From NCBI RefSeq assembly GCF_003002875.1, contig NZ_PVTH01000001.1:62001-126000 (forward strand): a DNA stretch of 64,000 bases, given 5' to 3'. The notes under the pieces were generated by a model. It was not told where the DNA came from. It did no database searches and saw nothing but the letters and a program-made list of their open reading frames with translations. This DNA comes from Arcticibacter pallidicorallinus (lineage in GTDB: Bacteria > Bacteroidota > Bacteroidia > Sphingobacteriales > Sphingobacteriaceae). The stretch's first letter is position 1. The number at the start of each line of letters is the position of its first letter. The position numbers and the translations under genes were made by a program. Positions 1 through 64,000 of this stretch are shown here, in pieces.

Positions 1-402
1 CTTTGGCGCTTCTCCAACGCTGCGTGAGAGGTGGGGATATTGTTTTCCTGCGTCCTCGTCCAGAATCTTAACCAATTCGACGTGAAAATCATAGGGACGT
101 TCAAAATTATATGTGTAATAGAACTTCTGGTGAGGATCATCAATGAAGCGGCTTAACTTCGTGTTGCCCATTAAAGCGACGCCTCTTTCTATTTTCCTTT
201 GGTTGGGTAAGTATGCTATCTCATCGCTTTTGATCCAGTAGTCGTTGCAGACAAAAAAGGACGACGACGTATCTGGTTTGTAACCGGTGCTTTTGTGTAT
301 AGCGAGATGTAAGTCTTCAAATGTTTGAGTGGATTTGATATCAATTTCCCTGACAACATCATCGTAATCTTCAAAAGTTACCTTGAATCTGTAAATAGCC
401 AT
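1..402 (-). CDS. pRiA4b ORF-3-like protein (partial, C-terminus outside window)
   Basis: The reverse strand stays open for 134 codons from an ATG at 402 to the window edge with no stop, so the gene continues to the left. The protein begins MAIYRFKVTFEDYDDV, and later has FVCNDYWIKSDEI and a segment NFERPYDFHVELVKIL. This mix of a short beta-rich start, aromatic and acidic stretches and a W/Y-D-F-H motif resembles the plasmid pRiA4b ORF-3-like family, whose molecular function is unknown. It lies upstream of, and is transcribed in the same direction as, whatever lies beyond position 1. It has no signal peptide, so it is probably cytoplasmic. Family assignment is from motif memory only. Confidence 0.6.
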   Translation of the reverse strand, partial: MAIYRFKVTFEDYDDVVREIDIKSTQTFEDLHLAIHKSTGYKPDTSSSFFVCNDYWIKSDEIAYLPNQRKIERGVALMGNTKLSRFIDDPHQKFYYTYNFERPYDFHVELVKILDEDAGKQYPHLSRSVGEAPK

Positions 403-479
403 GACAAGTTTTGTGTTATATGCGTGTTAGAAATTGGCGTAACATTAACGCCGCCTTCTTCAATATGTTTCAAATTATT

Positions 480-1892
480 TTAATTACTACTTTGTATGGG
501 TTGCAATCCCAATTCCTTTCCCCGGGCAACCATATAAGCAAGGCCTTCTTCGCGCGAGTTCCTTATTTCCCCTTCCAGGATGGCCTCCCGTATCTGGTTT
601 TTTATTATGCCTACTTCACGACCGGCTTTTATACCAAAGGTTTCCATGATATCGAGGCCAGTGACAGGGGGTTGCCAGTTCCTGATCTGGTCGCGTTCCT
701 CCACGTCCTTGAGCTTTTGTCTGACCAGCTCGAAGTTATTCCGGTATTTCTTCTTTTTATATTCGTTTTTAGTGGTGACGTCTGCATGGCAAAGCAACAT
801 AAGCGCTTCGACATCTTCTCCGGCGTCGAACAATAGGCGTCTGACAGCTGAATCTGTAACAATATCCTGTGCGATGACAATTGGCCTCAAGTGAAGTTGT
901 ACGAGCTTCTGTACAAATTTCATTTTTTCATTGAGTGGAAGCTTAAGCTGCGCAAATATCTTGGGAACCATTCTGGCTCCGCGATCTTCATGACCATGGA
1001 ACGTCCATCCGTGGTTCGCATCAAAGCGCTTTGTCGCCGGTTTGGCAATATCGTGAAGAATAGCGGCCCAGCGTAACCAAAGGTCATCACTGGTTTCGCA
1101 AATATTATCCAGGACTTCAAGAGTATGGTAGAAATTGTCTTTATGGCCTTTTCCATTTATATATTCGACGCCGAATAGTTCAGCCATTTGTGGAAAGATG
1201 AGCTGGAGTAATCCGGTATCAAACAGGTAATTGAAGCCTATGGAAGGCTTGGCAGACAAAATGATTTTGTTTAGCTCGTCCGTAATACGTTCCTTCGAAA
1301 CGATGCTGATACGCTCCTTAGAGGTCTTAATAGCCTCAATGGCGCGTTCTTCAATGGTAAATCCAAGCTGGGAAGCAAAGCGAACAGCTCGCATCATCCG
1401 CAGGGGATCGTCTGAAAACGTGTCCATCGGGTCTAACGGAGTGCGAATTATCTTGTCGTTGAGATCGGTAATGCCGTAGAACGGATCCACGAGCTCTCCG
1501 TAAGTTTCGGTATTGAGAGAAATAGCCATTGCGTTAATGCTGAAATCTCTGCGTTGCTGATCGTCTTCAAGGGTGCCATTCTCTACGATAGGCTTTCTGG
1601 AGTCAGATCGGTAAGATTCTTTGCGAGCTCCTACAAACTCCACCTCAAGGTCCTTATAGCGGAGCATCGCAGTTCCGAAGCTTTTAAATATGGAAACATT
1701 TGTCTTAAGTTCCGCAGCAGCTTTCTCTGCAAATTGGATTCCGTTTCCTATAACGAGTATATCGATATCTTTGGAAGCGCGCTTTAAAAAAATATCGCGT
1801 ACGAATCCACCTATTACGTAAGCATCCACGCCACATTCGTCGGCAAGACGACTGAGTTTCTTAAATAAAGGATTGTTCAGGTGTTGTTTCAT
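480..1892 (-). CDS. cca: CCA-adding enzyme / poly(A) polymerase family with HD domain
   Basis: This 470-residue class II nucleotidyltransferase probably adds or repairs the 3' CCA end of tRNAs in the cytoplasm. The N-terminal head has the signature GGFVRDIFL followed by KDIDILVIG, which carries the two metal-binding aspartates. RRDFSINAMAI and DDPLRMMRAVRFASQLGF are the usual family motifs for template and tRNA handling. The middle has an HD phosphohydrolase-like domain (YHTLEVLDN, then LRWAAILHDIAKP), as in many bacterial CCA enzymes. Length is normal for the HD-containing subgroup. It is transcribed in the same direction as tsaC, about 120 bp downstream of it; both act on tRNA. A dedicated poly(A) polymerase role cannot be excluded, but one of the two tRNA-Phe genes and the tRNA-Val gene in the window lack an encoded CCA, which makes CCA addition necessary. 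Confidence 0.9.
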   Translation of the reverse strand: MKQHLNNPLFKKLSRLADECGVDAYVIGGFVRDIFLKRASKDIDILVIGNGIQFAEKAAAELKTNVSIFKSFGTAMLRYKDLEVEFVGARKESYRSDSRKPIVENGTLEDDQQRRDFSINAMAISLNTETYGELVDPFYGITDLNDKIIRTPLDPMDTFSDDPLRMMRAVRFASQLGFTIEERAIEAIKTSKERISIVSKERITDELNKIILSAKPSIGFNYLFDTGLLQLIFPQMAELFGVEYINGKGHKDNFYHTLEVLDNICETSDDLWLRWAAILHDIAKPATKRFDANHGWTFHGHEDRGARMVPKIFAQLKLPLNEKMKFVQKLVQLHLRPIVIAQDIVTDSAVRRLLFDAGEDVEALMLLCHADVTTKNEYKKKKYRNNFELVRQKLKDVEERDQIRNWQPPVTGLDIMETFGIKAGREVGIIKNQIREAILEGEIRNSREEGLAYMVARGKELGLQPIQSSN

Positions 1893-2011
1893 AAAAACAA
1901 GTTAGCCTTAACCTCTTCTGTGAAAAGGAGCACTTACAAGGATTGCAAAAATAGTTTAATTTGAGTATTTAAGATTGTCTAATTTTAATTAGCCGTTCAG
2001 ACTGACGAATG

Positions 2012-2575
2012 TCATCGTCTAATGAAGGAAAAGCGTCCGTCTGGCTCAAGTTTCATGATTGTGGACGACTTTTTAGCACTCAAATCTGAACGTTCGAGAT
2101 TTACTACATAATCCACTCCATTGATAATCGCATCTGAAATCTCCGAAAAGTTCCCTGGAGAAGGTTCGCCACTGATATTGGCAGACGTAGATACGATAGG
2201 TTTTCGAAACCGTTGAATGAGTTGCTGACAAAAATTATGATTGGGCACTCTTATTCCGATACTACCGTCTTCATGAATTACGTTCCTGGCAAGGTTCTTT
2301 GCGTTTGAATAGATGATGGTGAGGGGATTCTCGGCATATTCGATTAACGTATAGGCGATCTCAGGAACATCATTCACGTAGGATTGCAGCTTGTTATCAC
2401 TGTCGAGCAGAACGATGAGACTCTTGCCCGCATCACGTCCTTTTAACGCATAGATACGGTCAACCGCTTCGGGATTGGTAGCATCACAGCCTATGCCCCA
2501 TATTGTATCAGTAGGGTAGAGGATTATACCTCCTGATTTGAGTACTTCCAGTGCTTTCGTTATTTCTGCATGCAT
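2012..2575 (-). CDS. tsaC: L-threonylcarbamoyladenylate synthase (TsaC/Sua5/YrdC family)
   Basis: This 187-residue YrdC-domain protein makes threonylcarbamoyl-AMP from threonine, bicarbonate and ATP, the first step of t6A37 modification of ANN-decoding tRNAs. The family motifs are visible: YPTDTIWGIGCDATN near residue 20, ALKGRDAGKSLIVLL near 43, GIRVPNH near 108 and STSANISGEPSP near 132. It has only the YrdC domain and no C-terminal Sua5 domain, so it is the short TsaC-like form. It lies upstream of cca on the same strand, giving a small tRNA-maturation neighbourhood. YciO-type paralogues look similar, but the KxR/SxxN layout fits TsaC. Confidence 0.88.
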   Translation of the reverse strand: MHAEITKALEVLKSGGIILYPTDTIWGIGCDATNPEAVDRIYALKGRDAGKSLIVLLDSDNKLQSYVNDVPEIAYTLIEYAENPLTIIYSNAKNLARNVIHEDGSIGIRVPNHNFCQQLIQRFRKPIVSTSANISGEPSPGNFSEISDAIINGVDYVVNLERSDLSAKKSSTIMKLEPDGRFSFIRR

Positions 2576-2729
2576 GCTGTGATTACAATTTTAATGTGGT
2601 GCGGCTTCGTCCAATGGCTTTCTAAGGCTAAAAGAGGAAAGCTTCAAGATCCAGAGAAGGTTGTTGAAGTTTGAACTGCATAATCCGTAACCTTTTGGCA
2701 AGGGGATTATGCAGTTACTTAAGATATGA

Positions 2730-3548
2730 CTAGATCGCTACGCTATGTTCGCGAAGCGCATCATTCAGAGAAGTTTTTTTGTCTGTCGACTCTTTACGCT
2801 TGCCAATGATAAGCGCGCAAGGTACCTGGTACTCTCCCGCAGGAAACTTTTTTGTATAAGATCCAGGAATAACAACAGAGCGCTCTGGCACAACCATCTT
2901 GTGCTCCACGGGCTCAGGGCCGCTTACATCAATAATTTTGGTAGAAGCTGTAAGAACGACGTTAGCTCCAAGAACTGCTTCCTTACCTACGCGCACCCCT
3001 TCAACAACAATAGCACGGGAGCCGATGAAACAATTATCTTCAATTACTACGGGAGCTGCCTGAACAGGCTCAAGCACGCCACCGATACCAACGCCACCGC
3101 TAAGGTGAACGTTCTTACCAATCTGTGCGCACGAACCTACGGTCGCCCATGTATCAACCATCGTGCCTTCATCCACGAATGCACCAATATTTACATAAGA
3201 AGGCATCATAATTACGCCCTTAGCCAGGTAAGCGCCATAACGCGCTATTCCGTGGGGTACTACGCGGACACCTAATTCCTTGAAATTTGTTTTCAGTTTC
3301 ATTTTATCATGGAAAACAAAAGGACCCACTTCTATTTCCTCCATCTGGCGGATTGGGAAATATAAGATCACGGCTTTTTTGATCCATTCATTAACATGCC
3401 ACCCTCCAGCAACGGGTTCCGCTACTCTGAGTTCTCCTTTATCCAGCATGTCTACAACACGCTCAATGGATGTTGCATATTCACTGAAAGTAAGCAGCGT
3501 TCTATCTTCCCAGGCGTCTTCGACGTGTTTTTGTAGTTTAGCAATCAT
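2730..3548 (-). CDS. dapD: 2,3,4,5-tetrahydropyridine-2,6-dicarboxylate N-succinyltransferase
   Basis: This 272-residue enzyme succinylates tetrahydrodipicolinate in the succinylase branch of lysine and meso-diaminopimelate synthesis. The N-terminal helical domain (residues 1-100, including GGWHVNEWIKKAVILYF) is followed by a left-handed beta-helix of hexapeptide repeats (GVRVVPHGIARYGAYLAKG, MPSYVNIGAFVDEGT, IGKNVHLSGGVGIGGVLEP). GSRAIVVEGVRVGKEAVLGA closes the repeat domain. Length matches the DapD family. It is divergent from the S4-domain gene at 3664 and forms its own unit. No other lysine genes are adjacent. Confidence 0.95.
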   Translation of the reverse strand: MIAKLQKHVEDAWEDRTLLTFSEYATSIERVVDMLDKGELRVAEPVAGGWHVNEWIKKAVILYFPIRQMEEIEVGPFVFHDKMKLKTNFKELGVRVVPHGIARYGAYLAKGVIMMPSYVNIGAFVDEGTMVDTWATVGSCAQIGKNVHLSGGVGIGGVLEPVQAAPVVIEDNCFIGSRAIVVEGVRVGKEAVLGANVVLTASTKIIDVSGPEPVEHKMVVPERSVVIPGSYTKKFPAGEYQVPCALIIGKRKESTDKKTSLNDALREHSVAI

Positions 3549-3663
3549 TTCAATATATTTTTAGCAAAATAAAGCTTTTTTAAGGACTTTTGTTAGATGC
3601 GGTATCAATAATAGGCCCTTCGCCTACGCTGACCGATGTGCAATAGTAGATATAAGAGCAGGC

Positions 3664-4068
3664 ATGGCTGAAAAAGAGAGACTTCGGATAGATAAATACC
3701 TTTGGGCAATACGGATATTTAAAACGCGGACGCTGGCGACGGATGCCTGTAAAGCCGGTCGGGTTAAGCTAAACGGTCAGAATGTGAAACCCTCTTATGA
3801 GGTAAAGGTTGGCGAAGTATATCATGTCTCAAAGGGCATTGAACGTAAGCAGGTGAAGGTAACAGGCCTACTTTACAATCGGGCAGATGCCAAAACCGTT
3901 GTAGGTTATTACGAGGATATTACCCCTGAACAAGAAACATATGGTTTCAAATCGATGTTTCATGCACCTGCACTTAAAAGAGACAGGGGCACAGGCCGAC
4001 CTACTAAAAAGGACAGGCGGGAGATCGATGATCTGCTAAACGACGATGAGGACGCCAATCAGGGGTAG
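3664..4068 (+). CDS. S4-domain RNA-binding protein (Hsp15-like)
   Basis: This 134-residue basic protein has an N-terminal S4 RNA-binding fold at residues 6-65 (RLRIDKYLWAIRIFKTRTLA, then GRVKLNGQNVKPSYEVKVG). The S4 arrangement and short length match Hsp15/HslR-type proteins, which bind stalled 50S-tRNA complexes in other bacteria. The C-terminal tail is charged (RGTGRPTKKDRREIDDLLND) and probably disordered. It is a single gene, divergent from dapD and convergent with guaD. Ribosome recycling is family knowledge, not shown here. Confidence 0.85.
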   Translation: MAEKERLRIDKYLWAIRIFKTRTLATDACKAGRVKLNGQNVKPSYEVKVGEVYHVSKGIERKQVKVTGLLYNRADAKTVVGYYEDITPEQETYGFKSMFHAPALKRDRGTGRPTKKDRREIDDLLNDDEDANQG

Positions 4069-4091
4069 GGCGTTTAAACGGACCACACCGA

Positions 4092-4568
4092 TTAGTAAGG
4101 AGTCTTATTTTCCGAATCTCGCCACAAGTTAAACACTATGTTCGCCTCTCCGGCTAATATTTGCTGGGTTGGTAGCTGTCGCTTTCCGGCAGGTAAAGCG
4201 AGCTCATTGTAGATGAAGTCGTCATCGAACCCTGCAGCTGCCGCATCAACTCTTGTGCTGGCATAGAAAAGCTGGGAAAGCCTAGACCAATAGACAGCAC
4301 CTAAACACATCGGACATGGCTCGCAGCTGGTGTACAAGATGCAGCCGGAAAGGTCAAATGTGCGTAGCTTCTCGCAGGCTTTTCGAATCGCAGATACCTC
4401 GGCATGTGCCGTAGGGTCATTCGTAGAAGTTACGAGATTCTGACTTTCAGCTATAATTACGTTGTCTTTCACAATCACTGCACCAAAAGGACCTCCGAGA
4501 CATTGATGTATATTTTCCTCTGCCAGCGTGATCGCGCGTTGCATAAATCTGAGGTGCTGATCTTTCAT
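4092..4568 (-). CDS. guaD: guanine deaminase-type nucleoside deaminase
   Basis: This 158-residue zinc-dependent deaminase of the CMP/dCMP deaminase fold probably converts guanine to xanthine in purine salvage. The zinc site is intact: HAEVSAIRKAC provides His and the catalytic Glu, and CEPCPMCLGAVYW provides two Cys ligands. GGPFGAVIVKDNVIIAES and GFDDDFIYNEL are very close to what I recall of Bacillus GuaD, and the C-terminus ENKTPY resembles its swapped C-terminal segment. TadA (tRNA adenosine deaminase) is the main alternative, but the GFDDxFIY motif favours guanine deaminase. It lies downstream of the OmpH-like gene and is separated from it by a strong hairpin. Confidence 0.85.
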   Translation of the reverse strand: MKDQHLRFMQRAITLAEENIHQCLGGPFGAVIVKDNVIIAESQNLVTSTNDPTAHAEVSAIRKACEKLRTFDLSGCILYTSCEPCPMCLGAVYWSRLSQLFYASTRVDAAAAGFDDDFIYNELALPAGKRQLPTQQILAGEANIVFNLWRDSENKTPY

Positions 4569-4587
4569 GTGAATTACGATTTAACTT

Positions 4588-4632
4588 AAAGCAAAGAAGG
4601 CTGCAAGTTGAATTTGCAGCCTTCTTTGCTTT
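4588..4632 (-). terminator. strong hairpin terminator after the OmpH-like gene
   Basis: A perfect 19-bp inverted repeat (AAAGCAAAGAAGGCTGCAA and its complement) flanks a 7-nt loop between the OmpH-like stop and the guaD start. The stem is AT-rich at its base and can act in either direction. It should uncouple the two same-strand genes. Confidence 0.85.
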
Positions 4633-4655
4633 AACTTTAAGTAGTTAAAAAACGC

Positions 4656-5273
4656 TTATTTCTTATCTTTCGCGTATTTATCATTAAGACCCTTGACTAC
4701 TTCTGTAGTAACGTCAAGGCTTTCGTCTGCAAAGAGTAAAGATGGATTGCTCTTCGAATAAGTCAGTACCATTTTATACCCTTTTTCCTTCGCATAAGCC
4801 TTTAAATACTCGGCCACTTTATCGTATAACTTTTCGTTTTCTCCGGCAGATTCGTTTGCCAAAGCCGAGCTGGCGTTCTGATTAAATGCTTCAAGCTCCT
4901 GTTGTTTACGTGCCAGACGTTGTTCGGTTGATGCTCGTTCATCAGCACTCATACCTTGAGCCTTCTGCTGATAGTCGGCTACCTCACGTTGAAAAGCTGT
5001 TCCTTTAGAACTTAAATCTTGCTGGGCCTTCTTAGATTTAGCCTCAAGCCTGGTTTTGATATCTTTAAAGTAGTTATAATTGCTAACCAGTGAATCAGAG
5101 TTAACAAATACTATCGGTTCTGTAGCTTTAGCTGCTGATGCCGTTGTAGCCGGCGCACTTGTCTTCACTTGTTCTTTATTGCCGCATGAAGCAACCATTG
5201 CAGCAATCATTAGTCCCGCTGTTAGTTTAGAGAATGTTCCGAATGATATTGTCATTTTTAAGTTTAATTTCAC
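4656..5273 (-). CDS. OmpH/Skp-family periplasmic chaperone-like lipoprotein
   Basis: This protein of about 205 residues is predicted to be a lipoprotein. Its N-terminal signal ends in LMIAAMVASCGNK, with the lipidated Cys near residue 30. The middle (about residues 70-140) is a long charged coiled coil (LEAKSKKAQQDLSSKGTAFQ, MSADERASTEQRLARKQQEL), and the end has the family-type motif KEKGYKMVLTYSKSNPSLLFA. This matches OmpH/Skp proteins, which hold unfolded outer-membrane proteins in the periplasm. The lipid anchor is common in Bacteroidota members. The start may be the second Met (MTISFGTFS), which gives a more typical signal length. Confidence 0.85.
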   Translation of the reverse strand: MKLNLKMTISFGTFSKLTAGLMIAAMVASCGNKEQVKTSAPATTASAAKATEPIVFVNSDSLVSNYNYFKDIKTRLEAKSKKAQQDLSSKGTAFQREVADYQQKAQGMSADERASTEQRLARKQQELEAFNQNASSALANESAGENEKLYDKVAEYLKAYAKEKGYKMVLTYSKSNPSLLFADESLDVTTEVVKGLNDKYAKDKK

Positions 5274-5377
5274 GCAAATATAATCTTTCGGATGATGTAA
5301 ACAATTCTGGGAATCAGAATTCGGTTCGCCTTTGGCGCTTTATTGCCTGAAAATGCTGTAGTTCCACCTAAAATGGC

Positions 5378-5385
5378 TAAATTTG
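5378..5385 (+). promoter_or_regulatory. candidate -7 element of the gyrB promoter
   Basis: TAAATTTG matches the Bacteroidota -7 consensus TAnnTTTG and lies 22 nt before the gyrB ATG. I see no clear -33 TTTG at the expected spacing, so this is tentative. Confidence 0.4.
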
Positions 5386-5403
5386 GTGATTGTTTTAAGA
5401 TAA

Positions 5404-7365
<1,962 letters not shown>

Positions 7366-7380
7366 CGTTTAGTAGACAAT

Positions 7381-7420
7381 AAAAAAAGAAGGGCTGAATT
7401 ACATTGTGATTCAGCCCTTC
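7381..7420 (-). terminator. bidirectional terminator between gyrB and the haemoglobin gene
   Basis: A perfect 12-bp stem (GAAGGGCTGAAT and its complement, 9-nt loop) lies between convergent genes. The T-tract for the minus strand is formed by the A-run at 7381-7387, so it ends the mdh operon best. For gyrB the following T-tract is poor. Confidence 0.8.
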
Positions 7421-7503
7421 CTTGTTGGTACTGGCCATATGCTTTCTAAGGCAACAACTTATCGCAGGATATCAGCACCTAATCATTGAACTACAGCGCT
7501 TCG

Positions 7504-7881
7504 CTAAAACGGTCTGGTTATCTTAAGGAGCATCAGGTCGGCTATTGAAGACGCCTTTTGTTTCGCGAGTAAGGCCATTTCGCCCGAGAAATGCTCATCC
7601 ACAATCTCGAAGAAAATACTTTTCCATCTGTCGAAATGCTTTTGCTCCAGGGCATGGACTTTGTTTAACTTAAAATGAACTTCCATGGGATTACCCTTAA
7701 AACCTTTCCTTCCGAAAAGAATGGTCTCCCAGAAATCATACATCTTTGGAAGGTGATGGTCCCAGTTAACTTGAGCCACATCTGTAAAGATATACCCGAT
7801 AAGTTCGTCCTCCTGAACTTTGTCATAAAACGAATTGACAAGTAATTCGATGTCCTCCCTGGTCTCTAAATTCTTATTCAT
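7504..7881 (-). CDS. group III truncated haemoglobin
   Basis: This 125-residue protein fits the group III (P) truncated globins, small cytoplasmic haem proteins thought to handle O2, NO or other ligands. Visible features are VNSFYDKVQEDELIGYIF (helix B with the B10 Tyr), VNWDHHLPKMYDFWETILFG (helix E region with conserved His and Trp) and VHALEQKHFDRWKSIFFEI (with the probable proximal His). Its first codons overlap the retropepsin-like gene by 8 bp, so it is probably translationally coupled to it and to mdh further upstream. Confidence 0.88.
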   Translation of the reverse strand: MNKNLETREDIELLVNSFYDKVQEDELIGYIFTDVAQVNWDHHLPKMYDFWETILFGRKGFKGNPMEVHFKLNKVHALEQKHFDRWKSIFFEIVDEHFSGEMALLAKQKASSIADLMLLKITRPF

Positions 7882-8299
7882 AGCTAAACGATATCTTCTT
7901 CAACGGATAATTAATGATAGCATTATATTGAACAAGAATATCTCCGCCAATCACCCCTATCACAGGAGTGACAGATAGTGTTTCATATGCTGTATTGATG
8001 GTCGAAAGATCAAGAACCGCTACTTCCAAGTGATGTATTATGAGGTCACCAATCTGAATCTGGGCAAGGGACAACGTGTAGCTTTCCATCGAATTAGTTC
8101 CCAGGCCGGTAGAAAGTTTGTCGCTCACGAGAAGCGTGGTCCCGTCAACATGATTTTCGATAGCGGCCTTATCCAAAACCGTTCTGGAGGCCCCCGTATC
8201 AATAACAGCTTTAAAGGTCTGATTAAACAAAACGACTTCCACCAAAGGGTGGAAGCCGTCGTCATTCAAATTCAGAATTTCAATGTTTACGTCTATCAT
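7874..8299 (-). CDS. retropepsin-like aspartic protease (single domain)
   Basis: This 141-residue protein has one aspartic protease motif, AVIDTGASRTVLD, near residue 33, and a C-terminal GVIGGDILVQYNAIINYPLK that fits the second half of a clan AA fold. One DTG per chain implies a homodimer, as in retroviral proteases. There is no signal peptide or membrane segment, so it probably acts in the cytoplasm. It overlaps mdh by 1 bp at the start and the truncated haemoglobin by 8 bp at the end, forming a tight three-gene operon. The natural substrate is unknown. Confidence 0.8.
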   Translation of the reverse strand: MIDVNIEILNLNDDGFHPLVEVVLFNQTFKAVIDTGASRTVLDKAAIENHVDGTTLLVSDKLSTGLGTNSMESYTLSLAQIQIGDLIIHHLEVAVLDLSTINTAYETLSVTPVIGVIGGDILVQYNAIINYPLKKISFSYE

Positions 8300-9225
8300 T
8301 AAAAGCTCAAAACATCATTCATGTTCCTTACTGCGTCAGCGCTCTTCGCAAATGCAGCCTTTTCATCATCGCTAAGTTGAAGATCAATGATCTTCTCCCA
8401 GCCATTCTTTCCGATCACTACCGGAACACCAATGGCTATATCAGACTGTCCGTATTCACCTTCCAGAGAAACGCTGCAAGGAAGTAGTTTCTTTTCGTCT
8501 CTCAATATACTTTCCACAATCGCGGCGGTTCCCGCTCCCGGAGCATACCACGCTGAAGTGCCAATGAGTTTCGTGAGAGTAGCTCCTCCAACCATAGTTG
8601 CCGAAACCACTTTTTCCTGCTGGTCCTGACTTAAAAATTGAGTAACAGGAATGCTGTTCCAGGTAGCGTGCTTAATCAGGGGAATCATGGTCGTGTCGCC
8701 ATGTCCACCGATAACCATCGCATTTAAATCAGCAGGAGAGCAGCCCAGTTCCTGACTCAGGTAATATTTAAAACGGGCAGAATCTAGCGCTCCTCCCATT
8801 CCGATAATCCTATTTTTAGGTAAGCCGGAAGTCTTCAGCGTAAGATAAGTCATCGTATCCATTGGATTAGATACAACGATGATTACCGCGTTAGGAGAAT
8901 ATTTAAGAATGTTTTCTGTAACACCCTTAACGATGTCAGCGTTGGTTCCGATAAGTTCTTCACGTGTCATACCTGGTTTGCGAGGCAGGCCGGAAGTAAT
9001 AACCACTACATTAGAGTCAGCTGTACTTGCATAGTCGTTCGTACAACCCTTAATTTTAGTATCAAAACCTAACAGGGCTGAGGTTTGCATCATGTCAATT
9101 GACTTGCCTTCTGCAAATCCTTCTTTGATATCTAGTAGAATAAGCTCCTCGGCTAACTCTTTTCTGGCGATATTATCAGTACAGGTTGCTCCAACGGCAC
9201 CTGCTCCAACTACTGTAACTTTCAT
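8299..9225 (-). CDS. mdh: malate dehydrogenase (LDH-like type)
   Basis: This 308-residue enzyme interconverts malate and oxaloacetate with NAD in the TCA cycle. The Rossmann start is VTVVGAGAVGATCTDNIA, and the Asp in LILLDIKEGFAEGK at the end of beta-2 points to NAD preference. GLPRKPGMTREELIGTNADI holds the substrate-loop arginines, VVSNPMDTMTY the next family motif, and GGHGDTTMIPL the catalytic His. Length fits the LDH-like MDH group common in Bacteroidota. It is the first gene of an operon that continues with a retropepsin-like protein and a truncated haemoglobin. Confidence 0.95.
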   Translation of the reverse strand: MKVTVVGAGAVGATCTDNIARKELAEELILLDIKEGFAEGKSIDMMQTSALLGFDTKIKGCTNDYASTADSNVVVITSGLPRKPGMTREELIGTNADIVKGVTENILKYSPNAVIIVVSNPMDTMTYLTLKTSGLPKNRIIGMGGALDSARFKYYLSQELGCSPADLNAMVIGGHGDTTMIPLIKHATWNSIPVTQFLSQDQQEKVVSATMVGGATLTKLIGTSAWYAPGAGTAAIVESILRDEKKLLPCSVSLEGEYGQSDIAIGVPVVIGKNGWEKIIDLQLSDDEKAAFAKSADAVRNMNDVLSF

Positions 9226-9322
9226 GCTTTGCGGTTTTAAGTGTTCTACAAAAGTTTGGCAATTTAAGTAAATCCAAGAAGCTATCGTTCACATATATTG
9301 TCAAACTGCGTTTTTATCCTGA

Positions 9323-11599
9323 CTAGAATGGATATCCAATGGCGAGGTTAAACACCAGATTGTCCTTTCTCCATGCCTTATTGCCGAAGTCAATACTGTC
9401 GAAAACCCAGCGTTCGCCCTCAGGCAACCAAGGTTTGCGTAGGGGGAAGGCGAGATCGAGACGAAGAACGAGAATGGAAGCGTCGACACGCACACCCGCA
9501 CCGGTACCTACAGCCAGCTCTTTCATGAAATCTTTGGAGAATTTAGCCCCCGGACGTTGAGGGTCGTTGTTGAGCAGCCAGACGTTACCAGCATCAAGAA
9601 ATAATGCACCTCTTACAATACTAAATAGCTTCGGTCTGAATTCAGTGTTAAACTCAAACTTGATGTCTCCAGACTGGTCAGCCGAAAGATCATCTGATTC
9701 CAGCGTTGGATCTAGATGCGATCCCGGACCCAGGGAGCGTGCTCTGAATGCCCTCACGCTATTAGCACCCCCGATGAAGAACTGTTTAATAAAAGGCAGT
9801 GATCTCGAATTTCCATAAGCGTACCCATATCCAAGGATCAGGCGGCTGGCCCACTGCGAGTTTAACCCTATTTTATAGTAGTGTCTGAAATCTATTTCAC
9901 CCTTCACGTACTGAGAATAAGGAGTGTCGAATATTTTCTTCTCCTCGGGTTCTTTAGCTCCCTGGATCAGCCCGAGTATATTGGCAGACATATCCAGATT
10001 CCCGTTAAAGTAGAAGGTGTTTTTCTTGTTCTGACGATGAGTATTGGTGAAATTGAAGTTATAGTTTGGACCGATGATGAACTGGTTGGCTATTGCATTC
10101 CGATAGGTAGAGTTTGTTCTGGCCAGCGAATCATACTCCGCGGATACATTGGAAGCATGTACATAAGTTAAACCAAAAACGTTAAGCTGATGCTCTTTCT
10201 CAATACTCTCCTTCCAGGTATAACCGAATGAAGTGCGGAAAGAGTTCAGTTTGTAGTTGTTCTGGCGTTCCAGCCTGTCAAAACCTAAGGTGATTTTCGT
10301 CCGCGGAATAAAGGCACTGGAAGTGTTTAGTTGGAATGGCGTTATAAAGCGTGGGATACTCAGGTTGGCTTCGGCACCATACCTGAAGATGTTACCGCCG
10401 CTATTGTTACCCGAATACTGAACGTCTGTTCCGATGTAAGCAGAAACAGTGAGAAGCTCTGCTCCCCGGAATGCATTTCTGTTCCTCCAGCTTAAGGTAA
10501 ACTCAGAGCCAGTGAAGTTCGCCGAGTTAGTTTTTCCTGTAATCTCTGCCCGGATAGCCTTCTTGGGCATAGGCGTCAGGTAGTAATAAGCATCCAAAGC
10601 CGCATCTGTAGTATCTGAATCCTGAAATTGATTCTTAACGAACTTGAACGTACCCAGGCTGGTTAGTCTGCTCAGAGATAAGTTGTGGTCCGTACGATTG
10701 TAAATATCGCCTTTGTTGAAGAACATTGTGCGCTCAAATACCTGAGGTTTGAACATTTTTGTTCGGTCAATAACATAAAAATCCTTGTACAGAACGGCTT
10801 CAGGAGTGCGACCCCTCATGGTGTCTCTTAACTTGAAATTCGGATAAATGTAGATGTTGTTTATCGTGTAGGCATCCCTGGCCTTATCCGATGTCTCATC
10901 TTTCACATTCATATAAAGATCCACTTTGTGGCGCTCGGATGTGCTGTCAACCTGAACAATTAAGTTTTCCGGACTAAAGTAATAAAAGCCTTCTTCCTTA
11001 AGGCGAGAGTCGATCCGCTCACGCTCAGCCTTAATAATATCGAGGTCATAGCTGTCGCCCTTCTTCAGGAAACTGTTCTCTGCGGTCGCGTTTACAGCCT
11101 TTCCAAGAACAGAACTATCTGTTGTGAAGTTGACGCTCCTGATCAGGTACCGGGGGCCGGCGAGTGCGTTGTAAGTCAGCGAGGCCTTCTTACCGCTGAT
11201 CGTTGTATCAGACGATGTTGTAGCCAGGAAGAATCCTTTGTTCTCTAATCTGTTCGATACGAGATCCCGGTTATAATCCACCTTGACGCTGCTGAATAGT
11301 ACGGGAGGTTCTCCCCATTTCTTGATCCACTTAAGGGGACCCTTCTTCGCATTTTTGGTTATATTATAAATCCATAATTTAGGTCTCAAACCTAATATAG
11401 AAGAGTTTGGTTTCGGACGCAGTACGCTGGTAAGATCGGGTTCAAGTACCTTTTTTTCTTTCTTTTTGAGGTCCTTATCCTTTATCTCTACTTTTCCACC
11501 TGTATATAAGTAATCCCCCTCTGGAACATGTTTAGTAACATTACATGCAGCAAGTGCCATGCAACTTATCAGAAAATAATATATATGCTGTTTAGTCAT
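9323..11599 (-). CDS. tamL: BamA/TamA-superfamily outer-membrane lipoprotein (TamL type)
   Basis: I place the start at the ATG at 11597-11599 rather than at an upstream in-frame Met (11683). The later start gives a lipoprotein signal (MTKQHIYYFLISCMALAACN) and overlaps the tamB stop by 8 bp. The product is about 758 residues. The N-terminal half holds POTRA-like repeats (AGPRYLIRSVNF, and an EEGFYYFSPENL segment). The C-terminal half is a 16-strand-type beta-barrel with the Omp85 motif FIKQFFIGGANSVRAFRARS and a final strand ending in VFNLAIGYPF. With TamB it probably forms a module that inserts outer-membrane proteins or moves lipids. Lipidated TamA homologues (TamL) are described in Bacteroidota; the name rests on that and the context. 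Confidence 0.88.
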   Translation of the reverse strand: MTKQHIYYFLISCMALAACNVTKHVPEGDYLYTGGKVEIKDKDLKKKEKKVLEPDLTSVLRPKPNSSILGLRPKLWIYNITKNAKKGPLKWIKKWGEPPVLFSSVKVDYNRDLVSNRLENKGFFLATTSSDTTISGKKASLTYNALAGPRYLIRSVNFTTDSSVLGKAVNATAENSFLKKGDSYDLDIIKAERERIDSRLKEEGFYYFSPENLIVQVDSTSERHKVDLYMNVKDETSDKARDAYTINNIYIYPNFKLRDTMRGRTPEAVLYKDFYVIDRTKMFKPQVFERTMFFNKGDIYNRTDHNLSLSRLTSLGTFKFVKNQFQDSDTTDAALDAYYYLTPMPKKAIRAEITGKTNSANFTGSEFTLSWRNRNAFRGAELLTVSAYIGTDVQYSGNNSGGNIFRYGAEANLSIPRFITPFQLNTSSAFIPRTKITLGFDRLERQNNYKLNSFRTSFGYTWKESIEKEHQLNVFGLTYVHASNVSAEYDSLARTNSTYRNAIANQFIIGPNYNFNFTNTHRQNKKNTFYFNGNLDMSANILGLIQGAKEPEEKKIFDTPYSQYVKGEIDFRHYYKIGLNSQWASRLILGYGYAYGNSRSLPFIKQFFIGGANSVRAFRARSLGPGSHLDPTLESDDLSADQSGDIKFEFNTEFRPKLFSIVRGALFLDAGNVWLLNNDPQRPGAKFSKDFMKELAVGTGAGVRVDASILVLRLDLAFPLRKPWLPEGERWVFDSIDFGNKAWRKDNLVFNLAIGYPF

Positions 11600-14500
11600 T
11601 CTCTTTAGTTGTTTCTTTAGCGGATTTCTGAGCACGCTTGCGTCTGCGTTCTTCTCGTTTTTCTTCCCTTGTTTTAGCACCAAAAATCTGTTTGAACTTG
11701 TTGTAATCCATGGTAATCACAAAGCCTACTCCGGTTTCAATCACCTGACCCTGAAGTGCCACCTGATACTGGTTTTTCTGGTATGCCCGAAGCAAATACC
11801 GCCCGTTTTTGCTGAGTTGATACTCTGCCTGAATATCGCCCGCTATGTTCGTTGTTTTCCGGTTCTGCTGACGTGGACCTTCCAGTTCAAAATTACTACC
11901 CACCGTCACCTTCAGCCTGTCGTTGAGCAAACGCTTAGACAAACCAACATTAAGATCAGTTCGGTTGGCCATCTCACCGGTAGTGTAATCCTCGGTTGAT
12001 TGAAGATCAAACTCCAGTTCAACCCCCGCTATCATATCACCTGCCAGATTATTGAGCTGGTCTGATAGCATACGGCTTACACTTTGGCGCGCCGCAGATT
12101 CGAGGCCACCACCACCTGCACTACTTGCAAACGGATTTTCCGAAACAAACCTGTTTAACAACAATACAGCAAAAACTTGCTTGTTTAACTCCGATGGTTC
12201 ATTGCGAAGTTGCGTTAGGCGTGCATTAACCTGATCTATTACGTCTGAAGAAACGTTGTAATTATCTTCAGGCAGAATAATGTCGAAAGATATTTGTGGC
12301 TTCATTAATTCGCCTTTCAGCATCAAATTGACGTTGAAGGGGAGTTTTTGCTTATAAGTATTGAGCACTGTCTGAGGTTCTCCTCCTATTTGTTGCTCAA
12401 CCAGGTCTAGAGGAGCGGTTTCCGCAACGTAGACTGCAGTAACATCTGCATCAGCCATTAGAGGTTCACCATTCCAGGTTAGTGTACTTCCTTTCTTGAT
12501 CTCAAACCGCCTTTTCAGGAAGCTCAAGCTCAAGTCGTATGAACCCTCTTCCACCGTCAGGTTACCGGTTAGATTGACTTTTCCACTAGGGTCAATTCCA
12601 CCTGTAAGCTGTGCAGCTCCTTTCATTCTCAGCATATCGCCGTTCGCCGGATCGACGAGCACATTTAGTTGCGCCTCTTTGTCCAGTTCAATGTTTATCG
12701 AGACATCCATGCCGGTAATGGTGGATGTATTGAGCGTGTCTGCAGGATCCTTAAATACCTTCGCCAATTCAGGATTGTCTTTATCCACGAATTCTACAAT
12801 ACCTTCGCGGTCTTCGATTCCGGGATCGGTGGCCGGAAGAACCAGCGTGAAATCCGTTTCCGGATTAATCTTCAGCGAGCCGTCCACTGCGGGTGCATTC
12901 ATCGTCCCCTTGATACCCAATCTGGTATCGATGAATAACTTTCCATAGAACAAGTCATTGTCTAGAGCTGTAGAGTTGATTACCTTAAAGTTGTCAGCAT
13001 CCAGACGGAGGTCAAAAGCAAAGTCGGTATATGTCTTCGTTTTGATCATTCCCGCTAATGCCATCGTATTATCGGCTGAATCAATCAGGGCAAAATTATT
13101 GAAGCTGATGCCCTCAGCCGTAAAACCTATCCGTGCGTTATCCTTAATTCTAAAGTCTGAATTGAGCATCGCCACATTAAAGCCTACATCGTTAAAGTTG
13201 ATATCCCCCCTGATCGCCGGCGCAGTAGTAGTGCCTGTAATATCCAGTTTTCCTTTCAAGGCACCCTTCGCTTCTCTCACACTACCCATCGTAAATCCTT
13301 CAATGCTCTTCATGTTCAGATTAGCAATATCGAGGTCCAGATCAAAGCTGCTGTTGTTGGTGTAGTAATAGCCACTCAAATCAACCTGATTGCCCTTACC
13401 TGTAATCGCTACGTTTGCAGCAAAAGAGTTGGCCTGTTCATTATTTACTTTTAAAGCGATGTTACCCACAGTGTCTCCTCGGAAGCTGAAGTCGCTGATA
13501 TTGATATCCGATGTAAAGACCGGACTGGTATCAAAGTTTCGCACAGTGGCGTTTCCGTTGATCGTACCCCCGGCCAGGAGTGAGTCCTGTTTTGCGATGT
13601 TGGTGAGGGTTTCAATTTGGAAGTTTTTAAAGTCAACCAGGAGAGGATTGTTTAAACCCGCAGGACTGGTGTTTATACTCAACTGTTGGTTGTTGTTTGA
13701 CAAAATAAAGTTAGTAGCCTGTACTCCCTTGCCACCAAACTGGATATTATTATCGTCACTTACCGTCCATGGCTTTTTATTAAGAACCAGGCCGTCCGGA
13801 TTTAGGCTAAACTGAAATGCGTCCTGCAAAGCCTCTAGTGCACCGGCTATACGGTAGTCCGTATCTCCCTTCTGATCCTGGGTTTTGATTTCAGTAGTTA
13901 TGATGTTATTGCTTACGTCACCACCTACGCTTGCTTTCAAGAGCTGAAATGAGCCGGTATTGATCTTATCGAGCGTAACCAGATAGTTGATAGCGCTATC
14001 TGCGGTATTCACCTTCATCTGGAAATTGTTTAGATCGTTGGTCCCATACAGGATACGCGGAATCGACCCATTAACATTCAGTCGGCGGGCCTCGCTATCA
14101 AAGTCGCCTTGCAATACTACCGTCGCCAGTTCTTTCAAATCAGGTGCGAACTGCTGAATGATTGGCCCGTTGGAAATCTTCGCATTGAAACTAAGTCGCT
14201 GAGGATCGTATTTCGCCCGCTTTGCCACAGCGCCTGTGGAGTAGTATCTGCCAATAAGATCTTGCATAGCCGTTCCAAGCTGCGTAAGCTTATACTTGCC
14301 TTTGATATCTGCAGACATGATTTCAGACCGAAGCCGGAGCGTATTACTGTCAGCACTGGCAGTAGACACGATGCTTAGCGTATCCATCTGAATACGCTCG
14401 CCATTCCGCGCAAACAGCGCTTCAGTCAAAAGAATACTTCCATTGAGGTAATCAGGGTCTGCGGTAGGCAGATCCGCAGAAAGCTTACCGTGGAAGCGCA

Positions 14501-16649
14501 TATCATCCTTCATCAAACGAAGCTTTTGCAGGTTGGCGCTATCCAGATCAAGATCAAGCTTTATAGCCGGATAGGTCTTTGACATATTTGCCGCGGCAGA
14601 TAGATTAAACCGAAGATTGGGGTCATCCATTCCGGCTTTAGCCTGGATATTACCGCGACTCGCACTGCCGTCGATGTCCAGATTACGATAGGTATATCCA
14701 TTGAATTCAGCCTTAATCAGCTTGGCAACAGCTTTTGCACGCATCGTTTTCGGATTAAGACCATTTCCCGCAACGTTCGCTGCGAGGGTTATCCGGCCCA
14801 GACTGTCGTTGCTGATCATACGACCCACATCGAAATTAAAGATGCGCACATTGGCCTTGTAAGACTCATTTCCCTTCACTGCGGCGTTATACGTTGCTAT
14901 TGCCTTGGCACTACCGAAACTGGAGAATAAATCGAGATCCGTGCTGAAGTTGGTGATTCCACCCTTGAATTTTCCTTTAAGCTTAATGTTCTCAGGTATC
15001 CGGATATTGGCTGGAATGGTTCCGCGGGGAACAAGCGCAAGAATGTCCGCCCGCCGCGTAGTGAAGTCGTCAACCTGGATATCCAGCCAGGCCTTGTCCA
15101 TATTCGGAAGACCTCTTGTTTTGGCAGAAGCTTTAATGTTTGTACCTCCCAGTCCGGATATGGTCAGATTCTGAATTTCCAGATTCTTCACTTTGCCTTT
15201 CACTTTTCCATTGATATTCACTACCGCATTCTGGTAGCCTTTTAGAGGCACAGTATTGGCGAGATCAGGCGCGAGCAAAAGAATGTCTTTAATGCCTATA
15301 CGAGTTTTTTCCAGGTTGGCTTCAATGCCTAGCTCGCCCAGATTGCTGGAGATACTCGCAATAGAAGGATAGGTTACGCGTATATTATTGCTGATAGTGG
15401 TGGAGGGGGTTTGAACCAGCAGATCCTTCAGATACGCCTCTTTGCTACCGTAAAAGAACTCCGTCTCGAACTTTCTCAGATTAAACCCGCTCTTGTCGCT
15501 AAACGAACCGGAGTTTACTTTACCTGATATCGTGTCTATGGAGTAAGCCAAATCAGCTACATTCAGGTTCAAGTCCTTAATGTCAAGATGCGCAAAGTCC
15601 ATTCCTCGTCTTTGCACCGGCATATTGAAGTTGTCGAAGCGGATATTGTTATTTTCCAGAATCAAATCCCCGGCACTGAATTTCCAGTTGTTAACCGTTG
15701 CTTCTGCTGCCTTCTCTGTCTCCTCGACTACCACCTTTGCCTGTGGGCTTTTTCCAAGCTGGAAAAGAATGTTGGAGTTGCTCAGGTCAATCTTATCCAG
15801 CACGATATTTTGGTTTCTCAGATCAATCTTGTCTGACTCTACCGCCAGCGCACCCAGATTAACGTCAGCCTTCATAGCCGAAATGTCATTCTGGTAATAA
15901 ACCTTGATTTGCGAAAGATCCAGGGTCCCAAGCTCCAGGTCCAGGTTCATTGGCTCACTCGCTTCGGCTTCGTGTACAGCTGCCGGCTTGCTTTCCACCG
16001 CGGGCTTACTTTGTACCATCCGGGCATTCACGGATGAAAGCTTAATCTTCGGAATACTGAATTTCATTTTATCCAGGTCAAATTCCTTTACCCGGGTATC
16101 AAAATGACCTATAGAGAAGCGAATATCATTAGCTGAAGGAGCGTCCTGATAACTGATGTTGATTCTGTCAAGGTTAATCTTGTCCAGCGAAAACTTCATC
16201 GTAGAAGTAGTGTCGACAGGCTCCGGTTCTTTCTTCTGTTCGCTGACAAACGCTTTGATGATGTAATCAAAATTAAAAACACTATCCGGCCCACGCTGTA
16301 TATTCGCAGTGATGCCACGCAGATCAATTTCATTGATCTCCAATTGGTTATCCAGTAGTTTTAGCAGGCTGATGTCCACCTTTAACGTATCTCCGGCAAG
16401 CAACGTGTCCTTCTTTTGATCTTCAAAATAAATGTCTTCCAGGACGATAAGCTTGGGTAAATTAAGGCTTATTTTGCTGATTTCTACCTTCGTGCCGATC
16501 TTGCCTTCCAGATAGTTCACCGCCTTGTTCTTGGCGTAATTCTGCACCGAAGGCACTCTGATGAGTACAAATACCAGTAAGATCAGGAAGATTAATATCC
16601 CAATTATCCAAAGAAAGATTTTTAAAGTCAGGGTACCGATTCTTCTCAA
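11592..16649 (-). CDS. tamB: TamB-like translocation/assembly module protein
   Basis: This 1685-residue protein is anchored by one N-terminal membrane helix (IFLWIIGILIFLILLVFVLI) and continues as a very long beta-rich periplasmic region of AsmA/TamB type with many LDLDLDS- and DIKGKYKL-like repeats. The C-terminal DUF490 domain is recognisable from about residue 1300 on (GNLTVEEGSYDLSLSFLKRR, then QLNNLAGDMIAGVELEFDLQ). Such proteins bridge inner and outer membranes as hydrophobic grooves for lipid transport or work with an Omp85 partner. The downstream gene overlaps by 8 bp and is that partner. Bacteroidota TamB proteins are usually this long. The tail is basic (REEKREERRRKRAQKSAKE). Confidence 0.92.
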   Translation of the reverse strand: MRRIGTLTLKIFLWIIGILIFLILLVFVLIRVPSVQNYAKNKAVNYLEGKIGTKVEISKISLNLPKLIVLEDIYFEDQKKDTLLAGDTLKVDISLLKLLDNQLEINEIDLRGITANIQRGPDSVFNFDYIIKAFVSEQKKEPEPVDTTSTMKFSLDKINLDRINISYQDAPSANDIRFSIGHFDTRVKEFDLDKMKFSIPKIKLSSVNARMVQSKPAVESKPAAVHEAEASEPMNLDLELGTLDLSQIKVYYQNDISAMKADVNLGALAVESDKIDLRNQNIVLDKIDLSNSNILFQLGKSPQAKVVVEETEKAAEATVNNWKFSAGDLILENNNIRFDNFNMPVQRRGMDFAHLDIKDLNLNVADLAYSIDTISGKVNSGSFSDKSGFNLRKFETEFFYGSKEAYLKDLLVQTPSTTISNNIRVTYPSIASISSNLGELGIEANLEKTRIGIKDILLLAPDLANTVPLKGYQNAVVNINGKVKGKVKNLEIQNLTISGLGGTNIKASAKTRGLPNMDKAWLDIQVDDFTTRRADILALVPRGTIPANIRIPENIKLKGKFKGGITNFSTDLDLFSSFGSAKAIATYNAAVKGNESYKANVRIFNFDVGRMISNDSLGRITLAANVAGNGLNPKTMRAKAVAKLIKAEFNGYTYRNLDIDGSASRGNIQAKAGMDDPNLRFNLSAAANMSKTYPAIKLDLDLDSANLQKLRLMKDDMRFHGKLSADLPTADPDYLNGSILLTEALFARNGERIQMDTLSIVSTASADSNTLRLRSEIMSADIKGKYKLTQLGTAMQDLIGRYYSTGAVAKRAKYDPQRLSFNAKISNGPIIQQFAPDLKELATVVLQGDFDSEARRLNVNGSIPRILYGTNDLNNFQMKVNTADSAINYLVTLDKINTGSFQLLKASVGGDVSNNIITTEIKTQDQKGDTDYRIAGALEALQDAFQFSLNPDGLVLNKKPWTVSDDNNIQFGGKGVQATNFILSNNNQQLSINTSPAGLNNPLLVDFKNFQIETLTNIAKQDSLLAGGTINGNATVRNFDTSPVFTSDINISDFSFRGDTVGNIALKVNNEQANSFAANVAITGKGNQVDLSGYYYTNNSSFDLDLDIANLNMKSIEGFTMGSVREAKGALKGKLDITGTTTAPAIRGDINFNDVGFNVAMLNSDFRIKDNARIGFTAEGISFNNFALIDSADNTMALAGMIKTKTYTDFAFDLRLDADNFKVINSTALDNDLFYGKLFIDTRLGIKGTMNAPAVDGSLKINPETDFTLVLPATDPGIEDREGIVEFVDKDNPELAKVFKDPADTLNTSTITGMDVSINIELDKEAQLNVLVDPANGDMLRMKGAAQLTGGIDPSGKVNLTGNLTVEEGSYDLSLSFLKRRFEIKKGSTLTWNGEPLMADADVTAVYVAETAPLDLVEQQIGGEPQTVLNTYKQKLPFNVNLMLKGELMKPQISFDIILPEDNYNVSSDVIDQVNARLTQLRNEPSELNKQVFAVLLLNRFVSENPFASSAGGGGLESAARQSVSRMLSDQLNNLAGDMIAGVELEFDLQSTEDYTTGEMANRTDLNVGLSKRLLNDRLKVTVGSNFELEGPRQQNRKTTNIAGDIQAEYQLSKNGRYLLRAYQKNQYQVALQGQVIETGVGFVITMDYNKFKQIFGAKTREEKREERRRKRAQKSAKETTKEND

Positions 16650-16942
16650 GTGTTCAAAATTTAGTTCAGTATTATAATTTTAAAACCAGCTAAATGTTTG
16701 AATTTTTACAAAGAATAATATTGGAGTTGTTTTACAGGTTACTCCATAGGCTGGTTCACCTGGCGGTGTGGTGGTAAGCAGTGTCAGTGCATACGGGCTC
16801 TTCACATGATTTCCCGGGAAAATCTGAAATTAATAGGCCTGGATTGCAGCGGAATCAGAGCATATGAATCAGGCTTTAGTGCGGCGGTTAGTAACGAATA
16901 TTGGAAGATTGATCAACGTCAATCTTCCAGTGGAAAATAGGA
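16650..16942. other. intergenic region upstream of tamB, no gene seen
   Basis: About 290 bp between the tamB start and the manA stop on the same strand. It is AT-rich near tamB and probably carries the tamB promoter. I see no convincing small ORF, RNA gene or strong hairpin. Confidence 0.5.
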
Positions 16943-17926
16943 CTAGCCCTCAATATAAGATTCCAGTATCCGGAACCCTTCAGTGGTATGAAGCGTTACA
17001 TTCTCTATCGTAGCCGGGATGAGTATGGAATCACCCATCTTAACATCGAGTTTTTGCTCGCCGTACTCCAGCATGTATGCTCCCTCAACACATACATGAA
17101 TCACAAAAGAATCGAATGAATAATCGCGGCTTACCGTTTCAGTATAATCGAGGATGTTCGTAGTAAAGTAAGGACAGGTCACAACTTCAACAGGCTCATT
17201 CTGTTTTTTCTCGTAGCGTGATTTATACTCATCATGAAACGTATAGTCGATGGCCGCAAGCGCCTCCTCCGTATGTAGTTCTCTCTTGTTTCCCTGATCA
17301 TCCACACGATCGAAGTCGTAGATGCGGTAGGTAACGTCCGATGTCTGTTGTATTTCTGCTATAAGCAGTCCCTTACCTATAGTATGCACCCTTCCTGCAG
17401 GCAAGAAAAATACGTCACCAGCTTTCGCTTCCTCTTTGTTCAATATTTCCGTAAGCTTGCCGCTGTTAAATTTTTCCAGGTAAATGTCCTGGTTAAGCGG
17501 TTGATTGAATCCGGTGATGAGACTGGAACCCTCATCGGCCTGAATGATATACCACATCTCTGTTTTTCCAAAGGAATCATGTCTCTCCCTGGCAAGCTTA
17601 TCATCCGGATGAACCTGAATAGACAGGTCGTCGTTTGCGTCAATAAATTTAATTAATAAAGGGAATTCGTTCCCGAAGCGCTTGTAAACCTGCTCGCCAA
17701 CCAGTTCTGCCTGATGTTTTTCCAGTAGTGCAACGAGCGACTGACCTGCCAGCTCCCCATTTGCTACTACAGATACATCACTCTTTACGCCGGAGATTTC
17801 CCAGGTCTCACCGCAATTAGGGAGCGGCGCAAAATCTTTTTTCAGTATGTCGCGGATTTTCTCGCCACCCCAGATCTTGTCTTTGTATATAGTCCTGAAT
17901 TTGAATGGATATAAAGTTGCCATCAT
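16943..17926 (-). CDS. manA: class I mannose-6-phosphate isomerase
   Basis: This 327-residue cupin-type enzyme interconverts mannose 6-phosphate and fructose 6-phosphate, linking mannose use to glycolysis and supplying GDP-mannose synthesis. NCGETWEISG near residue 38, SIQVHPDDKLARERH near 100 (zinc-binding QxHP) and FFLPAGRVHTIGKGLLIAEI near 173 are the typical class I short-form motifs. Length is normal for the Firmicutes/Bacteroidota short form. Two Met codons in a row open the ORF, so the start could be one residue later. It is divergent from the helicase gene. Confidence 0.92.
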   Translation of the reverse strand: MMATLYPFKFRTIYKDKIWGGEKIRDILKKDFAPLPNCGETWEISGVKSDVSVVANGELAGQSLVALLEKHQAELVGEQVYKRFGNEFPLLIKFIDANDDLSIQVHPDDKLARERHDSFGKTEMWYIIQADEGSSLITGFNQPLNQDIYLEKFNSGKLTEILNKEEAKAGDVFFLPAGRVHTIGKGLLIAEIQQTSDVTYRIYDFDRVDDQGNKRELHTEEALAAIDYTFHDEYKSRYEKKQNEPVEVVTCPYFTTNILDYTETVSRDYSFDSFVIHVCVEGAYMLEYGEQKLDVKMGDSILIPATIENVTLHTTEGFRILESYIEG

Positions 17927-18019
17927 GTATTGAAACGTTTAGTGCCGCAAGTATACTTAAAAATCATTATTCAAAATTACTCATTTTCAAGACCTTGCCT
18001 GGTTTAGCAATAAATAGCG

Positions 18020-18027
18020 TATCTTTG
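18020..18027 (+). promoter_or_regulatory. candidate -7 element for the DEAD-box helicase gene
   Basis: TATCTTTG matches TAnnTTTG 23 nt before the proposed TTG start. A TTG at 17995-17997 could be the -33 element, with a slightly long 22-nt spacer. Confidence 0.45.
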
Positions 18028-18050
18028 CGCCAAATAAAAAAATCAACAAT

Positions 18051-19319
18051 TTGTTATTCAAAGAATTAAATCTCATTGAGCCCCTTCTTAAAGCTCTGAG
18101 TGCCGAAGGATATACACATCCAACCCCCATACAAGAGAAAGCCATTCCAGTAGTACTACAGAAGAAAGACCTTTTAGGTTGTGCTCAGACAGGTACAGGC
18201 AAAACTGCCGCTTTCGCATTACCTATGCTCCAACTGCTGCAGGAAAAACAAGCACCAAAAAATACGCGCCGTAATATCCGTGCGCTAATTTTAACACCAA
18301 CACGCGAATTAGCTATTCAAATCAGAGAAAGCTTCGAAGCCTACGGTAAGTTTACCGGTATAAGACAAACCGTTATTTTCGGAGGCGTATCGCAGGGTAA
18401 GCAGGTAGAGGACTTGAACAAAGGCGTAGACGTGCTCATCGCTACTCCTGGTCGTTTGCTCGACCTTGTTTCTCAACGCATCGTTAATCTGCAGCATATC
18501 GAACTGTTCGTCCTTGACGAAGCAGACCGTATGCTGGATATGGGTTTTGTCAATGACGTTAAGAAAATTATCGCTAAGATACCCGTGAAGAGACAGACAC
18601 TGTTTTTCTCGGCTACGATGCCACCTGAGATATCTCAGCTTGCCAACACGATCTTAACAAATCCTACCAGAGTTGAAGTAACTCCGATTTCATCAACTGC
18701 AGAGAAGATTACGCAAGCTATCTATTCAGTAGAAAAGAAAAATAAGCCCAATCTGCTCATCCACTTACTACAGGATAAGAGCATTGAAAACGTGCTCGTA
18801 TTTACTAAGACTAAGCACGGAGCAGATAAGCTGGTCAAAATTCTGGCGAAAGCGAATATAGTAGCTGAAGCTATTCATGGTAACAAGTCTCAAAATGCCC
18901 GTCAGCGTGCGTTAACTAACTTCAAGTCGGGTGAATTGCGTGTTCTGGTTGCAACAGATATCGCTGCCCGTGGTATTGACGTAGATGAGCTGAAGAATGT
19001 GATAAACTTTGAGTTGCCAAATATCCCTGAAACGTATGTTCACCGGATAGGACGTACCGGAAGGGCAGGAGCGAGTGGCACAGCATGGTCATTCTGTGAT
19101 GAGGAGGAGCGTCCGTTTTTGAACGACATTCTGAAGCTTACACAGCAGGAGATCCCGTTGGTAGAAGATCACCCGTATCCTTTATATTTCAATAAGCTGG
19201 CTGTACCTTCATCGGTAAAGAAGACTAAAGCCAAGGAAAGTTTTCGATCTTCTACAAGGAAAAAAAGCTTCAGACCAAAAGAGAAGCCACAATCTTTTCA
19301 CCGTAAAACAGCATCGTAG
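18051..19319 (+). CDS. DEAD-box ATP-dependent RNA helicase
   Basis: This 422-residue RhlE/CsdA-like helicase remodels RNA, for instance in ribosome assembly or cold adaptation. All motifs are present in order: Q-motif GYTHPTPIQ, motif I AQTGTGKT, Ia PTRELAIQI, Ib TPGR, II DEAD, III SAT, V ATDIAARGIDV, VI HRIGRTGRAG. A short Lys/Arg/Ser-rich tail after residue 390 probably binds RNA. The start is a TTG codon at 18051; it gives the usual family N-terminus (LFKELNLIEPLLKAL) and a -7 box lies just upstream. No in-frame ATG near the N-terminus would keep this segment. Confidence 0.93.
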   Translation: MLFKELNLIEPLLKALSAEGYTHPTPIQEKAIPVVLQKKDLLGCAQTGTGKTAAFALPMLQLLQEKQAPKNTRRNIRALILTPTRELAIQIRESFEAYGKFTGIRQTVIFGGVSQGKQVEDLNKGVDVLIATPGRLLDLVSQRIVNLQHIELFVLDEADRMLDMGFVNDVKKIIAKIPVKRQTLFFSATMPPEISQLANTILTNPTRVEVTPISSTAEKITQAIYSVEKKNKPNLLIHLLQDKSIENVLVFTKTKHGADKLVKILAKANIVAEAIHGNKSQNARQRALTNFKSGELRVLVATDIAARGIDVDELKNVINFELPNIPETYVHRIGRTGRAGASGTAWSFCDEEERPFLNDILKLTQQEIPLVEDHPYPLYFNKLAVPSSVKKTKAKESFRSSTRKKSFRPKEKPQSFHRKTAS

Positions 19320-19344
19320 CTAAAAAATAAAAAGTGTTATAAAA

Positions 19345-19376
19345 CAAAAGGGAATCCATTAGGGTTCCCTTGTTGC
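19345..19376 (+). terminator. terminator of the helicase gene
   Basis: A 10-bp stem (AAGGGAATCC with GGGTTCCCTT, one G-T wobble, 4-nt loop) followed by a mixed T-rich stretch lies 25 bp after the helicase stop. Confidence 0.65.
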
Positions 19377-19404
19377 TTTTCGTAGGTAGATGAGAGCAAA
19401 TATA

Positions 19405-19548
19405 TTAAGCTGCTTGCTTGATGGTGTGTGTTTGCTTGTTGATCTTATTCTTGTAATTCTTGAGATCTGCCTTTAAAATCTCCATTAACTGCATATCGAA
19501 ACCTTGTGTCAATTTATCGATGTTGGTTGTAGCTGTTACCTTTTTCAT
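19405..19548 (-). CDS. small 47-residue protein of unknown function
   Basis: A reverse-strand ORF runs from ATG at 19546-19548 to TAA at 19405-19407. It encodes MKKVTATTNIDKLTQGFDMQ followed by LMEILKADLKNYKNKINK and ends in QAA. It is Lys-rich, has no Cys and no signal peptide, and could form one amphipathic helix. It shares the string FDMQLM with the 75-residue protein encoded on the other strand 270 bp away, with 15 identical bases. A tandem 14-bp repeat spans its start. I do not recognise the family. The coding call rests on a clean start, the shared motif and the lack of any other gene here. Confidence 0.5.
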   Translation of the reverse strand: MKKVTATTNIDKLTQGFDMQLMEILKADLKNYKNKINKQTHTIKQAA

Positions 19549-19580
19549 GATGTCAAGTTTTATGTTATGATGTCAAGTTT
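19547..19580. repeat. tandem 14-bp direct repeat at the start of the 47-residue gene
   Basis: ATGATGTCAAGTTT occurs at 19547-19560 and again at 19567-19580, a 20-bp period. It overlaps the start codon and leader of the small reverse-strand gene. It could be a duplicated leader or an operator. Confidence 0.7.
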
Positions 19581-19744
19581 AATGTTTGATACTAGACCTT
19601 ATGCCAAGAACATGCCAAAGTCATTTTGATATCATGAAAGTGTCTGTAATGTGCTCATTGTTAAACAATAAAAAATATTTATTGTCTCCAAAATCGGCCT
19701 TTCGCGGAGACATCCCTGTCGGATATTCTAATTTTCTAATCACT

Positions 19745-19763
19745 GTTGTCTTTATTAGACAAC
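19745..19763. repeat. short perfect inverted repeat upstream of the 75-residue gene
   Basis: GTTGTCT and AGACAAC are separated by TTATT about 57 bp before the ATG at 19820. It may be a regulatory dyad; no terminator-like T-run follows. Confidence 0.4.
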
Positions 19764-19819
19764 CGTTTATTCTCCTAAAACATTAATACTGAAAAGAGGT
19801 TCTCTAACAAAAAGACACT

Positions 19820-20047
19820 ATGGAACAGTTTGATATGCAGTTAATGCTGAAAGACGGTGCATTTGCCGACTATCAGGTAAAGACAGAGAAGAATTCTAAG
19901 CGTTACGAGGTGTACAGCGGCGAGTCGCTGGTTGCCTCTTTTGAAGATGACAGCCAGGGCTCCTTCACGCTCAGCGACAATCCCGGAAATATCGACGAAG
20001 ATCTGCAAAGCAGAATGATCGAACAATTAAAGGGGTTTTCGGCCTAG
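19820..20047 (+). CDS. small 75-residue protein of unknown function
   Basis: The product starts MEQFDMQLMLKDGAFADYQV and continues with RYEVYSGESLVASFEDD, then DNPGNIDEDLQSRMIEQLKG. It is acidic, has no signal peptide and looks like a small alpha/beta fold with a C-terminal helix. I do not recognise a named family, but short proteins of this look are common hypothetical genes in Sphingobacteriaceae. The stop is 12 bp from the stop of the convergent CorA-type gene. It shares FDMQLM with the neighbouring 47-residue protein. Confidence 0.7.
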   Translation: MEQFDMQLMLKDGAFADYQVKTEKNSKRYEVYSGESLVASFEDDSQGSFTLSDNPGNIDEDLQSRMIEQLKGFSA

Positions 20048-20059
20048 GCCGAAAACCTT

Positions 20060-20950
20060 CTAGAGCCATCTTTTTTTCCTGAACCAGAAATAGACGGCCA
20101 CCGTAATGATCAACATCAATAAGAGTACCCCCGGATACCCCCAGGGGTGCTCCAATTCGGGCATAAACTTAAAGTTCATCCCGTAAATACCCACGATGAA
20201 GGTCAGCGGCATGAAGAAAACCGAAAATATAGTCAATACACGCATCGTTTCGTTGGTCCTTTGGGAGGCCGTCGAGAAGTAAGTGTTAAGAAGCTGATTG
20301 ATGTTATCGTTCAGGCTGTCGTAAATAGTACTCAGCTTAACATACAGGTCCCGCGTATCTCGGGTATTCACATTTCCCTGATGGTCATCGATATTTTCAA
20401 TGATGTCCCTCGACAACATCAGCATACGCTTTAATAAGTCAATCTTCCTCCTCAGATAGTACAGCCCCTTTAAAATTGGCATATTCCGCTTGCTCAAAAA
20501 CACCTGCTCTTCGTAATAGTCTACTGATTGAGCCAGCTTATTTGACGGCTCATCATACGTCGTCAGACAGGCCCTTACAACTGCATTCAGCAACTGATGT
20601 GTATTCTTTAGCAGAGTGCCCTTTTTTATTACAGGTTCCAGAAAGGGCTGCGGATAGCGATGAATGGTAATAAAGAAAGATGCCGAGTAAAATATGGCGA
20701 CCTTGTTCGTGAGTTCCTGAACCGTGTCCGCTTCCAATAAATCATAATCAGTGTACACTCTGAATATGATGAATGCGTAATCGTCCAGCGATTCGTATTT
20801 CGGCAGGTGTCCTGGTTGCAAACAATCATGCACCAGGGCAGCATGTAGCCCGTAAGAACTGGCGATCTCCTGAAGCTCCCCATCATCTGGAGCATTAATG
20901 TCAATCCAGTCATATCCGTGTTCCTCTTTATTACAAATTTGTCTGATCAT
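20060..20950 (-). CDS. CorA-family divalent cation transporter
   Basis: This 296-residue protein has an N-terminal cytoplasmic domain rich in acidic and helical segments and two C-terminal membrane helices. Between them is the family signature YGMNFKFMPELEHPWGYP, in which GMN is the selectivity motif. The first helix is VLTIFSVFFMPLTFIVGIYG and the second includes GVLLLMLIITVAVYFWF. CorA proteins form pentamers that import Mg2+ (or Co2+, Ni2+). The C-terminal RKKRW is the usual positive end. It is convergent with the 75-residue gene. Confidence 0.9.
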   Translation of the reverse strand: MIRQICNKEEHGYDWIDINAPDDGELQEIASSYGLHAALVHDCLQPGHLPKYESLDDYAFIIFRVYTDYDLLEADTVQELTNKVAIFYSASFFITIHRYPQPFLEPVIKKGTLLKNTHQLLNAVVRACLTTYDEPSNKLAQSVDYYEEQVFLSKRNMPILKGLYYLRRKIDLLKRMLMLSRDIIENIDDHQGNVNTRDTRDLYVKLSTIYDSLNDNINQLLNTYFSTASQRTNETMRVLTIFSVFFMPLTFIVGIYGMNFKFMPELEHPWGYPGVLLLMLIITVAVYFWFRKKRWL

Positions 20951-21090
20951 GATCTTCTGTAAACGTTCTCCGGTGCGTATAGTTCTTGGTTATCCTGGTT
21001 TTCAATAATAGGGTCATATCTCGAATTGTCCCTTGCCCTTTTTCGAAAGCCATATTCATATTTTGTAAATTGCGTCCTTATTCTAAGGAA

Positions 21091-22869
21091 ATGACATATC
21101 AGGAAAAACTATCAGGAATCCGGCGCCAGATGCTAAATGATAAAGTGGATGCATACATCATTCCGTCTGCAGACCCGCATATCAGCGAATATCTTCCTGA
21201 CCGCTATAAATGTATTCTTTTCGCTTCAGGTTTTACCGGTTCAGCGGGAACATTGGTAATCACTCAGGACTTTGCGGGTTTATGGACCGACGCCCGTTAT
21301 TTTGTTCAGGCGGCTGAACAACTCCATGGTAGCGGTTTCGAACTCGTCAAATTGGTTGCTCAGGGTAGTCCTGAATATATCGCCTGGCTTGCCGAGAATC
21401 TTGACGCCCAGGCTACCGCAGCATTCGACTCAAATCTCATATCAGTACAGCTCGCCCAGACCATTCAGGGGGAGTTATTAGCAGCCGATATCAATATCGT
21501 TGAAAATAAAGACTATCTGGATAGCTTATGGAAAGACCGTCCAGCTTTACCTGCTTCACCTGCATTTCTTCTGGATGATGCCCTTACAGGTGAAACCGTA
21601 CCTTCGAAGCTGGAGCGCATTCAGCAGGAAATTAAAAGGAAGCGTGCCGACTATCACCTCATCTCATCGCTTGATGATATCGCCTGGGTGTTTAATATCA
21701 GAGGCGCTGACGTGAAATGCAATCCCGTGACGCTGGCGTTTGCGTTGATTTCCGTAAAAAATGTTACCCTGTTTATAGATATAGCAAAACTTAGCGCTGC
21801 TGACCGCACGAGGTTAAAAAGCTGGTCAGTAGAAATACGTCCGTATCAGGACGTATTTCAGACTGTCTCCTCATTAACATCTTCCTCTGCGATACTGATA
21901 GACCCAAAGAGAACCTGTTTCGCAATTTACCGTCAGATCCCGATGGGCATCAAAGTTATTCAGGATATCAATCCAAGCACAAACTTCAAAGCAATCAAGA
22001 ACGAAACGGAAATAGCGAATATCCGTAAAACGATGGTTCGTGATGGAGTCGCACTCACACGCTTTTTCAGATGGCTGGAAGAAAGCATGGTCAACGAAGA
22101 GGAAACCGAAATCTCAGTTGCCGAAAAGCTGTATACCTTTCGGGCAGAGCAGGAAGGCTTCGTGGGCGAAAGCTTTGATACCATAGCCGGTTATGCTGAA
22201 CACGGAGCCCTGCCGCATTATAAGGCAACCCTGGAAAGCGACTCAAGGCTAATGCAGGATGGCTTGTTCCTTCTTGATTCAGGAGGCCAGTATCTTCAGG
22301 GTACAACAGACATTACCCGCGTGGTATCATTAGGCAACCTCAGCCAGGAGGAAAAGGCAGACTATACACTTGTTCTGAGGGCTATGATTGAAGGGTCAAC
22401 AGCACGCTTTCCAAAGGGGACTAAAGGCTACCAGATCGACGCCATCACCCGCAAGTCCCTCTGGGACCATGCCCGAAACTATGGCCACGGAACAGGACAT
22501 GGAGTAGGCTATTTTCTGAACGTTCACGAAGGTCCTCAGGTCTTCAACGCATCAAACTTATTGGTCGATGTGGAGCTCGGAATGGTAACCTCCGTAGAGC
22601 CGGGAATCTATCGCCCTTCCAGATACGGCATCCGGATCGAGAATCTGGTACTTACCATTCCCGATCAACAAACGGAATTTGGTGAGTTCTATACGTTCGA
22701 AACGTTAACGCAATTTGTAATAGAAACCGATCCGGTAGATCAGACGCTTCTTGAAGCACGCCATATCAACTGGTTGAACGCTTATAATGCAAAAGTGTTC
22801 CACATGCTAAGCCCTTTCCTCGATGGCTCCGATCTGGACTGGCTGAAACGCAAAACCAAAGCGATTTAG
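21091..22869 (+). CDS. Xaa-Pro aminopeptidase (aminopeptidase P, M24B)
   Basis: This 592-residue metallopeptidase removes N-terminal residues that precede proline. I place the start at ATG 21091 because MTYQEKLSGIRRQML is the typical family N-terminus; the ORF is open 105 bp further upstream. Two creatinase-type domains are followed by the M24 catalytic domain with the full metal site: LLDSGGQYLQGTTDITR (two Asp), GHGTGHGVGYFLNVHEGP (His), TSVEPGIYRP (Glu) and GIRIENLVL (Glu). The three-domain length fits the eukaryote-like cytosolic aminopeptidase P group. There is no signal peptide with this start. Confidence 0.92.
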   Translation: MTYQEKLSGIRRQMLNDKVDAYIIPSADPHISEYLPDRYKCILFASGFTGSAGTLVITQDFAGLWTDARYFVQAAEQLHGSGFELVKLVAQGSPEYIAWLAENLDAQATAAFDSNLISVQLAQTIQGELLAADINIVENKDYLDSLWKDRPALPASPAFLLDDALTGETVPSKLERIQQEIKRKRADYHLISSLDDIAWVFNIRGADVKCNPVTLAFALISVKNVTLFIDIAKLSAADRTRLKSWSVEIRPYQDVFQTVSSLTSSSAILIDPKRTCFAIYRQIPMGIKVIQDINPSTNFKAIKNETEIANIRKTMVRDGVALTRFFRWLEESMVNEEETEISVAEKLYTFRAEQEGFVGESFDTIAGYAEHGALPHYKATLESDSRLMQDGLFLLDSGGQYLQGTTDITRVVSLGNLSQEEKADYTLVLRAMIEGSTARFPKGTKGYQIDAITRKSLWDHARNYGHGTGHGVGYFLNVHEGPQVFNASNLLVDVELGMVTSVEPGIYRPSRYGIRIENLVLTIPDQQTEFGEFYTFETLTQFVIETDPVDQTLLEARHINWLNAYNAKVFHMLSPFLDGSDLDWLKRKTKAI

Positions 22870-22944
22870 GCTTTTATCTAATCGCTATCTGAAGTTTCGG
22901 CAGAGTTATTGCACTATCCTCGTACATACTAAAAATGAGAAACT

Positions 22945-23241
22945 ATGGACAAGTTGCAGAAATTCGATTTGATGGCGAAGATAGTACGAGAGCTTGAAGA
23001 CCTGAAAAATAGCCAGCAGGCTGTTATACAGAAGATCGCTAAGATCGAAATCGATAATATAGAGCTGGGAGATAAAAAATTAGAAAAGGATCTGCCGGAT
23101 GTGCATCAGCGTACAGCCGACAATATGGATACTATAGCAGACATACTGGAGTATTTCGCCGGGAAAACTGATTCTTTTGGAGATTCCAATAATGTCGATA
23201 AGCTGCGGGAAGAGCAGGCCATTCGTGATCTGAAGTCTTAA
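22945..23241 (+). CDS. conserved small coiled-coil protein, function unknown
   Basis: This 98-residue charged protein (MDKLQKFDLMAKIVRELEDL, QQAVIQKIAKIEIDNIELG) is predicted to be mostly helical and coiled-coil. It has no signal peptide or membrane segment. A strong terminator follows 12 bp downstream, which supports a real transcript. It follows the aminopeptidase by 75 bp on the same strand and may share its transcript. I do not recognise a family. Confidence 0.65.
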   Translation: MDKLQKFDLMAKIVRELEDLKNSQQAVIQKIAKIEIDNIELGDKKLEKDLPDVHQRTADNMDTIADILEYFAGKTDSFGDSNNVDKLREEQAIRDLKS

Positions 23242-23253
23242 GACCATTTCCAC

Positions 23254-23295
23254 AAAAAAAAAGCTGTTTGGCGAAAGCCAAACAGCTTTTTTTTT
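23254..23295 (+). terminator. strong intrinsic terminator
   Basis: AAAAAAAAAGCTGTTTGGC, loop GAAA, then the exact complement ending in nine T. The stem and T-tract are textbook and work in both directions. It separates the 98-residue gene from the first susC leader. Confidence 0.95.
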
Positions 23296-23375
23296 GTCCG
23301 AATTCGCCGTTTCATTTAAAATAAAATATCTATATATTGCAGGATGCTACAGGACGCCCCGGGCGAAACCGGAGC

Positions 23376-23387
23376 GTTTAACTAATT
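23376..23387 (+). promoter_or_regulatory. 12-bp motif shared by both susC leaders (copy 1)
   Basis: GTTTAACTAATT lies 114 bp upstream of the first susC start and about 37 bp downstream of the TTG of a weak -7-like TATATATTG. The same 12 bp occur before the second susC at 43365. It may be a leader or operator element; no function is shown. Confidence 0.45.
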
Positions 23388-23489
23388 AGCAGTCTAACCA
23401 ATCATCTAGCAATTCCTATGACATAGTTAAAGACTATTATGAGCCATCATTGACCATTTATCTCTAACGTATTATTAAACCTAATTTTT

Positions 23490-26400
23490 ATGACCAAATT
23501 TTTTGCGCTCTTATGCCTGATGCTTTGTCTCTCAGGCTTTCAGGCAAATGCCCAAAGCAGACAAGTCTCGGGGAAAGTCTCCGACATTAAGACCAACGAG
23601 CCGCTGATCGGAGTATCAGTCAGATTAAAAGGTACAAATGCAGGTACCAGTACCGATGTAAGCGGAAATTTCAGACTAACAATAACCGGATCCAACCCGG
23701 TTCTCTCCGTTTCTTACACTGGTTATCAGTCCAAAGAAGTGCCTGTCGGCAGCCAGCAAACGTTTGATATCAAATTACAGGAAGATGCTCAGGCCCTCGA
23801 TGAGGTGGTGGTCGTCGGTTACGGTACTCAACGTAAGTCCCAAGTTGCAACAGCAGTTGCAAGCGTCAGTGGTGAGGCCATCGCTGAGCGCGGTACGGTA
23901 AGTGCCCTGCAGGGCGCTCAGGGCCAGGTTGCCGGGGTGGATATCTCTCAGGGTTCCGGCAGGGCCGGTGGCGGATACAACATCCAGATCCGCGGTCAGA
24001 ACTCACTCGCCGGAGGGCAGCCTCTTTACGTGGTCGACGGAGTGATTGTACCGGATATCAACTTCCTCAACCCTCAGGATATCTTTAAACTGGACATCCT
24101 GAAGGATGCCGCTTCAACCGCTATTTACGGTTCCAGAGGATCAAACGGTGTGGTATTGGTCACTACCAAAGGCGGTGGAACGGTAAAGGGCGCACCAACG
24201 ATCTCTTATGATGGATATGCCGGTGTCAGAGAGCTGGCCAGAATGCCAAACTTTATGACAGGCGACGAATGGTGGGAATACCGCCAGAATACATATATCT
24301 CTCCGGAACTGCTTGCTGGCAGAACCAATTATACCAATACCATCGGTAGTTTCGACAACCCTACCATCCTGAACCGCCTGGCGGAGAAAGATTATACCGA
24401 TTGGATCGACCTCGTTACTCAAACCGGAGTTCAGGCCAACCATTCTCTCAACATATCCGGAACAAGTGATAATGCTAAGATCAGATATGTGGTGGGTGCG
24501 GGTTACCAAAAAGAGAAAGGTAATTTTCTTCAGGAAGAATTCAGCCGTTATAACCTGAAATCCAGTGTCGAGACTGACCTTTCAGACAAATGGTCTGCCG
24601 GTTTAAGTATTAACTATTCGCTTTCTGAAACGGAGCGCGGTAGCGATGTCGCTATCAGAAATGCCTTTGCGATGGCACCTATCTTTAAGCCTTATGATGA
24701 TGAGGGCAATCTGGTATTTCGCCCCGGACAAATACCGCTTAACGCCACTACCACTACCAGCTTAACAAGTACGGTGAACCCGCTGCTTGAAATTCCGAAC
24801 ACCGAAAATAATACGCGACGTAACTTCGCAGTGGGTAGCCTGTTTCTTCAGTTTGCTCCGGTAAACTGGATCACTGTTCGGTCGTCGTTCCAGCCAAGTG
24901 TATCGAATGTACGCAATGGCCGATTCTGGGGGTCTCTAACCACTGAAGGCGACGGCTTGCTGCCCGATGCTCAGCGTGTAAATCAACAGAACTTCTCCTA
25001 TATCCTGGATAATATGGTTACCGTTAAAAAGGATATCGAAGATCACAGCTTTACATTCACCGGATTGCAAAGTATGCAGAAGGATCAGTTTGAACAGGAT
25101 TCACTCCGCGTAAATGACCTTCCCTTCAATTCTTCCTACCATAACCTGGGCTCATCGTCAAACAGACAGCTTTCAAGCAGTCAGTATAGCGAATTCTCCC
25201 TGGTATCCTACATGGCGAGGTTGAATTATTCATTCAAAAACCGTTATCATATTATTCTGGCCAACAGATGGGATGGTTCCTCCAGACTGGTTGAAGGCAA
25301 CAGATGGTCATCTTTCCCCTCTATCGCACTGGGATGGCAGCTGGCTGAAGAGGAATTTATCAAGAAATACAATTTTATCTCCGAACTGAAGCTTCGCGTA
25401 AGTGCCGGGAAGGCCGGGAATAATAACGGTGTACAGCCTTATGGCACCCAGGCAACACTGGGCAGCCCGTCTTTCTATGATTACGGCGGTACACAGGCGC
25501 TGGGTTATGTCGCAAGTCGTTTGCCCAATACCAGCCTTACCTGGGAAAGAACCAGGGAGTATAACTTCGGACTGGACTATGGCTTCTTCAGAGGAAGAGT
25601 CAGTGGTAGTCTCGACCTGTACGATAAAGAATCAAAAGGTTTGATCCTCAACAGGCTTATCGCCATTGAAAATGGTTTCCCGTCGATTATCGATAACGTC
25701 AGCTCCGTTAGCAACAAAGGTATCGAGTTCTCCCTTAGAACGATCAATGTGTCTACCAAGAACTTCAACTGGACTACCTCCATCAACTTTGCACGTAATA
25801 AGAACGAAATTCTCGAGCTGTTAAACGGTAAGGAAGATATGGTAGGTAATAAATGGTTCATCGGACAGCCTATTAACGTGAATTACACGTATGTCTATGA
25901 TGGTATATGGCAGGAATCAGAAAGAGCCGAAGCGGCAATATATGGCCAGTTCCCGGGACAGGCGAGGGTGAAAGATATTTTCAACCCGAACGAAGAACAG
26001 AAGAGAATCAGCAGTACAGAGGATAGGGCTATCATCGGACAGAAAGATCCAAAATGGACGGGAGGTTTCTCTACTCAGGTAACTTTCAAAGACTTTGATT
26101 TTTCCGCATCCATATTCGCCCGTCAGGGACATCAGGTCTTCAGCCCGTTCCATTCTCAATACGGAAATTACGCAGACCGCGGAACTCAAAAGGTATATTA
26201 TGATTACTACATGTCAGAAAACTTAGTAACACCAACCCGTACATCCACCGCTTATCCTATGCCGAATAACATCGGGCCGTACTGGAGTGGTATAGCAGGA
26301 GTTGGGTATTACAAAGACGTTTCCTTCGTTAAAGTGCAGAATATTTCACTCGGATATACACTTCCTTCTGATCTCTTAAAGAGAGTAAACGTAAAAAGCC

Positions 26401-26585
26401 TGAGGATTTATGCCAATGTCTTAAATCCTTTTGTGTGGACCAAGTTTGATGGGTTCGATCCTGAAAGCGCAAACGGTGTAGACCCGAATGTGAACGCTAC
26501 TAACGACAACAATTCTACCGGTTCATTAAATAATCTCGCACCCTCAACTGTCACTTATCAGCTTGGTGTGAACTTAAGATTCTAG
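23490..26585 (+). CDS. SusC/RagA-family TonB-dependent outer-membrane transporter (orphan pair)
   Basis: This 1031-residue transporter has a signal peptide (MTKFFALLCLMLCLSGFQANA), then a carboxypeptidase-regulatory-like domain (QVSGKVSDIKTNEPLIGVSV), then a TonB plug starting EVVVVGYGTQRKSQVATAVA and including YVVDGVIVPDINFL and STAIYGSRGSNGVVLVTTKG. The rest is a 22-strand barrel ending in VTYQLGVNLRF. It forms the pore of a SusCD pair that imports glycans or peptides across the outer membrane using TonB energy. The partner SusD follows 9 bp later. No glycoside hydrolase, protease or regulator is adjacent, so the substrate cannot be told. Confidence 0.95.
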   Translation: MTKFFALLCLMLCLSGFQANAQSRQVSGKVSDIKTNEPLIGVSVRLKGTNAGTSTDVSGNFRLTITGSNPVLSVSYTGYQSKEVPVGSQQTFDIKLQEDAQALDEVVVVGYGTQRKSQVATAVASVSGEAIAERGTVSALQGAQGQVAGVDISQGSGRAGGGYNIQIRGQNSLAGGQPLYVVDGVIVPDINFLNPQDIFKLDILKDAASTAIYGSRGSNGVVLVTTKGGGTVKGAPTISYDGYAGVRELARMPNFMTGDEWWEYRQNTYISPELLAGRTNYTNTIGSFDNPTILNRLAEKDYTDWIDLVTQTGVQANHSLNISGTSDNAKIRYVVGAGYQKEKGNFLQEEFSRYNLKSSVETDLSDKWSAGLSINYSLSETERGSDVAIRNAFAMAPIFKPYDDEGNLVFRPGQIPLNATTTTSLTSTVNPLLEIPNTENNTRRNFAVGSLFLQFAPVNWITVRSSFQPSVSNVRNGRFWGSLTTEGDGLLPDAQRVNQQNFSYILDNMVTVKKDIEDHSFTFTGLQSMQKDQFEQDSLRVNDLPFNSSYHNLGSSSNRQLSSSQYSEFSLVSYMARLNYSFKNRYHIILANRWDGSSRLVEGNRWSSFPSIALGWQLAEEEFIKKYNFISELKLRVSAGKAGNNNGVQPYGTQATLGSPSFYDYGGTQALGYVASRLPNTSLTWERTREYNFGLDYGFFRGRVSGSLDLYDKESKGLILNRLIAIENGFPSIIDNVSSVSNKGIEFSLRTINVSTKNFNWTTSINFARNKNEILELLNGKEDMVGNKWFIGQPINVNYTYVYDGIWQESERAEAAIYGQFPGQARVKDIFNPNEEQKRISSTEDRAIIGQKDPKWTGGFSTQVTFKDFDFSASIFARQGHQVFSPFHSQYGNYADRGTQKVYYDYYMSENLVTPTRTSTAYPMPNNIGPYWSGIAGVGYYKDVSFVKVQNISLGYTLPSDLLKRVNVKSLRIYANVLNPFVWTKFDGFDPESANGVDPNVNATNDNNSTGSLNNLAPSTVTYQLGVNLRF

Positions 26586-26594
26586 GAAATAGAT

Positions 26595-28277
26595 ATGAAA
26601 ACATTAAAAATATACTCCCTGTTGCTTCTCTTCATCACCCTCGCGGGATGCAAGGATTACCTGGAAGAGGAAAATAAATCGAACATCATTGCTGAAGATT
26701 ATTACAAAACTCAGGAAGGATACGAGAAGCTCATTAATGCAGCTTATTCAACCCTTCGTAACGTGTACGCTTATACCGGAACCAGCAGTGCTTATATGTT
26801 CAGTGCCGGAACGGATATGTACGTCGAAGGCAGGACCGGCGATCAGCCGAAGAGCTTAAGCGAGTACCGGAACCTGAATCCCGACGACCCTTATGTGCTG
26901 AGCTTTTACACGAACCTGTATAAATCTATTCAGATCTGTAATACGGCGCTGTACTTCAATGCAAATACTGCAGAGTCTGCAAATTTGCCTGTAAGAAAAG
27001 GCGAGATGCAGTTCCTCCGTGCTTACTACTACTTTCTGCTCGTTCAAACTTTTGGCGGCGTTCCATTGGTTACAGATCGTACTACCACCCCTCAGTCCGA
27101 ATTTACTCGTACACCGGCGGAAGAAGTATATGCATTTATCATTAGCGAAATGAATGCAGCTCTCGAACTGGTTCCTGAAACCTCCTCTCAATATGGCCGG
27201 GTAACTAAGCGCGCCATTCGTCACTACCTGGCCAAGGTACACCTTACCAGAGGCTACGAAAGCTATGGAACGGCGCAGGACTTTCAAACAGCAGCCCAAT
27301 TTGCCGACGCAGCGATTAACAGTCAGAAGCTGACCACCTCTTTTGAGGATCTTTTCTATCCCGGTAATGAGCGTGATCCGGAGATTTTATTCTCAATCCA
27401 GTTCGACGCCACCTCACTGCCCACTGCAACGACAGGTGGAAACGGGCAGGGTAATTTCTTTGGTCCCTACCAGGGCGGTCAGGGAGCTGTACAGGGATAT
27501 CCCTGGAGAAACTATGCGCTGGTGCCGACGATGTACACTTTTGATACGTTCACTGAAAACGATGCACGATTTGATGCCACGTTTATGGTTTACCATTATG
27601 CGAGGTATTATGATTATTACGACAAGAGGAGTGAGCGCGCTAACTTAACGATCCGCTTCTACTACAAGCCGAAATGGGATACCCGCACCGCCGAACAGTG
27701 GAAGGCGGAAGATCCGGCTCGCCGTAACACAGCCACCGTTATACCGTATTCGCTGGCCTGGGAATCATCCCAAAGAACGGTAGCCGACAATGCCAGTCCA
27801 ACCGTGAAAAAGTTTGACGATCCGAAGTCGCAGTTCTCCGTTGGAAACGGATCAAGCAGTCGGGATCTTTTCCTGGCCCGTTTGGGTGAAACCTACCTGA
27901 TCGCCGCCGAAGCTTATTTGAAAGCGGGAAACACTGGATTGGCAGCAGAGCGGGTCAACGAGGTCCGCAGAAGAGCTGCCAAGCCGGGAAGAACCGCACA
28001 GATGGTGGTCGGAGCAGGTGATATGAATATCAACTTTATTCTCGACGAAAGAGCACGCGAGCTGGTTGGTGAGTTTCACCGCTGGTTTGACCTGAAACGT
28101 ACAGGAACGCTGATTGAAAGAACGCGAACACTGAACCGGGACATTAAGACGAACTGGTTTGATCAGGGAGTTAATCCCTTCATTGGCCCGGATGGGCAAG
28201 CCAAAATCCTCAGACCGATACCTACAGCCGCACTGGATCTGAATAATGCAGATGTAACGCAAAACCCGGGATATTAG
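26595..28277 (+). CDS. SusD/RagB-family nutrient-binding lipoprotein (orphan pair)
   Basis: This 560-residue outer-membrane lipoprotein has a signal ending LFITLAGCKDYLEEEN, with the lipidated Cys near residue 19. It shows the SusD fold marks: YSTLRNVYAYTGTSSAYMF near residue 55, AEMQFLRAYYYFLLV-like text near 130 (GEMQFLRAYYYFLLVQTFGG) and the C-terminal FILDERARELVGEFHRWFDL. It caps the SusC barrel and binds the substrate. It ends with a terminator 10 bp downstream, so susC-susD form a two-gene transcript. Confidence 0.94.
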   Translation: MKTLKIYSLLLLFITLAGCKDYLEEENKSNIIAEDYYKTQEGYEKLINAAYSTLRNVYAYTGTSSAYMFSAGTDMYVEGRTGDQPKSLSEYRNLNPDDPYVLSFYTNLYKSIQICNTALYFNANTAESANLPVRKGEMQFLRAYYYFLLVQTFGGVPLVTDRTTTPQSEFTRTPAEEVYAFIISEMNAALELVPETSSQYGRVTKRAIRHYLAKVHLTRGYESYGTAQDFQTAAQFADAAINSQKLTTSFEDLFYPGNERDPEILFSIQFDATSLPTATTGGNGQGNFFGPYQGGQGAVQGYPWRNYALVPTMYTFDTFTENDARFDATFMVYHYARYYDYYDKRSERANLTIRFYYKPKWDTRTAEQWKAEDPARRNTATVIPYSLAWESSQRTVADNASPTVKKFDDPKSQFSVGNGSSSRDLFLARLGETYLIAAEAYLKAGNTGLAAERVNEVRRRAAKPGRTAQMVVGAGDMNINFILDERARELVGEFHRWFDLKRTGTLIERTRTLNRDIKTNWFDQGVNPFIGPDGQAKILRPIPTAALDLNNADVTQNPGY

Positions 28278-28287
28278 TCCGGTTTCT

Positions 28288-28329
28288 TAAAAGGGCTCAT
28301 CAATCCAAGCGGTTGATGAGCCTTTTCTT
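28288..28329 (+). terminator. terminator of the first susCD pair
   Basis: GGGCTCATCAA and TTGATGAGCC form a stem with a one-base bulge, followed by TTTTCTTTTT. It lies between convergent genes and may act in both directions. Confidence 0.8.
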
Positions 28330-28351
28330 TTTACAAGCCTCCGCCTGAAGC

Positions 28352-29278
28352 CTAAGGTATACTCTTTCTGTACTTAGCCAGGTTAATAAGCAATACGCTG
28401 CCAAGTATCACGGTAAGTCCTATAATCTGAATAAAGGAAACGTGTTCGTTTGCAAAGAATACCCCAAGCAAAACAGCAATGACCGGATTGACATAAGCGT
28501 AGGTGCTCACCTGCGTTGCGGTGCGCACTTGAAGAAGCCACACATAAGCACTAAAAGCCGCGATGGATCCCATCAGGATCAGGTAAACGAGGGAAGACCA
28601 TGCTTCGATGGATACAGTACTCCAGGCAATACTTGTCCATTCGCCCTGAATAAGGCTGCCCGGAAGAAAGGCCAGTCCGCCGAAAGTCATTTGCCACGCC
28701 GTGTTCACAGCCGCCGAACCTCCTTTGGACTTATACTTAGAATAAAGTGAGCCGGCCGACCAGGATATGGAAGCCAGTAATAATAACAGCAAAGCGGGAA
28801 GCCTGTTCTGATCTCCTCCCGCAGCGAAAATTTCGCTTACCTGATCCCAGAAAAGCAGGATTACACCGCCAAAGCCGATGATAAGTCCGATGACGGTACT
28901 CATACTATTGAAGTTGATATACCATTTCGATTTGTCAAGCAATACAAACCATATCGGAGAGGACGATACCATAATGGCCACTACAACGCTCGGAATATAT
29001 TGCTCAGCCCAGATCACCGCTCCGTTTCCGATAAAAAGCAACAGAAATCCGGTCAATGCAGATGGCAGAATATACTCCCTTTTGAAGACTTTTTCGCCCC
29101 TGGCAACGCACCAGCCCATCATGATTAGCCCGGCTGTAACAAAGCGGATGAATCCCATTAAGAAAGGCGGTATCTCATGAACCGCCCTTTGAATGAAAAA
29201 ATATGTGGAGCCCCATACTACGTAAACGGTAGCGAAGGCAATTACGACAAGTAAAAGGGAGGGTTTTTTATTTTCCAA
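28352..29278 (-). CDS. EamA/DMT-family inner-membrane transporter
   Basis: This 308-residue protein has about ten membrane helices arranged as two EamA repeats. The first starts VVIAFATVYVVWGSTYFFIQ with the typical WGSTYF motif; the second starts near residue 155 (LLLLLASISWSAGSLYSKYK). Members export amino acids, nucleosides or other metabolites; the substrate is not predictable here. It overlaps nothing but sits 8 bp downstream of the DMP19-like gene and probably shares its transcript. A second RhaT-like role is possible. Confidence 0.88.
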   Translation of the reverse strand: MENKKPSLLLVVIAFATVYVVWGSTYFFIQRAVHEIPPFLMGFIRFVTAGLIMMGWCVARGEKVFKREYILPSALTGFLLLFIGNGAVIWAEQYIPSVVVAIMVSSSPIWFVLLDKSKWYINFNSMSTVIGLIIGFGGVILLFWDQVSEIFAAGGDQNRLPALLLLLLASISWSAGSLYSKYKSKGGSAAVNTAWQMTFGGLAFLPGSLIQGEWTSIAWSTVSIEAWSSLVYLILMGSIAAFSAYVWLLQVRTATQVSTYAYVNPVIAVLLGVFFANEHVSFIQIIGLTVILGSVLLINLAKYRKSIP

Positions 29279-29286
29279 CTGAGGAC

Positions 29287-29868
29287 TTAATTGTCAGCAA
29301 ATTCGTGCTTGTTGGCGCGAATATAGGCAATCTTCAGTTTTTGTAAATCTTCCTGATCGTATAAAGAAAGAAATTTATTGTCAAATGACTTCCAGTCTGT
29401 ATTCGCTGAGCCCTTCCGGTGCTCTTCGTTTACCTCACGAACCAGGTCTGCAAAACGGGAGGCTTGTATGGCCTTGAACGCTGTCTCCGCATTTTCTATA
29501 AATTTCCCTGCGGTGCTTGTAAAGAGCTGATGGAACCCGCCATTATTTACCTCTGCCTCGATCTGCCATATCGTATAGATGACCTGCCTTCCTGATGAAA
29601 ATCCGCTGAATACGGCAGACTCATCGCTAAGGTTCTTTTTCATCTTTGAAAGCAAATTGTCTTTCACGAGCTGCAATACTTGATCGTCAGATGCCTCGTC
29701 AATCTGATTCGTGGAAAGAGAGGTCTGTACCTCACGGTTTGCGTAATCGATCAGTTCCGAAGAAAGCTGAGCCTCCATTTTCTGTGCAAAGGCAGAACCG
29801 GCAGAAATAACAAACAGGACAACGGCTATAAAATAGACGAATTGATTAGCGCGTACTTGCATTTTCAA
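29287..29868 (-). CDS. exported DMP19-family protein
   Basis: This 193-residue protein has an N-terminal signal peptide (YFIAVVLFVISAGSAFAQ, cut near residue 29) and a DMP19-like domain with the family text IEAEVNNGGFHQLFTSTAGK and a following helical segment with a conserved A-x-x-A-F-K-A-I. DMP19 proteins were first described as DNA mimics in Neisseria, but most members are uncharacterised. This one is predicted to be exported, which would not fit DNA mimicry in the cytoplasm. The EamA transporter follows after 8 bp. Confidence 0.8.
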   Translation of the reverse strand: MKMQVRANQFVYFIAVVLFVISAGSAFAQKMEAQLSSELIDYANREVQTSLSTNQIDEASDDQVLQLVKDNLLSKMKKNLSDESAVFSGFSSGRQVIYTIWQIEAEVNNGGFHQLFTSTAGKFIENAETAFKAIQASRFADLVREVNEEHRKGSANTDWKSFDNKFLSLYDQEDLQKLKIAYIRANKHEFADN

Positions 29869-29904
29869 TAACTTAGGAATGACAAGATACGACTTTTATG
29901 TCAA

Positions 29905-30321
29905 TTACCTATCGGTTGCCTGTAAGGTCGCCACAAGTTTGTTACCCTGGTATAAGAAGAGTCTATCGTTGCTTATCTCGTAACGCTCAGTGGATTCCAG
30001 TGCGCGGAAGAAGGCGTTCTCAACATCGAGTGCCGGACAAGCCATCTTCGTTCCCATCATTCCCCCGAATTTAAGTGCGCTACCCTTAGCAGTATAGTTT
30101 CCTCCAAAGCCGTTGCAACCCGCTTTCCCGCGTACTTCTCCTGGGGCAGTACCAAATTCAATAAACGCACCCGAAGAACCGGCATCTATATCACTAGCAG
30201 ACAGCAGGGTCCATTTGTGAGATATAAGAGACTGTGACTCTGACGCTGCTTTTCTCGCTGCGCAGCCAGAAAAGATGAAAAGTCCTAAAATAATTGTCGC
30301 AATAGCTGAGTTGATTTTCAT
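29905..30321 (-). CDS. META-domain lipoprotein (HslJ-like)
   Basis: This 138-residue lipoprotein has a signal ending LGLFIFSGCAARK. One META domain follows, with HKWTLLSASD near residue 36, RGKAGCNGFGGNYT near 64 (the conserved C-N-x-F-x-G-x-Y motif) and MMGTKMACPALDVENAFF near 88. META/HslJ proteins are linked to stress and antibiotic tolerance in some bacteria; the function here is unknown. It is divergent from the sensor kinase gene. Confidence 0.88.
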   Translation of the reverse strand: MKINSAIATIILGLFIFSGCAARKAASESQSLISHKWTLLSASDIDAGSSGAFIEFGTAPGEVRGKAGCNGFGGNYTAKGSALKFGGMMGTKMACPALDVENAFFRALESTERYEISNDRLFLYQGNKLVATLQATDR

Positions 30322-30413
30322 GAATTAGATTTTTTATTTCGAAATTTGAACCAGTTTAAATCTTCAACTGGCCAGTTATATACAATTACGTCGCATAGAA
30401 GACAGATGTAACA

Positions 30414-31916
30414 TTGATAAGTGAAATAGTGCATAGAAACCAACGAAAAACAATATCAGACCGGTTAAGCAGCTACAAGACCTTCATGAATGAACTTTAC
30501 AGGAAAGCGCCTGTGGGAATCTTCTTCATGAACACAGATTTTGTGGTCTATTTTGCGAACGAGGCCATGACCAAAGTGTTCAATAAAGAAAGTGTTGATG
30601 AAATCGAAGGAGAGAACATTTTTGATTTGCTTCCCGGTCTGGAAGGCGACCAGGTCTTTACCATCTTCCGGAATGTCATAAATACAGGAGAATCCTACGT
30701 AAACAAAGAGCTCGGTGTTTCCTTTCTGAGAAACGAAAAAACAGAGACTTTGTATTATAATGTACTGATTGAACCTGTCAGAAATCAACGTAATGAAATC
30801 ATCGGAGTGGTTAATGTTTCAGTCGAACTGACTGAACAGGTGGTTAATAGAAAACGTCTTGAGGAAAGCCAGCATCGTCTTGCTCTGGCAATCGACGCGA
30901 ATAAGCTCGGTGTCTGGGAGTTTGATCTGATTAGTAATACCTCTATCCGTTCGGCAAGATATGACGAGATTTTCGGCTATGAAAACGGTGCACCTTCCTG
31001 GTGGGGTCGGGAGGATTTCGTCCGACATGTCGTCGAAGAAGATCTGCCCATATATAAAGATGCGTTTGACAAAGCATTGCAGCACGGTGATATGGAAGCC
31101 GAGGTCAGGATCATTACCGCCCAAGGTACAAGGAAATGGATCGGTATTCGGGGAGTCATTCTCAAGGACGATGAAGGTATTCCGGTCAAAGCCATCGGTA
31201 TTACAGTAGACGTCACGGAACGTAAAAAACAGGAAACTCAAAAAGATGAATTTATCAGTATAGTCAGTCACGAGTTGAAGACCCCAATCACCTCCGTTAA
31301 AGCTTACACACAAATCCTTCAAAGGGAGCTCAGCAAACTGGGGGATCCCAAGATCAGTCAAATGTTCGACCGTATGAATAAACAGTTAAACAAGCTGACA
31401 GGCATCATATACGACTTGCTCGATGTAACGAATATGGAAGGGGGTAAGCTTCGTTATAACCATGTTGAGTTTTCTTTCAATGAGTTGCTGGACGAGGTGG
31501 TCAGTGAGATTCAGGTAGGTGTAGATACGCATTTTATACGCACTATAAAAGAAGGACAAGACAGAATTAAGGCCGACAGAGAGCGAATCAGTCAGGTATT
31601 AACTAACCTGATTACCAACGCCATCAAATATTCCCCTAAAGCTAACGAGATAGTTGTGCGGACGTACCCGTCCGAAACGGTTTTAATGTGTGGGGTACAG
31701 GATTTTGGCTTCGGTATTTCAGATGAAATGAAACCAAAGCTCTTTGAAAAGTTCTATCGTATCTATAATAGTCAGCATAGCACCGTATCTGGATTAGGTC
31801 TTGGGCTGTATATTACCCGTGAGATAATGAAACGACAGAATGGTAGAATATGGGTAAATAGTAAGCTTGGGGAAGGCTCGGAGTTTATATTCGAACTGCC
31901 GCTTAACCTAGCCTGA
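30414..31916 (+). CDS. soluble PAS-PAS sensor histidine kinase (orphan)
   Basis: This protein of about 500 residues has two PAS domains (about 24-140, starting RKAPVGIFFMNTDFVVYFAN, and about 150-275, with WIGIRGVILKDDEGIPVKA). The kinase core follows: HisKA with EFISIVSHELKTPITSVKAY (His286 in this numbering), then N box NLITNAIKYSP, G1 DFGFGIS and SGLGLGLYITREIM. No membrane helix is seen, so it senses an internal signal or redox state. No response regulator is adjacent. The listed start is a TTG; a GTG at 30429 or the ATG at 30486 are alternatives, the last leaving both PAS domains nearly intact. Confidence 0.88.
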   Translation: MISEIVHRNQRKTISDRLSSYKTFMNELYRKAPVGIFFMNTDFVVYFANEAMTKVFNKESVDEIEGENIFDLLPGLEGDQVFTIFRNVINTGESYVNKELGVSFLRNEKTETLYYNVLIEPVRNQRNEIIGVVNVSVELTEQVVNRKRLEESQHRLALAIDANKLGVWEFDLISNTSIRSARYDEIFGYENGAPSWWGREDFVRHVVEEDLPIYKDAFDKALQHGDMEAEVRIITAQGTRKWIGIRGVILKDDEGIPVKAIGITVDVTERKKQETQKDEFISIVSHELKTPITSVKAYTQILQRELSKLGDPKISQMFDRMNKQLNKLTGIIYDLLDVTNMEGGKLRYNHVEFSFNELLDEVVSEIQVGVDTHFIRTIKEGQDRIKADRERISQVLTNLITNAIKYSPKANEIVVRTYPSETVLMCGVQDFGFGISDEMKPKLFEKFYRIYNSQHSTVSGLGLGLYITREIMKRQNGRIWVNSKLGEGSEFIFELPLNLA

Positions 31917-31932
31917 AAGGAAATCCAATCAA

Positions 31933-31973
31933 GCAAAAAGGGGATGGCCGTTAACTGGTCATCCCCTTTTTGC
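31933..31973. terminator. bidirectional terminator between the kinase gene and icd
   Basis: GCAAAAAGGGGATG pairs with CATCCCCTTTTTGC, with extra pairing towards the loop. A- and T-runs on both sides suit termination of both convergent genes. Confidence 0.85.
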
Positions 31974-31990
31974 AATATGCTTTATCTGGA

Positions 31991-33226
31991 CTATTTAGCC
32001 AGTTTCGCTTTTAAATTCTCATCGATAGCATCAAGGAACTCCTCAGTGTACAGGTAATCAACTCCATGTTCTACCTTAGCTTTAGCAGTGATCGCTAAAT
32101 CTTTGGTCATTTTACCACTTTCGACAGTCTCGATACAAACTCTTTCCAATGTATGGCAGAAGTCGATCAGCTCCTGGTTGCCATCAAGCTTACCACGGAA
32201 TTCCAGACCTCTTGTCCACGCGAAGATAGAAGCGATAGGATTAGTAGATGTAGGGTTACCTTTCTGGTGCTCGCGGTAGTGCCGTGTTACCGTACCGTGT
32301 GCAGCCTCAGCTTCCATAACTTTCCCGTCCGGAGTGATTAACGTAGATGTCATCAGACCCAAAGAACCAAATCCTTGAGCAACAGTGTCCGACTGAACGT
32401 CGCCATCGTAGTTTTTACAAGCCCAAACAAAGTTTCCGTTCCATTTCAAAGCAGCAGCAACCATATCATCAATCAGACGGTGCTCATAAATTAAGCCGGT
32501 CTTATCAAACTCAGCTTTGAACTCCTGCTCATAAATTTCCTGGAAGATATCCTTGAAACGACCATCGTATTTTTTTAGGATGGTGTTCTTGGTTGAAAGA
32601 TATAGAGGCCATTGTTTCATCAATGCCTGGTTGAAACAAGCACGTGCAAATCCTTTGATAGATTCGTCAGTGTTGTACATCGCTAAAGCAACACCATCAC
32701 CCTTAAAGTTGTAAACCTCGAAAGACTGCTCTTCGCCACCGTCTTCAGGGCTGAAAGTTACAGTCAGCTTTCCTTTACCCTTAGTAACGAAGTCTGTAGC
32801 ACGGTACTGGTCACCGAAAGCGTGACGGCCGATACAGATAGGCGCAGTCCAGTTAGGAACCAAGCGAGGAACGTTATTCATCAGGATAGGCTCGCGGAAT
32901 ACAGTTCCATCCAGGATGTTACGGATCGTCCCGTTAGGAGATTTCCACATCTGCTTCAGGCCGAATTCTTCCACACGCTGCTCATCAGGAGTGATGGTAG
33001 CGCACTTGATACCTACACCGTATTGTTTTATCGCATTAGCAGCATCCACAGTGATCTGGTCATTGGTCTCATCACGTTTCTCAACACCCAGGTCATAATA
33101 CTTAATATCAAGCTCCAGGTACGGAAGGATCAGCTTATCCTTGATGAATTTCCAAATGATACGAGTCATTTCGTCTCCGTCCAGCTCAACTACCGGATTC
33201 GCTACTTTAATTTTTTGCACTGACAT
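31991..33226 (-). CDS. icd: NADP-dependent isocitrate dehydrogenase (eukaryote-type)
   Basis: This 411-residue TCA-cycle enzyme converts isocitrate and NADP to 2-oxoglutarate, CO2 and NADPH. The start is the ATG at 33224-33226 ([20 protein letters not shown]); the ORF is open 81 bp further but that part is AT-rich leader. [54 protein letters not shown] and [17 protein letters not shown] are the signatures of the homodimeric IDH1-like class. It is flanked by a terminator and is monocistronic. Confidence 0.95.
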
Positions 33227-33372
33227 ATTTGAATTTGTTTTGAGTAATTTGTTCAGATACACAAAGATATAAAAATTGAATAGACAGAAAGGTTTATGCC
33301 TGTTCAAAAGCTATTTCTGACAAACATTTAACCCTTTCGGTTGCTTTTAACGGTATAAAACCTATTTGCACT

Positions 33373-33822
33373 ATGAATAACGAAAATACACCGTTTCCTG
33401 AGCTGAATGATGATAACACAGACAGGAACAGAACTCAGAAAGATGATTTAGGAGCTAATGTAGGGAGTGAAGACCTGGTATATAATGAAGACGAGGAAAG
33501 CTACGAAATTGATGTAGCGAGTAACGATCCGGATTACCAGCATCCCGACCCTTACGACACTGCAGGCAGAAACGGAAGCGACTTTGACTCAGATTTTGAT
33601 GAAGCAAATCCTACGGCCAACGATGAATATCATCGTACCAATGACGGCGCCGATCCGGCTGTTACACCCGAATACGGTATGCACATAGACAGCGGCAAGA
33701 TCGTGGAGCTTGACGAAATAGACGAAGAGCTTGCAGAAACTCCCGAAGATCAGCGTGACGATCTTGATGAAGAAGGTTATCCGAAGAATGATGACCCCGA
33801 TAAAGAAGGAAACTTTCTTTAA
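33373..33822 (+). CDS. very acidic protein of unknown function
   Basis: This 149-residue protein has 48 Asp/Glu residues (about 32%) and few basic residues. It has no signal peptide, no membrane segment and low hydrophobicity, so it is probably disordered (for example GSDFDSDFDEANPTANDEY and IVELDEIDEELAETPEDQRD). The stop codon shares the palindrome TTAA with the stop of dnaX. I do not recognise a family; similar acidic hypothetical proteins occur in Sphingobacteriaceae genomes. Confidence 0.65.
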   Translation: MNNENTPFPELNDDNTDRNRTQKDDLGANVGSEDLVYNEDEESYEIDVASNDPDYQHPDPYDTAGRNGSDFDSDFDEANPTANDEYHRTNDGADPAVTPEYGMHIDSGKIVELDEIDEELAETPEDQRDDLDEEGYPKNDDPDKEGNFL

Positions 33823-35702
33823 TTGATCTCTAGATTGAACTTTTTTCTAAACTCTTCCAGCACAGGGTTTTTGGTAGCCATGTGCTGGTACTTTTCATGA
33901 GAAGTATATAATCGCTTCTTCTCATTTTTCTCCGCCTGCCGGAGAACCAGATCAATGCTGTAATTCCGGAGCTGTACTCTCAGCGCATTTAAAAGATCTA
34001 CTTTTTCAACAGTAAGTAAATCCTCCTGTATCCGATTCTCAATAGTGACCTCCACCTGGAAATTATCTTTCAAAACAGGCGTGTTGCTGGTCATCAGCGT
34101 ATAGAGGTTTATCTTATTTTGCTTTAATAATTTCTCTGTGTATTGATTCCAGGTAGTGATCAGCTCCGCCTCATTAAAAGGCTCTTTGGAATCACCCGAT
34201 AGGTATTTGGGCCCATTATCTTCCTCCTCCATCACCGGTGCCGATAAATCGTTGAGATTAGGAATCAGGGATGCTACCGCCTTCATAGGCTTGATGGCAA
34301 TCTTCGGTTTCGAAACAGCGTCCGGTTGTACAGATGACGTCGCTGCTGGTAGCGGAGCAGACGCATTTGCTTGTGAGGACGGCGTCGATGACGGCGCACT
34401 AATCGGTAGTGCCGGCTTAGTCGTTGCCTGTGCTTGTGCCGGGTCTGGCTTCTCCAAAGCCGGAAGAGATGGAATGGCAGATGCCGGTTGAGAAGATGCA
34501 CCCTGAGGAGCAATATTTGCCGCAGCAGCTGCCGGATGCCCTGACGTTACCCCGCTAGCTGATTTTTTTTTTGCTGCTTCAGTCGGACCGGAAGCAGCGA
34601 GATTTAGTGCGGAATGAATGTGGCATATCTTTATCAGCGAAATCTCTACCTGCAGCCTCTGGTTCTTACTGTTCCTGTAGTTCAGGTCACATTGATTGGC
34701 AATGTTAAGCCCTGAAAGCAGGAAGGAAGCCGAAGCTTTTTTGGATTGCTCCAGGTACTTCGTTCGGATTCCGTCGCTTACTTCCAGTAGTTTCAGAGTA
34801 GCACTGTCTTTCCCTACGAGTAAGTTGCGGAAATGCGAAGCCAGTCCCGTTATAAAGTTATTTCCGTCGAATCCGTTGGTCAGGATCTCATCAAACACCA
34901 GCAGGGTGGAAGCGATATCCTGATTCAGCAGATAATCGGTTATTTTGAAGTAGTAATCATAGTCCAGAATGTTCAGGTTTTCAATAACCGCCTTGTAGGT
35001 TACATTCCTGTTAGAGAAGCTGACGATCTGGTCAAACATCGATAGGGCATCTCTCAATCCGCCATCAGCCTTTTGGGCGATCACATGTAAGCCGTCTTTG
35101 TCAAAAGCTACATTTTCTTTATTCGCAATATTAGCCAGGTGACCGGCCATATCCTCTACCTTGATACGGTTGAAGTCAAAAATCTGACACCTTGATAAGA
35201 TGGTGGGCAGGATCTTATGCTTTTCTGTAGTCGCCAGAATAAATATGGCGTACGAAGGAGGTTCTTCTAAAGTCTTCAGAAATGCGTTAAAGGCCGCCTG
35301 AGAAAGCATATGAACCTCATCAATGATATAGATCTTATACTTGCCGGACTGGGGAGGGATACGAACCTGTTCCGTCAGACTGCGGATGTCGTCTACGGAA
35401 TTGTTAGAAGCGGCATCCAGTTCATGGATATTGAATGAGTTTCCATTGCTGAAAGCGCGACAGGATGCGCAGGTTCCGCAAGCCTCATTTTCGGCCGTGA
35501 TGTTCTCACAATTGATTGTTTTCGCCAGGATACGCGCACAGGTAGTCTTACCCACACCACGCGGTCCGCAGAATAAAAAGGCCTGCGCAAGCTGGTTGTT
35601 CTTAATGGCGTTTTTTAGCGTATTGGTGATATGTTGCTGGCCTACAACGCTTTCGAACGTCGCTGGTCTGTACTTTCTTGCCGATACCAAAAAATTATCC
35701 AT
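33819..35702 (-). CDS. dnaX: DNA polymerase III subunit gamma/tau
   Basis: This 627-residue protein is the clamp-loader ATPase and polymerase-dimerizing subunit. The start ATG at 35700-35702 gives MDNFLVSARKYRPATFESVV; the ORF is open 72 bp further but lacks the family start. FCGPRGVGKTTCARILAK is Walker A, ACGTCASC part of the zinc module, YIIDEVHML Walker B and LSRCQIFDF sensor 1. Domain III ends near residue 370. An Ala/Pro/Ser-rich linker and a tau-specific C-terminus follow. A run of ten A in the message at residues 377-380 could produce a short gamma form. Confidence 0.95.
   Translation of the reverse strand: MDNFLVSARKYRPATFESVVGQQHITNTLKNAIKNNQLAQAFLFCGPRGVGKTTCARILAKTINCENITAENEACGTCASCRAFSNGNSFNIHELDAASNNSVDDIRSLTEQVRIPPQSGKYKIYIIDEVHMLSQAAFNAFLKTLEEPPSYAIFILATTEKHKILPTILSRCQIFDFNRIKVEDMAGHLANIANKENVAFDKDGLHVIAQKADGGLRDALSMFDQIVSFSNRNVTYKAVIENLNILDYDYYFKITDYLLNQDIASTLLVFDEILTNGFDGNNFITGLASHFRNLLVGKDSATLKLLEVSDGIRTKYLEQSKKASASFLLSGLNIANQCDLNYRNSKNQRLQVEISLIKICHIHSALNLAASGPTEAAKKKSASGVTSGHPAAAAANIAPQGASSQPASAIPSLPALEKPDPAQAQATTKPALPISAPSSTPSSQANASAPLPAATSSVQPDAVSKPKIAIKPMKAVASLIPNLNDLSAPVMEEEDNGPKYLSGDSKEPFNEAELITTWNQYTEKLLKQNKINLYTLMTSNTPVLKDNFQVEVTIENRIQEDLLTVEKVDLLNALRVQLRNYSIDLVLRQAEKNEKKRLYTSHEKYQHMATKNPVLEEFRKKFNLEIN
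34526..34572 (-). other. A10 slippery run and downstream hairpin in dnaX
   Basis: In the message, ten A (34572 down to 34563) encode the end of Ala377 and Lys378-380. Re-reading one base gives ATC AGC TAG, so a -1 shift or an added A ends the protein at about 382 residues. Losing one A reads into TAA after a few codons. A hairpin (CAGCTAGCGG with CCGGCAGCTG, 8 of 10 pairs) starts 1 nt after the run. This resembles dnaX slippage sites known in Escherichia coli and Thermus. Confidence 0.6.
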
Positions 35703-35760
35703 CGCCACGAAGATAAGGAGAAGGCCGATGATGTGCAAGGCTGCGAAGAATAGAATGGAA

Positions 35761-35792
35761 TTTGTTTTTATCAATAGAATCTGCTACATTTG
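35761..35792 (+). promoter_or_regulatory. Bacteroidota-type promoter of the rpsF operon
   Basis: TTTG at 35761-35764 and TACATTTG at 35785-35792, with a 20-nt spacer, match the -33/-7 consensus. The -7 element lies 45 nt before the rpsF ATG. It overlaps the divergent dnaX leader. Confidence 0.75.
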
Positions 35793-35837
35793 CACTCCCT
35801 TATTAAGAGGGTAAACAACTGATAATTAAATTACAAA

Positions 35838-36212
35838 ATGCAACAGTACGAAACAGTAATCATTCTTACCCCGTTGTTATCAGACGAAGCTGCGAAAGAG
35901 GTTTTAACCAAATTCCGCGGTGTTCTTTCAGATAACGGAGCCGAGATTGTCCACGAAGACAATTGGGGTTTGAAGAAACTTGCGTATCCTATCGAGAAAA
36001 AGACTACAGGATACTATCACCTAACTGAATTTAAGGCTCCGGGTGACTTAATTAAAAAACTGGAGATTGAACTAAGACGTGACGAGCGAGTGATGCGTTT
36101 CTTAACGATTTCTCTTGACAAGCATGCACGTGCGTACAACGAAAAGAAACGTAGCGGAGCATTCTTGAAAAAAAACAAACCTGAAAATCAAACTGAGGAC
36201 GCTGCAAAATAA
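35838..36212 (+). CDS. rpsF: 30S ribosomal protein S6
   Basis: This 124-residue protein of the small ribosomal subunit platform pairs with S18. It starts [20 protein letters not shown], with the alpha/beta S6 fold and the motif [19 protein letters not shown] near residue 46, and [17 protein letters not shown] near 82. The C-terminal tail is charged. It is first in an operon with rpsR (1-bp overlap) and rplI; no ssb lies between rpsF and rpsR. Confidence 0.97.
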
Positions 36213-36475
36213 TGGCAAGAGAAACAATTCAGTACGTAACAGCCCCTAAAGTAGAGGATACACGTAAGAAATATTGCCGTTTTAAAAAGAACGGTATCAA
36301 GTATATTGATTATAAGGATGCAAACTTCCTTTTGAAGTTCATTAACGATCAAGGTAAAGTTTTACCACGTCGCTTAACCGGAACATCATTGAAGTTCCAG
36401 CGTAAGATTGCTCAGGCAGTTAAACGTGCACGCCATATTGGTATATTACCTTATGTTACTGATTCATTAAAATAA
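36212..36475 (+). CDS. rpsR: 30S ribosomal protein S18
   Basis: This 87-residue protein binds 16S rRNA together with S6. The signature runs from KYCRFKKNGIKYIDYKDANF through GKVLPRRLTGTSLKFQRKIA to AVKRARHIGILPYV. It keeps a single Cys. The start codon overlaps the rpsF stop (TAATG), which suggests translational coupling. Confidence 0.97.
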   Translation: MARETIQYVTAPKVEDTRKKYCRFKKNGIKYIDYKDANFLLKFINDQGKVLPRRLTGTSLKFQRKIAQAVKRARHIGILPYVTDSLK

Positions 36476-36491
36476 GAGGAGGTAGATCAGC

Positions 36492-36935
36492 ATGGAATTA
36501 ATTTTAAAACAAGATATTAAGAACCTCGGCGAGAAAGACGATGTAGTAAACGTTAAGCCAGGTTTCGGACGCAATTTCCTTATTCCTAAGGGATATGCAA
36601 TTCAGGCTACTTCTTCTGCAAAGAAAGTTTTAGCTGAAAATTTAAAGCAAGCTCAGTTCAAACAAGAGAAGATCAAAAATGACGCTCTTGCTGTAGCTGC
36701 TAAATTAGAAGGTGTTAAGTTATCTATCGGCGCTAAGGCTGGTGAAAGCGGAAAAATCTTCGGTGCTGTAAATACCATCCAGGTAGCTGAAGCATTGAAA
36801 AAAGAAGGTTTTGAAGTTGACCGTCGTCGTATCACTTTCGAAACTGAGCCTAAATTTGTTGGCGAGTATGTTGCTAACTTAAACCTTCACAAAGAGGTTA
36901 AGGTTCAGGTTCCTTTCGAAGTGGTAGCTGAATAA
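36492..36935 (+). CDS. rplI: 50S ribosomal protein L9
   Basis: This 147-residue protein has an N-terminal 23S rRNA-binding domain (MELILKQDIKNLGEKDDVVN, VKPGFGRNFLIPKGYA), a connecting helix, and a C-terminal domain (GKIFGAVNTIQVAEALKKEG). Length is standard. It is the last gene of the S6-S18-L9 operon; the terminator is 17 bp after its stop. A purine-rich AGAGGAGG-like stretch just before the start is an unusually good Shine-Dalgarno site for this phylum. Confidence 0.97.
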   Translation: MELILKQDIKNLGEKDDVVNVKPGFGRNFLIPKGYAIQATSSAKKVLAENLKQAQFKQEKIKNDALAVAAKLEGVKLSIGAKAGESGKIFGAVNTIQVAEALKKEGFEVDRRRITFETEPKFVGEYVANLNLHKEVKVQVPFEVVAE

Positions 36936-36952
36936 GTTAAACTAAGAACTAT

Positions 36953-36984
36953 AAAAGGGCGCCCCATATCAGGGCGCCTTTTTT
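36953..36984 (+). terminator. terminator of the ribosomal operon
   Basis: A GC-rich stem (GGGCGCCC with GGGCGCC, one bulge) is followed by six T and flanked by A, 17 bp after the rplI stop. Confidence 0.88.
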
Positions 36985-36996
36985 CGTAACTAATAA

Positions 36997-37719
36997 ATGG
37001 CCCGCAAAAAATCCCGCTCTACCTCCAGGTCTTCATTCTTTAAATTTCCCAGGCTGCTTCGTTGGGTTAAAAAGATCATCCTCTACTTTTTTGCTATCAG
37101 TGTACTATGGGTACTCTTGTACCGCTTCGTTAACCCGCCTATTACCTGGCTGATGGTACAACGTGCGGTAGAACGTAAGTGGGATGGCAAAACCTGGAAG
37201 ATTGATCATGAGTGGCGGGATTATGATAAGATGTCGCACAACCTTAAAGTGGCCGCCATTGCGGGTGAAGATGCCGGTTTCCTCGAGCATTGGGGGTTCG
37301 ATGCAGATGCTATTCAGAAGGCCTATCTGAAAAATAAAGCCGGTCAGCCCATCAGGGGGGGCAGTACCATCACTCAGCAGACCGCTAAGAACGTATTTCT
37401 CTGGGGTGGACGCTCCTGGCTGCGCAAGGGATTCGAAGCCTATTTTACCATGCTGATTGAGATATTCTGGAGCAAAGAACGTATCCTCGAGGTGTACCTG
37501 AATGTTATTGAAATGGGAGATGGTATCTATGGTGCAGAAGCCGCTTGTCTGGAGTACTACTCCAAAACAGCAGAAAGCTTAAGCAAAAGACAGGCCGCCT
37601 TACTCGTAGCCGTGTTTCCAAATCCACGAAAATGGACACCTGCAAACCCAACCCGTTATATTTACTATAAGCGCGGACTTATCCTCCGCAATATGCGCTT
37701 TATCAAACTGCCGGATTAA
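36997..37719 (+). CDS. mtgA: monofunctional peptidoglycan glycosyltransferase
   Basis: This 240-residue GT51 enzyme polymerizes lipid II into glycan strands at the inner membrane. A basic N-terminus is followed by one membrane helix (IILYFFAISVLWVLLYRFV, residues 30-48). Catalytic motifs are in order: AGEDAGFLEHWGFD (with the catalytic Glu), RGGSTITQQTAKNVFLW, RKGFEAYFTMLIEIFWSKER and ILEVYLNVIEMGDGIYGAE. There is no transpeptidase domain, and length matches MtgA. Confidence 0.93.
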   Translation: MARKKSRSTSRSSFFKFPRLLRWVKKIILYFFAISVLWVLLYRFVNPPITWLMVQRAVERKWDGKTWKIDHEWRDYDKMSHNLKVAAIAGEDAGFLEHWGFDADAIQKAYLKNKAGQPIRGGSTITQQTAKNVFLWGGRSWLRKGFEAYFTMLIEIFWSKERILEVYLNVIEMGDGIYGAEAACLEYYSKTAESLSKRQAALLVAVFPNPRKWTPANPTRYIYYKRGLILRNMRFIKLPD

Positions 37720-37733
37720 GTCGGTTATTCTGC

Positions 37734-38204
37734 CTAAGCAAAAACCCTTGCGTGCCAGCTGTCCTTCAAAGGAATCTCCCAGTTAGCATCCAGTTCTCCT
37801 TTGGTGAGTACCAAATTGTTGAATACGATGGTATCGCCATCGATCTCGTTGGCTTGCACTAAAGACTCAAACTCCTCCCGTGTGCATGAATACACCTCGT
37901 TGTTCTTCTTATAAGCCATATTAAAGCGGTCGAACATATTCACGCCGTATTCTTGCTCCAAGTCGCGTATAAAGCCCGCAGAGCGATCTATAGAGCATCC
38001 CGAAGCCATTGTCTGTACTTCGTCCACTATCAGTATCACGAAGCGGTTATAACGCAGCTCGCCCTTTGCCTTCAGTTGAGCACCATGCGCTTCCCACTGA
38101 GCTGCGAAAGCATTCAGATCTTTTTCAATTGTAGCCGCTTCAGAAGCGGTGAAAGCCCTGTTGGATTGGTAGATCCAAACTCTTGATTGATCAGAAAATT
38201 CCAT
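37734..38204 (-). CDS. conserved Bacteroidota protein often named ABC transporter ATPase
   Basis: This 156-residue protein has the text SRVWIYQSNRAFTASEAATI, AQWEAHGAQLKAKGELRYNR and DEVQTMASGCSIDRSAGFIR. Homologues in Flavobacteria and Sphingobacteria are often labelled ABC transporter ATPase. I see no Walker A, no LSGGQ signature and no Walker B, so the label is not supported. It is probably cytoplasmic. The function is unknown. Confidence 0.8.
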   Translation of the reverse strand: MEFSDQSRVWIYQSNRAFTASEAATIEKDLNAFAAQWEAHGAQLKAKGELRYNRFVILIVDEVQTMASGCSIDRSAGFIRDLEQEYGVNMFDRFNMAYKKNNEVYSCTREEFESLVQANEIDGDTIVFNNLVLTKGELDANWEIPLKDSWHARVFA

Positions 38205-38282
38205 GGGTCAAATATACGTAATCCGTATAGATCCCTGTCTCAGCGCAATGTCTAGTTTTGAAGGTTTCCGAATGCGGTTATT

Positions 38283-39248
38283 CTATTTGGTTAACTTGTT
38301 AAAAGATAATTTTTTACCTAGAGTACATCCCGTTTGCTGCCTTTGTGTCGAGGGAGTGGTAAGGCCTTGGTCCGGCTTATATTTATTTTGGAACTCTTTT
38401 AGCAACCGGTTACCATCATAACCCATTTCCTGTATCTTCTCGTGACGATCCGGGTAGGCCTCTTTGCTGAGGCGGAAGGGTTTGGCCGCCATCGGCGCCG
38501 CCTGTTCAGCCGGGAAGGCCCCGATAATGGCGCAGGGACTGAAGCCCTTGGTGTTCAGCAGAACATATTCGCAGGTATGTGGCACCTGATCATACATCAG
38601 CAGCGACATGCTCAGCATCACGATGCAGCCTGGGTCTGCCTTTGCGTTCAGGGTAATGGTTTGGGCCTCCATAACCGCTGTCTTGTGCACATCCAGATCC
38701 TTGATGTCCAGATACTCCAGGTACTCCTGCCGGAAGTCCAATGCCACCACCATTAGCCGTATCCGGTAACGGGATGCGCTATCGGGATATCCTGCAGCCT
38801 TTTTCACATCTTCTTTGGGTTTGAACCTGCCCAGGCTTACTTCGAGATTGCCCTCTGCATTCCGGAATACGCTGTGGCTAATCTGCAGGACTTCTGCAAG
38901 CGGACTGGCACCGTTGAAATCCATCCCCAGCAGGTCCTGCAAATTGGCATCGTGAAGGTCACGCTGACCGATGCTGCCGCTCAGGCTGTTACGCAGACTG
39001 CGGTACACCTGCTGGGTGGTGCGGCTCACCGCTTCACCGTCCCGGTGGATATAAGCCGGCTCAAAAGCCCGGCGGATCGCCGCCGCAGCCGAGCTGCTCA
39101 AGCCGAATTCGGTGGATGCCCGGATGCTTCCTTCAGTCTGTTCAAATTTGCGGGGCTTCCCCTGCATGATGTTCTTGCCGCGGTACATGCGGTAAATGAC
39201 GGAACCTGCCTTTCCGTGTATTCTTCCTTTGTTGTCAATGCTTGCCAT
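38283..39248 (-). CDS. GC-rich gene for a protein of unknown function
   Basis: With the start at ATG 39246-39248 the product is 321 residues and begins MASIDNKGRIHGKAGSVIYR. The first 60 residues (GKAGSVIYRMYRGKNIMQG, TEFGLSSSAAAAIRRAF) recall DUF6266-like proteins of Bacteroidota, which are uncharacterised. There is no signal peptide. The C-terminal third is basic and probably flexible. Base composition is visibly richer in GC than in the neighbours, which may mean transfer or a mobile origin. It lies alone, with about 520 bp of non-coding DNA upstream. Confidence 0.7.
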   Translation of the reverse strand: MASIDNKGRIHGKAGSVIYRMYRGKNIMQGKPRKFEQTEGSIRASTEFGLSSSAAAAIRRAFEPAYIHRDGEAVSRTTQQVYRSLRNSLSGSIGQRDLHDANLQDLLGMDFNGASPLAEVLQISHSVFRNAEGNLEVSLGRFKPKEDVKKAAGYPDSASRYRIRLMVVALDFRQEYLEYLDIKDLDVHKTAVMEAQTITLNAKADPGCIVMLSMSLLMYDQVPHTCEYVLLNTKGFSPCAIIGAFPAEQAAPMAAKPFRLSKEAYPDRHEKIQEMGYDGNRLLKEFQNKYKPDQGLTTPSTQRQQTGCTLGKKLSFNKLTK

Positions 39249-39432
39249 AATGTTATTTTGATTTAGAGAGGCAAGGTAGATCAGCAAGGCCCTGATGACG
39301 ATTTTTTCCTGAAAATCGACAAAATTTTATGCTATTTTTAAAAAAACGTATCTCAAAATCCGTCTGGCGGTTGTCAGATTGAAGCATATACGCTTTTGTA
39401 TACGCCCATATTTCAGCAGTGTTTAAGGCGGA

Positions 39433-39468
39433 ATAAGTCCGACTTACAACATGCTAAGTCGGACTTAT
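39433..39468. repeat. perfect 14-bp inverted repeat
   Basis: ATAAGTCCGACTTA and TAAGTCGGACTTAT are separated by 8 bp. Each arm is itself almost palindromic around a CC/GG centre. There is no T-tract, so it is not a typical terminator; it could be a remnant of a small mobile element or a binding site. Confidence 0.7.
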
Positions 39469-39718
39469 CACTACCGCAAAGCGCTTTCTATAGGCCAGCA
39501 TATAAAAGCGGAATATTAGACGTTGAGGCAGGTCTTCTTATACTGAAAATACCTTACACTTAGCGGATAGTTGTTCTTTTATTAAATAAGTTTCGGTTGG
39601 CGCAAGGTAAGGTCTTATGCCGCCTTGTTTCAAGATTGTATAGCTGAAAGATAATGATCTCATAATCAAGAGGCAACTGGAATTTGAGCGATTGAGGTAA
39701 GATTTATTTGAAAAAAAG

Positions 39719-39749
39719 TTTTAGAAATTAGAAAAAGAACCTACATTTG
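39719..39749 (+). promoter_or_regulatory. promoter of the first tRNA-Phe
   Basis: TACATTTG at 39742-39749 matches the -7 consensus, 19 nt upstream of the tRNA start. A T-run at 39719-39722 may serve as the -33 element. Confidence 0.55.
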
Positions 39750-39768
39750 CAGACCCAATCACGGGAAC

Positions 39769-39844
39769 GGTATCATAGCTCAGTTGGTAGAGCAAAGGAC
39801 TGAAAATCCTTGTGTCGCTGGTTCGATTCCAGCTGATACCACCA
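39769..39844 (+). tRNA. tRNA-Phe (GAA), copy 1, CCA encoded
   Basis: The acceptor stem GGTATCA/TGATACC, D arm AGCTCAGTTGGTAGAGC, anticodon stem AAGGA/TCCTT with loop CTGAAAA, and T arm GCTGGTTCGATTCCAGC all fold. The anticodon GAA reads Phe. The discriminator A is followed by a genomic CCA at 39842-39844. An identical 73-nt copy is at 42696. Confidence 0.96.
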
Positions 39845-39877
39845 AAAAGCCTTTCAGTACATACTGGAAGGCTTTTT
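39844..39877 (+). terminator. hairpin between tRNA-Phe and tRNA-Val
   Basis: AAAAAGCCTTTCAG and CTGGAAGGCTTTTT form a 14-bp stem with one wobble and a 6-nt loop. It can end the tRNA-Phe transcript only 8 bp before tRNA-Val. Confidence 0.75.
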
Positions 39878-39884
39878 AGATGAA

Positions 39885-39959
39885 GGGAGTTTAGCTCAGC
39901 TGGTTTAGAGCACTACCTCGACAAGGTAGGGGTCACTGGTTCGAACCCAGTAATTCCCA
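39885..39959 (+). tRNA. tRNA-Val (GAC)
   Basis: The acceptor stem GGGAGTT/AATTCCC (one G-T), D arm AGCTCAGCTGGTTTAGAGC, anticodon stem CTACC/GGTAG with loop TCGACAA, and T arm ACTGGTTCGAACCCAGT fold well. The anticodon GAC reads Val. No CCA is encoded after the discriminator A. Confidence 0.94.
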
Positions 39960-39967
39960 CGATATGG

Positions 39968-39995
39968 GCCTTCCGGAAAACCGGGAGGCTTTTTT
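39968..39995 (+). terminator. terminator after tRNA-Val
   Basis: GCCTTCCGG, loop AAAA, CCGGGAGGC (one wobble), then six T. Confidence 0.85.
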
Positions 39996-40091
39996 GTTTT
40001 TTACCGAAAAAAACTTGGCCATATCGCTTCCGTTGTGAATACTTCATTATATTTATTGCGCTAACCTATAGCTAACCTAAAACCCAATAAT

Positions 40092-41009
40092 ATGATCAGG
40101 AAACCTTTGGCCCTTTGTGTATTGCTAACCATGGCTACACTGGCTATGTCTACACCCGGATTTTCACAGCAACAGTCTGTTGCTGTTCGTCCTACTTCGA
40201 GAGTTGTAGAAGATGGAGGAACAGGTCCACACAGCGCCATTATGATAAGCGAAAGTAGTCTAACTACCCATACCGTTTTCCGCCCTAAAGACTTAAGTGC
40301 ATTCGGTAGTAAGACCAAGCTGCCGATAATTGCCTGGGGTAACGGAGCCTGTGCGAACTCCCCCTGGGAGCATATAAACTTTTTGTCGGAGGTCTCTTCT
40401 CATGGATTCCTGGTAGTGGCCATCGGTCCGATGCCGGCAGAGGGAGAGAAAGGTAGCGGTAGATCAACATCTTCGCAGCTTACGGATGCGATCGACTGGG
40501 CTATCGCTCAGAACAATGATAAGAATAGCCCTTATTTCAATAAGTTGGACGTGAAGAAGATAGCGGTGAGCGGCATGTCATGCGGCGGACTGCAAACACT
40601 TGAAGTATCTGCAGATCCACGTATCAGCACAATAGTGGTCTGTAACAGCGGTATCTTTAATACTCCCGGCAATGGCATCAGCAATATGCCCAACCTGACC
40701 AAGAATAACCTTCAGAAGATTCATACTCCTACTCTGTATCTTCTCGGTGGAGAGACGGACATTGCATATGCGAACGGGATGGACGATTACAAGCAGATCA
40801 ATCACGTACCGGTTTTTGTTGCGAATATGGACGTCGGTCATGGCGGGACCTATATGCAGCCACATGGTGGTGAGTTTGCAAAAGTCGCTACAGCATGGTA
40901 TAAATGGCAGTTGAAGGGCGACAAGGAGGCCGGCAAAGTGTTCTCAGGCAACCCGGCGGGTCTCGCCAAGAATTCGCAGTGGCGCTTTGATAAGAAAAAT
41001 ATGCCTTAG
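40092..41009 (+). CDS. secreted alpha/beta hydrolase
   Basis: This 305-residue protein has a signal peptide (ALCVLLTMATLAMSTPGFSQ, cut near residue 26). The catalytic triad of an alpha/beta hydrolase is visible: nucleophile Ser in AVSGMSCGGLQ, Asp in LLGGETDIAY and His in MDVGHGGTYM. GNGACANSPWEHINFLSEV is a likely oxyanion-side loop of the dienelactone-hydrolase/PETase-like group. Such enzymes are often esterases acting on plant or polymer esters. The GH43-like gene follows 15 bp later, so it may remove acyl groups from the same polysaccharide. The actual substrate is unknown. Confidence 0.82.
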   Translation: MIRKPLALCVLLTMATLAMSTPGFSQQQSVAVRPTSRVVEDGGTGPHSAIMISESSLTTHTVFRPKDLSAFGSKTKLPIIAWGNGACANSPWEHINFLSEVSSHGFLVVAIGPMPAEGEKGSGRSTSSQLTDAIDWAIAQNNDKNSPYFNKLDVKKIAVSGMSCGGLQTLEVSADPRISTIVVCNSGIFNTPGNGISNMPNLTKNNLQKIHTPTLYLLGGETDIAYANGMDDYKQINHVPVFVANMDVGHGGTYMQPHGGEFAKVATAWYKWQLKGDKEAGKVFSGNPAGLAKNSQWRFDKKNMP

Positions 41010-41024
41010 TCCATTCGGCTGTAC

Positions 41025-42659
41025 ATGCACGTATACTTAAATTTTCTTTCTAGTACCAATGCGGTGCGCTGTTTCTTTGCACTTAGCTTTCTTGTCTGCA
41101 CTTGCACTCAGGTAGCAGCTCAAAAGCTCAATATCAAAAATGATGCATTCTGGGACACCACTGACGGCAGGCCGATCTATAGCCAGGGCGGAGGTGTTTT
41201 CAGGTTCAAAGATCCCGGCAGCGGCAAAGAGAAATATTACTGGTATGGCGTTCATTACAAGGAAGCGGAAACCTACCGGAACTCTCCCAACCGCACCTTG
41301 CCACAGGCAAGCTTCGAATCTGTTACTTGTTATACCTCAGTCGATTTAGTTAGCTGGACATTCGAAGCAGAGGCGATGACAAAAGCTGAAGCCTTGCCCG
41401 ATGGAAAGTGGAATTGGGTAGGGCGACTCGGGGTCGCCTTTGTGAAGGAGATAGACCAGTATGCGATGTTCGTGCAGCATGGCTCGGAGGTGCTCATCGC
41501 CCTTTCAGATGTTCCTGCCGGACCATTCAAATGGCATCAGAAGATCAGCATGCTGGATCGTATCGGAACCACAAATACCGGCGATCAGACGGTCTTTACA
41601 GACGAGGATACGGGGAAGTCTTACCTGGTATATTCTTATGGCAGAGGAAGGCATAAGATCTATGTTTCAGAAATCGGGATGAAGAATGGGAAAGTGGATC
41701 TGTTGGATTGTACAAAGATCTTTGAGGGAGCAAGTCGCGAAGGAAACTGCATGTTCAAGTATAAAGGGAAGTTCTACATGGCTGCCTCTAATATCTATGG
41801 CTGGGATGGATCTCTGGCTTATTACCTGGTAGCCGACGATGTAAGAGGGCCATACAGGCCGCATAATGAGATGTTGGTGATGGAGGGTGCCGAGAAAGAT
41901 TATGCTCATGTATCTCAAACCGGATTCTTTGTAACGCTGAAAGGGAGTAAGCAGGAAACGGTTGTGTACTGTGGCGACAGGTGGGCTAACTTCGCCGGGA
42001 ATGGCCTGGGATACAACGTATGGGTTCCGCTGTCGTTCAACGGGGATCGGCCTTATTTTAATTCTCTAAGCTCCTGGAATTTGGATGCCAGGACAGGGGA
42101 GTGGGAGGTAGCAAAGGATAATAACTATGTTAAGAACGGAAGTTTTGAGGCGGATCGCAAGCGGATTCCGAGTGTGGTGAAGCCGGTGCAGATGGTGCTG
42201 ACAGGCTGGGAAACTAGAGTGTTGAAGGGTAATGAGATCTCTCTTGATAGCTTGGTGTCGCCCGCTCTTAACTATTTTAATACAGAGGAAGACCGATTGA
42301 AAGTATCAGGAGAGAAGAGTCTGCAGATTAGCGATGTGGTTGATTTTGAGCGTAATGTTTCGCAGGTGATCAGTTCTTCTCCTTACTTTAAGTTGCCCGA
42401 CGGGTTTTACAACCTCAAGGCTGTTATCCGGAACACCGATGGATTTTCAGTCCTGGAAGTGTATGCGGAGAGTGGAGGAAAACGGCAGGTGTACAAGATA
42501 GAAGGTGCGGATTCTGATTGGAAGGCTTTTGAGCTGAAACGTATACCCATCAGAAATGGTACGGTTGAAATAGGGTTTAGAGCTAATGGCCGTGGCGGGG
42601 CTTCCTGCCAGGTGGATGATGTTTCTTTGACTTTATTGCATATTGAGGCCGGAGAATAA
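41025..42659 (+). CDS. secreted GH43-like beta-propeller enzyme with C-terminal carbohydrate-binding-like domain
   Basis: This 544-residue protein has a signal peptide ending CTQVAAQ near residue 33 and a five-bladed propeller (about 35-360) with GDQTVFTDEDTGKSYLVYSY and ASREGNCMFKYKGKFYMAAS, giving the probable pKa-modulating Asp and acid Glu. The usual N-terminal base Asp is replaced by a glycine-rich SQGGGVFRFKD segment, as I recall for exo-beta-1,3-galactanase-like GH43 subfamilies. The C-terminal part (about 370-540, from NNYVKNGSFEADRKRIP) looks like a CBM-type jelly roll. It probably acts with the hydrolase gene before it. Its tail carries the promoter of tRNA-Phe copy 2. Confidence 0.8.
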   Translation: MHVYLNFLSSTNAVRCFFALSFLVCTCTQVAAQKLNIKNDAFWDTTDGRPIYSQGGGVFRFKDPGSGKEKYYWYGVHYKEAETYRNSPNRTLPQASFESVTCYTSVDLVSWTFEAEAMTKAEALPDGKWNWVGRLGVAFVKEIDQYAMFVQHGSEVLIALSDVPAGPFKWHQKISMLDRIGTTNTGDQTVFTDEDTGKSYLVYSYGRGRHKIYVSEIGMKNGKVDLLDCTKIFEGASREGNCMFKYKGKFYMAASNIYGWDGSLAYYLVADDVRGPYRPHNEMLVMEGAEKDYAHVSQTGFFVTLKGSKQETVVYCGDRWANFAGNGLGYNVWVPLSFNGDRPYFNSLSSWNLDARTGEWEVAKDNNYVKNGSFEADRKRIPSVVKPVQMVLTGWETRVLKGNEISLDSLVSPALNYFNTEEDRLKVSGEKSLQISDVVDFERNVSQVISSSPYFKLPDGFYNLKAVIRNTDGFSVLEVYAESGGKRQVYKIEGADSDWKAFELKRIPIRNGTVEIGFRANGRGGASCQVDDVSLTLLHIEAGE

Positions 42660-42669
42660 AAAAATAGAC

Positions 42670-42677
42670 TATATTTG
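42670..42677 (+). promoter_or_regulatory. -7 element of tRNA-Phe copy 2
   Basis: TATATTTG matches TAnnTTTG and lies 18 nt before the tRNA, 10 bp after the GH43-like stop. Confidence 0.55.
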
Positions 42678-42695
42678 CATCCCCAAACAGGGAAT

Positions 42696-42768
42696 GGTAT
42701 CATAGCTCAGTTGGTAGAGCAAAGGACTGAAAATCCTTGTGTCGCTGGTTCGATTCCAGCTGATACCA
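42696..42768 (+). tRNA. tRNA-Phe (GAA), copy 2, no CCA encoded
   Basis: All 73 nt are identical to the copy at 39769. After the discriminator A the sequence is CTA instead of CCA, so CCA must be added by the cca product. Confidence 0.96.
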
Positions 42769-42770
42769 CT

Positions 42771-42808
42771 AAAAAAGGTCTTTCTCATAGCGAGGAAGGC
42801 CTTTTTTT
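42771..42808 (+). terminator. terminator after tRNA-Phe copy 2
   Basis: AAAAAAGGTCTTTCTC and GAGGAAGGCCTTTTTT pair over 16 positions with G-T wobbles, 5-nt loop, ending in seven T. Confidence 0.88.
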
Positions 42809-42959
42809 GTGTTTCAAAGATCGTTATTGATCATCGAGCTTTCTCCGTGAGTTGTCTTGTCTGGAAAGGCTTTAAATGATTTTTTCTGTCCTTTTTTAAG
42901 CCATCTGATGCAACTTAAACCACATAACCTAAAATTAGCGATTGCGAGGCGGAAAACTG

Positions 42960-43175
42960 TTACATTTCCTGATCGTCTATAGCGTTGCCTATGTGTCTGA
43001 TATATTCAGCGTCCCCAAGCTCCGCTGATGCCCAACTCTGCTCAGCGTTGATCCATTCGCGTTCAATAACACCGAGCCGTTTATCTCCCTGATAGATGAT
43101 ATAGGTATCATCGCCCTGAGGAATGACAAATAGGATGTTTTCGTCGATATGGATAGCAAATCTTTCAAATTCCAT
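42960..43175 (-). CDS. small protein of unknown function
   Basis: With the start at ATG 43173-43175 the product is 71 residues, beginning MEFERFAIHIDENILFVIPQ and continuing DDTYIIYQGDKRLGVIEREW. It looks like a small beta-rich cytoplasmic domain. The ORF is open 93 bp upstream but that part is atypical. Similar short proteins are common hypotheticals in Sphingobacteriaceae. It is divergent from the PUL susC. Confidence 0.6.
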   Translation of the reverse strand: MEFERFAIHIDENILFVIPQGDDTYIIYQGDKRLGVIEREWINAEQSWASAELGDAEYIRHIGNAIDDQEM

Positions 43176-43535
43176 TTTATGCGATTTTTGTATATTGATT
43201 ATTGATGGTCGTTTGGTTCGGTCAGTGGGCACCGTTTCCCTGTTGGCATCCGCCAATCTGATCAACATCCGGAATTCGGTTTAGTTTCCCTGCCGAAAAA
43301 ACTCCATTACCCCCTAAAATTGTGGATTTGACCCCTGTCGGCAGTTGAAAAATGCCATAGATTAGTTTAACTAATTCAGTGATAAGCCAACTAACTACTC
43401 AACCATTAAACCCGTATGCATGATTAAACCATAGACTCTTCGATTAAAGGATTGTCGCCCTGAAGTAGGCGTATCAAACCGGAACTTCTTTTCATTTAAA
43501 ACCAACCAATACCTAACAAAATTTAAATCTTTATT
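43176..43535. other. leader region of the PUL susC
   Basis: No gene is seen. It contains the dyad ATTAGTT-T-AACTAAT at 43361-43375, which overlaps the 12-bp motif shared with the other susC leader. No LacI-type operator like those at 48470 and 49526 is present. Confidence 0.55.
43365..43376 (+). promoter_or_regulatory. 12-bp motif shared by both susC leaders (copy 2)
   Basis: GTTTAACTAATT, 171 bp upstream of the PUL susC and about 35 bp downstream of a GGATTTG that may be part of a -7 element. Together with the preceding ATTA it makes a 15-bp near-perfect dyad. It is identical to the copy at 23376. Confidence 0.45.
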
Positions 43536-46500
43536 ATGAAGCTAACAATTAACTGGCGAAATATTTTCTTCATGTTATTCGTTTTGGTCATCCCTTGCCT
43601 GACTTCCGTCGTTCAGGCCCAGGACGGAATCACCGTAAAAGGGGTGGTTACCGACGAAAAAGGAGAAACGCTACCCGGAGTAAGCGTGAAACTCTCCAAT
43701 AGCACCAGGGGGACTACAACCGATGCTAGGGGTAGCTATACTATTGTCGCCCCGCAGGGCAGCAATCTGGTCTTTACTTATATTGGCTATACTGCGCGGA
43801 CGGTAGTGGCCCGCGAGGGAACTATCAATGTTTCTTTAATCCCAGATGCGACTTCAACCAATTTGAATGAGGTGGTAGTAGTGGGTTATGGTACGCAGAA
43901 AAGGTCAGACATAACCGGATCGGTTGCCTCAGTATCAAAAGAGCGCCTGTCAAAACTCCCTGTCAATAACGTTATGCAGGCTATTCAGGGAGCTGTTGCG
44001 AACGTCACGGTTAACCAGGCCTCTTCCATTCCGGGGGATGCACCCTCTGTTCAGGTAAGAGGCAGGAGTTCGATCAATGCTTCTTCTGAGCCGTTTATCG
44101 TGGTGGACGGAATCCCACTCACAAAAACGGACGGAAGCATAAATGATATCAATCCCAACGATATTGAATCAGTAGAGATTTTGAAGGATCCTTCTGCTGT
44201 AGCCATTTACGGGGTGAACGGATCAAACGGAGTAATTCTAATAACCACCAAGCGCGGTAATACCGGTAAACCTACTATCCGATATAGTACTTATGCTGGG
44301 GTGGAGAATGCAACGGATGTTTTAGAAGGAGCTTCGCCTGAGGAAATGCTGGCGCGGTACGCCGAGTATGCGAGGATTAACCAGGCGCCCCTGTTTAATG
44401 GGGGACCCGTGAGAAATGAGTACGAATTTGAAAATTATCAGAATGGCGTTACAACCGACTGGCTGGATGCTGTCATGCAGACTGGTGTTAATCAGAATCA
44501 TAATTTAAGTTTGAGCGGAGGGAATGAATACGCCAAGTACTATGTGTCAGGCGACTATCTGACGCAAAAAGGTGTGGTGCTCGGGTATGATTACAAACGC
44601 TATTCTTTTCGTCTTAATACAGACATTAAGCCTACCAAATATCTAACGGTTGGAACCTCTTCATTCATAGCATCTCATAACCGAGACGGTGGGCGGGCTC
44701 ATCTTTTGAACGCTACGGCAATGAGTCCGTTTGCAAGAATGTATGAAGCTGACGGAAGACTTACCCAATTTCCGATGAGGGGAGAGCAATTATGGACCAA
44801 TCCTTTGCTTCCGACTACGATCAACCCTGAGCGACGTCAGTTCAATATGACCCTGAATGGCTATGGGGAACTCAATTTTGCAGAACTCGCAAAGCCACTG
44901 GAGGGATTGAAGTTTAGGTTAAATGCAGGATATACCTTTGTGCCAGGTCGTGAAAACTATTACGAGGGAGAGACCGTGTACAATGTGAACGGGCTGGGCA
45001 GGATAACCAACACCGAATCGCAAAGTTATACGATCGAAAATATTCTTACTTACAATAAAGATTTTGGTAAGCATCATATTGATTTCACCGGCTTGTACTC
45101 AGCTAAGCAAAAATACTGGCAAAGGGCTGTTGCGGAAGGGCAAATCTTTCCGAACGATGACCTGGAGTGGGGTAATCTGGGAGGAGCCACAACCCAGATT
45201 GCAGCTTCTATAGCTGATAAATACAATACGCTTTCTCAAATGGGTCGTTTGAATTATGGTTATGACAGCAGGTATCTCGCTACTTTTACTGTGCGTAGAG
45301 ACGGATCTTCAGTATTCGGTGCTAATAACAAGTACGGGGTGTTTCCTGCCGGGGCGTTAGCCTGGAATGTGCATAATGAAGCGTTTATGAAGCCGATAGA
45401 AGGCGTTATTAATACCCTTAAACTTCGCGTGTCTTATGGACTTGCAGGAAATGAAGCCATTGGGATTTATCAATCTCTGTCGCTTTTGAATACGAATGGT
45501 CTTGCAATGGGCGGACAGTCGAGAACCGCCCTTGATGTAAGGGCACTGATGGGTAATCCTGCGCTTGAGTGGGAGAAGAACAGATCTTTTAACACTGGTG
45601 TAGATTTTGGATTATGGAATAACCGTGTGAGTGGATCGGTAGATTTTTATAAGTCTAATACGTATGACCTGCTGTTGCAACAGAGCCTGCCGAGGTTAAC
45701 GGGTTATGAGCGAGTGTTTTCGAATCTTGGAGAAGTGTCTAATACAGGCCTGGATGTGACGTTAAATACCCGCAATATCGTTAAAGAAAACTTTAGCTGG
45801 TCAAGTGCTATCGTATTTGCAACCAACAAAAATAAAATCACTAACCTCTACGGAAATGGTCAGAGTGATGAAGGAAACCGCTGGTTTATAGGGCAGCCGA
45901 TTGGTGTTATCTATGATTATACAAAGGTTGGTATCTGGCAACAGGAGGAAATTGCTGCCGGCGCAAATGCGACCTGGGATGCAAATGCACAGGCGGGTGA
46001 TGTAAAGTTAGCTGATCTGAGCGGGGACGGTAAGATCGACAATAATGACAGATCCATTTTGGGTCAAACAGCTCCGAAATGGACGGGTGGTCTTACCAAT
46101 ACTTTCACTTACAAAAATCTTTCGTTGAATGTGTTTATCAACACCGTTCAGGGCGCTCTTAGGGAGAATAGCCAGCTTCGGGTCGCTGGAGATGAGACGG
46201 GCCGCCGAAATTCTCCTGCTGTGATCGGGTACTGGACACCGGAAAATAAAAGCAACGAGTTCCGTTCATTGGGAAATAACTCCAACAGGTACGGGTATGG
46301 ATTTCCTTCAGATGCAAGTTTTACACGCCTGAAAGATGTTACCTTAAGCTACACCCTTCCGGGTTCGTTCGTAGAGAAAATCGGCATTGGTAATGTGCAA
46401 GTGTATGCCAGCGGCCGTAACCTGTATACCTGGACCAACTGGGTGGGATGGGATCCTGAATCAAGGGATATAACCCGGGGATCTGAGTTTGCAGATTTAA

Positions 46501-46550
46501 ATTACCCGATGGTAAGAAGCTTTGTTTTTGGTGCTAACATAACCTTTTAA
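43536..46550 (+). CDS. SusC/RagA-family TonB-dependent transporter of the PUL
   Basis: This 1004-residue transporter has a signal peptide (MLFVLVIPCLTSVVQAQ region), a carboxypeptidase-regulatory-like domain (ITVKGVVTDEKGETLPGVSV), and a TonB plug with EVVVVGYGTQKRSDITGSVA and PFIVVDGIPLTKTDGSIND. The barrel ends in SFVFGANITF. It imports oligosaccharides released at the surface by the PUL enzymes. susD follows 3 bp later. It differs clearly in sequence from the first SusC, so a different ligand is expected. Confidence 0.95.
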   Translation: MKLTINWRNIFFMLFVLVIPCLTSVVQAQDGITVKGVVTDEKGETLPGVSVKLSNSTRGTTTDARGSYTIVAPQGSNLVFTYIGYTARTVVAREGTINVSLIPDATSTNLNEVVVVGYGTQKRSDITGSVASVSKERLSKLPVNNVMQAIQGAVANVTVNQASSIPGDAPSVQVRGRSSINASSEPFIVVDGIPLTKTDGSINDINPNDIESVEILKDPSAVAIYGVNGSNGVILITTKRGNTGKPTIRYSTYAGVENATDVLEGASPEEMLARYAEYARINQAPLFNGGPVRNEYEFENYQNGVTTDWLDAVMQTGVNQNHNLSLSGGNEYAKYYVSGDYLTQKGVVLGYDYKRYSFRLNTDIKPTKYLTVGTSSFIASHNRDGGRAHLLNATAMSPFARMYEADGRLTQFPMRGEQLWTNPLLPTTINPERRQFNMTLNGYGELNFAELAKPLEGLKFRLNAGYTFVPGRENYYEGETVYNVNGLGRITNTESQSYTIENILTYNKDFGKHHIDFTGLYSAKQKYWQRAVAEGQIFPNDDLEWGNLGGATTQIAASIADKYNTLSQMGRLNYGYDSRYLATFTVRRDGSSVFGANNKYGVFPAGALAWNVHNEAFMKPIEGVINTLKLRVSYGLAGNEAIGIYQSLSLLNTNGLAMGGQSRTALDVRALMGNPALEWEKNRSFNTGVDFGLWNNRVSGSVDFYKSNTYDLLLQQSLPRLTGYERVFSNLGEVSNTGLDVTLNTRNIVKENFSWSSAIVFATNKNKITNLYGNGQSDEGNRWFIGQPIGVIYDYTKVGIWQQEEIAAGANATWDANAQAGDVKLADLSGDGKIDNNDRSILGQTAPKWTGGLTNTFTYKNLSLNVFINTVQGALRENSQLRVAGDETGRRNSPAVIGYWTPENKSNEFRSLGNNSNRYGYGFPSDASFTRLKDVTLSYTLPGSFVEKIGIGNVQVYASGRNLYTWTNWVGWDPESRDITRGSEFADLNYPMVRSFVFGANITF

Positions 46551-46553
46551 CCG

Positions 46554-48281
46554 ATGAAACTACAGAATATGAAATGCAAAAAATATATATGCGGTATCCT
46601 CGCCGTTACAGCCCTGGCTGCAACATCATGCAAGGATGATTTTCTTGAAGAGAAACCTTATTCCCAGTATAGCCTTGCGGGTTTAAGCAGTTCTACTATT
46701 GAGGCTCAGCTCGTTGGCTTACATCGAACTTATGCCGAGCTCTGGGGCTATAGTGGGGAACAGGGCTTCCTGGCTGCCTGGCAAATCGGCACAGATATCG
46801 CCAGTGCCGGTTCAACACAGGGAGTAGAAAATCCTTTCTACCAATATGCCACTCTAAATCCGGAGAACGGTGCGGTGCGTGTTATGTGGCAACGCTGTTA
46901 CGACTTTATAAATAATGCAAATATTGTGATTGCGGCAGCAGGAGAGAATAATAAGGCAGCGAATGCTGAAGCAAGATTCTTCAGAGCCTATGCTTACAAT
47001 ACGCTGGTAACTTTATGGGGAGATGTGCCTCTTCTGACCGAGGCTGTCTCCGTTCCCAAGTTTGATTATACTCGCCAGCCGGTTGCTGAAGTTGATAAGG
47101 TAATTGATGAGGATCTTACTTACGCTATTGCCAACTTGCCCGATGTGGATCAGTCGGGTGTTTACCAGAGTCGCACGAATAAAGATATGGCCCGTCAGCT
47201 GGCGGCCGAGGCTTATTTGAGAATAGGAGCAAGGGACAATTCTTTCTTCGCTAAAGCTGAAAAAATGGCCACGGAGATTATCGTCAGTGGCAAGTATAAG
47301 TTGATTGAGGCCCGGTATGGCAAGTTCCTTGGAGAAGGTGGTGATTACTACCGCGACATGTTCCGGTTTGGGAATCAGCGTCGTAATCAGGGAAACACAG
47401 AAGCGATCTGGACCTTTGAGATGGAATACAACCGGAATGTACCCAATGGGACAATTGACAATCCTCAACATCGTCGGGTGTGGCAGCCATCTTATCATAA
47501 CTGGGCCGAAATGGTAAATGCCGATTCTTTAGGTGGCCGTGGAAATGGTCGACTTCGTTTAAGCAACTTTATGAAGTATACCGTATGGCAGGGCCTGCAA
47601 GGCGATATTCGTAACAGTAATTACAATATCCGGCGGACCACCAATTACAATAAGCCTGGTGTTAGTACAGTTATTGGTATTACCGCAAACGGATTCCGTA
47701 TTGCAGCGAACTCTCCTCTGGCTGTTAGTACCAGGACGATTAAAACGGGCGATAAAGTTATACCATTTGAAGCAGACAGCCTACAGAACTGGTATCCGTA
47801 TCCAACGAAATGGGGTGGATATGACCCAGCGGATGATTTCGGTTATGCGTTAGTCAAGGATTATCCTGTAATGCGTCTCGGGGAAACTTATTTATTGCGT
47901 GCTGAGGCGCGTTTCCGTCAGAACAATCTGGCTGGGGCAGCTGAGGATATCAATGTGCTGCGAGACAGAGCGTTTAAGCTTGCAAGGGCGGCACAGGCTA
48001 ATCCAAATCTCGGAAGAGTAACTGCCGGCGATATCAATATTGATTTTATTCTTGATGAACGCGCTCGTGAATTGATTTCAGAAGAGAATCGCAGGATGAC
48101 TCTGGTTCGTACGAATAAGCTGAAAGACAGGATTGCAAAGAATGGCGATGCGGGACCGGCGAATAAGATTATAACCGGTTTCCAGGACTTCAACGTTTTG
48201 TTGCCTATTCCACTACAGGATATCCAGCTTAATAATAAGTCGGGCGAGTCTCTTGTGCAGAATCCGGGATACAGTAAGTAA
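46554..48281 (+). CDS. SusD/RagB-family glycan-binding lipoprotein of the PUL
   Basis: This 575-residue protein has a lipoprotein signal (ILAVTALAATSCKDDFLEEK) and the SusD fold (EARFFRAYAYNTLVTLWGDV near residue 140, FILDERARELISEENRRMTL near 500). It binds the glycan and closes the SusC pore. The first or the sixth residue (MKCKK) could be the start. A long hairpin follows, which separates susCD from lacI. No SusE/F-type surface binding protein is seen in the window. Confidence 0.94.
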   Translation: MKLQNMKCKKYICGILAVTALAATSCKDDFLEEKPYSQYSLAGLSSSTIEAQLVGLHRTYAELWGYSGEQGFLAAWQIGTDIASAGSTQGVENPFYQYATLNPENGAVRVMWQRCYDFINNANIVIAAAGENNKAANAEARFFRAYAYNTLVTLWGDVPLLTEAVSVPKFDYTRQPVAEVDKVIDEDLTYAIANLPDVDQSGVYQSRTNKDMARQLAAEAYLRIGARDNSFFAKAEKMATEIIVSGKYKLIEARYGKFLGEGGDYYRDMFRFGNQRRNQGNTEAIWTFEMEYNRNVPNGTIDNPQHRRVWQPSYHNWAEMVNADSLGGRGNGRLRLSNFMKYTVWQGLQGDIRNSNYNIRRTTNYNKPGVSTVIGITANGFRIAANSPLAVSTRTIKTGDKVIPFEADSLQNWYPYPTKWGGYDPADDFGYALVKDYPVMRLGETYLLRAEARFRQNNLAGAAEDINVLRDRAFKLARAAQANPNLGRVTAGDINIDFILDERARELISEENRRMTLVRTNKLKDRIAKNGDAGPANKIITGFQDFNVLLPIPLQDIQLNNKSGESLVQNPGYSK

Positions 48282-48325
48282 AACGGAAGATCGGTTGAAG
48301 ACAGTTTCCGGCAGTTAATTTTCTC

Positions 48326-48380
48326 GGCTCTAAAACAGCGAAGACCCAGGATAATATCGGGTCTTCGCTGTTTTAGAACC
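48326..48380. terminator. long hairpin after the PUL susD
   Basis: A 22-bp stem with one mismatch (CTAAAACAGCGAAGACCC and its complement at the core) and an 11-nt loop. No T-run follows, so it may stabilise the susCD 3' end or terminate weakly. Confidence 0.7.
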
Positions 48381-48469
48381 GAAATTAAAGTCATGTCCTT
48401 CGCTTGATCAAATATCCCGACATGGAGGGTTTTAGATATGTTGTTCAGTAAATTTTTTATTCTTATTTT

Positions 48470-48483
48470 CGTAAACGATTACG
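48470..48483. promoter_or_regulatory. LacI-type operator 1 (before lacI)
   Basis: CGTAAACGATTACG has arms CGTAA/TTACG around a central CG, the usual form of a LacI/GalR operator. It ends 3 bp before the regulator ATG, which suggests autoregulation. The same 14 bp recur at 49526. Confidence 0.75.
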
Positions 48484-48486
48484 GAG

Positions 48487-49506
48487 ATGAAGAAACCAGT
48501 CACGATAAATGATATTGCCAGGGAGCTGAACATTACTGCGGCAACGGTTTCACGTGCTTTAAGTAACCATCGGGAAATCAGCGCGGCTACAAAAGAGATT
48601 GTGCGACAGGCTGCTATCAGACTTGATTATAATCCAAACAAGGTCGCCTCATCATTGCGATCTGGAAAGACAAATATTATAGGGGTACTTATTCCTACGG
48701 CTGAGCATATTTTCTTCGGATCTGTAATTCATGGTATATCCAATGCTGCCAGTATGAATGGATATGAGGTCTTGATCTATCAGTCGAATGAATCAGAACA
48801 ATTTGAGAAGAAGGGCATTAATGCGTTCTTAAATGCGAGAGTCGATGGAATACTTGCCTCAATTGCAAAAGACACAAGGGATTTTTCACACTTTAGCTAT
48901 GTCAAAGAAAAGAATGTCCCCATTGCGTTTTTCGACCGCTTTAATGACAGTTTAGGAATTTCCTCAGTTTGCATAGACGACTACCGGGGTGCTTTTTTAG
49001 CGGCAGAAAGCTTAATTAAGGAAGGGTATAAACGCATCGCATATATCTCCGGTCCCTTGCATATCAAAACCTTTTCTGAACGCGTAAGGGGTTACAAAGA
49101 TGCGCTTGAACAATATGACATGAACTTTGATCCCGGACTTATTTATAATGGCGATATCAGCATTGAGGCGGGAAGGAATGCGATTAAGGCATTCTTTAAA
49201 CTGGAACGAAAGCCTGATGCGATATGTGCGGTGGAAGACTTCACAGCCTTGGGGGCACTTAAGGAATTAAAGGGAATGGGCATTAATGTTCCGGGAGACG
49301 TGGGCGTGATAGGTTTTTGTAATGATTTGTTCAGTGAGCACATTTCTCCGTCGTTATCTACTGTGGATCAGCAGACTGTTGCGATGGGCGAGGAGGCGTT
49401 TGAGCTTATACATAAATTAATTAAGGATGGACATAAGAATCAAAGAGTACATAGGAAAGTACTTGAGCCCATCATTGTACTTAGAGAGTCGTCTAAGAGA
49501 ACCTAA
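48487..49506 (+). CDS. LacI/GalR-family transcriptional regulator of the PUL
   Basis: This 339-residue regulator has an N-terminal HTH (TINDIARELNITAATVSRAL, residues 6-25) and a hinge helix (YNPNKVASSLRSGKTNIIG). The sugar-binding periplasmic-protein-like core spans about 60-335 (FFGSVIHGISNAA, FFDRFNDSLGISSVCIDDY, CAVEDFTALGALKELKGMGI). It probably binds a sugar or sugar phosphate from the imported glycan. Identical operators lie before its own start and before the next gene, so it likely controls itself and the reductase-GH2 operon. Confidence 0.93.
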   Translation: MKKPVTINDIARELNITAATVSRALSNHREISAATKEIVRQAAIRLDYNPNKVASSLRSGKTNIIGVLIPTAEHIFFGSVIHGISNAASMNGYEVLIYQSNESEQFEKKGINAFLNARVDGILASIAKDTRDFSHFSYVKEKNVPIAFFDRFNDSLGISSVCIDDYRGAFLAAESLIKEGYKRIAYISGPLHIKTFSERVRGYKDALEQYDMNFDPGLIYNGDISIEAGRNAIKAFFKLERKPDAICAVEDFTALGALKELKGMGINVPGDVGVIGFCNDLFSEHISPSLSTVDQQTVAMGEEAFELIHKLIKDGHKNQRVHRKVLEPIIVLRESSKRT

Positions 49507-49525
49507 GGGTTTTTTTATGCTGCTA

Positions 49526-49539
49526 CGTAAACGATTACG
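49526..49539. promoter_or_regulatory. LacI-type operator 2 (before the reductase-GH2 operon)
   Basis: CGTAAACGATTACG is identical to the site at 48470 and lies 55 bp before the aldo/keto reductase ATG, within the likely promoter. Confidence 0.75.
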
Positions 49540-49594
49540 GTAAATTGCTTTATCCTTATCGAAATACTAACGATTAACCAATATAACCTTTCCA

Positions 49595-50587
49595 ATGATG
49601 ACATATATCGCAGAAGCAAACCGTTACGAGGCCATGGATTACCGAAGATGCGGAAATTCGGGACTGAAATTATCTGCATTTTCTCTGGGTTTATGGCATA
49701 ATTTCGGATATGCTAACAGCTTTGAAAATGCCCGGAACCTTTTAAGGACAGCGTTCGACCACGGAATTACGCACTTTGATTTGGCAAACAATTACGGCCC
49801 CCCTTATGGGTCGGCTGAAACTAACTTTGGCAGACTGCTGGATCTCGACTTTCAGCCGTATCGGGATGAACTGATTATCTCCACTAAAGCAGGCTACGAT
49901 ATGTGGGAAGGGCCTTATGGAAACTGGGGATCAAAGAAATATCTCACGGCCAGTCTTGATCAGAGCTTAAAACGGATGAAGCTGGACTATGTCGATATCT
50001 TTTATCATCATCGTCCTGATCCTGAAACGCCCTTGGAAGAAACGATTTCGGCTCTTGATCTGATGGTTCGTCAGGGTAAGGCATTGTACATAGGTATATC
50101 AAATTATCGTCCCGCAGAAGCGGCGGAAGCCTTTAAAATACTGAAATATCTAGGTACCCCTTGTCTCATTCATCAGCCGAAGTATTCGATGTTTGAACGC
50201 TGGGTAGAAGATGGTTTATTAGACTTGCTGGAGCAGGAGGGTGTAGGTTGTATTCCTTTTTCACCGCTCGCCCAGGGCTTGCTTACCGACAAATATTTGC
50301 AAGGTATACCCTCAGATTCCAGAGTGGCTACAAGCGGTAAATTTCTTAACGAAAGTCATATTACGCCCGAGAAGATTGAAAAACTCACTAAACTAAATGT
50401 ATTGGCCAATCAAAGGGGACAAAAGTTGGCGCATATGGCTTTATCCTGGTTGCTTAAAGACCAAAGGGTTACATCAGTTCTCATAGGGTCGAGTAAGCCC
50501 GAACAAATTGTGGATTCTATTATGGCTTTGCAAAATACTGAATTCTGTGAAGAAGAGATTGGCATCATCGACCATATATTAACATGA
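49595..50587 (+). CDS. aldo/keto reductase (YghZ-like)
   Basis: This 330-residue TIM-barrel oxidoreductase uses NADPH to reduce aldehydes or aldoses. The catalytic residues are visible: Asp and Tyr in THFDLANNYGPPYG, Lys in ELIISTKAGYDMW and His in DIFYHHRPDPETPLEE. The YRRCGNSGLKLSAFSLGLWH start and the SRVATSGKFLNESHI segment are like L-glyceraldehyde-3-phosphate reductase YghZ. Start at Met1 or Met2. It is read from behind a LacI operator and is followed after 66 bp by a GH2 gene, so it is probably part of the glycan pathway, perhaps reducing a released aldose. Confidence 0.88.
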   Translation: MMTYIAEANRYEAMDYRRCGNSGLKLSAFSLGLWHNFGYANSFENARNLLRTAFDHGITHFDLANNYGPPYGSAETNFGRLLDLDFQPYRDELIISTKAGYDMWEGPYGNWGSKKYLTASLDQSLKRMKLDYVDIFYHHRPDPETPLEETISALDLMVRQGKALYIGISNYRPAEAAEAFKILKYLGTPCLIHQPKYSMFERWVEDGLLDLLEQEGVGCIPFSPLAQGLLTDKYLQGIPSDSRVATSGKFLNESHITPEKIEKLTKLNVLANQRGQKLAHMALSWLLKDQRVTSVLIGSSKPEQIVDSIMALQNTEFCEEEIGIIDHILT

Positions 50588-50653
50588 AGAGTACATATAT
50601 CGCTAAAGAAAACAATTAATAGTCAATTATATAAATAACCGAAAAAGAACAGC

Positions 50654-52981
50654 ATGGTAAATTGGAAAAAGATCACTTTGTTATTGCTCCTTGCGATATC
50701 ACAGGCAGCTATTTATGCGCAGGTAAGAAAGATAACCTCCTTCGACGATAGCTGGAGGTTTTTCAAGGGGGATGCCCCGGGTGCCGAGAAACCCGCTTTT
50801 AACGATCTGGAATGGAGACTCCTTGATGTTCCGCACGATTGGAGTATTGAGGGGCCGTATGACAAATCCAATCCAACGGCACGCGGTGGTGGTTATCTCC
50901 CTGCCGGCATTGGCTGGTACAGGAAAACATTCACCCTGGATGAAACGGATGCCCGCAAAAAGCATTGGATAGAGTTCGATGGTGTGATGATGAACAGCGA
51001 GGTATGGATAAACGGAGCTTATCTGGGTAAACGTCCGTACGGGTATATCAGCTTTAGCTACGATCTGACGAAACATTTGAAAGTTGGAAAGGGGCAAAAA
51101 AACGTTTTGGTGGTGAAGGCAGACAATACTACGCAGCCAGCATCCAGATATTATCAGGGTGCGGGTATCTATCGTCATGTTCGTCTTGTCTCGGTAAATC
51201 CGGTGCACTTTATGAAGTGGGGGACTTTTATCACCACTCCCGAAGCGACAGCTGCGAGCGGTAAAGTAGCTGTCCAGGCTAAAGTGGTCAATGCAAGTGA
51301 TAAATCAGCTGAGTATACGGTTGAAACCATTATTCAAGATGACAGAGGTAAGCCTGCTAAGAGTTCGATATCTAACAAGTCCATCGCTGCGGGGGATACC
51401 CTGGAATTTTCTCAAAATCTCGAAGTGGCTAAGCCTAAGCTTTGGGATATTGAGCAGCCTAACTTATACAAAGTGGTGGTCAAATTAAAATCAGGAGCTA
51501 CCGTTATTGACGATCAGACGATTACTTTCGGTATAAAAACCTCAAAGTTTGATGCTGCCACCGGCTTCTGGCTAAACGATAAGAATTATAAGATCAAAGG
51601 GGTTTGCCTGCATCATGACGCAGGTGCAGTAGGCTCGGCGGTGCCGTTAGCTGTCTGGGAGGAGCGCTTTAAGTTATTGAAAGAAGTTGGGGTAAATGGA
51701 ATCAGAACTTCTCATAACCCGGTAGCCCCGGAATTTCTTGATCTTTGCGACCGTATGGGGTTTGTGGTTATGGATGAGACATTCGACACCTGGACGGCGT
51801 CTAAGCATAATGGAGAGAAAGGCTATAATCTTTACTTCAAAGAGTGGTGGGAACGGGATACCCGCGATATGATTTTGCGAGACCGGAATCATCCTTCTAT
51901 TGTGATTTACAGCATCGGAAATGAAATTCATGATCCGCTCACCTATCCTGAAGGTTATAAGCGTTACAAGGAGCAGGAAGACGTAGTGAAAAAGTTTGAT
52001 CCTACCAGGCCGGTGACGATGGCGTTATTTCGACCAAATGTTTCAAAGGTTTACTCTAACGGCTTCGCAGAACAGATGGAAGTTGTGGGGCAAAATTATC
52101 GTGAGAATGAACTTGTCGCAGCTCACGAAGCGAATCCTCACTGGAAAGTTATTGGGACAGAGAATACGCATGTATTAAGTCAATGGCTGGCATTGCGGGA
52201 TAAGCCTTATATGGCGGGTCAGTTTCTGTGGACAGGATTTGATTATCTCGGTGAAGCGGACTGGCCTGAAACAACTAATAATCAGGGACTATTCGATCGT
52301 GCGAATAACTGGAAACAACAGGCGCTGCAACGCCAAAGCTGGTGGTCGGCTAAGCCAGTGGTTCGTATCGTTCGCAAGTCTGATAACGCGGGAGCAGGAA
52401 ACTGGGTAGCTAATTGGACGCCGACAGACTTTGATACATATGATAACGCAAAAATACAGGTATATAGTAATTGTGATGAGGTGGAGCTTTTCCTGAACGG
52501 TAAATCTCAGGGTACAAAGTCAAAGCCAGCTGACGATTCAGCCCGCGAGTGGGATATTACCTTTGAGCCAGGGACTCTTAGAGCCGTTGGCAAAAACAAA
52601 GGGGTTGAAGTGACGTCAGAAGAATTTAAGAGTGCGGGAGCTCCTGCGAAGCTGATTCTGTCGGCTAGTAAGAACAAGCTGAAGACTAGTTGGGACGATG
52701 CATCGATCATACAGGCAACTATTGTGGACTCAAAAGGGATCCCGTGTACCAATGCAGATAACCTGATTAAGTTTAGTGTTACCGGCTCTGGAAAGATACA
52801 GGGTGTCGATAACGGGAACATTATCAGTCACGAACCCTATGCATCATCGCAGTATCCAGCTTTTATGGGCAAAGCAATCGCAATTATTAAAGCTCAGAAA
52901 GGATCCTCGGAAAAAATAACAGTTAAAGCACAGGCGGATGGTTTAGAAATGGCCTCTGTCATTATTGATATATCGAAATAG
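50654..52981 (+). CDS. GH2 beta-galactosidase
   Basis: This 775-residue enzyme has a signal peptide (ITLLLLLAISQAAIYAQ) and the GH2 order: sugar-binding jelly roll (DVPHDWSIEGPYDKSN, GGGYLPAGIGWYRKTF), immunoglobulin-like domain, TIM barrel from about residue 295, then DUF4982-like and Ig-like C-terminal domains. Catalytic residues are Glu424 in YSIGNEIHDP (acid/base) and Glu503 in VIGTENTHVL (nucleophile). It should cut terminal beta-galactosides from side chains in the periplasm. A 21-bp hairpin follows, closing the reductase-GH2 operon. Beta-glucuronidase or beta-mannosidase activity is less likely. Confidence 0.9.
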   Translation: MVNWKKITLLLLLAISQAAIYAQVRKITSFDDSWRFFKGDAPGAEKPAFNDLEWRLLDVPHDWSIEGPYDKSNPTARGGGYLPAGIGWYRKTFTLDETDARKKHWIEFDGVMMNSEVWINGAYLGKRPYGYISFSYDLTKHLKVGKGQKNVLVVKADNTTQPASRYYQGAGIYRHVRLVSVNPVHFMKWGTFITTPEATAASGKVAVQAKVVNASDKSAEYTVETIIQDDRGKPAKSSISNKSIAAGDTLEFSQNLEVAKPKLWDIEQPNLYKVVVKLKSGATVIDDQTITFGIKTSKFDAATGFWLNDKNYKIKGVCLHHDAGAVGSAVPLAVWEERFKLLKEVGVNGIRTSHNPVAPEFLDLCDRMGFVVMDETFDTWTASKHNGEKGYNLYFKEWWERDTRDMILRDRNHPSIVIYSIGNEIHDPLTYPEGYKRYKEQEDVVKKFDPTRPVTMALFRPNVSKVYSNGFAEQMEVVGQNYRENELVAAHEANPHWKVIGTENTHVLSQWLALRDKPYMAGQFLWTGFDYLGEADWPETTNNQGLFDRANNWKQQALQRQSWWSAKPVVRIVRKSDNAGAGNWVANWTPTDFDTYDNAKIQVYSNCDEVELFLNGKSQGTKSKPADDSAREWDITFEPGTLRAVGKNKGVEVTSEEFKSAGAPAKLILSASKNKLKTSWDDASIIQATIVDSKGIPCTNADNLIKFSVTGSGKIQGVDNGNIISHEPYASSQYPAFMGKAIAIIKAQKGSSEKITVKAQADGLEMASVIIDISK

Positions 52982-53037
52982 TTAATGTTCACAGACGTGT
53001 CATATTGCTTCGCACAGCCATGTGCACATCGAATATC

Positions 53038-53082
53038 TAACCAGAAGGCCTTTAGCTCCCCGAGCTAAAGGCCTTCTGGTTA
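53038..53082. terminator. 21-bp perfect hairpin after GH2
   Basis: TAACCAGAAGGCCTTTAGCTC and its exact complement around a CCC loop (stem 53038-53058 with 53062-53082). The stem is long, with no strong T-tract. It separates the two operons. Confidence 0.8.
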
Positions 53083-53480
53083 AAACGGAAAACTAGCATT
53101 CCTATTTATTTTTGCGACTTAAAAATCGGGCAAAGGCATTTGTCGCATACGATAATTGTTTAGTGTTCAACCGGCTAACAAAGAGCTTTGAGTTCTGAGT
53201 CCTTATGAACGATAAAAATCAAAGGACAGGTGCAATGAGTTTGATGATGCGGCAAGTATATGCTTGGGAGTTCAGGGCATTATTGAACGAAGCTCTACTA
53301 TTAAATTTTGAAAGTGTTTTCCGGCTGTATATGAACATTCCTGTTGTTCATTTAGACAAATGTCCCATCCTGTTCCCTTTCTTCTGTTGATTTTTGTTTA
53401 GATGGTTGTTTCGGCAGCCGTTGGCTAACCATGGGCCCCGACCGGCGTACAGTCGGCGCCCGCTTATAAACCCATTACTA
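53083..53480. other. 400-bp intergenic region before the GH operon
   Basis: It probably holds the promoter of the GH43-to-GH31 operon; TATTTTTG at 53107-53114 matches the -7 consensus but lacks a clear -33 element. A 61-codon ORF at 53205 has no credible product. No copy of the LacI operator is seen. Confidence 0.5.
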
Positions 53481-54836
53481 ATGCGTATCAAGAAAATCGG
53501 ACTGCAGCTGGCTGTAGTTTTTTCAGCCTTCACGGCACAGGCACAAAACCCAATCATTCAGACCATCTATACTGCCGACCCGGCTCCAATGGTGCACAAC
53601 GATACTGTTTATCTCTACACCAGCCATGATGAAGACAATTCGACCTGGTTCACCATGAACGACTGGAGATGTTATTCATCGACGGATATGGTAAACTGGA
53701 CCGATCGGGGATCACCGCTCTCATTGAAAACTTTTAGCTGGGCAAACAAAGATGCCTGGGCCGCACAGTGTATTCCGCGAAATGGCAAATTTTATTTCTA
53801 TGTGCCGGTTAATCATCGCACCATGGGGATGTCGATAGGTGTTGCAGTTTCCGACAGTCCTACTGGTCCGTTTACCGATCCTCTTGATAAACCACTTGTT
53901 CATAGTGGTCATGGAGACATTGATCCATCTGTTTTTATTGATGACGACGGACAAGCATATCTGTATTGGGGTAATCCTTATCTCAAATACGTAAAATTGA
54001 ATGAGGATATGATATCTTATTCGGGAGATGTCGTAGAGGTGCCTCTCAACAAAGAAGGCTTTCATGTGCGTTATAAAGATACGGAGAAGAGACCTTCAGC
54101 TTATGAGGAAGCTCCATGGTTTTACAAACGTAATAACCTTTATTACATGCTGTATGCGGCAGGGGGAGTGCCCGAACACCTGGCATACTCAACCAGCAGC
54201 AGCCCTACCGGTCCATGGCAATACCGCGACACCATCATGCCGGTAATCACTAAAGGCGGGGCTTTTACGAATCATCCGGCTGTGATCGATTATAAAGGGA
54301 AATCTTATCTGTTCTATCATAACGGTGCGCTTCCCGGAGGGGGAGGTTTCAACCGTTCGGTGTGCGTTGAAGAGTTTGAATACAATGCGGACGGAACTAT
54401 CCCGAGAATCGCCAGTACGGTAGAGGGGGTTCGGCCGGTTGGCAAACTCAACCCTTATCAGCGGCAGGAGGCAGAGACAATTGCCTGGGAAGTTGGAGTT
54501 GAAACGGGGAGTAGTGCTGAAGCGGGGGGACTATATGTAACGGATATAAACAATGGCGATTATATCAAGGTAAGGAACGTTGATTTCAGGAAAGGAGCTA
54601 AGGGCTTTGAGGCAGATGTGGCATCGATGGGCAATGGTACAATAGAAGTGCGTCTCGGCGCAACGGATGGAGCACTGTTGGGCGTTTGCGAAGTATCCAA
54701 CACCGGGGGAATGCAGGCATGGAAAACTGTCTCAGCAAAGATGAAAAAGGTCAAGGGAGTCCATGACGTCTATTTTGTATTTAAAGGTATAGAAGGTGCT
54801 GATCTGTTCAATTTTAATTGGTGGAAATTTAATTAG
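53481..54836 (+). CDS. GH43 arabinofuranosidase/xylosidase with C-terminal CBM6
   Basis: This 451-residue enzyme starts at ATG 53481, which gives a short signal (IGLQLAVVFSAFTAQAQ). The propeller (25-330) has the GH43 triad: Asp33 in YTADPAPMV (base), Asp148 in GDIDPSVFIDDDG (pKa modulator) and Glu210 in YEEAPWFYKR (acid). A CBM6-like domain follows (340-451, RQEAETIAWEVGVETG, ending FNFNWWKFN). It should remove alpha-L-arabinofuranose or beta-xylose side groups. It is a paralogue of the GH43 at 61593 and starts a six-gene run with very short gaps. Confidence 0.92.
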   Translation: MRIKKIGLQLAVVFSAFTAQAQNPIIQTIYTADPAPMVHNDTVYLYTSHDEDNSTWFTMNDWRCYSSTDMVNWTDRGSPLSLKTFSWANKDAWAAQCIPRNGKFYFYVPVNHRTMGMSIGVAVSDSPTGPFTDPLDKPLVHSGHGDIDPSVFIDDDGQAYLYWGNPYLKYVKLNEDMISYSGDVVEVPLNKEGFHVRYKDTEKRPSAYEEAPWFYKRNNLYYMLYAAGGVPEHLAYSTSSSPTGPWQYRDTIMPVITKGGAFTNHPAVIDYKGKSYLFYHNGALPGGGGFNRSVCVEEFEYNADGTIPRIASTVEGVRPVGKLNPYQRQEAETIAWEVGVETGSSAEAGGLYVTDINNGDYIKVRNVDFRKGAKGFEADVASMGNGTIEVRLGATDGALLGVCEVSNTGGMQAWKTVSAKMKKVKGVHDVYFVFKGIEGADLFNFNWWKFN

Positions 54837-54844
54837 AGAGTAAA

Positions 54845-56893
54845 ATGCAGATTCAAAATAAGTCCTTATTCGGGTCGGTACGGTTGTTCATACTGATGGC
54901 TTTGATCGTAATGAGTGGCCATTCGTATGCTCAGAATACGCAAACTGTTTGGCTCGATGAGCTTGATCTTAGTGCCGCTACGCAGGGGTATGGAGTTCCG
55001 AAGAAGAATACGACAGTAGACGGGAACAAGATGACCATAGCCGGCAAAACTTTTGAGCGGGGCTTTGGCACACATGCCGAAAGTTCATTGATTGTTGTGC
55101 TTAAGGGAGATGCTACATCTTTTTCTGCGCAGGTTGGCGTGGATGATGAGATGAAGGATCATGAACCGGCTGTTGAATTTGTAGTTAAAGGGGATGGTCA
55201 ACAGCTTTGGTCAAGCGGCGTGATGCGTCTGGGTGATGCCGCCAGAGCCTGTTCGATTTCGGTCGCCGGTATTCAAAAAATAGAGCTGGTGGTTACGGAT
55301 GGAGGAAACGGCAATTACTACGACCATGCGAATTGGGCAGATGCAAAATTCGAGACCAAGGGTACGCAGAGCATCGCAACTTTTAACCCTATCCCCAGTG
55401 AGCCTTATATATTAACTCCGCCTGCACCTGCAACGCCAAGGATTAATGGTACGGGAGTATTCGGTGTACGTCCGGGTTCTCCGTTTCTGTTCCGGATTCC
55501 TGCAACGGGAGATCGGCCGATGACTTTTTCTGCGACTGGCTTACCAAAAGGGCTGCAGTTGGACGCTAAAACCGGTGTAATCACGGGCAAGCTTTCAAAA
55601 GCGGGGACTTTTATCGTTGGATTGAAGGCTCGAAATGCCAAGGGCATCGGAGAAAAAAAACTGCGAATAGTTTGTGGGGATCAGATTGCTTTGACACCGC
55701 CGATGGGCTGGAATAGCTGGAATTGCTTCGCCGGGGAGGTGTCGGCTGATAAGATAAAGCGTGCCGCTCAGGCAATGGTGAATAGTGGCCTTGTGAATCA
55801 TGGCTGGACTTATATCAATATTGACGATTTCTGGCAAAATAACAGGGCCTCTAGGGATCCGGCTTTGCAAGGAAAGTTACGTGATGAAAATGGTTATATA
55901 CTGCCAAACGCCAGGTTCGGCGATATGAAAGTATTGGCAGATGATGTGCATAATCTGGGTCTGAAAATTGGTATCTACTCCAGTCCGGGTCCCTGGACTT
56001 GTGGTGGATGTGCAGGCAGCTACGGATTTGAGAAACAGGATGCGGAAAGTTATGCAAAGTGGGGTTTCGACTATCTGAAGTATGATTGGTGCAGTTATGG
56101 TGGTGTGATAGATGGTATGCCCGGCAATGATCCTTATAAAGTGGGTTCTTTATCTTACCAGGGAGGGGATAAACTGGAAACGGCAATGAAGCCATTTCAG
56201 GTTATGGGTGATCTTCTCCGTGCGCAGCCAAGGGATATTGTATATAGTTTGTGTCAGTATGGGATGTCTGATGTTTGGAAATGGGGTAACTCGGTTGGCG
56301 GACAGACCTGGCGTACAACGAATGACATTACTGATACCTGGACAAGTGTGAAGAATATCGCGCTGGCCCAGGACCAGTCGGCCGCATGGTCTAAACCCGG
56401 AAGCTGGAATGACCCTGACATGCTGGTAGTGGGTACAGTGGGCTGGGGGGACCCGCACCCCAGCAAGCTCAAACCAGACGAGCAGTACCTTCATTTCAGT
56501 CTATGGAGCTTGTTTTCGGCGCCACTGCTGATTGGCTGTGACATGGAAAAGCTCGATGCGTTCACCTTGAATTTATTGACTAATGATGAAGTGATTTCGA
56601 TTAACCAGGATCCTCTTGGCAAGCAGGCGACATGTGTCCAGACGATTGGCGATCTGCGTATTTATGTCAAGGAGCTTGAGGACGGCAGTCGTGCGGTAGG
56701 TTTCTGCAATTTTGGTCTCGAAAAGGTTAATCTTTCTTATAAAGATTTTCAACAGCTGGGAATCACGGGCAAACAAAAGGTTCGTGATCTTTGGAGACAA
56801 AAGGATGTTGCTACCCTCAATACTGATAATGATTCACTTTCGGTTGATGTTCCGGTTCACGGAGTAATGCTTTATAAACTAACCTCGTTATAG
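54845..56893 (+). CDS. NPCBM-Ig-GH27 alpha-galactosidase
   Basis: This 682-residue enzyme has a signal peptide (LFILMALIVMSGHSYAQ), an NPCBM/NEW2 sugar-binding domain (about 30-175, ERGFGTHAESSLIVVLKGDA), an Ig-like domain (about 195-280, FSATGLPKGLQLDAKTGVI), and a GH27 barrel from about 285 (IALTPPMGWNSWNCFAGEVS). The nucleophile is Asp414 in LKYDWCSYG and the acid/base is probably Asp494 in WRTTNDITDTW. The C-terminal beta domain is normal. GH27 also includes beta-L-arabinopyranosidases, so either sugar is possible. It lies 8 bp after GH43 and 2 bp before GH97. Confidence 0.92.
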   Translation: MQIQNKSLFGSVRLFILMALIVMSGHSYAQNTQTVWLDELDLSAATQGYGVPKKNTTVDGNKMTIAGKTFERGFGTHAESSLIVVLKGDATSFSAQVGVDDEMKDHEPAVEFVVKGDGQQLWSSGVMRLGDAARACSISVAGIQKIELVVTDGGNGNYYDHANWADAKFETKGTQSIATFNPIPSEPYILTPPAPATPRINGTGVFGVRPGSPFLFRIPATGDRPMTFSATGLPKGLQLDAKTGVITGKLSKAGTFIVGLKARNAKGIGEKKLRIVCGDQIALTPPMGWNSWNCFAGEVSADKIKRAAQAMVNSGLVNHGWTYINIDDFWQNNRASRDPALQGKLRDENGYILPNARFGDMKVLADDVHNLGLKIGIYSSPGPWTCGGCAGSYGFEKQDAESYAKWGFDYLKYDWCSYGGVIDGMPGNDPYKVGSLSYQGGDKLETAMKPFQVMGDLLRAQPRDIVYSLCQYGMSDVWKWGNSVGGQTWRTTNDITDTWTSVKNIALAQDQSAAWSKPGSWNDPDMLVVGTVGWGDPHPSKLKPDEQYLHFSLWSLFSAPLLIGCDMEKLDAFTLNLLTNDEVISINQDPLGKQATCVQTIGDLRIYVKELEDGSRAVGFCNFGLEKVNLSYKDFQQLGITGKQKVRDLWRQKDVATLNTDNDSLSVDVPVHGVMLYKLTSL

Positions 56894-56895
56894 TA

Positions 56896-58932
56896 ATGAT
56901 AGTTAATAAACAAAGATATTTGCGTTCTAGCGCTTGGAATCAGTTTCGGCGAATTCGTTTGGAGCGGAAGAATGTTTGCTGGATTTCTTTGCCGGCGCTT
57001 CTTAGTGGTTTCCTTGTATTTTCGCTTTCTCTGGGCTTTCAGCATTCTTTTGCTCAAAAGCTAACCATTCAGTCGCCAAACAAGAAATTAACCGTCAGTC
57101 TGGATGCTGAAGGTCCGGAAGATCAGCTAACCTGGTTTTTGCGAGCATCTTTTCATGGCACAGGAAAAAGTACCGAAGTTATTCCTGAGATCGCACTTGG
57201 ATTAAAAAGAAGTGATCAGGACTTCTCAAAAGGGCTTCGATTTCTCAAAAAAAGTAATGAGCGGCTAATAACCGAGAAGTACAGTGCTCCTCATGGAAAA
57301 AGCTCCAGCCGCAGTAATGCTGCAAACGAGGTGACCATTGCATTTGAGAATGCTGTAAAAGGAAAGATGAATCTGATCATCCGGGCTTATAACGATGGTA
57401 TAACATTCAGGTATCAATTTCCTGGCAAGGGAGGTACGTATGTAGTGGAAGATGAGCTTACGTCCTACACGGTGCCGAAGGAAACGAGACGCTGGATGCA
57501 GAAGTGGAATCCTGCAAACGAAGGGATTTACACGGCGATGAGTGATAGTACGATACAGCTTCGTGAGTGGTGTTATCCGGCTCTTTTTCAGACCAAAGAT
57601 GCGTCGTGCTGGTACTTGCTGCATGAGGCAGATTTAGACCGGACTTATTGTGGAACGAAATTAAGTAATAAAGCGGAGGGGAATAAGTATAAGCTTACCT
57701 TTCCGGACCAGGGCGATGGGCGTGGGCAAGGCGCTTCCAAGCCAGTTATATCTTTGCCATGGAAGTCGCCCTGGAGAGTGATCATTATGGGCAGCCTGCA
57801 GGATATTGTAGCTTCTACACTTGTTGATGACGTTTCTCCTCCCTCTCTTGTCAAGAATACAGAATGGATCAAACCGGGCAACGTGTCATGGAACTATTGG
57901 TCGAGCAATCATGGAACAAAAGATTATAAGATCGTTACAGATTTCGCTGATCTGGCCGCAGAAATGACCTGGCCTTACACGTTGCTGGATTGGGAGTGGG
58001 ATGCCATGTCAAATGGCGGCAATGTAGAAGATGCGGCCAAATACATTTTGTCGAAGGGGGTAAAGCCATTGATCTGGTATAACTCAGGTGGGGATCATAC
58101 CTGGGTGCCGTCGACTCCCAAAGACAGAATGCTGACTCATGAAAATCGGGTAGCCGAGTTTACCAAGTTGAGGAAGATGGGTTTTGCAGGGGTGAAGATA
58201 GACTTCTTTGAAAGCGAAAAGCAGGATATGATCAAGTACTATCTGGATATTCTGGACGATGCCGCGAAGTTCGAGATGCTGGTCTATTTCCATGGCTGTC
58301 TTGTACCTCGTGGCTGGGCAAGAACCTATCCGCATCTGATGACCTATGAAGGAGTAAGGGGAGCGGAATGGTATAATAACGGTCCGGAACTTACTTATAC
58401 GGCTCCGGAACATAACACTATTCTGCCGTTTACACGTAACGTGGTTGGTGCAATGGATTATACGCCGGTCACTTTCACGAACTCTCAATTTCCGCATATC
58501 ACTTCCTACGGTCATGAACTGGCACTGAGCGTGTTGTTTGAATCGGCCTTACAACATATGGCAGACCGTCCGGAGGGTTATCGGCAGCTGCCGGACTTCG
58601 CCAAGTCTTTTCTTAAGACAGTTCCTGCTGCGTGGGACGAGACAAAGTTGCTGGGTGGGTTCCCGGGCAAGGATGTCATAATTGCCAGACGGAAAGGTGA
58701 TGTTTGGTACATCGGGGGAATTAACGGAGAAATAAAAGAGAAGAAGCAGACTGTTGCGCTTGACTTTCTCCAGGGCGGTACTAAGTACTCGCTTGGCCTG
58801 ATAGCCGATGGCAAGCATGATAAAGAATTTACTACGAGATCTGCAGAAGTTGACTCTTCTTCTTCTGTGGATGTCAGGCTACTTAGGCGTGGTGGTTTTG
58901 TCGCGACGCTGACACCCATTAATAACATTTAA
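56896..58932 (+). CDS. GH97 glycosidase, probable retaining alpha-galactosidase
   Basis: This 678-residue enzyme has an unusually long basic N-terminus before the signal (LLSGFLVFSLSLGFQHSFAQ, about residues 35-54). An N-terminal beta-sandwich (about 55-310) is followed by the barrel (KPGNVSWNYWSSNHG, YTLLDWEWDAMSNGG). Asp436 in FAGVKIDFF sits where retaining GH97 members (BtGH97b type) have their nucleophile; the inverting SusB type lacks it. FHGCLVPRGWARTYPHLMTY and EGVRGAEW hold conserved Glu residues. The predicted activity is on alpha-galactosides. A start later than 56896 is possible. Confidence 0.88.
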   Translation: MIVNKQRYLRSSAWNQFRRIRLERKNVCWISLPALLSGFLVFSLSLGFQHSFAQKLTIQSPNKKLTVSLDAEGPEDQLTWFLRASFHGTGKSTEVIPEIALGLKRSDQDFSKGLRFLKKSNERLITEKYSAPHGKSSSRSNAANEVTIAFENAVKGKMNLIIRAYNDGITFRYQFPGKGGTYVVEDELTSYTVPKETRRWMQKWNPANEGIYTAMSDSTIQLREWCYPALFQTKDASCWYLLHEADLDRTYCGTKLSNKAEGNKYKLTFPDQGDGRGQGASKPVISLPWKSPWRVIIMGSLQDIVASTLVDDVSPPSLVKNTEWIKPGNVSWNYWSSNHGTKDYKIVTDFADLAAEMTWPYTLLDWEWDAMSNGGNVEDAAKYILSKGVKPLIWYNSGGDHTWVPSTPKDRMLTHENRVAEFTKLRKMGFAGVKIDFFESEKQDMIKYYLDILDDAAKFEMLVYFHGCLVPRGWARTYPHLMTYEGVRGAEWYNNGPELTYTAPEHNTILPFTRNVVGAMDYTPVTFTNSQFPHITSYGHELALSVLFESALQHMADRPEGYRQLPDFAKSFLKTVPAAWDETKLLGGFPGKDVIIARRKGDVWYIGGINGEIKEKKQTVALDFLQGGTKYSLGLIADGKHDKEFTTRSAEVDSSSSVDVRLLRRGGFVATLTPINNI

Positions 58933-58942
58933 CGAGAATAAA

Positions 58943-61549
58943 ATGAAAGCTACCATTCTGACCATATTACTGTTCCCGTTAATTGCGTTTAGTCAAACCT
59001 ATGAAAAGTATGCCCTAAAAGATGACAGGCTGTCTATAGAGCTGTCGGAGGGTATTCTTCATTTAATACCGCTGTCTGAAAAAGTGATCAGAGTACAGCT
59101 GGAAAAAGGCGGGATGAGAGAAGAGCAGCAATTTGTGGTCATTAATAAGCCCATCAGTCCCAAGTTCAAGTACGCCGAAACGCCCTCCCAGCTGAGGCTA
59201 AGCACATCAGCTTTAACAGTTGTTTTCAACAAAGAAAGCGGGAGTTTGAATTTTCTGGACAAGCAGGGCAAAGTTTTCCTTAGCGAGAAGGCCGGTAGCA
59301 GAAGAATGGTGGCGGATACCGTCATGGGCGAGCCTTGTTTTGTCGCCGAACAGAGTTTTAACTCGCCTGAAGGGGAGAGTTTATTTGGGCTCGGTCAGTT
59401 TCAGGACGGGAATTTTGATCTTAAGAATGTCAGCAGGAAGCTTACGCAAGTGAACTCTCAAATAGCCATACCTTTTCTGTATTCTAGTAATAATTATGGA
59501 ATTCTGTGGCATCAGTATGGCTTAACGCATTTTAATCCAACAGATCATGTTGTTTCACTGGAGAAAGCGGCTAGCTCCTCGAATGATAAAGGTGATGCGG
59601 AGGTAACAACGACTATGGGAACGCAACGTATATCTCAGCAACAGGCAGTGTACAACGGCAAGTTTAAGGTGGACAGAGACGGAGATTACTCGATTATGTT
59701 GGACCTGGGGGATATGGACAACCGCCATTTGGTCGTCATCGATGGCGTGCCGCTCATTGATCAGAGTAATTTATGGCTTCCACCGTCAGCAGGCAAGCTG
59801 GTAACTTTGAAAGCCGGGGAGCACAAGGTCCAGATCGTTTGCAAGGCTACCAACATACCCAGGTTTTCATGGAAGCCTGCTGAAAACCTGACAACCTTCC
59901 GCTCTCCTCATGCAAAGTCATTGGATTACATCGTGTTCCAGGGAGAGAATGCTGATGAGGTTATTGCCAACTATCGTCATTTAACCGGTGAAGTTCCGAT
60001 GCTGCCATTGTGGGCCTATGGGTTCTGGCAGTGCAGGGAGCGTTATACATCCGGAACTCACCTGGTAGAGACAGTGAAGGAGTTCAGAAAGAGGCAGCTT
60101 CCGATGGACGTGATTGTGCAGGACTGGCAGTATTGGGGGAAATACGGTTGGGGGGTGCCTAAATTTGACGAGGCGAATTATCCCGAACCCGGCAAGTTTA
60201 TTAAAGAGCTGCACGACCTGAATGCGAAGTTTTCTATTTCGGTTTGGGAAAATATCGATAGGAAATCGGAGGTAGCGAAAGCCTATCTGGACAAAGACTT
60301 ATATATTCCCAATAGTCCGTGGATCGACATCTATAATCCGGAAACACAAAAGACTCACTGGAATGCTTTAAATACGAATTTGTTTACTTACGGAGTTGAT
60401 TCCTGGTGGATGGACGCTACAGAACCGGAGAATGATGCGCTGAGAGGGAAGAAAACATATTTCGGACCAGGCGAGTTCTATCGTCTGACCTATCCCTTGT
60501 TTGTTAGCAAGGCCGTTTACGAGGGACAGCGCGCAACAGATCCCGGTAAGCGTGTAACGATCCTCACCCGCTCGGCCTTTTTGGGGCAACAGCGTTTTGG
60601 AACAATCAACTGGTCTGGCGATATTGGCTGGAACTGGGATACCTTCAAAAGACAGATCGTGGCAGGGCTCAATTTCAATATGACCGGGATGCCGTACTGG
60701 ACGACAGATATAGGCGGTTTTTTCCGTCCGGGACAAGCGCAATACACGGATGAGAAATACCACGATATACTAGTGCGCTGGTTTCAATGGGGTGCTTTTA
60801 ACCCTATATTCAGAATACATGGTTACCAATCGGAAACGGAGCCATGGAAATACGGTGAAAAGGTAGAGAGCGCCATGAGGAAGATGTTGAATCTGCGCTA
60901 TCGCCTGATGCCGTACATATATTCTACGGGTTGGCAAGTCTCAAAAAATGGCTCAACAATGATGCGGCCATTAGTCATGGATTTTCATGCTGATCAAAAT
61001 GCTGTTCGGCAGGGCTATGAGTATATGTTTGGCAAGTCAATGCTGATCGCTCCGGTTACAGAGCCCGGTATAAAGCAGTGGGGAGTTTACCTCCCTAAGT
61101 CGACGATCTGGTATGATCTGTGGACAGGCGAAGCGTTCGATGGCGGAAAAACGGTACAAGCAGATGCTTCCAATGATAAAATACCTGTATTTGTTCGAGC
61201 TGGTGCTATTATCCCTGTGGGAAAAGTGATGCAGCATACTGCTCAGGCACCTGCGGATACGTTGGATGTTCTGATTTATCAGGGGGCTGATGGAAGCTTT
61301 GAATTGTATGAAGATGAAGGGGATAATTATAATTACGAAAAGGGGAAATATACGACTATCCCGTTCACCTGGAATAACGCAACTAAGAAACTGACTATTG
61401 GGTCACGCCAAGGTTCATACTCGGGTAACCTGCAAAACAGGGTATTTAAGGTGAAGATAGTGAAACCGGGATCAGGTATTGAGGCGACTGAAGGTGCAGC
61501 AGGTAAGCTGATTGCCTATCGCGGTAAGCAGGTATCTATCAAATTATAA
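58943..61549 (+). CDS. GH31 alpha-xylosidase/alpha-glucosidase with PA14-like insert
   Basis: This 868-residue enzyme has a short signal (ILTILLFPLIAFSQ). The N-terminal beta domain (to about residue 215) is interrupted before the barrel by a PA14-like insert (about 225-330, VYNGKFKVDRDGDYSIMLDL). The barrel has the nucleophile Asp491 in WWMDATEPE and the acid/base Asp560 in WSGDIGWNW. The text VIVQDWQYWGKYGWGVPKF and NMTGMPYWTTDIGGFF is like xyloglucan alpha-xylosidases. It should remove alpha-1,6-xylose from xyloglucan oligosaccharides. Confidence 0.9.
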   Translation: MKATILTILLFPLIAFSQTYEKYALKDDRLSIELSEGILHLIPLSEKVIRVQLEKGGMREEQQFVVINKPISPKFKYAETPSQLRLSTSALTVVFNKESGSLNFLDKQGKVFLSEKAGSRRMVADTVMGEPCFVAEQSFNSPEGESLFGLGQFQDGNFDLKNVSRKLTQVNSQIAIPFLYSSNNYGILWHQYGLTHFNPTDHVVSLEKAASSSNDKGDAEVTTTMGTQRISQQQAVYNGKFKVDRDGDYSIMLDLGDMDNRHLVVIDGVPLIDQSNLWLPPSAGKLVTLKAGEHKVQIVCKATNIPRFSWKPAENLTTFRSPHAKSLDYIVFQGENADEVIANYRHLTGEVPMLPLWAYGFWQCRERYTSGTHLVETVKEFRKRQLPMDVIVQDWQYWGKYGWGVPKFDEANYPEPGKFIKELHDLNAKFSISVWENIDRKSEVAKAYLDKDLYIPNSPWIDIYNPETQKTHWNALNTNLFTYGVDSWWMDATEPENDALRGKKTYFGPGEFYRLTYPLFVSKAVYEGQRATDPGKRVTILTRSAFLGQQRFGTINWSGDIGWNWDTFKRQIVAGLNFNMTGMPYWTTDIGGFFRPGQAQYTDEKYHDILVRWFQWGAFNPIFRIHGYQSETEPWKYGEKVESAMRKMLNLRYRLMPYIYSTGWQVSKNGSTMMRPLVMDFHADQNAVRQGYEYMFGKSMLIAPVTEPGIKQWGVYLPKSTIWYDLWTGEAFDGGKTVQADASNDKIPVFVRAGAIIPVGKVMQHTAQAPADTLDVLIYQGADGSFELYEDEGDNYNYEKGKYTTIPFTWNNATKKLTIGSRQGSYSGNLQNRVFKVKIVKPGSGIEATEGAAGKLIAYRGKQVSIKL

Positions 61550-61592
61550 GTTGAATAGAAACTATTATTGATAAACATAAACGACCGATTAT

Positions 61593-62549
61593 ATGAAAGT
61601 AACAATTCTCAGCGCCGCGTTGGCGCTTGGCGCAATCTTTAGTGCCAAAGCTCAAAATCCTATTATCAAACACATCTTTACAGCTGATCCTGCACCGATT
61701 GTATACAACGACACTTTGTTTCTGTACACCAGTCATGATACCGCATCTGTAAAGGATACGAATTACAAAATGCCCGACTGGCATGTGTTTTCAACAACCG
61801 ACATGGCTACCTGGAAGGATCATGGCGCTCTGTTATCTCCAAAAACTTTTTCCTGGGCAACCGGTGATGCGTATGCAGCGGAGTGTATCGAGCGGGATGG
61901 CAAATTCTACTGGTTTGTTTCCACTTTTCATAAAAAGGACGGTCGGAGTCAGGGTGGCGCAGCTATCGGGGTAGCGGTTTCGGACAGGCCTACCGGTCCT
62001 TTCAAAGATGCTATCGGACAAGCATTGATCATCAACGAAATGACAAAGGACCTGCCTCACGCCTGGGACGATATCGATCCAACCGTTTTGATCGACGACG
62101 ATGGTCAGGCGTATATGTACTGGGGTAACGGTAGCTTAAAATGGGTGAAGCTTAAAAAGAATATGATCGAAATGGATGGTCCTATTACCACGCTAATGCC
62201 AAAGAATTTCATCGAAGGTCCATGGGTGTATAAGCGTAAAGGAATGTATTATCTGGTGTATGCCAGTGCAGGTACAAAGCCTGAAATGATCGAATATTGT
62301 ACTGCAACAAGTCCTACAGGTCCATGGACCTACCGCGGAATTATTCAGGAAAATGTTCCGAACAGCTTTACAACACATCCGGGTATTATCGATTATAAGG
62401 GCAAGTCCTATTTCTTTTATCATAATGGGGTATTACCAACAGGGGGTAGCTACAGACGCTCCATTTGTGTAGACTATATGTATTACAATGAGGATGGTAC
62501 CATTCAAAAAATTGTTCAGACGACAAAAGGTGTAGATCCAATTAAGTAA
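61593..62549 (+). CDS. GH43 arabinofuranosidase/xylosidase (no CBM)
   Basis: This 318-residue enzyme has a signal (ILSAALALGAIFSAKAQ) and the GH43 propeller with Asp32 in FTADPAPIVYND, Asp in DDIDPTVLIDDDG and Glu in IEGPWVYKRKGMY. It is closely similar to the propeller of the GH43 at 53481 (shared NPII, TADPAP, LYTSHD, KTFSWA, GPWxYR patterns) but ends without a CBM6. It was probably made by gene duplication within the PUL. It lies 43 bp after GH31. Confidence 0.92.
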   Translation: MKVTILSAALALGAIFSAKAQNPIIKHIFTADPAPIVYNDTLFLYTSHDTASVKDTNYKMPDWHVFSTTDMATWKDHGALLSPKTFSWATGDAYAAECIERDGKFYWFVSTFHKKDGRSQGGAAIGVAVSDRPTGPFKDAIGQALIINEMTKDLPHAWDDIDPTVLIDDDGQAYMYWGNGSLKWVKLKKNMIEMDGPITTLMPKNFIEGPWVYKRKGMYYLVYASAGTKPEMIEYCTATSPTGPWTYRGIIQENVPNSFTTHPGIIDYKGKSYFFYHNGVLPTGGSYRRSICVDYMYYNEDGTIQKIVQTTKGVDPIK

Positions 62550-62588
62550 GAAAAAATTCTTTTGTGATTGACCATAAGAAGAATCAGC

Positions 62589-64000
62589 ATGACTAAGGGC
62601 TTTTTATTTACAGCAATTTTCATATTCTCGGGTGCATTCCTTGCCTTACGAGCACAGACTTTTCAACGGACCGAAGCAGGCGTCAAAACGACGTTTGGTT
62701 CAGGTGAGGTTGAAATCCGGTTTTATTCCCCGTCGATTGTGCGGATTTTAAAGTCCCCTGGACCTGGCCTGGTAGCAAAGGAAAGTTTATCGGTGACTAA
62801 AACCCCGGAGAAAACGTCTTTCAGCGTGAAACAGGTGGGGGATGAGATCGAGTTGCGCAGTACTGAGATGATTGTGGTCTATAATCAAGAGAATGGTCAG
62901 GTCTCTTATAAAACTTCGAAGGAGAATAATCTTCTGAAAGAACAGGTTGCCGGGGCATCATTTACTCCTTTCAATGATGCAGGTAGCTCTACGCATACTG
63001 TGACGCAGGTATTTCAGCTTGAAAAAGATGAAAGTGTATATGGTTTGGGTTCACAGCAACAAGGGAAGATGGTTCAACGCAACCTCAGGATGAACATGGT
63101 CCAGGGAAATACAGATGATTACGTCCCTTTTCTACACTCTGTTAAAGGCTATGGTGTTTTTTGGGATAACTATTCACCAACGGTCTTCGAAGACAATGTA
63201 AAGGGAACAAGCTTCAGATCAGAAGTGGGTGAGGGAGTCGACTACTACTTCATGTATGGAGGGAACGCGGATGGGGTTATCGCGAAGATGCGTGATCTGA
63301 CAGGGCAGTCGCCCATGTTCCCTCTCTGGACGTTTGGCTTCTGGCAGAGTAAAGAACGCTATAAAAGTCAGAATGAGCTCGTCGGTGTTGTACAAAAATA
63401 CCGTGAGCTGGGGGTTCCCCTGGATGGTATTATTCAGGACTGGCAATACTGGGGTAACAATTATCTGTGGAATGGAATGGAGTTTCTGAATGGTGAGTTC
63501 TATAATCCAAAGAAGATGGTTGATGATGTACACGCCCTGAATGCCAGAATGATCATATCCATCTGGTCTTCTTTTGGTCCTCATACCAAGCCCTATCGAG
63601 AAATGGAGAAGCAAAATATGCTTTTGAACTTTGAAACTTGGCCACAGGCGGGCACAGATACCTGGCCGCCAAATATGGACTATCCTTCAGGTGTCCGGGT
63701 TTACGATGCATACAATCCCCTTGCACGCGATATCTACTGGAAATATCTGAAAAAGGGAATTTTCTCCCTCGGTATGGACGGGTGGTGGATGGATTCCACA
63801 GAGCCAGATCACCTCAGCTTTAAGCCAGAGGACTTTGACAATAAGACCTATCTGGGATCCTTCAGAAAGGTTAGAAATGCCTATCCGTTGATGACGGTAG
63901 GAGGAGTAGCGGAGCGTCAGAAAGCAGAGAGCCGTGAAAAGCGAGTTTTTATACTTACGCGTTCAGCATTCGCCGGTCAGCAGCGCTATGGGGCGAATAC
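62589..64000 (+). CDS. second GH31 alpha-xylosidase (partial, 3' end outside window)
   Basis: The ORF opens at ATG 62589 (MTKGFLFTAIFIFSGAFLAL, signal ending RAQ) and is open to the window edge, giving 470 residues so far. The nucleophile is Asp401 in DGWWMDSTEPDHLS, and PLDGIIQDWQYWGNNYLWNG and SPMFPLWTFGFWQSKERYKS mark GH31. It lacks the PA14-like insert of the other GH31 and resembles Cellvibrio/Bacteroides xyloglucan alpha-xylosidases. The acid/base Asp lies beyond the edge. More PUL genes probably follow. Confidence 0.92.
   Translation, partial: MTKGFLFTAIFIFSGAFLALRAQTFQRTEAGVKTTFGSGEVEIRFYSPSIVRILKSPGPGLVAKESLSVTKTPEKTSFSVKQVGDEIELRSTEMIVVYNQENGQVSYKTSKENNLLKEQVAGASFTPFNDAGSSTHTVTQVFQLEKDESVYGLGSQQQGKMVQRNLRMNMVQGNTDDYVPFLHSVKGYGVFWDNYSPTVFEDNVKGTSFRSEVGEGVDYYFMYGGNADGVIAKMRDLTGQSPMFPLWTFGFWQSKERYKSQNELVGVVQKYRELGVPLDGIIQDWQYWGNNYLWNGMEFLNGEFYNPKKMVDDVHALNARMIISIWSSFGPHTKPYREMEKQNMLLNFETWPQAGTDTWPPNMDYPSGVRVYDAYNPLARDIYWKYLKKGIFSLGMDGWWMDSTEPDHLSFKPEDFDNKTYLGSFRKVRNAYPLMTVGGVAERQKAESREKRVFILTRSAFAGQQRYGAN

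Follow-up and report, generated by a model that had tools for sequence, protein, structure and literature searches.

The lacI-family gene of Arcticibacter pallidicorallinus that we analyzed in a 64,000-nucleotide stretch of DNA (the window) lies between two identical 14-bp sites, O1 and O2, which are very likely the operators of its own product. Judging from sequence comparisons, the LacI protein would repress its own gene from O1 and a reductase-GH2 unit from O2, a sugar would release it from both, and the neighboring susCD pair and GH43-GH31 genes probably lie outside its control. An earlier note on the same DNA had proposed a compact autoregulated two-operator LacI circuit, and both the conservation of the sites across species and the covariation of recognition helix and operator speak for that proposal.

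The regulator and its paired sites

The host is a soil-type member of the Bacteroidota with a genome of 4.1 Mb in 23 contigs. The regulator and its predicted operators are as follows.

48470-48483, + strand: putative operator O1, CGTAAACGATTACG, 3 bp 5' of the lacI ATG (48487)
48487-49506, + strand: lacI-family regulator gene, 339 aa, with a PF00356 helix-turn-helix (HTH) and Peripla_BP_3/PF00532 sensor domains
48535-48555, + strand: codons of the recognition helix, TAATVSR (residues 17-23), whose type covaries with operator type among relatives
49526-49539, + strand: putative operator O2, CGTAAACGATTACG, 55 bp 5' of the reductase ATG (49595)

The protein has the two parts that define the LacI/GalR family, an N-terminal HTH (PF00356, 46.8 bits) and a C-terminal periplasmic-binding-like sensor (PF13377, 108.8 bits), both above cut-off, and it matches CcpA and PurR in the PDB over nearly its full length. 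It misses the NCBIfam equivalog cut-offs for Escherichia coli GalR (154.7 versus 557 bits) and GalS (142.6 versus 555 bits). Relatives were detected in 109 of 200 related genomes at an E value of <= 1e-40.

The site CGTAAACGATTACG is an imperfect palindrome with perfect arms (CGTAA/TTACG) and the center ACGA, its symmetry broken only by an A/A pair inside the arms; this is the even, CG-centered palindromic form of LacI-family operators with one imperfect pair. Both copies stand where the earlier note had placed them, before lacI and before the reductase-GH2 operon, and the exact 14-mer occurs nowhere else in the window, as had been noticed there. A motif search over the whole 4.1-Mb genome likewise returned O1 and O2 as the only exact matches, with no place in that genome matching at one mismatch. 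When the window was scanned for CG-centered near-palindromic 14-mers repeated within 1.2 kb, O1/O2 was the one pair found. Looser matches to CGTAAACGATTACG were unenriched in the genome, where their total fell below that of a reversed-pattern control and most two-mismatch matches were inside ORFs; the relaxed pattern YGYAANCGATTACG with one mismatch gave 29 genomic matches versus 25 for its control, again unenriched. Since the window count at zero to three mismatches (8, versus a chance mean of 4.4) is also near chance, the evidence lies in the exact pair next to a single gene and not in bulk enrichment.

Reach of the regulator within the polysaccharide locus

Two predicted target genes follow lacI, and a hairpin lies on either side of the unit.

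48329-48377, + strand: hairpin with a 19-bp stem between susD and lacI, probable terminator/insulator (RNA fold of 48282-48486, z -4.4)
49595-50587, + strand: aldo/keto reductase of the YghZ type (L-glyceraldehyde 3-phosphate reductase family; PF00248, PRK09912 above cut-off), predicted target
50654-52981, + strand: GH2 glycosidase with Pfam GH2 domains, probably a beta-galactosidase, predicted target
53038-53082, + strand: perfect hairpin with a 21-bp stem after GH2 and before the GH43-led operon, probable terminator/insulator (-37.6 kcal/mol, z -9.5)

The nearest curated models of the GH2 enzyme are those of GalA/GalB beta-galactosidase, below cut-off. We read both hairpins as probable terminators; a simple terminator scan that requires a T-rich tail listed neither.

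The earlier note had taken LacI for the regulator of the polysaccharide utilization locus (PUL), and weaker sites or read-through could in principle let it run the entire locus, susCD and the GH43-GH27-GH97-GH31 operon included. The genes are adjacent and co-oriented, and galactose-related enzymes occur in both units (GH2 and GH27). We nevertheless consider control of the whole PUL unlikely. No operator was found at the susCD promoter, and the absence of sites at susC and at the GH43-led operon, already remarked upon in the earlier note, held with up to 3 mismatches to CGTAAACGATTACG in both upstream regions. Strong hairpins follow susD and GH2, and the lacI module sits apart from these genes elsewhere. 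In Paradesertivirga, the module comprises lacI, symporter, reductase, 2Fe2S and molybdenum oxidoreductase subunits, GH88, a Mal s 1-like gene, and GH2; it is preceded by thrS, infC, an LRR protein gene, and a LuxR-type gene, with no susCD in the 10 kb upstream. The window keeps lacI, the reductase (89%), and GH2 (84%) of that module and lacks the rest. A homologue of the Paradesertivirga symporter (72%) is encoded elsewhere in the A. pallidicorallinus genome, adjoining another GH2/susCD cluster, and that locus holds no operator match. Among the relatives examined, the lacI module never lies beside these susCD/GH43-GH31 genes, no susCD-linked copy was found, and the closest susCD pairs occupy other contexts. 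Given the missing sites, the two hairpins, and the other contexts in relatives, the lacI unit is best seen as a separate module, and LacI probably controls the small reductase and beta-galactosidase unit rather than the whole polysaccharide locus.

A broader reading, which we offer tentatively and would not yet favor, is that lacI with an operator at each end forms a regulatory cassette in the Sphingobacteriaceae and relatives, in which regulator, helix class, and operators stay constant while the downstream genes are exchanged, and that here this cassette, insulated within a susCD-GH cluster, may act as a monosaccharide-sensing unit. The gene sets exchanged in this way would be galactokinase; symporter-reductase-molybdenum oxidoreductase-GH88-GH2; DUF362-GH88; and reductase-GH2.

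Further upstream, two tRNA-Phe (GAA) genes (39769-39844 and 42696-42769) flank an esterase-like gene and a GH43 gene (40092-42659); the first of these tRNA-Phe genes is followed by a tRNA-Val, and susC starts approximately 770 bp downstream of the second. A tRNA gene may have been a site of integration or duplication here.

Conservation of the sites and the proposed switch

Paradesertivirga mongoliensis, whose LacI is 84% identical, has O1 and O2 at the same positions and the same spacing of 1056 bp, each identical at 14/14 bases. In ungapped comparison, 25/60 bases are identical before O1 and 11/48 after O2; the values of 35/48 after O1 and 42/60 before O2 come from stretches that are partly lacI coding sequence. 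That both sites were kept whole while the noncoding flanks mostly diverged shows that O1 and O2 are under selection. In the metagenome-assembled UBA4181 (LacI 66%), O1 is CGCAATCGATTACG and O2 is identical to CGTAAACGATTACG. The genome G038 (LacI 63%) has an identical O1 and lacks O2; as lacI is separated from the gene after it by 9 bp, a single promoter can drive the two and no second one is needed. More distant loci in G036 and G012 (LacI 53-54%) carry a diverged pair, CGCAACCGATAACR before lacI and [CT]GCAATCGATTACG after it, and G043 (LacI 49%) has one site, TGTAATCGATTACG, between lacI and a divergent galactokinase. A conserved operator at the regulator's own gene and at the adjacent operon is the arrangement of an autoregulated local LacI regulon.

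The Bacteroidota promoter consensus consists of a -7 element, TAnnTTTG, and a -33 element, TTTG (PMC6847099), and candidates for both precede lacI.

48441-48443, + strand: TTG lying 20 bp 5' of the -7 box, candidate -33 element for lacI transcription
48464-48471, + strand: TATTTTCG, candidate -7 box matching at 5/6 positions, its last two bases being the first two of O1

The boxes at O1 are TATTTTCG in the window and TATGTTCG, TAGTTTCG, and TATCTTCG in other species. In all four orthologous loci, from four species, TAnnTTCG starts 6 bases before O1, with the same 5/6 match in the same register. A TTG lies 20 bp 5' of the -7 box in the window, Paradesertivirga, G036, and G012 and 18 bp 5' in G038; it is absent in UBA4181. 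As 19% of random AT-rich 21-mers reach a 5/6 match, a single such match comes easily by chance, and the -7 box carries weight only through its common register across the four species. At O2 of the window, the best -7 candidate matches at 4/6 positions and is not convincing; TTnnTTTG directly abuts O2 in G036 and G012. A sigma-70 promoter scan of the window was set aside as uninformative for Bacteroidota. A seven-T run directly follows the lacI stop and precedes O2 (window 49506-49526; counterparts L036 and L037), is kept in three species, and could be a terminator tail or a promoter element.

The overlap of O1 with the -7 box, which recurs in one register in four species, makes promoter occlusion the likeliest way in which lacI is repressed. 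A LacI dimer bound at O1 would sit over both the -7 box and the predicted transcription start and so block its own transcription, a well-supported proposal for O1. LacI on O2, in the gap between the end of lacI and the following operon, would repress the reductase-GH2 unit; occlusion is plausible there. We infer binding itself, repression rather than activation, and the exact promoter at O2.

Besides or in place of simple occlusion, O1 and O2 could cooperate by looping approximately 1 kb of DNA, as their identity and the 1056-bp spacing shared with Paradesertivirga might suggest. Looping is nonetheless improbable: the spacing is 1044, 1094, and 1076 bp in other relatives, making the helical phase inconstant, the position of O2 just follows from where lacI ends and its neighboring gene lies, and G038 has a single site.

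Helix classes, inducer, and relation to known regulons

Assignment of O1 and O2 to the window LacI is best argued in silico from the association between recognition helix and operator. Helices of the type (A/P)ATVSR go with sites of the type GYAAnCGATTAC, V/ISTVSR with TGCAAACGTTTGCA (in one locus TGCAATCGTTTGCA), and ISGVSK with TTCAAACGTTTGAA; some FSTVAR proteins go with TGCCAACGTTTGCA, and at most FSTVAR loci the scan found no site. The association is drawn from about a dozen loci, which include several close relatives and are not all independent. In a protein tree, the window LacI groups with those of Paradesertivirga, UBA4181, and G038 (100/100); AATVSR proteins with a linked galactokinase form another group of lower certainty, so the common helix and operator are either ancestral or convergent.

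Another regulator might bind or share O1 and O2, for example, a LacI paralogue on contig C15 whose related helix is VATVSR and whose predicted site, TGTAAACGATTACA, differs from CGTAAACGATTACG only at the outer pair. We give this little credence, as the outer C/G pair is kept in most orthologous loci of the window lacI and travels with its gene. That the pair is a chance occurrence or a functionless duplicated sequence is scarcely credible: the 14-mer is short, and in some other genomes from this family it also falls inside genes' coding sequence, but it is conserved across species with diverged noncoding flanks and placed beside the same gene in several of them.

The predicted site of the paralogue occurs at C15:39659-39672 (L076:6660), after its LacI gene and before an Fe-alcohol dehydrogenase/DHDPS/PdxA operon, and again on another contig at C8:105550-105563 (L077:6551), 52 bp before a sulfatase-modifying-factor/BNR gene; this pair likely marks a second LacI regulon with a target in trans.

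Across the family, an exact search for CGTAAACGATTACG returned 21 places in 251 genomes: 5 at this lacI (three genomes), 11 in long open frames, and 5 intergenic, all in one other genus. Of these five intergenic copies, only one has a distant LacI-like sequence on the surrounding stretch examined. As most of the 21 places are away from this lacI, the 14-mer alone is unspecific to the regulator family-wide. In genus g15 of the same family, exact intergenic copies at L086, L087, L089, and L098 lie inside an extended near-palindrome (e.g., TTTACGTAAACGATTACGTAAAT), with no relative of the window LacI on the 3-kb stretches around them; they are possibly operators of another regulator.

The sugar that releases LacI from its operators would most likely be galactose or galactose derived. 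We infer this best guess from gene neighbors: a galactokinase gene adjoins related lacI genes in G036, G012, and G043 (divergent), at a paralogue on contig C4 of A. pallidicorallinus itself, and at five further FSTVAR loci. The G043 locus also encodes a symporter fragment 58% identical to the Paradesertivirga symporter; the window's own lacI unit is without a galactokinase. The galactokinase ORF after lacI in G012 (L071:12043-12948; 301 aa) starts well inside the gene and adjoins a gene resembling PD-(D/E)XK transposases; truncation or a frameshift is possible. The galactokinase-linked Sphingobacteriaceae proteins (G036, G012, G043, and the C4 paralogue) are 47-54% identical to the window LacI, and the first three share its helix class and operator type, whereas the C4 paralogue has a different helix (FSTVAR). 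Their target is galK, whereas that of the window LacI would be the reductase and GH2.

The earlier note had regarded this control logic as uncommon, which overstates the case. Of the 1303 LacI-family regulators surveyed by Ravcheev et al. (2014, PMC4052901), 72% were autoregulated and most acted locally; nearly all of their motifs were even palindromes, in most cases centered on CG. In Bacteroides, the LacI-family regulators KdgR, UxaR, UxmR, and UxuR control uronate utilization, running monosaccharide-level regulons beside PULs under HTCS and SusR-like regulators (PMC3878776). The present case fits both pictures. With the surveyed local regulons it shares a LacI HTH and sugar-binding domain, a CG-centered palindromic operator, and sites at its own gene and an adjacent sugar operon; it differs in its own 14-bp operator and gene content and in that O1, 3 bp from the start codon, is nearer than the survey's typical 30-140 bp. 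With the four regulators of Bacteroides thetaiotaomicron it shares the family, monosaccharide-level genes, and separate PUL regulators alongside; those are assigned to uronates, whereas the neighbors of related genes here point to galactose. A regulator from a xylan study (PMC12125979) proved not comparable, being an AraC-type XylR with a LacI-like sensor. This Sphingobacteriaceae regulon was not found in the open-access literature searched.

The locus is very probably a conserved, functional autoregulated LacI switch, ordinary in kind, and it supplies a specific operator, open to experimental test, for a LacI regulator of the Sphingobacteriaceae. Of mild interest are the exchange of downstream genes around a constant cassette, the way the unit seems to be shielded from susCD, and a small code linking helix to operator, with a distinct site for each of four helix classes, from which the sites of related regulators can be predicted. 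A regulator encoded within a PUL-like cluster, the finding suggests, does not have to control the susCD pair, and control of such a cluster may be split between separate units.
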